Origin: Spirochaetae bacterium HGW-Spirochaetae-5
GTDB taxonomy: Bacteria; Spirochaetota; UBA4802; UBA5550
NCBI GenBank assembly: GCA_002839285.1
Contig: PGXT01000060.1
Location: 1 to 34,242 of the forward strand
Length of the DNA: 34,242 nucleotides
Direction: 5' to 3'
The translations under genes were made by a program, and so were the position numbers. The notes beneath the pieces were generated by a model. The model was not told the DNA's origin. It did not search any database and worked only from the letters and a program-made list of their open reading frames with translations. Shown here piece by piece: positions 1 to 34,242 of this stretch (positions are counted from its first letter, which is position 1; the number at the start of each line of letters is the position of its first letter).

Positions 1-1580
1 ATTTTTGCAGTAAATCCGGGATGTTTTATTTTCTATGAACCATCACTTTTCAGAGCTGATTATGCTCATAATGCAAAGGGACAAACCCGTTTACTTTTTT
101 AAAATTATTAAGATTTTGCCTGCCGCAGATTTTACGGCAGATAAGACACTTAATAATCATTAATTTCCTATTTGAAATTCCGGCAGATTAAAATCCACAA
201 AAATTTTGTTTTTGTGCAGAAAAATGGGCTTAAATGGCTAAAAAAGAGGTTAAAAACCATATTTCCGGGGTCAGAGCATCACTTCTGACACTTCAGTTTA
301 CCTTCATTTTTAATAAAAACGGCACAAATTTTTCTGTTTAACTGAAAATGTGCGCAGCGCTGGAGAACCACAAAAATTATGAAAACCATTAAAATCCTGA
401 TTCTGATGATTAACAAAATTAAAAAATATCTCATATATGGAATATTTCAAATGCACTTATCATTAGTGAATAAACCTCCCTGTTGTAAAAAATGACCCCC
501 TCTATTCACGGGCAAAATTTCAAATATACGGGCGCCCCGCCGGTCATGTTCTATCTTTAAATTTCATGTTATAATAATTCTTTAAGTATCGCAAACCGGA
601 CGCCATAATTCCGGCGGCCCGGCTTTCCGCTTGTACTCCTCGCAGTCCGGCGGTAGACAATTTATAATCTGAATCATTACAACTTCTATAAATTCCAGGT
701 GTTTAGCATTTTATAGAATCCCGCCGCTCTGCTGCGGGGTAACGCTGCAATCCCTGGCGCGGTGAGGTTAATTTTTTGTTTTTTATAAAACTTTTAAGTT
801 CATAGAAACGTTTTATTGTGAATTGTACACTGTCCTTCCGGACGGGACTTTTTGAGTTACCACACTTAACGTGCAAGGGGGATAGCCGCATCCCCTACTT
901 CGACAGGCTCAGCACACCGCTTCGCGAACCCCGCGGCTCCTCAATCGCCGGAGGGGCTTTTTTACTTAATGTAGTTGAATACTTCCAGCATGACCGCCGC
1001 AAAGTGCGGTGAAGCACGGCTGCGGCGGACACTTTTCAGGTTATGCAGTAGAAATAAACTCCGGCAATCTATTTTACCTGAAGCGGGTATTACTTATTTA
1101 TATTTTCTTTTCCCTTTCGGCAAACTCAATGCAGATTGTTTCGCAACTGTATCTCAAATCGATGGAAAAATAGCCGGACCGGAAGAGGATCAGAAGAAGA
1201 TTAGACGAGTAAAAATTGCGGGAGAAATTGTGTCGAAGACTTTCATGAGTCATATAATTGATCAGTGATAAATCAATTATTATATTGATCATTTCTTATA
1301 ATTCATTCTCCACTTTTTACTAAGAATTTTTATATTAAAATGTTCATTAATTCATCCTCGAACCATTTTATGATTGATTTAATGTTGTGACATGTTACAA
1401 AGTAGTGCAATAAATTGACCGGGTATTCAACGGATTATGGTTTACTGCACAGAATTTTATAATTGGATTTATAATCCAATTACAAGCAATACGTCGTCGA
1501 TCATTCTTTTGCGGAAGCATATATGAAATATTTCGTGTATGCTTGCGTTAGCTGAAAGTCTTTTAACAAGGATTAAGTGA
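1..1580. other. Gene-free AT-rich region with palindromes
   Basis: I see no convincing gene here. The open frames have implausible composition and run across palindromes. Visible structure includes a GC-rich stem near 720-742, a nested palindrome at 994-1028 (CCGCCGCA / TGCGGCGG, with an inner GTGC/GCAC stem), a perfect 8-bp inverted repeat ATTGGATT/AATCCAAT around 1463-1481, and an AAGCATA/TATGCTT hairpin at 1511-1547 just before the first cassette gene. It reads as decayed accessory DNA leading into the cassette array. Confidence 0.5.
896..915 (+). repeat. Dispersed CTTCGACAGGCTCAG-type repeat, copy 1
   Basis: This 20-mer (TACTTCGACAGGCTCAGCAC) matches the reverse complement of 25103-25122 at 19 of 20 positions. 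It also resembles 24032-24055. Short repeats of this type are scattered through many bacterial genomes as REP-like sequences. Confidence 0.6.
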
Positions 1581-2204
1581 ATGAACTATATTTCAGAGTG
1601 GAAAACATACTTAAAAAATAAATCTTTCAATGAAAATACAATATCTGACGTAATTATTAAACTTACTGAGAAATATAAGGAAAATCATAGATTCTACCAC
1701 AATTTGAATCATATAAAAAACATGTATGATACACTTTCAAACTTTAAAGATAAAATTGATAACAATGAAAGTATTTTTTATGCTATATGGTTCCATGATG
1801 TTATATATGACACAAAGTCATTTGATAATGAAGAAAAGAGTTCAGATTATGCTAAATATGTGCTATCAGATCTTAAAATAAATGATACCATTATTAGAAA
1901 AGTTATTCAACTAATATTAATTACAAAAAATCATTGTCCGATAGAAAATTCATTTGATGAAAAAATATTTCTCGATTCTGATTTATTAATACTGGGTCAA
2001 AATAAAGATAAATACAAAGAGTATATGGAATCCATTAGAAAGGAATTTCATTGGGTAGATAATATAAACTATAATGCAAGTCGAATTACTATTTTAAAAA
2101 AATTTCTAAAAAGACCAACAATTTATTTTACTGATGAGTTTAAAGATTTATACGAGTCCATTGCTAGACAAAACATACAAGAGGAGATAAGTTATTTAAA
2201 ATGA
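1581..2204 (+). CDS. HD-superfamily predicted metal-dependent phosphohydrolase
   Basis: This 207-aa protein has the signature of the predicted HD phosphohydrolase family (COG4339 type). An H-Y-H-N-L-x-H segment lies at residues 38-44, the FHDVIYD metal-binding HD pair at H72-D73, and an NEE-x-S segment just after. The family is expected to hydrolyse phosphomonoester or phosphodiester bonds in a soluble substrate, but the substrate is unknown. AAGGA at about 1569 supports the ATG start. Its stop overlaps the next start (ATGA), so the two are translationally coupled. The gene is very AT-rich, unlike the chromosomal genes after 12 kb, and is followed by an attC-like site, so it is probably a mobile cassette gene. 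Confidence 0.85.
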   Translation: MNYISEWKTYLKNKSFNENTISDVIIKLTEKYKENHRFYHNLNHIKNMYDTLSNFKDKIDNNESIFYAIWFHDVIYDTKSFDNEEKSSDYAKYVLSDLKINDTIIRKVIQLILITKNHCPIENSFDEKIFLDSDLLILGQNKDKYKEYMESIRKEFHWVDNINYNASRITILKKFLKRPTIYFTDEFKDLYESIARQNIQEEISYLK

Positions 2205-2572
2205 AACTTTTTGATAAAATAAAATCTGTTTTTATTAATCGTAAAAATCCAGAATTACACTATGTTGTAAATGTTGATGATGAAGGTATCTCTTGCAGTC
2301 ATCCCAAAAGAAATTTTGAAAGAATTAATTGGACTGATATTGATGAAATAGCAATTGTTACTACAAATGATGGACCATTTTTTCCTGATGTGTGGTTTGT
2401 TTTTATAGGAAAAGATACTGGTTGTTCTTTTCCTCAGGGTGCAACTAACCTAACAGATGAATTATTATTTGATAATATTATTAAACGATTTAAAAATTTT
2501 GATTATGCAATAATGATACAGGCTATGTCATGTGCTGAAAACAATAAATTTATATGTTGGACAAAACGTTAA
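2201..2572 (+). CDS. Conserved small hypothetical protein, second gene of HD cassette
   Basis: This 123-aa soluble protein has no signal peptide or membrane segment. The middle is distinctive: a WTDIDEIAI segment, then GPFFPDVWFVFIG and a CSFPQGA motif. I recognise this as the style of a small uncharacterised family but cannot assign a function. It overlaps the upstream HD gene by 4 nt (ATGA), so both are probably made from one message. The stop codon lies about 10 nt before the attC-like site, as expected for a cassette in which the attC sits just after the coding sequence. Confidence 0.75.
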   Translation: MKLFDKIKSVFINRKNPELHYVVNVDDEGISCSHPKRNFERINWTDIDEIAIVTTNDGPFFPDVWFVFIGKDTGCSFPQGATNLTDELLFDNIIKRFKNFDYAIMIQAMSCAENNKFICWTKR

Positions 2573-2581
2573 AAGACCTTC

Positions 2582-2681
2582 GCATAACAAAGCTTACCTG
2601 CGGCGCTCGGGGTACCTCGCTTGGGCTTCGCCACATTGCGGCAAAAGGCCGCCGCAACGTCAGGTAAGCAAGACGTTATCG
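2582..2681 (+). repeat. Integron attC-like recombination site 1
   Basis: The site starts with GCATAAC (R''-like, 2582-2588) and ends with GTTATCG (R'-like, 2675-2681). Perfect 9-bp arms GCTTACCTG (2592-2600) and CAGGTAAGC (2661-2669) lie inside, with an inner TGCGGCG / CGCCGCA stem. The central core GTACCTCGCTTGG (2612-2624) recurs in the sites at 3427 and 5732. Length of about 100 bp, polarity and position directly after a + strand gene all fit attC. Confidence 0.82.
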
Positions 2682-2745
2682 GCAATTGCATTTATATACT
2701 TGTTAATATACTTGACTTTCCCCAGCCTTTTATTATCTTTTACAT

Positions 2746-2751
2746 AGGAGG
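2746..2751 (+). promoter_or_regulatory. Strong ribosome binding site for the antitoxin gene
   Basis: A full AGGAGG lies 6 nt before the ATG at 2758. It fixes the antitoxin start and is the strongest Shine-Dalgarno sequence in the array, consistent with high antitoxin translation. Confidence 0.8.
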
Positions 2752-2757
2752 TATCCT

Positions 2758-2985
2758 ATGCCACAAATATCACTTTACATAGACAAAGAAACTTTAAACA
2801 AAATAGAAAAAGCTGCAAGCAGGGAAAAAATTTCTATTTCGAAATGGGTTGGAAAAAATATTAAAAAAGTCATAAAAGATGATTATCCGAAAGGCTACTT
2901 TGATTTATTCGGTTCTATATCAGATGAAACATTTGATATTAAATCTTTATCTTTTAAAAATGATTCTAAAAGAGAAAGTTTATGA
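2758..2985 (+). CDS. vapB: Ribbon-helix-helix type antitoxin (VapB-like)
   Basis: This 75-aa protein begins with a short beta strand (PQISLYID) followed by two helices, the pattern of CopG/Arc-type ribbon-helix-helix DNA-binding proteins that serve as type II antitoxins. The C-terminal half (after about residue 45) is charged and probably wraps the toxin. It overlaps the PIN-domain toxin by 4 nt (ATGA at 2982), the usual antitoxin-toxin arrangement. By family analogy it neutralises the toxin and autoregulates the pair. Toxin-antitoxin pairs are frequent stabilising cargo in large integron arrays, which fits the attC-like sites on both sides. Confidence 0.82.
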   Translation: MPQISLYIDKETLNKIEKAASREKISISKWVGKNIKKVIKDDYPKGYFDLFGSISDETFDIKSLSFKNDSKRESL

Positions 2986-3386
2986 ACTATTTTTTAGATA
3001 CAAATATATGTGTATATTTTCTTAAAGGGTTATATCCATCAGTATTAGAGAATATTCAAAATTCAAATCCGAATAATATTAAAATCCCATCAATCGTTAA
3101 AGCTGAACTTCTTTATGGAGCTGAGAAAAGTCAGCATAAAACAAAAAACCTTACAAATATTAATAGATTTCTTGAACCATTTGAAATTATCCCATTTGAT
3201 GATGACTGCTCGATCATTTATTCTAAAATTCGAGCGACTCTGGAATTAAAAGAGAAAGGAATCGGTCCAAATGATTATATAATTGCCTCAACAGCATTAG
3301 CAAAAAATGGGATTCTTGTGACAAATAACAGCAAAGAATTTGAAAGAATAAAAAATTTAAAAATTGAAAACTGGACCTTGAGATAA
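2982..3386 (+). CDS. vapC: PIN-domain ribonuclease toxin (VapC-like)
   Basis: This 134-aa PIN domain protein has family-typical length. The acidic Mg-binding residues are visible: D6 in FLDTNI, E42 in KAELLYGA and D98 in PNDYIIA. The C-terminal ILVTNNSKEFERI motif is the common VapC variant with Asn at the fourth acidic position, and the terminal IENW is also typical. VapC toxins cleave specific RNAs (tRNA or rRNA) in the cytoplasm until bound by VapB. The gene overlaps vapB by 4 nt and stops 10 nt before an attC-like site. All catalytic positions look intact, so it is likely functional. Confidence 0.88.
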   Translation: MNYFLDTNICVYFLKGLYPSVLENIQNSNPNNIKIPSIVKAELLYGAEKSQHKTKNLTNINRFLEPFEIIPFDDDCSIIYSKIRATLELKEKGIGPNDYIIASTALAKNGILVTNNSKEFERIKNLKIENWTLR

Positions 3387-3396
3387 ATTCAACAGC

Positions 3397-3550
3397 CGAT
3401 AACAAAGCTTACCTGCGGCACTCGTAGTACCTCGCTTGGCCTTCGTACGTTTCCCACTTAATTGTGGCAAAAACTTCTTGATTTTTATAAACTAAATCAG
3501 CATAAAATTTTTAGTACACTGGCAAAAGTCGTTTAGCCAGAACGTTATAT
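3397..3550 (+). repeat. attC-like site 2, enlarged and imperfect
   Basis: The 5' half (CGATAAC, then GCTTACCTGCGGC, then core GTACCTCGCTTGG at 3427-3439) matches site 1. The 3' half (CGTTTAGCCAGAACGTTATAT) instead resembles the 3' half of the site at 5702. About 50 bp of AT-rich DNA is inserted between the halves, giving 154 bp, and the outer arms no longer pair well. It is probably a recombined or partly decayed attC. Confidence 0.62.
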
Positions 3551-3941
3551 GAAATCAATAGTGAATGCCATTAATAACAATGAAACCTAACGTTGATCAC
3601 AATTCAGTTCTCATTACATTATTTTCGTGAATTACTTAAACATTCTTTTACTTCAAATTAATGATCATATGTTACATTTATATATCATCGCTAAGTTTAC
3701 ATGAATTCTAGAGATGAGCATTAATCTATATCAATAATATTAAACTCTAAGACTGTTTCTTTGTCGGAATTCATTGCTAAATATATATACCATGAATTTT
3801 AAAAAATTATCAAATTTTTAAATCTATGATTTCTAAAAAAGTTGACTTTTTAGAATAATCCGGTTTTAACCTTTCTTATTCACCCTTAAAATTTTGCCTG
3901 GTTGAGGGAATCTATTTTTATTATAATATCTGGAGGCTAAC
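3551..3941. other. Long AT-rich cassette leader without gene
   Basis: About 390 bp separate the attC-like box from the lipoprotein ATG. I see no ORF of interest. A weak promoter candidate, TTGACT at 3842-3847 with TTTAAC 17 nt downstream at 3865, could let the cassette gene be expressed on its own. The length is unusual for a cassette 5' region. Confidence 0.4.
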
Positions 3942-4508
3942 ATGAAAAAAATTTCATATCTATTTTGCATGTTTGTATTTGTTGGTTGCTCTACAATGTC
4001 AGCAAATATTGTGGAACCGAGAGCAGATATTTTTATTAATCAAAAATATAAAAACAGTACTTTATTTATTATTATAGATGATAGAGTAAAAAACGATTTT
4101 TTATCAAAAAGTTCTGGTGGTATAAAGGATATCCAAATCAACGGGTTTAGAGAAAGCCTATCCAATGGATTATTATACTCTTTTTCTTCAAATGTAAGAG
4201 AAGTAGTATTTGTTGAATCACAAGAAAAAGAAGGATTATATCTCATCATCAGGTTTGCTTACCCGAGAATTTATAAGTATAAATCCAATTTAATACAAAC
4301 TAAAGATGACGATCAATATGATAAACCTGAAGTAAAATGTAAATTAGAGTATGTAGCAGAACTATCCCTGAATGGTAAACTAATTAAATCCGTTAATAAA
4401 GAAGTTGTGAGTGAAGGATCAATCTTTACAATATTCGAGACAGATGCACTTTTACGTGATGTAATCGAAGTAATGTTCCGGGAAATAGGTAAAGATTTAT
4501 TTATTTAA
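3942..4508 (+). CDS. Cassette-borne putative lipoprotein
   Basis: This 188-aa protein has a lipoprotein signal peptide: MKK, a hydrophobic stretch, then the lipobox FVGC at about C16. It is therefore expected to be lipid-anchored in the periplasm or outer membrane. The remainder has a mixed beta/alpha pattern with no catalytic motif I recognise. The start is supported by GGAGG about 8 nt upstream. It is AT-rich like its cassette neighbours and lies on the same strand between two attC-like sites. No function is assigned. Confidence 0.75.
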   Translation: MKKISYLFCMFVFVGCSTMSANIVEPRADIFINQKYKNSTLFIIIDDRVKNDFLSKSSGGIKDIQINGFRESLSNGLLYSFSSNVREVVFVESQEKEGLYLIIRFAYPRIYKYKSNLIQTKDDDQYDKPEVKCKLEYVAELSLNGKLIKSVNKEVVSEGSIFTIFETDALLRDVIEVMFREIGKDLFI

Positions 4509-4655
4509 GTTTTTTATCTTCAAAAGCCACAAACCAATAACAGATTTGTCATCAAAGAATAAATATCGGCAATACGAAATTACGCATTACGATTGTTGCA
4601 AATTTTTTCGTATCCATCACCAGAGTTTAGCAATATTGTGCAATCTCTCTACGGT

Positions 4656-4756
4656 GTACAGTAAAGCTTATGCGCTTCAATCCCTGACGGTTGTTCGGGC
4701 TACGCCAAATCGCGGCGGTAAGGCTGCCGCGACTTCGCATAAGCAAGACGTTGTAC
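4656..4756 (+). repeat. attC-like site 3
   Basis: The boxes are GTACAGT (4656-4662) and GTTGTAC (4750-4756). Perfect 9-bp arms GCTTATGCG (4666-4674) and CGCATAAGC (4736-4744) flank a GC-rich inner stem (CGCGGC / GCCGCG). The core differs from the GTACCTCGCTTGG family, so this cassette may come from another source. The site starts about 150 bp after the lipoprotein stop, so part of this cassette is non-coding. Confidence 0.75.
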
Positions 4757-4790
4757 ACAATAAGCTTGAATTAAAAAACATGGAGAATTC

Positions 4791-5684
4791 ATGAAAACAA
4801 TTACTGTCCTATTATTAGCTTCAATAATTTCTTCTACAAATAATTTTACTCAATTTAAAAATTTAATAAATCAAAGCAAATATTCTGAAGCAAAAGTTGT
4901 ACTAGATAATTGGGGTGACTCAAAAGAAAATGACCCGCAGTATTACATCAGCTGTTTCAACTATTATATAATACAATCACAGAAAAGTGGAATGGTATTA
5001 CAAACTGAGAAACCTTATTCTGGTGATAGTTTTGAAATAACCGACTCTTCATCAGGTGAAACAAAAGGTTATATGGCAAATAGAACATATTATGAAGGTG
5101 AAAATTATAATAAAGCAATTGATTATATCAAAAAAGGTATCAATAAATTTCCAGATCATTATGAAATGAGATTTGGCTTGTTATGGGTTCACCAAGAGAA
5201 TAGAAATTTCAAACAGTTTCTCACCGAATTCGAAGATGCGTTGAAATTTTATTACTTAAATAAACCCAAAATAGTTTACTGGAATGAAAATAAAATAATT
5301 AATTCACCATATGATTTCATTATTGAAAATGCTCAAGGAAATATCAACTATTTTTACAATAATCTTGATCTTCAGAAAAGTAATTCATTTTTAAATGCAT
5401 GTAATGATTTAATAATTAAATATTATCCTGATCATAAATATGGTTACAATAATAAGGGAATAATGAGTTATATAACGAAAGACTTTAATAATGCTCTTAA
5501 ATATTATTCTGTTGCATATAGTAAAGACCAAAATGATGCTATGATATTATTGAACATCGCTTATACTTATAAAAATCTGAATGACATTGAACAATCTAAA
5601 AAATATTTTAATAATGTCATTAAACTTGATAAAACTGGTGAATACAAAAAAATTGCAAAAAAAGAACTGAGCGAATTAAAATAA
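4791..5684 (+). CDS. Secreted TPR-repeat protein
   Basis: This 297-aa protein starts with a signal-peptide-like segment (MKTITVLLLASIIS). TPR-like helical pairs are visible at about residues 102-125 (YNKAIDYIKKGINKFPDHYE) and 225-290 (DFNNALKYYSVAYSKDQNDAMILLNIAY, then QSKKYFNNVIKLD). TPRs are protein-protein interaction scaffolds. No catalytic motif is visible. GGAG about 6 nt before the ATG supports the start. The gene lies between attC-like sites 3 and 4 and has the AT-rich composition of the array. Its partner and role are unknown. Confidence 0.78.
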   Translation: MKTITVLLLASIISSTNNFTQFKNLINQSKYSEAKVVLDNWGDSKENDPQYYISCFNYYIIQSQKSGMVLQTEKPYSGDSFEITDSSSGETKGYMANRTYYEGENYNKAIDYIKKGINKFPDHYEMRFGLLWVHQENRNFKQFLTEFEDALKFYYLNKPKIVYWNENKIINSPYDFIIENAQGNINYFYNNLDLQKSNSFLNACNDLIIKYYPDHKYGYNNKGIMSYITKDFNNALKYYSVAYSKDQNDAMILLNIAYTYKNLNDIEQSKKYFNNVIKLDKTGEYKKIAKKELSELK

Positions 5685-5701
5685 CTTTTTGCGCTTACTG
5701 C

Positions 5702-5800
5702 ATATTACAAAGCTTAAACGCGGCGCTCGAAGTACCTCGCTTGGCCTTACGCCACAATGCGCAAAAGACCGCGCAATGTCGCTTAGCCAGGACGTTATGT
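5702..5800 (+). repeat. attC-like site 4
   Basis: The R''-like box ATATTAC (5702-5708) is followed by GCTTAAACGCGGCG and the array-specific core GTACCTCGCTTGG (5732-5744). The site closes with CGCTTAGCCAGGAC and GTTATGT (5794-5800). An inner GCGC-rich stem is present, but the outer arms pair only partly. It starts 17 bp after the TPR gene stop. Confidence 0.75.
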
Positions 5801-5888
5801 GAAAAAAGCGTTTTTTTAAAATCAAAAATATAGTCTTAACGGTATTTATAATATAAAAATATCGCATCATTGATTAAGCAGGAATAGT

Positions 5889-6515
5889 ATGACAGAATTC
5901 TGGGAATCAAGCTTTATAGATAAACAGGAAATGTGGGGTTTAGAACCCGCAGATTCTGCGATTACTGCTTTAGAATTATTTAAAAAACATAGACTAAATA
6001 ATATTCTAATACCTGGTTTTGGTTACGGAAGAAATGCTAAAATTTTTACTGACAATGGATTCAAAGTAACAGGAATAGAAATTTCTGAAACTGCTATTGA
6101 TCTAGGGAAAAAACACTTTGGTGATAATATAAAGGTTTATCATGGTTCTGTTAGTTCAATGCCTTATGACAAAGAATTATACGATGGAATTTTTTGTTAT
6201 GCATTATTGCATTTATTAAATGCAAAAGAACGAATAAAATTAATCAATGATTGTTATAATCAGCTTAAACCTAACGGCTTTATGGTTTTTGTGACACTTT
6301 CAAAAAAAGATAACAGGTACGGAGAAGGAAAAGAAATAAGCAAAGACACATTTGAAACTAAACATGGTGTTACTTTATTCTTTTATGATTCAGATTCAGT
6401 ACAAACAGAGTTTGGAAACTATGGTTTGATCGAAGTTAAAGAGATTGATGAAGCATCTAAAAAAGTTGAGAACAAGTCTTCACAAAGTTTTTTGCAAATA
6501 ATATGCAAAAAATAA
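5889..6515 (+). CDS. Class I SAM-dependent methyltransferase (cassette)
   Basis: This 208-aa protein has a Rossmann-fold methyltransferase layout. A degenerate motif I (ILIPGFGYGRNA, residues 39-50) binds SAM, VTGIEIS (59-65) gives the acidic ribose-binding residue, and GIFCYALLHLL (100-110) resembles motif IV. The GFGYGRN variant is seen in the TehB/thiopurine-type subgroup, which acts on small molecules or metalloids. The substrate cannot be told from sequence. It follows attC-like site 4 directly, is AT-rich and is probably cassette cargo. A decayed attC-like site lies 180 bp downstream. Confidence 0.82.
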   Translation: MTEFWESSFIDKQEMWGLEPADSAITALELFKKHRLNNILIPGFGYGRNAKIFTDNGFKVTGIEISETAIDLGKKHFGDNIKVYHGSVSSMPYDKELYDGIFCYALLHLLNAKERIKLINDCYNQLKPNGFMVFVTLSKKDNRYGEGKEISKDTFETKHGVTLFFYDSDSVQTEFGNYGLIEVKEIDEASKKVENKSSQSFLQIICKK

Positions 6516-6951
6516 AAATTAGTGAAAATGAATCTATTCTAAAAAGTGCCCGGCCTTCATATAACTTAAAGAAGTTTTAATGTAGTTGCCGAAAAATAAA
6601 CTGCTAAGATTCATTAGCGGTTTATCACAATTAAGGATGTGATTTTAATTATTCGAATCAGCTATATAAAGACTCGATTGACAAAACCGCTGCTGACAAG
6701 CAGACCACGCTTTGACCACACTTAATCACCGGAGTACTTCACCTGAACTTCGCCACAACACACAAAAGACAGACCACGCAACATCAGGTTGCACCAGAAT
6801 ATTTTTTTTGAAGTAAGATTAACTTTTAAAAATGATAAATTTGATTTTTTTTTATATTCTATTAAATTATGGAGCAGTATAAGATTGTGTTTTCTTTCGT
6901 TTCTCCGCAGAAAACGAAATAAATAAACTTTTAATCATTGAGGAATATTAT
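6516..6951. other. Intergenic region with decayed attC
   Basis: A GCTAA/TTAGC hairpin lies around 6604-6621, followed by the decayed attC-like site at 6692-6803, then an AT-rich leader with a T-run at 6841-6853 before the next gene. I see no gene. Confidence 0.45.
6692..6803 (+). repeat. Decayed attC-like site 5
   Basis: This region aligns in order with the intact sites. It has a GCTGACA box, GTACTTC in place of GTACCTC, CTTCGCCACA, CAAAAGAC, CGCAACATCAGGT, then CCAGAATATT where the intact sites have ACGTTAT. Both outer boxes are damaged, so it is probably inactive. Confidence 0.5.
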
Positions 6952-7521
6952 ATGAGAAAATTAATAATGTGGAATGTAATCACCCTGGACGGATACTTTG
7001 AAGGTGAGAAAAACTGGGACTTGAGTTTTCACGAGTTTGTCTGGGGCAAAGAGCTTGAGGATTACAGCAAAGAACAGCTGAAATCAGCCGGCATGCTCAT
7101 CTTTGGAGAGACGACATATTCAGGTATGGCCGATTACTGGACAAAGGCTGAAGGAGAAGATGCAGAGATAACGGAATACATGAACAGACTTCCAAAAGTT
7201 GTATGTTCACGAAAGCTTGTAACTGCAGAGTGGAACAATACAACAATCGTAAAAGATGCTGCGGCCGGGATTACTGAATTGAAGCTGCAGGGCAGCGGAG
7301 ATATGCTTGTGTTCGGCAGCGGTAACCTCTCTGAATCTTTGATGAAAGCAGAACTGTTTGACGAATATCGCCTGTGCATTGCACCGGTATTTCTGGGAAA
7401 AGGGAGACTTTTGTTCAATCAGGGGATACCTCATAAAAAACTCAAACTGCTTGAAACACGTCCACTTTCTACAGGCGGCATCATTCTCAGGTATGCTCCC
7501 GACGAAAAGTCAGGGCAATGA
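6952..7521 (+). CDS. Dihydrofolate reductase / RibD C-terminal-like protein
   Basis: This 189-aa protein belongs to the DHFR-like RibD C-terminal family. It starts with MRKLIMWNVITLDGYFEG, has GMLIFGETTYSGM in the middle, and GSGDMLVFGSGNLSESLM near residues 115-130 as the nucleotide-binding loop. These proteins use a DHFR fold that binds NADPH. Most standalone members have no proven substrate, so it should not be called a trimethoprim-resistance gene. A TGAGGAATATTAT leader supports the start. GC content is clearly higher than in the cassettes at 1.5-6.5 kb. A distant paralogue lies at 9436. Confidence 0.85.
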   Translation: MRKLIMWNVITLDGYFEGEKNWDLSFHEFVWGKELEDYSKEQLKSAGMLIFGETTYSGMADYWTKAEGEDAEITEYMNRLPKVVCSRKLVTAEWNNTTIVKDAAAGITELKLQGSGDMLVFGSGNLSESLMKAELFDEYRLCIAPVFLGKGRLLFNQGIPHKKLKLLETRPLSTGGIILRYAPDEKSGQ

Positions 7522-7743
7522 AAAGCAAAACAAAAATTCATTGAAAATGAAGTTCCCTCTAAACCTGTATTCCATTTTTCAAAAAACGAAAAATATGAAA
7601 TTTATATGAATTGAGTAAATTCAATCGTTATGAATATGACGAAAAGTATAAAATGATGAATTCAAAGAAAAACAAACAAGTTTGTTTTTTAAAGAAAAAT
7701 TATATAAATTCTTTATAATCTTAATTTATAAGGATGTATTGTC

Positions 7744-8205
7744 ATGAATAAAATAACACCAAATTTATGGTTTAAAGGAAACGCCGAGGAAGCAGTGAAA
7801 TATTATCTATCAATTTTTCCTGATGGAAAAATCATTTCCACTTCATACTACCCGACCGAAGGTTTACTCGATTTCCAAAAACCCTTTGCCGGCAAAGTTT
7901 TGGCGATTTATTTTAAACTTTTTGGACAGCAATTTACAGCCATTAACGCCGGTGATGAGTTTACCTTTAACGAAGCGGTTTCATTTAACATCTCATGCAA
8001 AGACCAGTCGGAAATCGATTACTACTGGGATAAACTCACCACCAGTGGAGGTGCAGAGAGCGTATGCGGATGGTGCAAGGACAGGTATGGTCTCTCATGG
8101 CAGGTAAATCCGGAAAATATTGAGGAGATTATGCTTACGCCCGGTGCCTGGGAGAAATTATTACAGATGAAAAAAATTATTATTGAAGAATTAAAAAATC
8201 CTTAA
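7744..8205 (+). CDS. PhnB-like / VOC-superfamily protein
   Basis: This 153-aa protein has the PhnB/3-demethylubiquinone-methyltransferase-like signature (PF06983 type). It has ITPNLWFKGNAEEAVKYYLSIF at the start, AGDEFTFNEAVSFNISC in the middle, and DRYGLSWQVNP followed by a C-terminal helix. The fold is a glyoxalase-like VOC barrel. Despite the historical name it is not shown to methylate anything. Length is normal and there is no signal peptide. It lies between an eroded cassette region and a decayed attC-like site and may be an old captured cassette. Confidence 0.85.
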   Translation: MNKITPNLWFKGNAEEAVKYYLSIFPDGKIISTSYYPTEGLLDFQKPFAGKVLAIYFKLFGQQFTAINAGDEFTFNEAVSFNISCKDQSEIDYYWDKLTTSGGAESVCGWCKDRYGLSWQVNPENIEEIMLTPGAWEKLLQMKKIIIEELKNP

Positions 8206-8292
8206 AGCATAGATGAAAATATGGACTCAGGAATTATCGGGATTAGGTAAAGTCTGTCATAATCAGCAGGAACGAAAAATATTTTTTGAGCA

Positions 8293-8357
8293 GCATATAA
8301 AGTTTACCCGCGGAGCACGAAGTACTTCGCATCGCCTGCTTAAATGCCGGGACTTTT
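8293..8357 (+). repeat. Truncated attC-like site 6
   Basis: GCATATAAAGTTTACCCGCGG is followed by GCACGAAGTACTTCGC and then TTAAATGCCGGGAC. The order mirrors the 5' half of the intact sites (box, arm, core), but the middle is deleted and the 3' GTTRNNN box is gone. It is probably a dead site. Confidence 0.45.
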
Positions 8358-8413
8358 GTAATTAAATTTCAAAATAGAAATAATATAAAAATAATCTTTT
8401 AGAGGCACATCAA

Positions 8414-9172
8414 ATGAATATTATCACCATTGATAAAAACAATATTGATCAGGAACATATCTGCTGCGCGATTGGAAATGATAAACAGAATCAGGCCAGA
8501 GCTCAATCAAAAAAGGAATGGATGAAAGACAGATTCAATGATGGTCTTACTTTCAAAAGATTTGATCAAAGAGGAAAGATTTTTATTGAATATATGCCGA
8601 TCGAAAAAGTATGGAAACCTGTCTCAGGTAAAAATTTTATGGTTATTAATTGTTTATGGGTTTCCGGACAGTTTAAAGGTAAGGGCCTATCAACTCAACT
8701 ACTTGATGAATGTATAAGTGATGCCAAATCTAAAAAAATGGATGGGATTGCTGTTATAAGCAGTACTAAAGTAAAACCATTTTTAACGGATAAAAAATTC
8801 TATTTAAAGCACGGTTTTGAGACTGCTGATACAGCACCTCCGTATTTTGAATTACTTGCATTAAAGTTTAATAAAAATGCGGAAAATCCTAAATTCACCG
8901 GTAATGCAAAAAGCGGCACATGCTTAAATAAAAAAGGTCTTACTTTCATTTATTCAAATCAGTGCCCTTTCATGGAAGAGTATGTTGAACTACTTGCTGA
9001 AGTTTCCAGGAGAAAGAAAGTACCATTTGAAATTAAAAAACTAAAAAATTACAGTGAAGTGCAGCAAAGCGGAAGTCCCTTCGGAACACTTGGGATCTAT
9101 TTTAATGGTGAGTTTAAAACTCATGAACTGATGCCGGAAAAAAAATTTGAGAAATTTATTAATGAACTGTAA
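8414..9172 (+). CDS. GNAT acetyltransferase with YoaP-like C-terminal domain
   Basis: This 252-aa protein has two parts. Residues 1-150 are a GNAT fold: the acetyl-CoA loop appears as WVSGQFKGKGLSTQLLDECI near 75-97, followed by a YLKHGFETAD strand. Residues about 170-252 match the YoaP-type C-terminal domain, with LTFIYSNQCPFMEEY, whose Cys sits like a thioredoxin-fold Cys, and FNGEFKTHEL. It is predicted to acetylate a small molecule or amine, but the substrate is unknown. No signal peptide is present. The start follows AGAGGCAC. It sits between the truncated attC-like site and the 9251 repeat. Confidence 0.83.
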   Translation: MNIITIDKNNIDQEHICCAIGNDKQNQARAQSKKEWMKDRFNDGLTFKRFDQRGKIFIEYMPIEKVWKPVSGKNFMVINCLWVSGQFKGKGLSTQLLDECISDAKSKKMDGIAVISSTKVKPFLTDKKFYLKHGFETADTAPPYFELLALKFNKNAENPKFTGNAKSGTCLNKKGLTFIYSNQCPFMEEYVELLAEVSRRKKVPFEIKKLKNYSEVQQSGSPFGTLGIYFNGEFKTHELMPEKKFEKFINEL

Positions 9173-9250
9173 TTACCGGAGATACTTTATTTTATCATTG
9201 GCATTATTGCATTTTTAAAATTTTTTAAAGGGGATAGATTATTTTTTTAT

Positions 9251-9310
9251 CAGGAATTATTCCTTAGTATAATTTTTAGTGTAAAAAACAGAAATTATAT
9301 ATCCCCGCCG
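9251..9310 (+). repeat. 60-bp direct repeat, copy 1
   Basis: This 60-bp segment matches 10871-10930 at 53 of 60 positions with no gap, in the same orientation and exactly 1620 bp apart. Both copies end in ATATATCCCCGCCG. The pair brackets the DHFR-like and methyltransferase genes. Confidence 0.85.
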
Positions 9311-9327
9311 TCTTCGGCGGCGGGGAT
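9301..9327. terminator. Strong GC-rich hairpin, possible terminator
   Basis: A perfect 10-bp stem ATCCCCGCCG (9301-9310) / CGGCGGGGAT (9318-9327) with a 7-nt loop lies about 130 bp after the GNAT stop. The + strand downstream has only a broken T-rich stretch (GTATTTTTATT), so termination is possible but not certain. The second copy of the flanking repeat has lost the right arm. Confidence 0.5.
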
Positions 9328-9435
9328 AATAAAGTATTTTTATTAAAAAACATTCAAAATAATCAATATTATTATTTCAACTTAAAGTATATTTATAACC
9401 TGTTAATATTATTTTTAGATTAAGAGGAAACTACT

Positions 9436-10032
9436 ATGAGAAAAATAATAATTCTTTCTTTTGTTTCACTCGACGGAATAATTCAGGCACCCGGCGCACC
9501 GGAAGAGGACACCTCCGGCGGTTTCAAATATGGCGGCTGGGTTGTTCCATATTTCGATGAATTCGCGGGCGGGATTATGGGGGATCAGATGAAGCAGCCC
9601 TTCAATCTGCTTCTGGGGAGAAAAACCTTCGAGATATTTGCATCTTACTGGCCAAACCATGCAAATGACTGGCCCGGCATAAACGAAGCCGCCAAATATG
9701 TGGTTTCAAAAACTCTCACAAAGCCTGACTGGGAAAATTCAATCCTTATCAACGGAAACGTTGTGGAGGAAATTAAAAAACTAAAGAGCCAGGGCGGCCC
9801 TGACTTACAGGTGCATGGCAGCGGTAATCTCATACAGACGCTTCTGAAACACGATCTGGCCGATGAATTGTGGCTCAAAATATTTCCTGTTACACTTGGC
9901 TCCGGCAAGCGCCTCTTTGACGTAGGCACCATTCCGGCAGCATTCGAACTGACAGACAGCAAAGTTTCACCAGGGGGAGTTATCTTTGCCACTTACAAAC
10001 GTGCCGGTGAAGTTAAGGTCGGATCGTTTTAA
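9436..10032 (+). CDS. Dihydrofolate reductase / RibD C-terminal-like protein
   Basis: This 198-aa protein is a second member of the DHFR-like RibD-C family. It has MRKIIILSFVSLDGIIQAPG at the start, PFNLLLGRKTFEIFASYWP near residues 55-73, and LQVHGSGNLIQTLLKHDLADELWL near 123-146. It shares the fold of the 6952 protein but belongs to a different subgroup (the APGAPEED insert after the first strand). It probably binds NADPH, and the substrate is unknown. AGAGGAAA before the ATG supports the start. With the next gene it forms a pair enclosed by direct repeats. Confidence 0.86.
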   Translation: MRKIIILSFVSLDGIIQAPGAPEEDTSGGFKYGGWVVPYFDEFAGGIMGDQMKQPFNLLLGRKTFEIFASYWPNHANDWPGINEAAKYVVSKTLTKPDWENSILINGNVVEEIKKLKSQGGPDLQVHGSGNLIQTLLKHDLADELWLKIFPVTLGSGKRLFDVGTIPAAFELTDSKVSPGGVIFATYKRAGEVKVGSF

Positions 10033-10142
10033 ATAGTAAAGAATGTTCTGCCATAATTCCCATCCTCCCCGATGAGAATGCGGCGGATAAGAATACCGAT
10101 AGCGAGATGAAATTATAATTTTACAATAATGGAAACAGCCCT

Positions 10143-10736
10143 ATGAACGTGGATATCGGAAGCAGATATGACAAAATAGCACAGTGGTGGCATAATAACC
10201 ATAATGAATCAGTTTACGGCCTGACACAGATTGAAAAAGCTGTCCGTTACTGCAGAAACCGAAATACGGCATTAGATGTCGGATGCGGTAGCGGCGGAAG
10301 AATTATCCGCAAACTCCAGAGTGAAGGCTTCAATATTACAGCAATAGATATTTCTCCCGCTATGATTCAGATTGCCGAATCGAATCATCCTGATGTTAAT
10401 TTTGAAATCTGCGATATCACAAGCTGGAAAACTGACAAAACCTTTGATTTAATTGTAGCATGGGACAGCATATTCCATCTGCCGATGATTGAGCAGAGAC
10501 GTGTAGTACCCGGACTTTGCAGGATGCTTAATCCCGGTGGAATTATTATTTACACCTTTGGTGATGCCTCAGGAGAACATGAAAGCGAATGGCATGGCGA
10601 AAAATTTTTTTACGGTTCAATCGGAATTGATGAAAATTTAAAGATAATAATGGATTCAGGCTGCCAATGCCGACATCTGGAACTTGATCAATATCCCGAA
10701 AAGCACGTTTATATCATAGCACAGAAAAAAATCTGA
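10143..10736 (+). CDS. Class I SAM-dependent methyltransferase
   Basis: This 197-aa protein has a clear methyltransferase fold. Motif I TALDVGCGSGGRI lies at residues 42-54, ITAIDIS at 65-71 gives the acidic motif II residue, FDLIVAWDSIFHLP near 101-114 is motif IV, and LNPGGIIIYTFG near 137-148 is the post-motif strand. Similar proteins methylate small molecules, but the substrate is unknown. It starts 110 bp after the DHFR-like gene on the same strand, possibly co-transcribed, and both lie between the 9251 and 10871 repeats. Confidence 0.85.
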   Translation: MNVDIGSRYDKIAQWWHNNHNESVYGLTQIEKAVRYCRNRNTALDVGCGSGGRIIRKLQSEGFNITAIDISPAMIQIAESNHPDVNFEICDITSWKTDKTFDLIVAWDSIFHLPMIEQRRVVPGLCRMLNPGGIIIYTFGDASGEHESEWHGEKFFYGSIGIDENLKIIMDSGCQCRHLELDQYPEKHVYIIAQKKI

Positions 10737-10870
10737 GTCCGGGGAATTCTGCACAGCAGGCACGATATCACAGCCGTGGTGCAGTACCGCAGAACACCTG
10801 ACTCCGGGCCATATACAGCACAAAGCCCGCACCATGAGCTGGAAAGAGGAAGAATAAAATCTATAAATTA

Positions 10871-10930
10871 CAGTAATTATTCCTGAATATAATTTTTAGT
10901 GTAAAAAATGAGAATTATATATCCCCGCCG
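10871..10930 (+). repeat. 60-bp direct repeat, copy 2
   Basis: This is the partner of 9251-9310 (53 of 60 identical by eye). It keeps only the left arm of the hairpin that follows copy 1, so the match stops exactly at the hairpin loop. Confidence 0.85.
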
Positions 10931-10984
10931 TAAGGAATAAATACTGATAAAATTATAAGAATTCATATATTATGGTGATACCGC

Positions 10985-11863
10985 ATGAAAAGACTTAACA
11001 TGTTAAACAATATGCTTTCTATTATTAATATTACCGCAGCATTCTTTTATTTTTTTTCTAAATCACAGTTACTATGGCTTCTCGTTGGAATACAAATAAT
11101 TATAGTTATTTATTTTCTAATAAATGAAACTTCATATTTTGTTCATTCACTATTCTGGCCCATATTTTCAGCATCTCTTCTTATCCTTCCATGGCCTATA
11201 GCTTTTATTTTTCCCATAGTTGTGTATCTGCCTTTAGTTCTGCTGAATAATAAATATAAAAATGAAATTCAATGGTTGAAAACAGGCAATATTGATAAAA
11301 CGACTATCATGATAATGATACCGGTAATAATTCTCAGTTCAACCGTGTTAATTTTGTGGGTATTTTTATGCAAACCTGACTTAACAGATATAATGAAGAT
11401 GGTGCCCGCTGAATCAGTTATAGTAATTATTATTATTGGAATTTTATTTTCAGTTTTTAATTCGATGTGGGAAGAGATAATTTTAAAAGGTATACTCTGG
11501 AATGGCCTTGAATTATTTATAAGTAATATTATTGTGATCAATCTATTTCAGGCTGTTTTGTTCGGAGTGATGCATTACAACGGATTCCCCAGGGGGGTTG
11601 TCGGAGCAGTATTAGCAGGAGTATATGGTTTAGATAACTTTTTTCATCTTATAAATCTTAATTCCGCCGGGCAAAACTACCTGTACTTTAAAACCACAAA
11701 AAGCACACCTGAAAAAAGTATAAAATTGAGAATTCCAAAAACCCTGAAAACCGGATCGGAAGAGAGAAGTGAAGCAGGAAGCATTAAAAGAATTGACCCC
11801 CATATCCCCAAAGCCCAGGTGAGAGAAATATCCGTTGATGATTTTCTTTTCCATATTTTGTAG
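10985..11863 (+). CDS. CPBP-type intramembrane protease homologue, 3' end replaced
   Basis: Residues 1-215 form a multi-pass membrane protein with hallmarks of CPBP (Abi/CAAX) glutamic proteases: MWEEIILKGIL with E163-E164 (Lys where Arg is usual) and VLFGVMH with H197, followed by GVVGAVLAGVYG. A normal family member continues with another hydrophobic segment and a second conserved His or Asn. Here, from about residue 216 (nt 11630), the frame becomes polar and basic (EERSEAGSIKRIDP), and from 11677 it is exactly antisense to the SemiSWEET-like gene. The real gene is therefore probably truncated by a rearrangement at about 11630, and the encoded tail is likely spurious. It may be a pseudogene. 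Confidence 0.6.
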   Translation: MKRLNMLNNMLSIINITAAFFYFFSKSQLLWLLVGIQIIIVIYFLINETSYFVHSLFWPIFSASLLILPWPIAFIFPIVVYLPLVLLNNKYKNEIQWLKTGNIDKTTIMIMIPVIILSSTVLILWVFLCKPDLTDIMKMVPAESVIVIIIIGILFSVFNSMWEEIILKGILWNGLELFISNIIVINLFQAVLFGVMHYNGFPRGVVGAVLAGVYGLDNFFHLINLNSAGQNYLYFKTTKSTPEKSIKLRIPKTLKTGSEERSEAGSIKRIDPHIPKAQVREISVDDFLFHIL

Positions 11864-11946
11864 ACAAGGGGAAAATTAAAAAGAGGCATTATTATGCTTG
11901 CGGCCATCCCTGCAATTTTAGCAATCTCATAGTAGGATTCTGTCAT
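11677..11946 (-). CDS. PQ-loop / SemiSWEET-like small membrane protein
   Basis: This 89-aa protein on the minus strand has about three membrane helices and the PQ-loop-type motif FNFPLVYKIWKRKSSTDIS (residues 23-41), with Pro but no Gln after it. The C-terminal VFRVFGILNFILFSGVLFVVLKYR is also typical of the family. SemiSWEETs dimerise to transport sugars. This variant is related, but its substrate is not assured. The start has GAGGT about 6 nt upstream. It overlaps the spurious tail of the CPBP reading frame on the other strand, and I prefer this gene over that tail because its sequence is family-like throughout. Confidence 0.75.
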   Translation of the reverse strand: MTESYYEIAKIAGMAASIIMPLFNFPLVYKIWKRKSSTDISLTWALGIWGSILLMLPASLLSSDPVFRVFGILNFILFSGVLFVVLKYR

Positions 11947-12052
11947 AACGATACCTCATAACATATTTAATCAAATATTACTCTAATTTTGAATTGTTTA
12001 CAAATACAAAACGGTATCATTAAGTCAAATGTAAAAAAATGCTTATAATAAT

Positions 12053-12203
12053 GTCAGACCTGGTAGCGGTTTATTTTTTGGGGCACAGCGCTTCGCGCTG
12101 CGCCTGGAATGGGGGATTACGGGGGCAGCGCCCCCGTAATCCCCCATTCCAGGCGTATGCGGAGCATACACACCCCCGAAAATAATTTGCTACCGTCAGA
12201 CCT
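12053..12203. mobile_element. MITE-like palindromic element with direct-repeat flanks
   Basis: The element (12062-12194) begins GGTAGC and ends GCTACC, with imperfect terminal inverted repeats of about 22 bp that include GGGG/CCCC. Inside lie three hairpins: CAGCG/CGCTG near 12086-12100, a central perfect 25-bp-arm palindrome (about 12102-12154, 3-nt loop), and GTATGC/GCATAC near 12155-12169. It is flanked by GTCAGACCT at 12053-12061 and 12195-12203, which looks like a 9-bp target duplication. No coding capacity is present. Alternatively it is a structured RNA or REPIN-like element, but the direct repeats favour transposition. Confidence 0.72.
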
Positions 12204-12347
12204 GAATTCAAATTTTAATACAACTGCGATGTTCATTGATTAAAGTAAGTAACATGGTATTTACTAATTCAATCATTAACAATAAATAAAATAACTATCA
12301 GAGCAAAATTTATTGACAATTCACATAAAAAAGTTGATCTTCAGGGT

Positions 12348-15203
12348 ATGCTGCAGCATATCTCTGTAAAATATACTGTTCTAATCTTCATGGCGCTCTG
12401 CTGCCTGTTCCTGATACTATTGCCCTCGTGCGTTAACAACTCACAAAAAATTAAAAGTCCTTCTGTAGAGAGAGGTGTAATAGATCTCCGTGAATGGAGC
12501 TTTGAAAAAAATGGTTCCGTAAGTCTTAACGGCGAGTGGGAATTCTATCACGGTCTGCTTAAACCGGATGATTTAATCAGGCCGGAAATCCGGGGAATCC
12601 GCAAATATGTAAAAGTACCGGGAATGTGGAAAGATCTGACTCTGGAAGGTGGTGTTATTCCGGCACGCGGTGAAAATACCTACCGTCTGGAAATAATCAG
12701 CATCGCTGGTGAAAAGATAAAAAACCTCAGCATTTACTGTATCTATTCAGCCTACAGGATTTGGATAAACGGGATATTAGCTGATGAAAAAGGGATGCCC
12801 GATGCAACCTCACAAGCTGGAAATAATTATGTTTTTATTCATAACAAAAAGTTTTTATCATTCACCCCGGTGGATGGTGTTAACGAGATAGTCCTTCAGG
12901 TGTCCAATTACGATTATAAATCGGGTGGAATATACAGGCCGCTTGAGCTGGAGAATAAAGAAGTCACAGAACACAACGGATATATAAAGCATACTATTGA
13001 TATGATCATAGTGGGGCTTTTACTTTTTTTTGCTATTTACAATCTGCTTTTCTATTTTTTCCGCAGGCAGAATACTCCCGCATTTTATACCGGGTTATTC
13101 TGCCTTACTCTGGCAATAAACATTTTCAATCTGAATATTCGAATTCTCTCCGGTCCACTTTCATATCCGGAGAATCCCTATCTGCTTGATTATTTAACAG
13201 TAATACTGTTAGTCCTTTTTGTTTTTATGACGGTACGATCGCTCTTCCCGGATGATTTTTTTCAGCCTGTATACTACTCCAATATTGTCGTATCAGCGAT
13301 AATTATACCGATGCTTTTTTTTATGAATTTCAGAAAAGCCGAACAGTTGATGCAGTTTTATTTTATACTAATGGTAATTTTTATTTTATACAACGGGTAC
13401 GTATTTTTAAAGGCAATATATAACCGCAGAGACGATGCTATTCTTCTCTCCATCGGTTTTGTGTCTTTATTTACCGGCGGTATTAATGACACGCTCTATG
13501 CTCTGTGGATTATAGAGACTGTTAACATCGTACAATATACAATGGTTGTATTCTGCATAACAACAACAATATTTGTTGCACGCAGGTACTCCATGGAAAT
13601 GAAGAAACTTTCCAATGAACTGGTTGAGAAGAATATCTCTCTGGGAAAACTGGACCGCTTTAAAGACGAACTCCTGGCCAATACGTCACATGAACTGCGG
13701 ACACCGCTCCACGGAATAATAGGTCTGTCCGAATCAATGCTTGCCGGTACTTCCGGAAGACTTACCCCGGTCGCGATGGAAAACCTTCTGCTCATAGCTT
13801 CAAGCGGTCACAGGCTTTCAGGTATGGTCAATGATCTGCTGGACATGGCAAAGATGCAGGATGAAGAGCTTAGCCTTAATCTTCGCAGCCTCGATCTGAA
13901 AGTTCTTTGCGAGTCTGTTATTAAACTCTCCCTTCCGCTTACTGGTGATAAACCAGTTGAAATTATAAACAGTATTCCGCAGAACTTTCCGCCGGTCCAT
14001 GCCGATGAAAACCGGATACGCCAGGTTCTTCACAACCTGATCGGTAATGCGGTCAAGTTCACATCAAAAGGAAAAATTGAAATATCAGCCTCGGCATTCC
14101 CTCCTGCTGATGAAGCAAATGACAAAGATATGGTGGAAGTGAGAGTTGCAGATACGGGAATTGGTGTACCCGAATACTACAGGGAGAGCATATTCGAAGC
14201 ATACAGCCAGATCGACTCGGGAGATGCAAGGTCATATTCAGGTACGGGTCTTGGACTTGCCATAGCTAAAAAGATCATTGAACTTCACGGTGGACGAATA
14301 TCCGTTGCTCCGGGTGATGAATGCGGTTCGGTTTTTAAATTCACATTGCCGGCCGGTCCTGAACAGAATGAATGCTCTTCACTTGGTACAGTAACTGAGA
14401 GTATGTATGAACCCGGCGGGAATATATCCGCAGTACAATTCAGCAGCATAAGCGGTGACTACCGTACAGAAGGATTTGATGGTAATCCGGTTATACTTGC
14501 CGTGGATGATGACCCCATAAATATAATGGTGCTGAGAAACTGCCTTGAATCAAAAAACTGTATAATAAAAACAGCAGCTGACGGAATAAGTGCCCTTGAA
14601 ATGATTGAAAATGACCGGAGCATAGAGCTGGTGCTTCTTGATATAATGATGCCGGTCATAACCGGATATGAGGTCTGCAGAAGGATAAGGCTGAAATACA
14701 TGCCTGAGGAGCTCCCGGTTATAATGCTTACGGCAAAAAATATGATGTCAGATATAGATGCGGCCTTTGAAGCCGGCGCCAATGACTATATAGTCAAGCC
14801 GTTCCATATTAGTGAACTTCTGGCAAGAACTGCGGCAATGCTGAAGCTTAAAAAAGTCAGAAAATCCCCTGCAAAAGGGATATCCATTAACAGCAGGGGG
14901 ACTATATGTTTATTCACATTCATCGACATAATCTATATAACCTCCAGCGCAAAGAATATCATCATCCATACGGCCGACGCTGATACTGAACTGCCGGTTA
15001 TGATGAAAGATATTGTCCACAGACTCCCTCCTGACATCTTTGTCCGCATACATAAAAGTTATATTATAAATACAGGCTATATCCGTTCTGTTGACCATGT
15101 AATATCCGGCCGCTACCGGATACGTCTCCGCGATGAAGATGACACAGCTCTCCCCATCGGACCGGCATTCCTGGAATCCCTCAGAAAAAAAATACATCAA
15201 TAA
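12348..15203 (+). CDS. Membrane hybrid histidine kinase with receiver and LytTR domains
   Basis: This 951-aa signalling protein has these parts in order: an N-terminal hydrophobic signal or anchor (about 8-28); an extracytoplasmic jelly-roll 7TMR-DISM extracellular domain (about 40-205, with GVIDLREWSFEKNG and KVPGMWK); a seven-helix 7TMR-DISM membrane block (about 213-410); HisKA with phospho-acceptor H448 in NTSHELRTPLHG; HATPase_c with N, G1 and G2 boxes (GNAVKF, DTGIGVP, GTGLGLAI); a receiver with D720-D722 and phospho-Asp D765 in LLDIMMP; and a C-terminal LytTR DNA-binding domain (about 850-951, FVRIHKSYIINTGYI). Normally LytTR sits on a separate soluble regulator, so the all-in-one membrane form is odd. 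It probably senses an extracellular ligand and may bind DNA from the membrane. GGG 5 nt upstream is the only RBS hint. Confidence 0.88.
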   Translation: MLQHISVKYTVLIFMALCCLFLILLPSCVNNSQKIKSPSVERGVIDLREWSFEKNGSVSLNGEWEFYHGLLKPDDLIRPEIRGIRKYVKVPGMWKDLTLEGGVIPARGENTYRLEIISIAGEKIKNLSIYCIYSAYRIWINGILADEKGMPDATSQAGNNYVFIHNKKFLSFTPVDGVNEIVLQVSNYDYKSGGIYRPLELENKEVTEHNGYIKHTIDMIIVGLLLFFAIYNLLFYFFRRQNTPAFYTGLFCLTLAINIFNLNIRILSGPLSYPENPYLLDYLTVILLVLFVFMTVRSLFPDDFFQPVYYSNIVVSAIIIPMLFFMNFRKAEQLMQFYFILMVIFILYNGYVFLKAIYNRRDDAILLSIGFVSLFTGGINDTLYALWIIETVNIVQYTMVVFCITTTIFVARRYSMEMKKLSNELVEKNISLGKLDRFKDELLANTSHELRTPLHGIIGLSESMLAGTSGRLTPVAMENLLLIASSGHRLSGMVNDLLDMAKMQDEELSLNLRSLDLKVLCESVIKLSLPLTGDKPVEIINSIPQNFPPVHADENRIRQVLHNLIGNAVKFTSKGKIEISASAFPPADEANDKDMVEVRVADTGIGVPEYYRESIFEAYSQIDSGDARSYSGTGLGLAIAKKIIELHGGRISVAPGDECGSVFKFTLPAGPEQNECSSLGTVTESMYEPGGNISAVQFSSISGDYRTEGFDGNPVILAVDDDPINIMVLRNCLESKNCIIKTAADGISALEMIENDRSIELVLLDIMMPVITGYEVCRRIRLKYMPEELPVIMLTAKNMMSDIDAAFEAGANDYIVKPFHISELLARTAAMLKLKKVRKSPAKGISINSRGTICLFTFIDIIYITSSAKNIIIHTADADTELPVMMKDIVHRLPPDIFVRIHKSYIINTGYIRSVDHVISGRYRIRLRDEDDTALPIGPAFLESLRKKIHQ

Positions 15204-15368
15204 CGCACAGTTTGTTCCCCTGTACGCACTGTTCATTCCTTGCGGATTGACAAGAGCTTCTATATACTCTAGAATCACTGTAGATTCATCTCATTCGAAA
15301 AATTCAGCTGTGCGATTTTCCATGACCTGCTAACGGCAATCATGGCAACGGAATAACAGGTGATTTAA

Positions 15369-16310
15369 ATGTTCAGAAAGCTGCTCTTAAAGAATGAATC
15401 AGTGCACGCAGGAGTTCTACTCAAAAATTCAGCAATCCTGCTTTTTACTACGGCAGCAGCTGCTCTCCTGTCATGTTCAGATTTCAAATTTAATAAGGTC
15501 TTTATCGCTTTTTATCAGGGAAGTGTGACCATACAGAAAAATGGATCTTTACCGGTACAGGTTCAGGTGAAGGATCAGATTAACAATGATGATATAATAA
15601 GAACAGGTGAAAAGTCATGCCTTGTAGTACAGAGTACAGACGGCATCATCATCAGGTTTGAGCAGAACACAGAGGCTCAAATTTTATCATTAAAGAATAA
15701 AACTAAAAAAATAATTAACCTTAGTAACGGGAAAATCCTCTCCAGCGTATCAAAACTGAAAAAGGGTGAGGAGTTTTCTATAATGACACCCTCGACCGTT
15801 GCTTCCGTGAGAGGGACAGAGTTCCTTACGGCATTTAACGGCAGAGACTCAATTGTAGCAGTGGGTAACGGGAAAGTAAGCGTAAAAAGATTAACAGGCA
15901 GCAAAGATGAAAAGTCAGTGGAGACTGGTTTCACCGCAATAGCTCCCGGTAAAAATTCCAATCTGAATTTAAGAAAAATAAGTATAGTTGAGACTCTTGA
16001 ACTTTCCAAGTTCAAAAAAACTCCCATGGTTGAAAGGATAGAAAAGAAAACCCCGGAAGAGCTGAAGGAAATATTCAAAGAGACAATGCAGTGCGATGAG
16101 CAGATAAATGAAGAGATCAAAGAAAACCTTGGGCTTACCTTCGAAGAGATGAAGGCAAAGTATGGAAGGATCGATGTCCTGTATCTGTATAACGGAACTG
16201 AAGTAGAGGGTGTAATAGCCGCACGCGGAACCGTTTATAAGATGGTAACAAAAACAGGAATAGTGATGGTGGATTCCAAAGATATAAAAGGGACCGAAAC
16301 AAAGAGATAA
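15369..16310 (+). CDS. FecR-domain lipoprotein
   Basis: This 313-aa protein has a long signal peptide ending in the lipobox ALLSC (C36). A FecR-type domain follows (about 45-190), with YQGSVTIQKNG, NNDDIIRTGEKSCLVVQS and TPSTVASVRGTEFL. FecR domains are periplasmic beta-rich modules; outside iron signalling they occur in many surface lipoproteins. A charged helical stretch (about 205-265) leads to a small C-terminal beta module (YNGTEVEGVIAARGTVYKMV) that resembles the repeats at the start of the next protein. AGGTGA about 7 nt upstream supports the start. It probably belongs with the two following genes as a cell-envelope set. Confidence 0.83.
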   Translation: MFRKLLLKNESVHAGVLLKNSAILLFTTAAAALLSCSDFKFNKVFIAFYQGSVTIQKNGSLPVQVQVKDQINNDDIIRTGEKSCLVVQSTDGIIIRFEQNTEAQILSLKNKTKKIINLSNGKILSSVSKLKKGEEFSIMTPSTVASVRGTEFLTAFNGRDSIVAVGNGKVSVKRLTGSKDEKSVETGFTAIAPGKNSNLNLRKISIVETLELSKFKKTPMVERIEKKTPEELKEIFKETMQCDEQINEEIKENLGLTFEEMKAKYGRIDVLYLYNGTEVEGVIAARGTVYKMVTKTGIVMVDSKDIKGTETKR

Positions 16311-16411
16311 TATATACTGTCACCGCCAGGCAAAAGAGAGGTTAAACTATTATGTTATTAAATCGGATTATCCGGCAAATATGGGCTGAATAAATTACGA
16401 AGGTATATAAA

Positions 16412-17866
16412 TTGAAAACAGGCATATTGAGAAAAGTTCTCATAGCAGCTTCGTCAGCTTTAATGTTTACCACGTTTCCTGGAACGCCCGTCCATGCGGA
16501 ATTTGTATTCAAAAAAGACGGCTCGATAATAAAAGGTTCTATAGTAAAGGACTATCCCGGAAGCATCTCAGTAAAGAGAGCCGACGGTGTTTTAGAACAG
16601 GTTAAGCGCATTGACATAATGAGGATCAATTACACCGAGCTTTACCTTGGCAAAGTTTACGCCAGACTCACATCGGGTGAAGTTGTTGAGGGGTATCAGG
16701 TTGACGAGGACAGGGACAATTACTTCTTCCGGAAGGACCTTACAAGCCCGGAGGAGTTTAAAATTCAGCGTAAAAAAGTCATGTTTATAGCTCATACAAA
16801 TCCCACTGACGTAAAGGGGGATCCATCTACAGTTTTTATAAATATGTCATGGAGCCCGCCGTTTAAACCAGCAAAATTCTACAGGGTATATATCCGGGAC
16901 GTAAAAAACAATGAACAAGCATTCAAAAATTCCGGCGAAACCGCCGAGTCAGCATACACACTGAATAACCTCACTAAAAGCTGGACCTACGAACTATACG
17001 CAACAGCAATTGCCGATTCCGGAGAGGAATCACTCCCCAGTGAAAAGATCATAGTCAACACACGCCCTGAACCGCCTGAAAACCTTGTTCTAAATGAAGA
17101 ACTTTCACCGGACGGCAGAACTGTAAACTTAACATTCAAATGGGATGATGTAACTGATCCGGACAGCAGGGTAAAAGGATATAACATATACGAAATAATT
17201 GATGTAGAAAAAGTTAAAAAAGGAACTGCGGAGGGGGGAGAATTTACAATAAAAGATTTCCCCGCAGAGGGTAAGCACCGGTTTTCACTTGTGGCAGTGA
17301 ATGATATTTCAGCAGAGTCTGCTGAAGTGAAAACAGTATATGATGCCGGGTACAGGATTTATGTAAAGGGCAAAGCTGTTTATATTTATCCCCTGGGAAC
17401 AATGCGTGATATGGCGGCATCGGGTTACGGCGGAATGGTCGGGTCAGGCATTGTATGGAGAAAGTACAGCTTCGGACTTGAAACCGGAATCATGGTTTAC
17501 GAACCCGCAAAGTATATAAAAAACATGATGATGGCCCCTCTCCTTCTTGAAGCAGGCTATGAAATACAACTCCCCGGTCTATTTTCAAAACAGCTCACCG
17601 GTACATTCTCAATTAAACCTTTTGCAAAAGCAGGATGGAGCTACGATATTATTAAATACGTTGTTTATAATCCTTCAAATCCGCTCATAGAAGGGACTAA
17701 AACAAAGAAAAGCTTAGATCCCATGGCATCGGCAGGAGCATGTTTTAATTATGAATATGATGAGAAAATTAATATATATGCCGGAGCCGCGTATTCCGCG
17801 GAATTTCAGAAAAGCGGCAGGCTAGATTTTATAAATGTATCTTTCGGAGCGTGTACAGTTTTTTAA
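16412..17866 (+). CDS. Exported FN3-domain protein with outer-membrane-barrel-like C-terminus
   Basis: This 484-aa protein uses a TTG start; the choice is supported because it yields a proper signal peptide cleaved after VHA (about residue 29). Two small beta modules follow (FKKDGSIIKGSIVKD at about 33; ARLTSGEVVEGYQVDED at about 84), then two fibronectin type III-like domains (about 125-220 and 220-320, with TRPEPPENLVL between them). Residues 330-484 alternate like beta strands (GGMVGSGIVWRKYSFGLETG, INIYAGAAYSAEFQ) and end in Phe, typical of outer-membrane barrels. It is likely anchored in the outer membrane with FN3 modules in the periplasm or outside. No enzyme motif is seen. Confidence 0.75.
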   Translation: MKTGILRKVLIAASSALMFTTFPGTPVHAEFVFKKDGSIIKGSIVKDYPGSISVKRADGVLEQVKRIDIMRINYTELYLGKVYARLTSGEVVEGYQVDEDRDNYFFRKDLTSPEEFKIQRKKVMFIAHTNPTDVKGDPSTVFINMSWSPPFKPAKFYRVYIRDVKNNEQAFKNSGETAESAYTLNNLTKSWTYELYATAIADSGEESLPSEKIIVNTRPEPPENLVLNEELSPDGRTVNLTFKWDDVTDPDSRVKGYNIYEIIDVEKVKKGTAEGGEFTIKDFPAEGKHRFSLVAVNDISAESAEVKTVYDAGYRIYVKGKAVYIYPLGTMRDMAASGYGGMVGSGIVWRKYSFGLETGIMVYEPAKYIKNMMMAPLLLEAGYEIQLPGLFSKQLTGTFSIKPFAKAGWSYDIIKYVVYNPSNPLIEGTKTKKSLDPMASAGACFNYEYDEKINIYAGAAYSAEFQKSGRLDFINVSFGACTVF

Positions 17867-17912
17867 ATATCCCGCCCTTATGTACAATGAAAGGTTTCTA
17901 AAGGAGTATAAT

Positions 17913-19979
17913 ATGAAGAGAGTACTTTATCCCTTATTAATATCAGCATTATTACTGACAGGATGCGGCGATTCATTCTACTCCGCCCGGGACTACCTGA
18001 CCGGTCCGGTGGACGGGATAGGCCTTAAATCCTCCACATCGCTTGTGAGCGGCGGAACCGAGCAGCTCTACCCCGTTGTGTCACCACCTGATACATCAAA
18101 TAAAAGCGTTATATGGACAAGCAGCGACAGTTCAGTAGTATCTGTTGACAGCAATGGAGTGATCACAGGCGTGGCCGCACCCGCGCATGGTGCAACTGAA
18201 ACCGCAGTAATTACAGCAATAACAGCCGAAGGGGGCTACAGCGCCATGTGCACTGTAACGGTATCTGAAAAGCCCGTTGCAATAACCGGCGTTACTATAT
18301 CAAAGTCCGCAATGACCATACCCGCCGGCAACCAGGAACAGCTTACAGCGACGGTCGCACCCGCCGTTGCCACAAACCAGAACCTCACATGGACAAGCAG
18401 CAGCAGTTCAAAAGTAACCGTAGACGCAAGCGGCCTTGTAACCGCCATCGCAGCAGGAACAGCCATAGTTACAGTAAACACTGTTGACGGAGGCTATAAG
18501 GCGTCATGTACTGTTACATCAACAACAGACCCTGTATACACCGTAACATACAACAGCAATACAGCCACAGGGGGAGATGTGCCGTCAGACACAAACGTCT
18601 ACCTTTCAGGATCAACAGTGACGGTAATGGACTCTAACACACTTTACAAAACCTCAAACACTTTCGCCGGATGGAATACCAGTTCTAATGGAAGCGGAAC
18701 AACATATGCAGTGGGATCAACTTTTACCATAGGATCATCTGATGCAGAACTTTACGCTCTATGGAGTGCTGATCCGACATATACCATAACCTATGACGGC
18801 AATTCCAATACAGGCGGGGATGTTCCCATAGATACAAACCATTACCTGCCCGGTGCAAATGTGACAGTACTTGGTAATACAGGCATACTTACCCGGACAA
18901 ATTTTGCCTTTGGAGGCTGGTATATAGATTCAAGCCATACATATAATGCGGGCAATTCATTTATAATGCCTGCAAATAATATAAGACTATTAGCAAAATG
19001 GGTTCCTGCATACACCGTGACTTATTTCGGTAACGGAAGCACGGGAGGAACAGTACCTGTTGACAATACAGCTTATGCAGAAGGCAGCAACGTTATAGTA
19101 AGGAGTAATTCAGGTAACCTTACCAGAACTGGATATATGTTTCAGGGATGGTATTCGTTATACGGTACTTATTATCAGCCGGGCCAGAGTTTTATAATGG
19201 GAAGCTCTAATGTTGTCCTATTTGCTAACTGGAGTACTGTCTTTACAACTTATGGAATCATAACTCTTACTGGAAATTGCATTGTTACAGTAAAAGCCTG
19301 GGGAGCAGGCGGAAAAAGCCAATCCAATGGTTACGATTATTGTAGTGGTGGCGGTGGCGGATATTCTTATTCAGTATTTTCAGCAACTGCAGGTGATGTG
19401 CTTCATGTTGTTGTTGGAACAGGGGGAGGAAATCCGGAAAATACCAGTATGCCCGCTCTTGGTGGTAATTTTGGTGGAGGTGGATCACTGGTTGCTATTT
19501 TCAGAGCGGGTAACTTCACTCTTAAAAGTTGTGCAGGTGGCGGAGGGAGTGGGTATGCTTCCGGAGCTGGAGGTGGAGCCTCTGGAGAAAGTATTAGTAA
19601 TTGGTTTGGTGTTTCGGCTAATGGAGGCAGCAACGGAATTGGTGGATATGGAACTGTTTCAACTGGAAGCGATATGTCGCTTACCTCTGCAACACTTATA
19701 GGATTCAATGGTAATGGAGGTTCCGGGTCAAGTGGTGGAGGATACGGTGGTGGAGGTTTCACAGTTCTTAACATTGGAGTTTTAGGGGATTATTGGGTAT
19801 CACATTCTGCAGGTGGAGGAGGATACTGTGAAGGTAACGGAAGCACAACAGTTACAGGTTCAGGAGCTACTCCAGGCAACAATACTGATCCTAACCTGCC
19901 AACCGGCTATGCAGTTGGAGGTATAAACGGTGCAAATGGCGGCAACGGAATTGTTATAGTTTCAATTGTTTATAATTAG
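17913..19979 (+). CDS. Surface lipoprotein with Big2, InlB-type repeats and glycine-rich domain
   Basis: This 688-aa lipoprotein has lipobox LLLTGC (C18). I chose the ATG at 17913 because it follows AAGGAG and gives the signal peptide; an earlier TTG at 17835 would bury it. Two Big2-like Ig domains (about 33-117 and 121-203; IWTSSDSSVVSVDSNGVITG) precede three InlB B-repeat modules (about 208-285, 289-363, 366-440; VTYFGNGSTGGTVPVDN, FQGWYS, then AxW). Residues 445-688 form a glycine-rich domain (VTVKAWGAGG, GGGGGYSYSVFSATAGD) like those in phage-tail and adhesin-type surface proteins. It is likely displayed on the cell surface and may mediate adhesion. Confidence 0.86.
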   Translation: MKRVLYPLLISALLLTGCGDSFYSARDYLTGPVDGIGLKSSTSLVSGGTEQLYPVVSPPDTSNKSVIWTSSDSSVVSVDSNGVITGVAAPAHGATETAVITAITAEGGYSAMCTVTVSEKPVAITGVTISKSAMTIPAGNQEQLTATVAPAVATNQNLTWTSSSSSKVTVDASGLVTAIAAGTAIVTVNTVDGGYKASCTVTSTTDPVYTVTYNSNTATGGDVPSDTNVYLSGSTVTVMDSNTLYKTSNTFAGWNTSSNGSGTTYAVGSTFTIGSSDAELYALWSADPTYTITYDGNSNTGGDVPIDTNHYLPGANVTVLGNTGILTRTNFAFGGWYIDSSHTYNAGNSFIMPANNIRLLAKWVPAYTVTYFGNGSTGGTVPVDNTAYAEGSNVIVRSNSGNLTRTGYMFQGWYSLYGTYYQPGQSFIMGSSNVVLFANWSTVFTTYGIITLTGNCIVTVKAWGAGGKSQSNGYDYCSGGGGGYSYSVFSATAGDVLHVVVGTGGGNPENTSMPALGGNFGGGGSLVAIFRAGNFTLKSCAGGGGSGYASGAGGGASGESISNWFGVSANGGSNGIGGYGTVSTGSDMSLTSATLIGFNGNGGSGSSGGGYGGGGFTVLNIGVLGDYWVSHSAGGGGYCEGNGSTTVTGSGATPGNNTDPNLPTGYAVGGINGANGGNGIVIVSIVYN

Positions 19980-20550
19980 TACCGGTAATTACAAAATGTA
20001 AAAAGGAGGCACGATGCCGGACGCCTCAGCTGGTTACTGCAAACCTGCATGGATGTACTCTGCAGTAACCATGGAACAGGTTTGTGGAACTTAAAGTAAA
20101 AAAAGCCCCGCGGCGACTGAGCGGGAACATTTCCTTTAACCCATCAGCTAAACAGGAAATCTCCCGGTTGTTAAAAAACAAATTTTAAAGAAATTACCCT
20201 CAATCATCATATTTTTCTGTTAAATTACCCCTCCTGCTGAAAAAAAATATAAATTGTTAACATGTACATATTTAAAATTATGTCAATTTGCTATCTATAA
20301 GAGTGTATAAATTCTATAGAAATTTAAAACTTAACATGATATTTTTGTTAAATAAAATAACACTTTTCTATTTTATCCATTAAATATACAGAATCATTAG
20401 AATTTTAAATAATAAACCGCTCAATACAATTCAAAAATGTTAATAAACTATTCACTGATTTTAAAATGAATAGAAATATAATGCTTTACAAATTTAAGAT
20501 TATGAAAGTTGTATATTTTTTATACAAAAATTTTGCGATGGTATACCTAT
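19980..20550. other. Long intergenic region with interlocked inverted repeats
   Basis: No gene is supported. The first 100 bp hold an interlocked pair of inverted repeats (annotated separately), then a CCCGC/GCGGG stem (20106-20124) and an ATTTCC/GGAAAT pair near 20130-20160. From about 20210 the region is AT-rich and probably carries the promoter of the kinase gene, but I see no clear -35/-10 pair and no TGGC-N8-TTGCA sigma-54 site. Confidence 0.45.
20032..20084. repeat. Two interlocked inverted repeats (pseudoknot-like order)
   Basis: GGTTACTGCA (20032-20041) pairs with TGCAGTAACC (20061-20070). CAAACCTG (20040-20047) pairs with CAGGTTTG (20077-20084). The order a-b-a'-b' means the two stems cannot nest: they either form a pseudoknot or are mutually exclusive. 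The region lies 50 bp after the glycine-rich lipoprotein gene. It matches no riboswitch family I know. Confidence 0.6.
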
Positions 20551-21999
20551 ATGATCACTCCGCATATATCATTTCCATGGAAGACATTTCTGGGGAGAGT
20601 CGTTGTCCCCACAGTGCTTACCATAATTCTATTCATATCCGCTTTCTTCTTCGTGATTATTCCGGCAATCAGAGAAAACAGTATGGATAGAAAAAGAGAG
20701 ATGATAAGGGAGCTTACAACATCGGCATGGAACATCCTTGCTAAATTCAACAATGATGAACAGAAAGGGATAATGACACGCCAGCAGGCACAGCGGCAGG
20801 CCATTGAACAGATAAAAAATCTCCATTACGGTCAGCAGCTGAAAGATTACTTCTGGATCAACGATATGTCCCCCCGCATGATAATTCACCCCTACCGCAC
20901 AGACCTTAACGGCCAGGACCTGAGTAACTATACCGACCCTGACGGCAAAAAAGTTTTTATTGAAATTGTAAAAGCTGTATCAAAAAGCGGCTCCGGCTAT
21001 GTGAACTACAAATGGCAGGCCAACGATGATCCGTCTAACATAGTAGAAAAAATATCATACGTCAAAGGATTTTCTCCATGGGGATGGGTTATCGGTACCG
21101 GTATATACATAGAGGATGTTAACGCGGAAATCGACCTTCTTATAGAGAATATAATAGCTGTTTCAATTGTCATATGCATGTTCAATGTTCTGCTTTTTGT
21201 AAACATTATACGTGTAAGCTACCTCACTCACAAGAAACAGAGAGCGGCTGAACAGGAACTGAAAAAAACAAAGTCATCTTTAGCGCTGTCGGAAAAGATG
21301 GCATCACTTGGAACACTCTCGGCAATGGTTGCGCATGAAATTAACAATCCGTTATCGGGTATACTCTCATACGCAAAGCTTTCGACAAAATATCTGGAGA
21401 AGGGCGAAATTAACAAGTCCACTGTCGATTCAGTAATCAACAATCTGTCAATCATAGCAAGCGAAACAAAACGGTGCGGAGAAATTGTAAAAAATCTTCT
21501 TCTCTTTGCCAAGCAGTCCCTTGGAGATGTACAGCCGGTTAACCTGAATGAAATTATTACACTAAGCACTAAAGTAATTGACCATAGCGCAAAAATGAAA
21601 AATATTGAACTCAGAACAGAACTGGATACAGGCGATGACACAATTCAATGCGACCCCGGATCGATACAGCAGATACTTGTATCACTGATAGTGAATTCTC
21701 TTGAATCATCATCTCAGGGGAAACAGATAACAGTTAAAACCGACTACAGGGATAAAGAAAAAATTATTATCCGGGTAATAGATCAGGGTCACGGAATAGA
21801 CGAAAAAAATCTCCCGTTTATTTTTGATCCGTTTTTTTCCACAAAAGATTCAAACAGCAGCCTGGGGCTTGGCCTTTCAGCTGTCTACGGCATTGTTCAG
21901 AATCATTCCGGAAATATAAATGTAGAGTCGAAAATCGGGCGGGGAACAGAATTTACAATAACCCTTCCGCGGACATATAAAGAAATTGAAGAAGAATAA
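20551..21999 (+). CDS. Cache-domain membrane sensor histidine kinase
   Basis: This 482-aa kinase has TM1 at about residues 14-36, an extracytoplasmic single-Cache-type domain at about 42-192 (HYGQQLKDYFWINDM, MIIHPYR, SPWGWVIGTGIYI), TM2 at about 198-222, a short coiled coil, HisKA with H262 in MVAHEINNPLSG, and HATPase_c (DQGHGIDEKN, LGLGLSAVYGI). I chose the ATG at 20551 over a TTG 42 bp upstream because its N-terminus then aligns residue for residue (22 aa to VPTV) with the paralogous sensor starting at 33008; no good RBS is visible. Such Cache domains often bind small carboxylates or other organic ligands. It is followed 18 bp later by its partner regulator. Confidence 0.9.
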   Translation: MITPHISFPWKTFLGRVVVPTVLTIILFISAFFFVIIPAIRENSMDRKREMIRELTTSAWNILAKFNNDEQKGIMTRQQAQRQAIEQIKNLHYGQQLKDYFWINDMSPRMIIHPYRTDLNGQDLSNYTDPDGKKVFIEIVKAVSKSGSGYVNYKWQANDDPSNIVEKISYVKGFSPWGWVIGTGIYIEDVNAEIDLLIENIIAVSIVICMFNVLLFVNIIRVSYLTHKKQRAAEQELKKTKSSLALSEKMASLGTLSAMVAHEINNPLSGILSYAKLSTKYLEKGEINKSTVDSVINNLSIIASETKRCGEIVKNLLLFAKQSLGDVQPVNLNEIITLSTKVIDHSAKMKNIELRTELDTGDDTIQCDPGSIQQILVSLIVNSLESSSQGKQITVKTDYRDKEKIIIRVIDQGHGIDEKNLPFIFDPFFSTKDSNSSLGLGLSAVYGIVQNHSGNINVESKIGRGTEFTITLPRTYKEIEEE

Positions 22000-22017
22000 A
22001 ACAGGGAGTTACAGGAT

Positions 22018-23388
22018 ATGAAACCTTCGGATATATCAATATTAATAGTAGATGACGAGGCGTCGATACGGGACGCCCTTACCAAATGGTTCGAACTTGA
22101 CGGCTACCGCGTCAGTTCGGCTGAAGACGCAAACAGCGCCCTACTGAAGCTTCAGGAGGGTCCATGGGATATTGTAATGCTCGACATAAAGATGCCGGGT
22201 ATTGACGGTCTGGAACTTCAGAGAAGAATAAAAAAAATTGATAAAAATATAATAACCATTATTATCACAGCATTTGCCGCGGTGGATACAAGCATACAGG
22301 CACTCAAAGAAGGTGCATTCGACTATATAGTAAAACCGGTCGATCCCGATGACATGAGCCATCTTATCCGTAACGCCGTGGAGCAGAGAAGACTTTTCTA
22401 CGAAAACCGGCAGCTTCGCACACATATCGAAGGGATATCTTTTTCCGACGAGATCATTGGAGAGAGCCCGGCAATAAAAAGAGTTATGGAGAAGGTTATA
22501 GAGGTTGCCCAGACCGATTCAACTGTAATCATTAAAGGTGAAAGCGGATCAGGTAAAGAGCTCATAGCCCGGGCAATTCACAGCAACAGCAACAGAAGAT
22601 ACTTCCCTATCATCACAATAAACTGCGGTGCATATTCAGACGGACTCCTGGAGAGTGAACTCTTCGGACATGAAAAAGGGGCTTTCCCCGGAGCGCTATA
22701 CAGACGCCAGGGGAGACTTGAAATGGCCGACAAGGGGACCATTTTCCTTGATGAAATCGGTCATATCAGCGAAAAGATGCAGGCGGACATTCTTAGAGTT
22801 ATTGAAACAAAACAGTTTACAAGACTCGGAGGTGACCGTGAAATAGATGTGGACTTCCGTATCATCTGCGCAACAACTCACGACCTGGAGCGTGCTGTGC
22901 AGGATGGAACGTTCAGAGAGGATCTGTACTACAGACTTAATGTTGTTACCATAGCAATCCCCCCTCTCCGCGAAAGAAAACTGGATATCCCTGCTATCGC
23001 AAGATTCTTTATTAAAAAATATTCCCAGTCTATGAATAAGAATGTAATAGATATCTCCAACGATACACTGGAGATGCTTGTAGAGTATAACTGGCCGGGT
23101 AATGTACGTGAACTACGTAACGTTATAGAGCGCGCCATGGTTGTAACCAAGGGGAACCTCATTGAACTTAACGACCTGTCATTTTTCTTCCCCGACGCGG
23201 AACTCGATTCAGGTGAAAATATCCCCTCACTTGACGACGTTGAGAAAGCACACATACAGAAGGTACTTGAAATAACCAATGGAAACATTGCCCAGGCAGC
23301 GGGGATACTGAAAGTCAGCAGATTAACAATGTATAATAAAATCGAAAAATATCAGCTGAAAAAGCATAAAAACGAAGCTCAGCCCTGA
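22018..23388 (+). CDS. NtrC-family response regulator with atypical GAFPGA loop
   Basis: This 456-aa regulator has a receiver domain (1-120; D12-D13, phospho-Asp D56 in MLDIKMPG, KP near 106), a central AAA+ domain (about 145-375; Walker A GESGSGKE, Walker B TIFLDEIG, arginine-finger region FREDLYYRLNV) and a C-terminal Fis-type HTH (about 405-450; NGNIAQAAGILKVSRLTMY). The sigma-54-contacting loop, normally GAFTGA, reads GAFPGA (P224; codon CCC at 22687). The threonine is normally critical for engaging sigma-54, so this protein may activate poorly, use a modified mechanism, or act without sigma-54. The rest is intact. It is the partner of the Cache kinase 18 bp upstream. Confidence 0.92.
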   Translation: MKPSDISILIVDDEASIRDALTKWFELDGYRVSSAEDANSALLKLQEGPWDIVMLDIKMPGIDGLELQRRIKKIDKNIITIIITAFAAVDTSIQALKEGAFDYIVKPVDPDDMSHLIRNAVEQRRLFYENRQLRTHIEGISFSDEIIGESPAIKRVMEKVIEVAQTDSTVIIKGESGSGKELIARAIHSNSNRRYFPIITINCGAYSDGLLESELFGHEKGAFPGALYRRQGRLEMADKGTIFLDEIGHISEKMQADILRVIETKQFTRLGGDREIDVDFRIICATTHDLERAVQDGTFREDLYYRLNVVTIAIPPLRERKLDIPAIARFFIKKYSQSMNKNVIDISNDTLEMLVEYNWPGNVRELRNVIERAMVVTKGNLIELNDLSFFFPDAELDSGENIPSLDDVEKAHIQKVLEITNGNIAQAAGILKVSRLTMYNKIEKYQLKKHKNEAQP

Positions 23389-23390
23389 CC

Positions 23391-23918
23391 ATGCCCTATA
23401 TCTATATTTTACCCATAGAAAACGATCCATCCCCATGGATCGAAAATCTTGAAAAGAGTATTCACCGGACTTTCGGGTATTATTCAAAACTGGCCAGCCC
23501 TGACATCTGTCTTGAGAAAACATTCGATATGAAGAGAATGCAGTATAACTCTTCCCAGATTCTTCTGCAGATGATTGCCTCCCCTCCCCCCGATGCGGAA
23601 AAGATACTGGGCATTGTAAATATCGACCTCTTTATCCCTATTCTTACATTTGTTTTCGGAGAAGCACAGCTGAGAGGTATAGGTTCTATTGTATCGCTGC
23701 ACCGTCTGAATAATAAATTTTACGGACTCCCGGAGGACAAGGAACTTCTTTCTGAACGTCTAGTAAAAGAGGCAATACATGAACTGGGGCACAACTTCGG
23801 TCTTGTACACTGCGCCAATCAGGAGTGCGTGATGAAATCTTCGACTTATGTTGAAGATATAGATCATAAATCTGTCGAGATGTGCGACAACTGCAGAAGA
23901 GAACTGAGATCTCTTTAG
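23391..23918 (+). CDS. amzA: Archaemetzincin-family metalloprotease
   Basis: This 175-aa protein carries the archaemetzincin signature. HELGHNFGLVHC (H130, E131, H134, H140, C141) holds the catalytic zinc, C146 follows after four residues, then M148, and CDNC (C165, C168) completes a second structural zinc site. The family is found mainly in archaea and scattered bacteria, and its natural substrate is unsettled. No signal peptide is seen, so it is cytosolic. The ATG lies 2 bp after the regulator stop, so it is almost certainly in the kinase-regulator operon. Length is normal for the family. Confidence 0.93.
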   Translation: MPYIYILPIENDPSPWIENLEKSIHRTFGYYSKLASPDICLEKTFDMKRMQYNSSQILLQMIASPPPDAEKILGIVNIDLFIPILTFVFGEAQLRGIGSIVSLHRLNNKFYGLPEDKELLSERLVKEAIHELGHNFGLVHCANQECVMKSSTYVEDIDHKSVEMCDNCRRELRSL

Positions 23919-23944
23919 TCAATCTAAGGTAACATTATGTCGTT

Positions 23945-24088
23945 GTCATTTCGAAGAAGCTTTACACCAATTTTTTATTTGCAGATATAGTTGTGACTGA
24001 GCAGTTCGGCAAGCTCACTGACCACGACTAATGGTTACTGAGCCTGCCGAAGTACTCACCCGAAGAATTGATGCGGGTTCGAAATGAC
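23945..24088. repeat. REP/MITE-like palindromic intergenic repeat
   Basis: An 11-bp perfect terminal inverted repeat GTCATTTCGAA (23945-23955) / TTCGAAATGAC (24078-24088) encloses an imperfect hairpin in which TTCGGCAAGCTCACTGACCA (24005-24024) pairs with TGGTTACTGAGCCTGCCGAA (24032-24051). The GTCATTTCGA ends and the TTCGGCAGGCTCAG core are of a type scattered in many bacterial genomes. It separates the convergent archaemetzincin and GcvH-like genes. Confidence 0.7.
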
Positions 24089-24114
24089 AGATGGAGACTA
24101 TTGCTGATTATCGT

Positions 24115-24822
24115 CTATTCAGGTTTGGTTAAAACTTCGAGGATTTTGTAATACTGATCAGGAGTAAGCGATTCTGAAGGATTAAGCATAAGCTCTCCGC
24201 CGTCCTGCATTGTTGGGCCAAGTTCACTTCCGCTTACGCTGTAAACCGCGTGGATTGCTTCACTTATACTCCGGTCCTTACTCCTGTACCATTCAATTGC
24301 GCTGCTTCCGAAAACCAGCGTCCTTAAATCGTTTTCCAGATTGTCCGGCTTAACAGTAACAAGCCACCCGTTTTCACCGTAATCTTTCCGGAGAATATCA
24401 GGTGTTTTTAACAGATCACTGTTTACCGCGGTAATAATTCCGCTCACAGGGAATACCAGGGGAACTATATGCTTCTCCTGAATGATATGTGCAAAAAACT
24501 GATCCCGCAATAATGCCTCGCCCTCTTTAGGAAGAACAACAGTTTTAATACCATAGATAAGCCTTGCAAGAATTCCATTTATGCCGACCTTAACTTCATC
24601 CGGGTTTATTACTTTAACCCAGCAGTGGCTTCTGTGATAAAAGAGGGAACCGTCAATAAGCGGTGAGGATGAATCAATAGATGCAAGATCTGCTGCAAGA
24701 GCGGCATCAATTCCGGGTCTTCTGATCATGGCGGCTGTTTCGTTGCGCATAACCCTGTCGAACATGCACTCTTCACAGGCATAATTAAGAGGGCAGAGCT
24801 TGTAGGACACACTTCCTTTCAC
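24115..24822 (-). CDS. GcvH-like lipoyl-carrier protein with N-terminal Cys motif
   Basis: This 235-aa protein starts at a GTG codon. Residues 60-175 align with glycine-cleavage H protein: HRSHCWVKV, VVLPKEGE, FAHIIQEKHIVPLVFPVSG with K117 at the lipoyl-lysine position, VNSDLLKTPDIL and YGENGWL. The usual ESVKA context of the lysine is replaced by IQEKHIV. An added N-terminal segment has C10, C16 and C19 (CPLNYACEECMFDR) and may bind a metal or respond to redox. No T, P or L protein gene is nearby, so a role in classical glycine cleavage is doubtful; a specialised carrier or sensory role is possible. It sits beside transport and signalling genes on the opposite strand from the kinase operon. 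Confidence 0.8.
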   Translation of the reverse strand: MKGSVSYKLCPLNYACEECMFDRVMRNETAAMIRRPGIDAALAADLASIDSSSPLIDGSLFYHRSHCWVKVINPDEVKVGINGILARLIYGIKTVVLPKEGEALLRDQFFAHIIQEKHIVPLVFPVSGIITAVNSDLLKTPDILRKDYGENGWLVTVKPDNLENDLRTLVFGSSAIEWYRSKDRSISEAIHAVYSVSGSELGPTMQDGGELMLNPSESLTPDQYYKILEVLTKPE

Positions 24823-25102
24823 TTTCCGGCATATTCTGATAACCCTTTCTATCCATTCCTACCGCTCTACTCCCCTGTAATTATTTTTTATTTATATTTT
24901 TTTTATTTCTGCTTCACTCTTTATTTGTTTAAACGTTGTGCTACTCCAACAGATTCAATTCAGACTTTTCATATCCCCGATCACCCGGCCCCCGCACCCC
25001 CGTAGGGGGCAAAGCCTCTTAGCGGTTAGATATTAAGTTCCTTCCGCCCCATTAAAAGATATTTTTTATTGCTAATCTTTTTAAAGTCCCCCTCCGGGCG
25101 AT

Positions 25103-25122
25103 GTGCTGAGCTTGTCGAAGTA
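25103..25122 (-). repeat. Dispersed CTTCGACAGGCTCAG-type repeat, copy 2
   Basis: The reverse complement (TACTTCGACAAGCTCAGCAC) matches 896-915 at 19 of 20 positions. Confidence 0.6.
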
Positions 25123-25139
25123 GGATTTAAGGGGCCGGT

Positions 25140-25198
25140 TCAGAATGATTTGTGCTTCACTTGAAAATGTTGATACAAATCATCCTGAAGGCTTTTTT
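25140..25198. terminator. Long hairpin with T-run near end of the MFS gene
   Basis: TTCAGAATGATTTGT (25140-25154) pairs with ACAAATCATCCTGAA (25176-25190; one mismatch), followed on the + strand by GGCTTTTTT. It lies just after the minus-strand MFS gene. The T-run is on the + strand side, so for the minus-strand message it is a hairpin without a U tail. Confidence 0.5.
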
Positions 25199-25201
25199 AA
25201 A

Positions 25202-26533
25202 CTATTTCTTTTTCTTCTTATCTTCCTTAACTTTCTCACCACCATCAGCCATTGTTAAACCGAGGCCGGGAGTAAGGATCGCACCTTCAGGAGCTTCCTC
25301 TTTCTTACCATCTAATGTCAGAGTCAACATGCCGCTTATGCTTAGAAGAATAGCAGCAATTATAAATGAAGATGTCATGCTTCCAGTGGAAGCTTTAAGC
25401 ATAGCAGAAACCTTGCTCAATACAAATCCTCCTACCCCCCATGCTGTGAAGAGAATACCGTAATTTACACCATATGCTTTGATACCCCAGAGATCTTTCG
25501 CAATGGAAGGGAAAAGTGCAAGGTTTGCACCATAATTGAATCCCATAAATGTCGCAAGAAGAACTATAGCAACAGCGCCAGTTCCCTTTGATCCTACAAG
25601 CGGGATAGCCGCAAGCATCAATACTCCCTGAAAAAGGTGTACAGCAAGAATAGTCTGATTTCTTCCGAATTTGTCGGAAAGAACACCTGTTATAATACGG
25701 CCGCCTGCATTACCTATAGCCATAATACCAACCGCTATAAAAGCCAGTTCCCCCATACTTGCCTTTGCTATACCTGAAACACTTGAAATAACCATTAAAC
25801 CCGCACCGGCGCCTACAAAGTAGATCATCCACAATTTCCAGAAATTAAGAGTTTTTATAACATCTTTCCAGTCTACATCATTATGAACCGCTTTTTTCTT
25901 AAGAGCAGCGGCATTTGTTTCCACAGGAACATATCCCGCCGGAGGATTGGATAAAAGAAGAGATAATCCGCATACTACGCCTACAAATGAAACACCATAT
26001 ACAAGCATAGCAGAATTAACACCGAAAGCACCTATGAGATACTTGGAAAGAGGTGCAATATAAACAGGGGCAAGTCCGAAACCTGCAACAATCAAACCGG
26101 CAATAAGCCCTGTTTTTGACGCAGGGAACCACTTAAGTCCGGGAGGTGTAGATGCAGAATAACCAAATCCCATACCAGCTCCTGCTAAAACACCAAACCC
26201 GAGTACCCATGCAAGATAACTTGTTGTCTGTGAAATCCAGATTAGTCCCACACCAACAAGAAGACCGCCTATAAATGCTGTTATGCGGGGTCCGAACTTA
26301 TCCTGACATTTGCCTGCAAGAATCATCGAAAAAGCAAAGACAAGACAGCATACTGAATAAGGATCATTAAGCTTCGCAAGATCCCATGTAAATGCTCCGT
26401 CACCGCCGGCTTTTATTGAAGCTTCAATTGCCGACTTAAAAACGCTCCATGCGTAAAGAATACCAAGGGCAAGGTTGATACCGAGTCCCGCGGATGTCAC
26501 TGTCCACCCTTTGTTTTTAATTGCTTCTGACAT
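25202..26533 (-). CDS. OFA-family MFS transporter (oxalate/formate antiporter-like)
   Basis: This 443-aa, 12-helix major facilitator protein matches the OFA subgroup: GINLALGILYAWSVF in the first helix, the loop motif GKCQDKFGPR after the second, GMGFGYSASTPPGLKWFPASKTGLIAGL in the fifth-helix region, and GRIITGVLSDKFGRNQT in the second half. Family members move carboxylates such as oxalate, formate or lactate across the inner membrane; the exact substrate is not predictable. It ends in a Lys-rich tail. The start follows TAGGAGGAAAAG. It is divergent from the DUF485-ActP pair, sharing a 306-bp promoter region with two palindromic operator candidates. Confidence 0.9.
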   Translation of the reverse strand: MSEAIKNKGWTVTSAGLGINLALGILYAWSVFKSAIEASIKAGGDGAFTWDLAKLNDPYSVCCLVFAFSMILAGKCQDKFGPRITAFIGGLLVGVGLIWISQTTSYLAWVLGFGVLAGAGMGFGYSASTPPGLKWFPASKTGLIAGLIVAGFGLAPVYIAPLSKYLIGAFGVNSAMLVYGVSFVGVVCGLSLLLSNPPAGYVPVETNAAALKKKAVHNDVDWKDVIKTLNFWKLWMIYFVGAGAGLMVISSVSGIAKASMGELAFIAVGIMAIGNAGGRIITGVLSDKFGRNQTILAVHLFQGVLMLAAIPLVGSKGTGAVAIVLLATFMGFNYGANLALFPSIAKDLWGIKAYGVNYGILFTAWGVGGFVLSKVSAMLKASTGSMTSSFIIAAILLSISGMLTLTLDGKKEEAPEGAILTPGLGLTMADGGEKVKEDKKKKK

Positions 26534-26596
26534 CTTTTCCTCCTAAATTTTTAACACTTTTTCTAAAAAAACTAATTATTAGTTCAAAAAAATTAA

Positions 26597-26613
26597 TGTA
26601 TATTTTTTATACA
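26597..26613. promoter_or_regulatory. Palindromic operator candidate 1 (TGTATA-N5-TATACA)
   Basis: A perfect 6-bp inverted repeat with a T-only spacer lies about 65 bp upstream of the MFS start. A similar palindrome recurs at 26762 in the same divergent promoter region. The shared flanks AATGTATAT and TTTTTATACACT suggest a binding site for one regulator, though TATA-like promoter elements may overlap it. Confidence 0.5.
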
Positions 26614-26761
26614 CTACAACAAGAAACTTATTTACTCATGAACTAACAAAACATATAAGTGTTTGCTTTGTCAACACAAATTTAATAAAAATTCGGCCTT
26701 TGTTAACAAAATTAACATTTTTTCTCAAAAAAATTAACCGTCCAAACGGCTTGTGTAGAAA

Positions 26762-26780
26762 TGTATATACTTTTTATACA
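26762..26780. promoter_or_regulatory. Palindromic operator candidate 2 (TGTATA-N7-TATACA)
   Basis: This second copy has the same 6-bp arms with a 7-nt spacer, 60 bp before the DUF485 gene. A TTGACA box follows at 26790-26795, so a bound protein would sit next to the -35 of the permease operon. Confidence 0.5.
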
Positions 26781-26839
26781 CTTTATAGCTTGACAATTGA
26801 GTATATTAAATTAAGAAAATCAAAATCTTTAACAAATAC

Positions 26840-27091
26840 TTGAGTTTAATAATTAAAAATGCTTCTGAGTACAAAGCCAAACTTGGTGTATATATGTTTA
26901 TTATTTATGTAATAATATATACCGGTTTTATCGTAATTAATGTGGCAAGTCCTAAATCAATGGCAATTATACTTTTTGCAGGACTTAATATGGCAATAGT
27001 ATACGGAGTGGGACTGATTGTTCTGGCGGTAATTATGGGTCTGATCTATAATTATCTGTGTACAAAAAAAGAAGATGAACTTAATAAATAG
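26840..27091 (+). CDS. yjcH: DUF485 (YjcH-like) small membrane protein
   Basis: This 83-aa protein has two membrane helices: KLGVYMFIIYVIIYTGFIVINVA and the C-terminal NMAIVYGVGLIVLAVIMGLIYNYLC. It matches the DUF485/YjcH family that almost always precedes the acetate permease ActP. A TTG start at 26840 is assumed; no strong RBS is visible and the true start could differ. The stop is 13 bp before the ActP-like ATG, with a G-rich RBS between them, so the two are co-transcribed. The family's function is unproven but is probably an accessory subunit of the permease. Confidence 0.82.
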   Translation: MSLIIKNASEYKAKLGVYMFIIYVIIYTGFIVINVASPKSMAIILFAGLNMAIVYGVGLIVLAVIMGLIYNYLCTKKEDELNK

Positions 27092-27104
27092 GGGGGCTTG
27101 AAAA

Positions 27105-29015
27105 ATGATTTATGCTGCATCACCATTAGCTATTGGAATTTTTGTGGCCTTCGTACTTGGGGTACTAGGCCTTTCATCGTTTTTTGCCAGAAAAACACAG
27201 ACTGCTCAGGGCTATTATGCCGCGGGTGGTTCTATTCATTGGGGAGTGAATGGTATAGCATTCGCCGGAGATTATCTCTCAGCTGCATCTTTCCTTGGAA
27301 TATGCGGTATGATCGCTTTCGACGGTTACGATGGATTTTTATATTCAATCGGTTACCTCGCAGGATGGGTCGTTGCACTTTTCCTTGTTGCTGAGCCGTT
27401 AAAGCGATACGGTAAATATACTTTTACTGACGCTCTTAACTTCAAGTTCAACTCAAAAGGGATAGAACTTGCCGCTGCCATCAGTACTCTTATTGTTTCC
27501 ACATGTTATCTTATCCCTCAGATGGTTGGAGCAGGAGACCTTGTTACTCCTCTTCTTGGACTCGATCACCACTGGGGAGTTTTAATTGTTGGGGTTATCG
27601 TTATTTATATCGTTGCTACAGCAGGTATGACTTCAACTACCTATGTTCAGTTTATAAAGGGCGGACTCCTTGTTGTATTCTCAACCATTCTCTCGATCGC
27701 AATCTTCATGAACGGTATCAGCAAAAAGCCTTATGACAATTATCATGAATTCAAAAGCTTCACAGCTACTGTAACAGATGGGAAAGTAACTGCAATAAAT
27801 GATGCTTCCTACACAATAATCGGAGAAGTTAAAAATCCGAGCGGAACATTTATAAAACTTAAAAAAGACAACATAGTTTCATGGTGGAGCCTTGCAGAGA
27901 AAGACGGCACGGTTACTCTAAGTGAAACTCTTAATGTAACAAACACTGCAGACGGACAGGTTTTATATAATGGTGCGCCGAAAGCTGACCAGAGATTTTT
28001 CCAGGTTGGTCATGCAAACAAGATTATGATGGACGGGAAAGAAGTTGATAAGACCGGCCCTGTCGGACCTGTTAAATTCCTTGCCACAATTAAACAGAGT
28101 GAAGTAGTAAGATTTACAAAGCTGCTGGTTGTAGACGGCGGCGACAAAGTAACTCTATGGAAGCAGAATATCACATCCGGTAAAGATATTATGAAGCCGG
28201 GTCTTAAATTTAAAGTCGACAAAGGTTCAACATTCCTTTCAAAACTTAACTTCGTATCTCTGATGCTTGCACTGTTCCTTGGAACATCTGCACTTCCTCA
28301 CGTTCTTATCAGATACTACACAGTACCAAGTCCTAAAGACGCACGTAAGTCTACTATTGTTGCAATCGGTTCAATCGGTTTCTTCTATATACTTACTGTA
28401 TTTATGGGTCTTGGAGCTATGCTTACAGGTGTTCTTGACCTTCAGAGCAGCAATATGTCAGCGCCTCTTCTTGCTAAATATTTCGGTATAGTTCTCTTCT
28501 CATGTATCTCTGCTATCGCGTTCTCAACAGTTCTCGGTACAGTATCAGGTCTCATCGTTGCAGCTTCAGGAGCTGTTGCACATGACCTTATAACAAATTT
28601 CATGGGGATCCAGCTTACTGACAAAGGACAGGTTAAAGCAGGTAAAATAGCTGCAGTTTGTGTCGGTATAATTGCCATGATACTTGGTATCATCTTCAAA
28701 GGAATAAATGTTTCATTCCTTGTAGGGCTTGCATTCGCGGTTGCTGCAGCGGCTAACCTCCCTGCTATCCTCATGATGCTTTTCTGGAAGAAGACCACTT
28801 CTCAGGGTATAGTCGCTTCTATTTTCGTGGGTATAGTAACATCCATTGTTATAATACTTCTTTCACCTGCAACATATCTTGACCTTTACAAGACTACAGC
28901 TACAGCACCAATTCCGCTTGATAACCCCGGAATTATTGCAATACCGCTGAGTTTCTTAACACTTGTTATCGTTTCTCTTCTTACACAGAAGGGTGGCGGA
29001 GTAGCGAAAAACTAA
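27105..29015 (+). CDS. actP: ActP-like sodium/solute symporter (acetate permease family) with inserted domain
   Basis: This 636-aa sodium:solute symporter (SSS) has ActP features: GVNGIAFAGDYLSAASFLGICG (about residues 47-68), DGYDGFLYSIGYLAGW (73-88) and KYTFTDAL (104-111), plus later LFLGTSALPHVLIRYYTVPSPKDARKS (390-416). Such permeases import acetate or other short monocarboxylates with Na+. It is longer than typical ActP (about 550 aa) because residues about 212-375 form an inserted, polar, beta-rich segment between two helices. A G-rich SD lies upstream. It is followed by a strong terminator. Pairing with DUF485 supports the acetate-type assignment, but substrate choice is inference. Confidence 0.87.
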   Translation: MIYAASPLAIGIFVAFVLGVLGLSSFFARKTQTAQGYYAAGGSIHWGVNGIAFAGDYLSAASFLGICGMIAFDGYDGFLYSIGYLAGWVVALFLVAEPLKRYGKYTFTDALNFKFNSKGIELAAAISTLIVSTCYLIPQMVGAGDLVTPLLGLDHHWGVLIVGVIVIYIVATAGMTSTTYVQFIKGGLLVVFSTILSIAIFMNGISKKPYDNYHEFKSFTATVTDGKVTAINDASYTIIGEVKNPSGTFIKLKKDNIVSWWSLAEKDGTVTLSETLNVTNTADGQVLYNGAPKADQRFFQVGHANKIMMDGKEVDKTGPVGPVKFLATIKQSEVVRFTKLLVVDGGDKVTLWKQNITSGKDIMKPGLKFKVDKGSTFLSKLNFVSLMLALFLGTSALPHVLIRYYTVPSPKDARKSTIVAIGSIGFFYILTVFMGLGAMLTGVLDLQSSNMSAPLLAKYFGIVLFSCISAIAFSTVLGTVSGLIVAASGAVAHDLITNFMGIQLTDKGQVKAGKIAAVCVGIIAMILGIIFKGINVSFLVGLAFAVAAAANLPAILMMLFWKKTTSQGIVASIFVGIVTSIVIILLSPATYLDLYKTTATAPIPLDNPGIIAIPLSFLTLVIVSLLTQKGGGVAKN

Positions 29016-29046
29016 GTATTTTTTCACAAGATTATGATATACGAAG

Positions 29047-29073
29047 GGACCGCCGGAAGGCGGTCCTTTTTTT
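29047..29073 (+). terminator. Rho-independent terminator of the permease operon
   Basis: A perfect 8-bp stem GGACCGCC (29047-29054) / GGCGGTCC (29059-29066) with a GGAA loop is followed by seven T. It ends the DUF485-ActP message 30 bp after the stop. Confidence 0.93.
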
Positions 29074-29139
29074 GTGTGGTGAGAAACACTATCTGTAATA
29101 GAACACTTCCCGCCCCTATCCGCCCTATCGGGCACCTTT

Positions 29140-29223
29140 CCCCATGAATGGGAGAAAAGAGAGACAGTAAATATTTACTTCCACCTCTCCTCCCATTCAT
29201 GGGGGAGATGTCGCATCGCGACA
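29140..29223. repeat. Intergenic palindromic repeat
   Basis: CCCCATGAATGGGAG (29140-29154) and CTCCCATTCATGGGG (29190-29204) are perfect 15-bp arms around a 35-nt loop. A TGTCGC-ATC-GCGACA hairpin follows directly (29209-29223). No coding capacity is present. It looks like a REP-type dispersed element. Confidence 0.65.
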
Positions 29224-29292
29224 GAGAGGGCGCTTGATACGCATTTTCGAAAAAAATGAATACAAATTCTGTAAACATTCACCCTCCCCTAA

Positions 29293-29313
29293 CCCCTCCC
29301 ATCAAGGGAGGGG
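29293..29313. repeat. CCCCTCCC/GGGAGGGG hairpin
   Basis: A perfect 8-bp stem with an ATCAA loop lies 13 bp after the minus-strand metallophosphoesterase stop. On the minus strand the stem is not followed by a T-run, so I do not call it a terminator with confidence. Confidence 0.45.
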
Positions 29314-29325
29314 GATAAAAAAAAT

Positions 29326-30078
29326 CTACTTAAAACTCGCCGAATCCGGTCTTATAATCTTCAGCTTTATCAGAATCTTTTCGATAAAACCGGACTCTTC
29401 CCACTCTACCCTGTTTGATATCATTGTAAAATTGTAATTATCATCAAGAAGTCCAAACCCTTTCCAGATACCGCTAAGCCCGTAATATACTGTATTATCA
29501 TCCTTTGAATCGAACCACTTATGATGATGACCAAAGAACCAGAGCCTGGGTCTGAAACGCGCCGCGATTTCCTCACCTCTGGGGAATCCCGGTTCACCGA
29601 AATGTTCAAACCCCGGAGTGTTCGGAACACCAATCCCCATGGGACAATCGTGAGAAATAACTATATCAACTGAATCAGGGGGATGTGAAAGAGATTTGTT
29701 TATCTGTTGATTTGTTATAACAGCTCCCCTTTCAGTTATCATTGAATCCATATATGCAGCGCCGCCAAGTGCAAGAAAACGGTAACCCTCTATATCATGA
29801 ACAGTCCCTCTTGGAAGATAGGTAAAGTAGTCTTTATATTTTTTTACAAGTTTATCCAGGTGATTAAAATCTTCATGATTTCCATCAATACAGTAAAGCG
29901 GTTTGATAAACTTCTCTTTTCTTTTTTTAAAATAATCTTTAAGATGGTGTTTATATATTCCAAAATCTCCCAGATGAATAACAGAGGATATATCGTACCC
30001 CAGAACCTTTTCCGCATAATTTATCTGAATGTTAACCATTTCGTAATAACAGTGAGTATCTGAAACAATCATTATCAT
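29326..30078 (-). CDS. Calcineurin-like metallophosphoesterase
   Basis: This 250-aa protein shows the metallophosphoesterase motifs in order: VSDTH (D7, H9), HLGDFG (D38), DGNHED (N67, H68), VISHD and FFGHHHKWF near the C-terminal half. It coordinates two metals and hydrolyses a phosphoester; the substrate could be a nucleotide, phosphoprotein or nucleic acid. Its ATG shares one base with the upstream stop (TAATG), so it is translationally coupled to the sensor-nucleotidyltransferase. That coupling suggests the two act on the same signal, for example one transferring and one removing a nucleotidyl group. This is inference. Confidence 0.88.
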   Translation of the reverse strand: MIMIVSDTHCYYEMVNIQINYAEKVLGYDISSVIHLGDFGIYKHHLKDYFKKRKEKFIKPLYCIDGNHEDFNHLDKLVKKYKDYFTYLPRGTVHDIEGYRFLALGGAAYMDSMITERGAVITNQQINKSLSHPPDSVDIVISHDCPMGIGVPNTPGFEHFGEPGFPRGEEIAARFRPRLWFFGHHHKWFDSKDDNTVYYGLSGIWKGFGLLDDNYNFTMISNRVEWEESGFIEKILIKLKIIRPDSASFK

Positions 30079-33008
30079 TATAAGCCGCCTATCTGACCGG
30101 TAAAATCGTAACTGAGCCGTACCTGAAAATTTTTAGTCTGAGAAAAAATCTCCTTAAGCAGTTTCTGTTCTATCGAAGTCAGATTCTTCGGACATACATA
30201 ATTATCGGGATTTTTTTTCTGCCTGGAAACAGCCTCGGCCTGAATTCTTAATCGTATCTGCATAAGATAGGTATAAGCCTGAATCATCTCCTGATAATTA
30301 AGATCGGTCAGCACTTTCATTTCATTAAGGGCGGCCAGCCTCATCATGGTATTGGCGGTTTTAATTCTGTTTTTAAGAGCATAAATCCGGGCAAAATCTA
30401 TTATAGGCATCATTGAAGCCTTGATATCGAAAGAGCCGCGATGCTCACCTGATGATTCCACAATAAAATTTCCGAAACGTCCGATTGGCGGAGCCATAAT
30501 AAGGATGTTTCTTGCCAGAAGCTGAAAAAATCTTGAATTATCGGGAACTATGCTATTCAGATGCTCACGAAGATCGTGTTCGATAATTTCATCTCCATAA
30601 CCATTACGGAAATCAAAAAATATTTTTGCACGGAGCAGATCTTCACCCGTTGCAGAAAAAACCCATTTACTGAAGTACTGTTTCCATACAGAAATAGGCT
30701 GGCAGTATTCCGGATTCATTGCCATTATCCTACCATCGCAGAATGTGTAGCCGGCATCATTAAGCCATGTACAGACCTTTTCTCCCATTAATAAAAAATA
30801 CTCTGATACAGATTCCTCTGTTCCCGGTGAGGGGTCTTCGTATATAATCGCATTATCCTGATCCGTGCGGAGTGTCTGTTCCTCCCTCCCTTCGCTGCCG
30901 AAAACAACAAAAGAGAATTTTACCGGAGGGGGTCCCATCTGATCTATTGCAAATTCAATAAATTTTTTAACAATAGTATCGCTTACCATGGTTGTTAGAT
31001 GATTGATATTCTGAGGTTTTGCCCCGCTTTCGATAAGTGTTGTAATAAGATAAGGGAGAATCTTATTTGCCGCTGCTATATCTTCATGACTGGCAGCATT
31101 GCGTATCTCCCATAATAAAACAGACGGGGAATAGTTCTGTATTGCAAGAATATCATTGCTATTCAGTACTCCTGTTATCTCGCCGTTGTTGTTTGTTATA
31201 AACAGATGTGAAACTTTATTCCGGGTCATCAAAACCCATGCTTCAAACACCGAAGACCGGCCCGGGAGAGTTAAAACCTTATGGGTCATTATTTCAGAAA
31301 CAGTACTATTTGATCCGCCACCGGAGTGTCTCAGAGCTTTCCTCAGGTCATAATTGGTTATTGTTCCGATGTTATCACCCGCCTCATTACGGATAAGAAC
31401 TGCACCGGTATTCCGCTCCTCCATAAGATGAACAGCATCCCGGATAGTGAGTTCAGGGGAACATACCGTCAGAGTTCCGGTTTTCAGATGATCAATTTCC
31501 CTGCTGAAATACATAAGAGCAGAATGCATTTCCGATAGAAGTCTCCTGCTCTCCTCCTCCCTCTCTATAACATCAGTTATATTCTCCATGATACCGTCAA
31601 AATAGCGGATATGCCCTTCCCCTTCATGTACACGCACACCCCAGATTGAGGCGTTAAATACTGAACCGTCTTTTCTCCGGAATTTGACAACTTCGCGCTT
31701 CAGTCCGGTCTCTCCCGCATGAGGAGCAAGCCGTTTATATTCATCCTGATTTACATAAAAATTAAGAACAGGTACCTCCAGAAGACTCTCCCTTGATTCG
31801 TATCCCAGCAGTTCAGCAAGAGCGGGATTGGCTTCTATAAACCGCGGATTTTTATCAGTGGTCATTCTGAAAAAACCGACGTTCAGATTATTAGCCATTG
31901 TTCTGAACTTCTCTTCGCTTGCACCGAGTTCATCTTCTGCTTTTTTTCTGTTAGTTATATCAGATACGACCGCCATGAAGCCTATCTTTCCGCTAAGGGA
32001 TATCTGAGTTGCAGATAGAGTAACATCACATACCGAGCCCGATTTTGTTTTAAGACGGGTTTCAAATCTTTCAGGAACCGATCTGCCGCTTAAAAGATCG
32101 GAAACATATTCATTGCCGGAAAATTCATTAAGTTCAAAAAAGATATCCTCTACCTGTACGTCGGACAGCTCATCTTTGGTGTACCCGAGCATATCAGCAA
32201 TGGTCTGATTTACATACATGAATCTCCCTTCAAGGGCCATAAACATACCCTCTGCAGCGGATTCGACAAGTGTTCTATACTTCTCCTCAGACTCGCGGAG
32301 AGCGCTCTCAGCGGCCTGCTGCTCCTGCAGCGCGCGGTAACTCTGCTCGGCAATAAATACAAGAAGCAGGACAATTATAAGCAGAATAAAAAGTGAAATT
32401 TTAACCAGGTTACCGGTAATAGCATCAATTTCAGCTTTTACATCATCGATATAAATTCCAGTACCGATGATCCAGCCCCATGGTGTAAAACCTTTTACAT
32501 ACGAAATCTTTGGAAGAATAAGTGCCTCCTCATCCTTCCACTGCCATAGGTATTCAACATATCCGTCACCTTCACTCTCTACCAGCTTCACCATCTCAAT
32601 GAAAATACGTTTACCTTCGGAATCTGTGTACGTTGACAAATCCTGACCATCCAGGTCTGAGCGGTATGGGTGAACAACCATGCGGGGATGCATATCGTTA
32701 ATCCAGAAGTAATCCTTCATCTCGCGGCCGTAGTGAAGATTTCGAATCTGGTCAATTGCCTGACGCTGAGCCTGTTCTTTAGTGAGAAGCCCCTTCTTTG
32801 CGTCACTGTCAAGTTTGGCAAAAATATTCCATGCAGAGGTTGTAAGCTCGCGGATCATCTCCCGTTTTCTGTCGAGACTGTTTTTTTCAATTGCAGGGAT
32901 GATGATTGAAAAAAACGCGGTTAGAAAAAGCGCAATGGTAACCACAGTGGGAAATACAAATCGTGCAAGAAACGACAGTACTCTTTTAGACTTAACCTGA
33001 CTGATCAT
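30078..33008 (-). CDS. Cache-PAS-PAS-CBS-CBS-DUF294 nucleotidyltransferase signalling protein
   Basis: This 976-aa fusion has TM1 (about 14-37), a Cache domain (42-195; HYGREMKDYFWINDM, WGWIIGTGIYIDDV), TM2 (203-222), PAS1 (240-355; EKYRTLVESAAEGMF), PAS2 (365-480; RFIEANPALAELLGY), two CBS domains (about 512-625; EIMTHKVLTL), a DUF294 nucleotidyltransferase domain (about 655-800; GSEGREEQ at 704-711 and TDQD at 715-718, the metal-binding Asp pair) and the DUF294 C-terminal helical domain (about 835-976). DUF294 resembles the GlnD uridylyltransferase domain, so it may nucleotidylate a target protein in response to an extracellular ligand. Its Cache domain is close to that of the kinase at 20551. 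AAGGGTG upstream supports the start. Confidence 0.9.
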   Translation of the reverse strand: MISQVKSKRVLSFLARFVFPTVVTIALFLTAFFSIIIPAIEKNSLDRKREMIRELTTSAWNIFAKLDSDAKKGLLTKEQAQRQAIDQIRNLHYGREMKDYFWINDMHPRMVVHPYRSDLDGQDLSTYTDSEGKRIFIEMVKLVESEGDGYVEYLWQWKDEEALILPKISYVKGFTPWGWIIGTGIYIDDVKAEIDAITGNLVKISLFILLIIVLLLVFIAEQSYRALQEQQAAESALRESEEKYRTLVESAAEGMFMALEGRFMYVNQTIADMLGYTKDELSDVQVEDIFFELNEFSGNEYVSDLLSGRSVPERFETRLKTKSGSVCDVTLSATQISLSGKIGFMAVVSDITNRKKAEDELGASEEKFRTMANNLNVGFFRMTTDKNPRFIEANPALAELLGYESRESLLEVPVLNFYVNQDEYKRLAPHAGETGLKREVVKFRRKDGSVFNASIWGVRVHEGEGHIRYFDGIMENITDVIEREEESRRLLSEMHSALMYFSREIDHLKTGTLTVCSPELTIRDAVHLMEERNTGAVLIRNEAGDNIGTITNYDLRKALRHSGGGSNSTVSEIMTHKVLTLPGRSSVFEAWVLMTRNKVSHLFITNNNGEITGVLNSNDILAIQNYSPSVLLWEIRNAASHEDIAAANKILPYLITTLIESGAKPQNINHLTTMVSDTIVKKFIEFAIDQMGPPPVKFSFVVFGSEGREEQTLRTDQDNAIIYEDPSPGTEESVSEYFLLMGEKVCTWLNDAGYTFCDGRIMAMNPEYCQPISVWKQYFSKWVFSATGEDLLRAKIFFDFRNGYGDEIIEHDLREHLNSIVPDNSRFFQLLARNILIMAPPIGRFGNFIVESSGEHRGSFDIKASMMPIIDFARIYALKNRIKTANTMMRLAALNEMKVLTDLNYQEMIQAYTYLMQIRLRIQAEAVSRQKKNPDNYVCPKNLTSIEQKLLKEIFSQTKNFQVRLSYDFTGQIGGL

Positions 33009-33059
33009 ATTGTTAACACCCTTAACTGCAAAATTGAAAATACAGTATATAAATAAAAC

Positions 33060-33076
33060 ACTCCGGGGATCGGAGT
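33060..33076 (-). terminator. Weak hairpin between sensor and upstream small gene
   Basis: ACTCCG / CGGAGT with a 5-nt loop is followed on the minus strand by GTTTTATTT. It may end transcription from the 33262 gene before the sensor gene. Confidence 0.4.
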
Positions 33077-33201
33077 AGTAAAAAATTACAAGAAAAAATG
33101 TTCAGATTCATAAATAATACATTGAATTTACGGGTTATTTGTCATTTTGTCAATCAGATAAATAGCAGGGAGCGATAGTGATGAATTACAGAAATTTACC
33201 C

Positions 33202-33228
33202 CCGGAACCGCACTTAGCATGCTTCCGG
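33202..33228. repeat. CCGGAA/TTCCGG inverted repeat
   Basis: Short 6-bp arms (33202-33207 and 33223-33228) lie about 35 bp after the small gene's stop on the minus strand. Purpose unknown. Confidence 0.35.
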
Positions 33229-33261
33229 ATAATAAATTACTACCTGAAAAACAATATGGTA

Positions 33262-33624
33262 TCAGCTGATTAGAGATAAGTCGAACTCAGCATCTTTGTT
33301 GTTCATAAAAAAATCATAATGCCGCGATGCGATTCCGGTTATGTATTCTGAATTCATTAAACTCTTAATCGCTGCCAGATGATATAGATACTTTTCTGTA
33401 TTGATGGAGATGTTTACACTTTTACCGTCAATACCGGTTATCACAAGTGTAAATCTGGCGAATCCCGTAACGGGCTTATCGGCTGTACCGGTAAGGCTCT
33501 CCCTTAAAACAGAGTCCCACAACATTTTAAATCCTTCTAAATCATCCGGTCCGCACGATTCAACTCTTATCGGATCGCGATCCTCACCAAAGCCGAAGGT
33601 ATCCTCATATAAAAGTTTCCACAT
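33262..33624 (-). CDS. Small hypothetical protein
   Basis: This 120-aa soluble protein has no signal peptide. Features are an acidic N-terminal half (YEDTFGFGEDRDPIRVESCGPDDLEGF) and a FTLVITGIDGKSVNISINTEKY strand pair in the middle. I do not recognise the family. It begins 3 bp after the stop of the glycoside hydrolase on the same strand, so the two are likely co-transcribed. Confidence 0.6.
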   Translation of the reverse strand: MWKLLYEDTFGFGEDRDPIRVESCGPDDLEGFKMLWDSVLRESLTGTADKPVTGFARFTLVITGIDGKSVNISINTEKYLYHLAAIKSLMNSEYITGIASRHYDFFMNNKDAEFDLSLIS

Positions 33625-33627
33625 AAA

Positions 33628-34242
33628 CTAACGGTCTCGGCTCATCCAGCTGCGCCATGTAGATAAAGCACTTCTTTCTATCATCGTTTCACTTACGAGC
33701 CCGGTATCTTTCCATATTTTCGAGAGATCATCGCCCCCAAGAGTAACACTCCACAAGGTATCGTAATCGTGCGAGGTAAACCAGATTATCATCTCTGCGT
33801 TTAGTTCACTGCTGCATTCATTAAGGAGTTTATTCATATAAACATTCTGATAACTTTCACTGCCGGTTACATTAAGAGAGTATGCAGGAATACTGAGATT
33901 CTCTGCAATCCAGCCGGTTTCCGTAACTCCGTATGGTTTACCCGGTGCAATTGTTTTTATCTGAGTAAGCCAGTCCGCGGGGAGATTGTCGGGATTCCCT
34001 TTATCTGAATGAGAGTAAAAGGCGTATCCGTAAGTGCTGATCCCGACCACATCGACATAATCTTTTATCCGTGCAAACCCATCTCTTGCAGTGATCATTT
34101 CTATACCACCGGGATTTTTTAAAGCAATAGAAACCATCATCTTTATCGATGGATAAGCTGTTTTGATGCTGGAGTAGACATACTGGGCAAAAGTTGTAAA
34201 CTCGTCAAATTTTGCCGGACTATTTATCATCAGATCACTTAT
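33628..34242 (-). CDS. Glycoside hydrolase, TIM-barrel type (partial, 5' end outside window)
   Basis: About 204 residues of the C-terminal part are visible. The frame stays open to the window edge (four codons before the ATG at 34230), so the true start lies beyond it. Motifs fit a (beta/alpha)8 glycosidase of the endo-galactanase (GH53-like) or related clan: YVDVVGISTYGYAFYS (strand with a catalytic-loop Tyr), PYGVTETGWIAE (Glu in VTETGW is the likely nucleophile) and AEMIIWFTSHDYD. Such enzymes cut polysaccharide chains. The signal peptide cannot be judged because the start is missing. Confidence 0.7.
   Translation of the reverse strand: MSDLMINSPAKFDEFTTFAQYVYSSIKTAYPSIKMMVSIALKNPGGIEMITARDGFARIKDYVDVVGISTYGYAFYSHSDKGNPDNLPADWLTQIKTIAPGKPYGVTETGWIAENLSIPAYSLNVTGSESYQNVYMNKLLNECSSELNAEMIIWFTSHDYDTLWSVTLGGDDLSKIWKDTGLVSETMIERSALSTWRSWMSRDR

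Follow-up and report, generated by a model that had tools for sequence, protein, structure and literature searches.

The window analysed here is a 34,242-nucleotide stretch of DNA, contig C80 of the assembly of a Spirochaetae bacterium, that carries attC-like sites behind AT-rich genes and no integrase gene, which raises the question of what kind of system the array belongs to. The first-pass annotation had noted that an integrase was missing from view, which was borne out, and had left a choice between an attC cluster without integrase and the tail of a larger integron. Our analysis retains a piece of a larger system but neither a classical integron nor an integrase-less cluster; neither label fits strictly, because the sites lack an extrahelical base and the integrase is an I2-less protein rather than an IntI. 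Sequence comparison indicates, with good probability, that the window holds a distal or secondary array of a widespread integron-like variant, whose likely integrase is IntX, an I2-less recombinase encoded on contig C286. C80 and C286 are separate contigs in the assembly. The array is probably a piece of a larger system in the host genome, because 26 sites occur on eight contigs and C286 carries the integrase, an attI-like site and cassettes.

Table 1. Features of the array in the window and the recombinase gene on contig C286
Feature	Position	Strand	Remarks
First cassette in view	1581..2572	+	ORFs 1581-2204 (207 aa) and 2201-2572 (123 aa); 25% GC
attC-like site 1	2579..2684	+	Covariance model, 120 bits
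Cassette, antitoxin-like ORF (2758-2985) and VapC (2982-3386)	2758..3386	+	VapC above profile cut-off; antitoxin-like ORF below
attC-like site 2, hybrid	3394..3553 (3394-3516 by covariance model)	+	28 bits, E 1.6e-7
Cassette gene, lipoprotein-like, 188 aa	3942..4508	+	
attC-like site 3	4653..4759	+	Covariance model, 98.5 bits
Cassette gene, TPR protein, 297 aa	4791..5684	+	Profile match
attC-like site 4	5699..5803	+	Covariance model, 88 bits
Probable cassette gene, methyltransferase, 208 aa	5889..6515	+	30% GC
Decayed attC-like remnant	about 6680..6810	+	79% identity to site 1 over 28 nt (6730-6757)
Decayed attC-like remnant, 5' half	8288..8341	+	66% identity to site 1 over 47 nt (8294-8340)
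IntX, 385-residue tyrosine recombinase	contig C286, L026:3361-4518	-	

The covariance model and the supported pairing confirmed an integron-like cassette array of four attC-like sites in one orientation (Table 1), with the R''/R' boxes and the position 3' of genes described earlier. The layout is R''-AAC, a short spacer, the L'' arm, a variable loop, the L' arm, a longer spacer and GTT-R'. The core common to three of the sites, also described before, is GTACCTCGCTTGG. In site 1, R'' is TTCGCATAAC and R' is GTTATCGGCA, the L''/L' arms form 9 perfect base pairs, the spacers are AAA and AAGAC, and the insertion point is G^TT at 2675/2676. The AT-richness of the intervening genes was likewise upheld: the cassette genes have 25-30% GC, compared with about 42% at 12348-23918 of the window and 51-58% in the three sites measured. 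Complementary arms had been claimed for all four sites; pairing was supported overall, except that the arms of site 2 are unpaired, because its two halves are of different types.

Site 2 combines a 5' half of the GCTTACCTG type with a 3' half of the GTTTAGCC type; at 6 of 7 positions, its R'' agrees with the start of the cassette to which it belongs. This hybrid was perhaps produced by homologous recombination between two sites. The R'' and R' boxes of site 3 match each other at 6 of 7 positions and match neither neighbouring site, and R' of site 2 fits R'' of site 4 in part. From the boxes, it looks as if site 3 lay within a single older cassette.

Among the gene assignments proposed earlier, the TPR protein was supported by profile search. 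The VapBC pair stood in part, with VapC above the NF047863 cut-off and its antitoxin-like partner only weakly matched (DUF6364, below cut-off). The putative HD hydrolase pair, the two ORFs of the first cassette in view, matched no family in Pfam or NCBIfam, and a search 5' of position 1581 found no left edge of this cassette or of the array. The methyltransferase gene is probably one further cassette. The sites bear out the array placed at 2582-5800, and the two remnants extend it as an older, decayed continuation to approximately position 8340.

To establish the sites, we trained a covariance model on nine sites of the host genome, three of which are window sites and hence match partly by construction. 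Site 2, which was outside the model, was recovered at E 1.6e-7, and the next match in the window had E 0.06. Across the nine sites, two-sided changes were found in 13 of 35 pairs, versus 5.0 in shuffled alignments and 0-4 with slid partners. A scan of the window at Rfam gathering thresholds gave zero matches. In the 4.7-Mb host genome, the model detected 26 sites on 8 of 309 contigs (C80, C179, C181, C277, C286, C52, C14 and C203); because the sites are confined to these contigs, the palindromes are not spread genome-wide away from cassette genes, the case in which the annotation had proposed to abandon its reading. On C203, a single site (127669-127771, in L031) stands alone on a 148-kb contig. 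Closely similar sites were found in genomes from other genera of the host family and from a second family in its order (L090, 98 bits; L078, 97 bits; L097, 120 bits), and at canonical IntI loci no site reached the threshold. A first plain scan for 8-bp arms with AAC/GTT was noisy (185 matches versus 135 in the control) and gave way to a scoring that allowed bulges and wobbles, and then to the circle rule described below. Several detection settings had been tried beforehand, and therefore the p-values apply to the final tests only.

The annotation had advised a search outside the window for intI and attI. An attI-like site was located on C286, and the integrase beside it proved to be the I2-less IntX and not an IntI. 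The I2 additional domain, of approximately 40 residues, is regarded as essential to integron integrases. The IntX gene adjoins rpmH-rnpA-yidD-yidC in divergent orientation. In 24 relatives, the catalytic residues R243, K271, R336, H359 and Y368 are invariant, and H333 is nearly so. The nearest solved structure by both sequence and predicted fold is VchIntIA (2A3V), with a model of mean pLDDT 79 and pTM 0.54 whose confidence is low near the tyrosine segment. IntX has next to nothing equivalent to residues 185-236 of VchIntIA. IntX proteins, like Xer-like ones, have 62-73 residues between the lysine motif and the HxLRH motif (68 in the host IntX), versus 105-106 in 21 IntI proteins. Against TIGR02249, the host IntX scored 207.9 bits in two pieces and did not reach the cut-off of 265; against NF040815, it scored 231.1 bits, above the cut-off of 220. 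HARP (PF07443) matched the N-terminal domain at 20.8 bits, under the gathering score of 25, and was matched at E ≤0.01 in 13 of 24 IntX homologues (best 5.4e-6); the best PDB chain for this domain by sequence was the SMARCAL1 HARP domain (4o66, E 5e-4). The N-terminal domain thus appears to resemble HARP. By these sequence criteria, IntX is distinct from IntI in lacking the additional domain, in falling below the IntI family cut-off and in its HARP-like N-terminal domain. A classical IntI in the host genome was rejected, as none of the candidates in the 95% complete assembly exceeded the TIGR02249 cut-off.

The attI-like site, G^TTGTACGAA, lies approximately 75 nt past the IntX stop codon, and cassettes stand behind it, the first ending in TTCGTACAAC. 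This first cassette (L026:3060-3335, minus strand) has no evident gene, and its stretch GCTTCGGCCGACGTTACATGGCCAGCCGG... recurs in a later cassette at about L026:960-1060 (minus strand), beside a run of N. The ends of one cassette are expected to be complementary, because they are partners in one R''/R' pair when the circle is inserted. In this circle rule, the first bases of a cassette after G^TT are compared with its last bases before AAC and scored out of 7. In the host genome, 16 links gave a mean of 5.31 versus 4.36 when permuted (p 1e-4). Across 47 links from 18 IntX loci, the mean was 5.28 versus 3.57 when shuffled, a value never reached in 5000 shuffles; the mean within sites of the same set was 2.96. 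Between attI and the end of the first cassette, the match was exact at 11 of 19 loci and at least 6/7 at 14 of 19, versus 0 of 342 and 6 of 342 swapped pairs; the 18-19 loci of both tests had been chosen because arrays were detectable there. Over all IntX loci, unpicked, attI matches were found downstream in 10 of 64 and upstream in 5 of 88, versus 0 of 64 in the scrambled control, and for most IntX-like genes no array was found nearby. Among the upstream matches are those of L072, L076 and L082, which belong to a second IntX lineage with arrays divergent from the integrase gene. An attI-like site beside the integrase, followed by a first cassette, is thus present on C286 and at most array-bearing IntX loci. 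Cassettes of gene plus site lie in one orientation and follow the circle rule, save at window sites 2-4, which break it.

The annotation had also suggested folding the bottom strands for extrahelical bases; these were absent, and the bottom-strand advantage was weak in the host genome (13 of 20 sites, p 0.08). A one-base bulge in L'' was seen in 1 of 58 IntX sites versus all 16 IntI sites from two Treponema-like IntI arrays. The spacers are near-equal in all 16 of these IntI sites, whereas in IntX sites the spacer on the R' side is longer; beyond the first scan this inequality is not independent evidence, because it later became part of the detection filter. With top and bottom strands scored alike, 93 wobbles at 18 IntX loci pair only in the folded bottom strand versus 16 only in the top strand, and in Flavobacteriaceae the bottom-only wobbles occupy fixed positions. 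The bottom strand was predicted to be more stable at 12 of 12 sites in G095 and at every site of five Bacteroidota arrays (10 of 10 in Algibacter, 16 of 16 in the other four), and at 5 of 8 pooled other sites. The loops between the arms range from 13 to 190 nt.

Array-bearing IntX genes were found in other Spirochaetota and in Bacteroidota (Algibacter onchidii, Seonamhaeicola, Winogradskyella, Rufibacter, Aquiflexum, Algoriphagus and Flavobacterium aciduliphilum). An IntI above cut-off was present in 6 of 98 Spirochaetota genomes; G095, which is 99% complete in two contigs, had none, and neither did any of 10 Bacteroidota genomes that carry IntX arrays. Two Spirochaetota genomes, G028 (L066, L201) and G059 (L079, L202), carry canonical IntI and IntX together and are a natural comparison of the two within one cell. 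In Candidatus Peregrinibacteria (MFXJ01000002.1, L135:8221-8382), an IntX-like gene is accompanied by one hairpin site and an attI-like match upstream, a possible Patescibacteria case of an IntX array. In a tree of 52 proteins, array-bearing IntX proteins grouped with IntI to the exclusion of Xer (100/100), and IntI was monophyletic (100/100); two IntX lineages and IntI diverge from a basal polytomy, and IntX stood as one side of a branch in 1% of bootstrap trees. We tentatively suggest that several I2-less integrase lineages may run hairpin-site arrays in Spirochaetota, Bacteroidota and possibly Patescibacteria, that an I2-less origin of cassette integrons is possible, and that IntI, as one of these lineages, might later have added I2 and the extrahelical base.

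The catalytic residues, the attI-like site, the circle rule, the hairpin geometry and the common orientation are the basis, drawn from sequence, for the following model. Acting on a cassette excised as a circle, IntX would recombine the cassette's attC with the attI that adjoins the integrase gene, the two sites being joined at their G^TT. Because attI is the joining point and lies there, new cassettes would enter next to the IntX gene and older ones would be pushed further off; recombination between two attC sites would release circles. The bottom strand may be recombined as a folded hairpin, with unequal spacers and bottom-only G.T pairs replacing the extrahelical base in strand choice, and the HARP-like domain may aid hairpin binding. 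The C80 array would be served by the IntX of C286.

The main doubt concerns the strand on which IntX acts. IntI recognises single strands by means of I2 and the extrahelical base; both are absent here, and in the host genome the folded top strand is predicted to be nearly as stable as the bottom strand, as would suit an enzyme acting on double-stranded DNA like Xer and phage integrases, with hairpins as a by-product of inverted binding sites. However, the arms are 13 to 190 nt apart, pairing is conserved without conserved sequence, and wobbles and stability favour the bottom strand in most arrays, which makes this account unlikely. That the palindromes are a dispersed REP-like or MITE-like repeat in chance gene order would agree with GC-rich repeats in an AT-rich region, but only 26 occur in 4.7 Mb, mostly clustered and in one orientation per array, and they stand behind genes with ends that follow the circle rule. 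We rejected this reading as extremely improbable, given how few and clustered the sites are in the whole-genome search.

The array could also be an ordinary CALIN, its cassettes laid by a canonical IntI that was lost, unassembled or supplied in trans, with IntX as a Xer-type bystander. CALINs are common and have a wider distribution than complete integrons (PMC9668308), an IntI could be missing from a host assembly that is 95% complete, and two relatives, G028 and G059, carry both enzymes. Nevertheless, the end of the first cassette agrees with the attI-like site next to IntX, neither G095 nor the 10 Bacteroidota genomes contain an IntI above cut-off, and the site shape is unlike that of IntI sites; we consider this origin improbable. 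The window by itself does resemble a CALIN, with several attC-like sites and no integrase, but differs in that the host genome has an array-bearing recombinase elsewhere and the site shape is not canonical. An integron variant with I2-less integrases is our best reading. Like Treponema-type chromosomal integrons, it combines an integrase and an array in one orientation, an attI, R''/R' boxes with G^TT and hairpin sites; unlike them, it has an integrase without the additional domain, below TIGR02249 and with a HARP-like N-terminus, and sites without an extrahelical base.

Treponema has been the only spirochete clade found with integrons (PMC3607928), and integron-like systems in spirochaetes thus reach beyond it. 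Integron surveys select integrases by the additional domain (PMC2426708, PMC8352920), which has been called a defining characteristic (PMC9668308); because of this requirement, such surveys would overlook IntX systems or count them as clusters without an integrase. IntX is a possible source of some CALINs, and gene-capture systems of this sort may be commoner and more varied than current searches detect. Direct proof that the gain of I2 led to single-strand recombination is unavailable, since deleting I2 abolishes IntI1 function (PMC7790495); with integrases that naturally lack I2 and have hairpin cassette sites, the role of I2 would become testable. In the open-access literature, together with few subscription papers and no preprints, we found no description of I2-less cassette integrons. 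The host IntX exceeds the cut-off of the XerA-like family NF040815 ('site-specific tyrosine recombinase/integron integrase'), which also takes in Xer proteins, and in an 'integron-like subgroup' reported previously the insertion is not fully conserved (PMC8138268); we found no paper tying I2-less members of either to cassette arrays.

Related sequences occur on plasmids. TnpF/'xerD' on Acinetobacter plasmids is a 221-residue remainder of an IntX-like recombinase, 52% identical to IntX, and has tet(X3) downstream on the same strand; unlike IntX, it lacks the N-terminal part, and no complete attC-like site was found. tet(X3) as an intact IntX cassette was rejected, as there is no complete site and its flank mismatches the upstream attI-like sequence. 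An attI-like stretch ending in GTTATGTGCC lies between the fragment and tet(X3) (L233:8028-10049, L234:2967-4988). In Bacteroidota, a mobilizable plasmid of Flagellimonas marinaquae (NZ_CP092416.1, L236:7898-8745) carries a dihydrofolate-reductase-family gene flanked by two IntX-type sites, and this cassette lies near erm(F) and an IntX gene.
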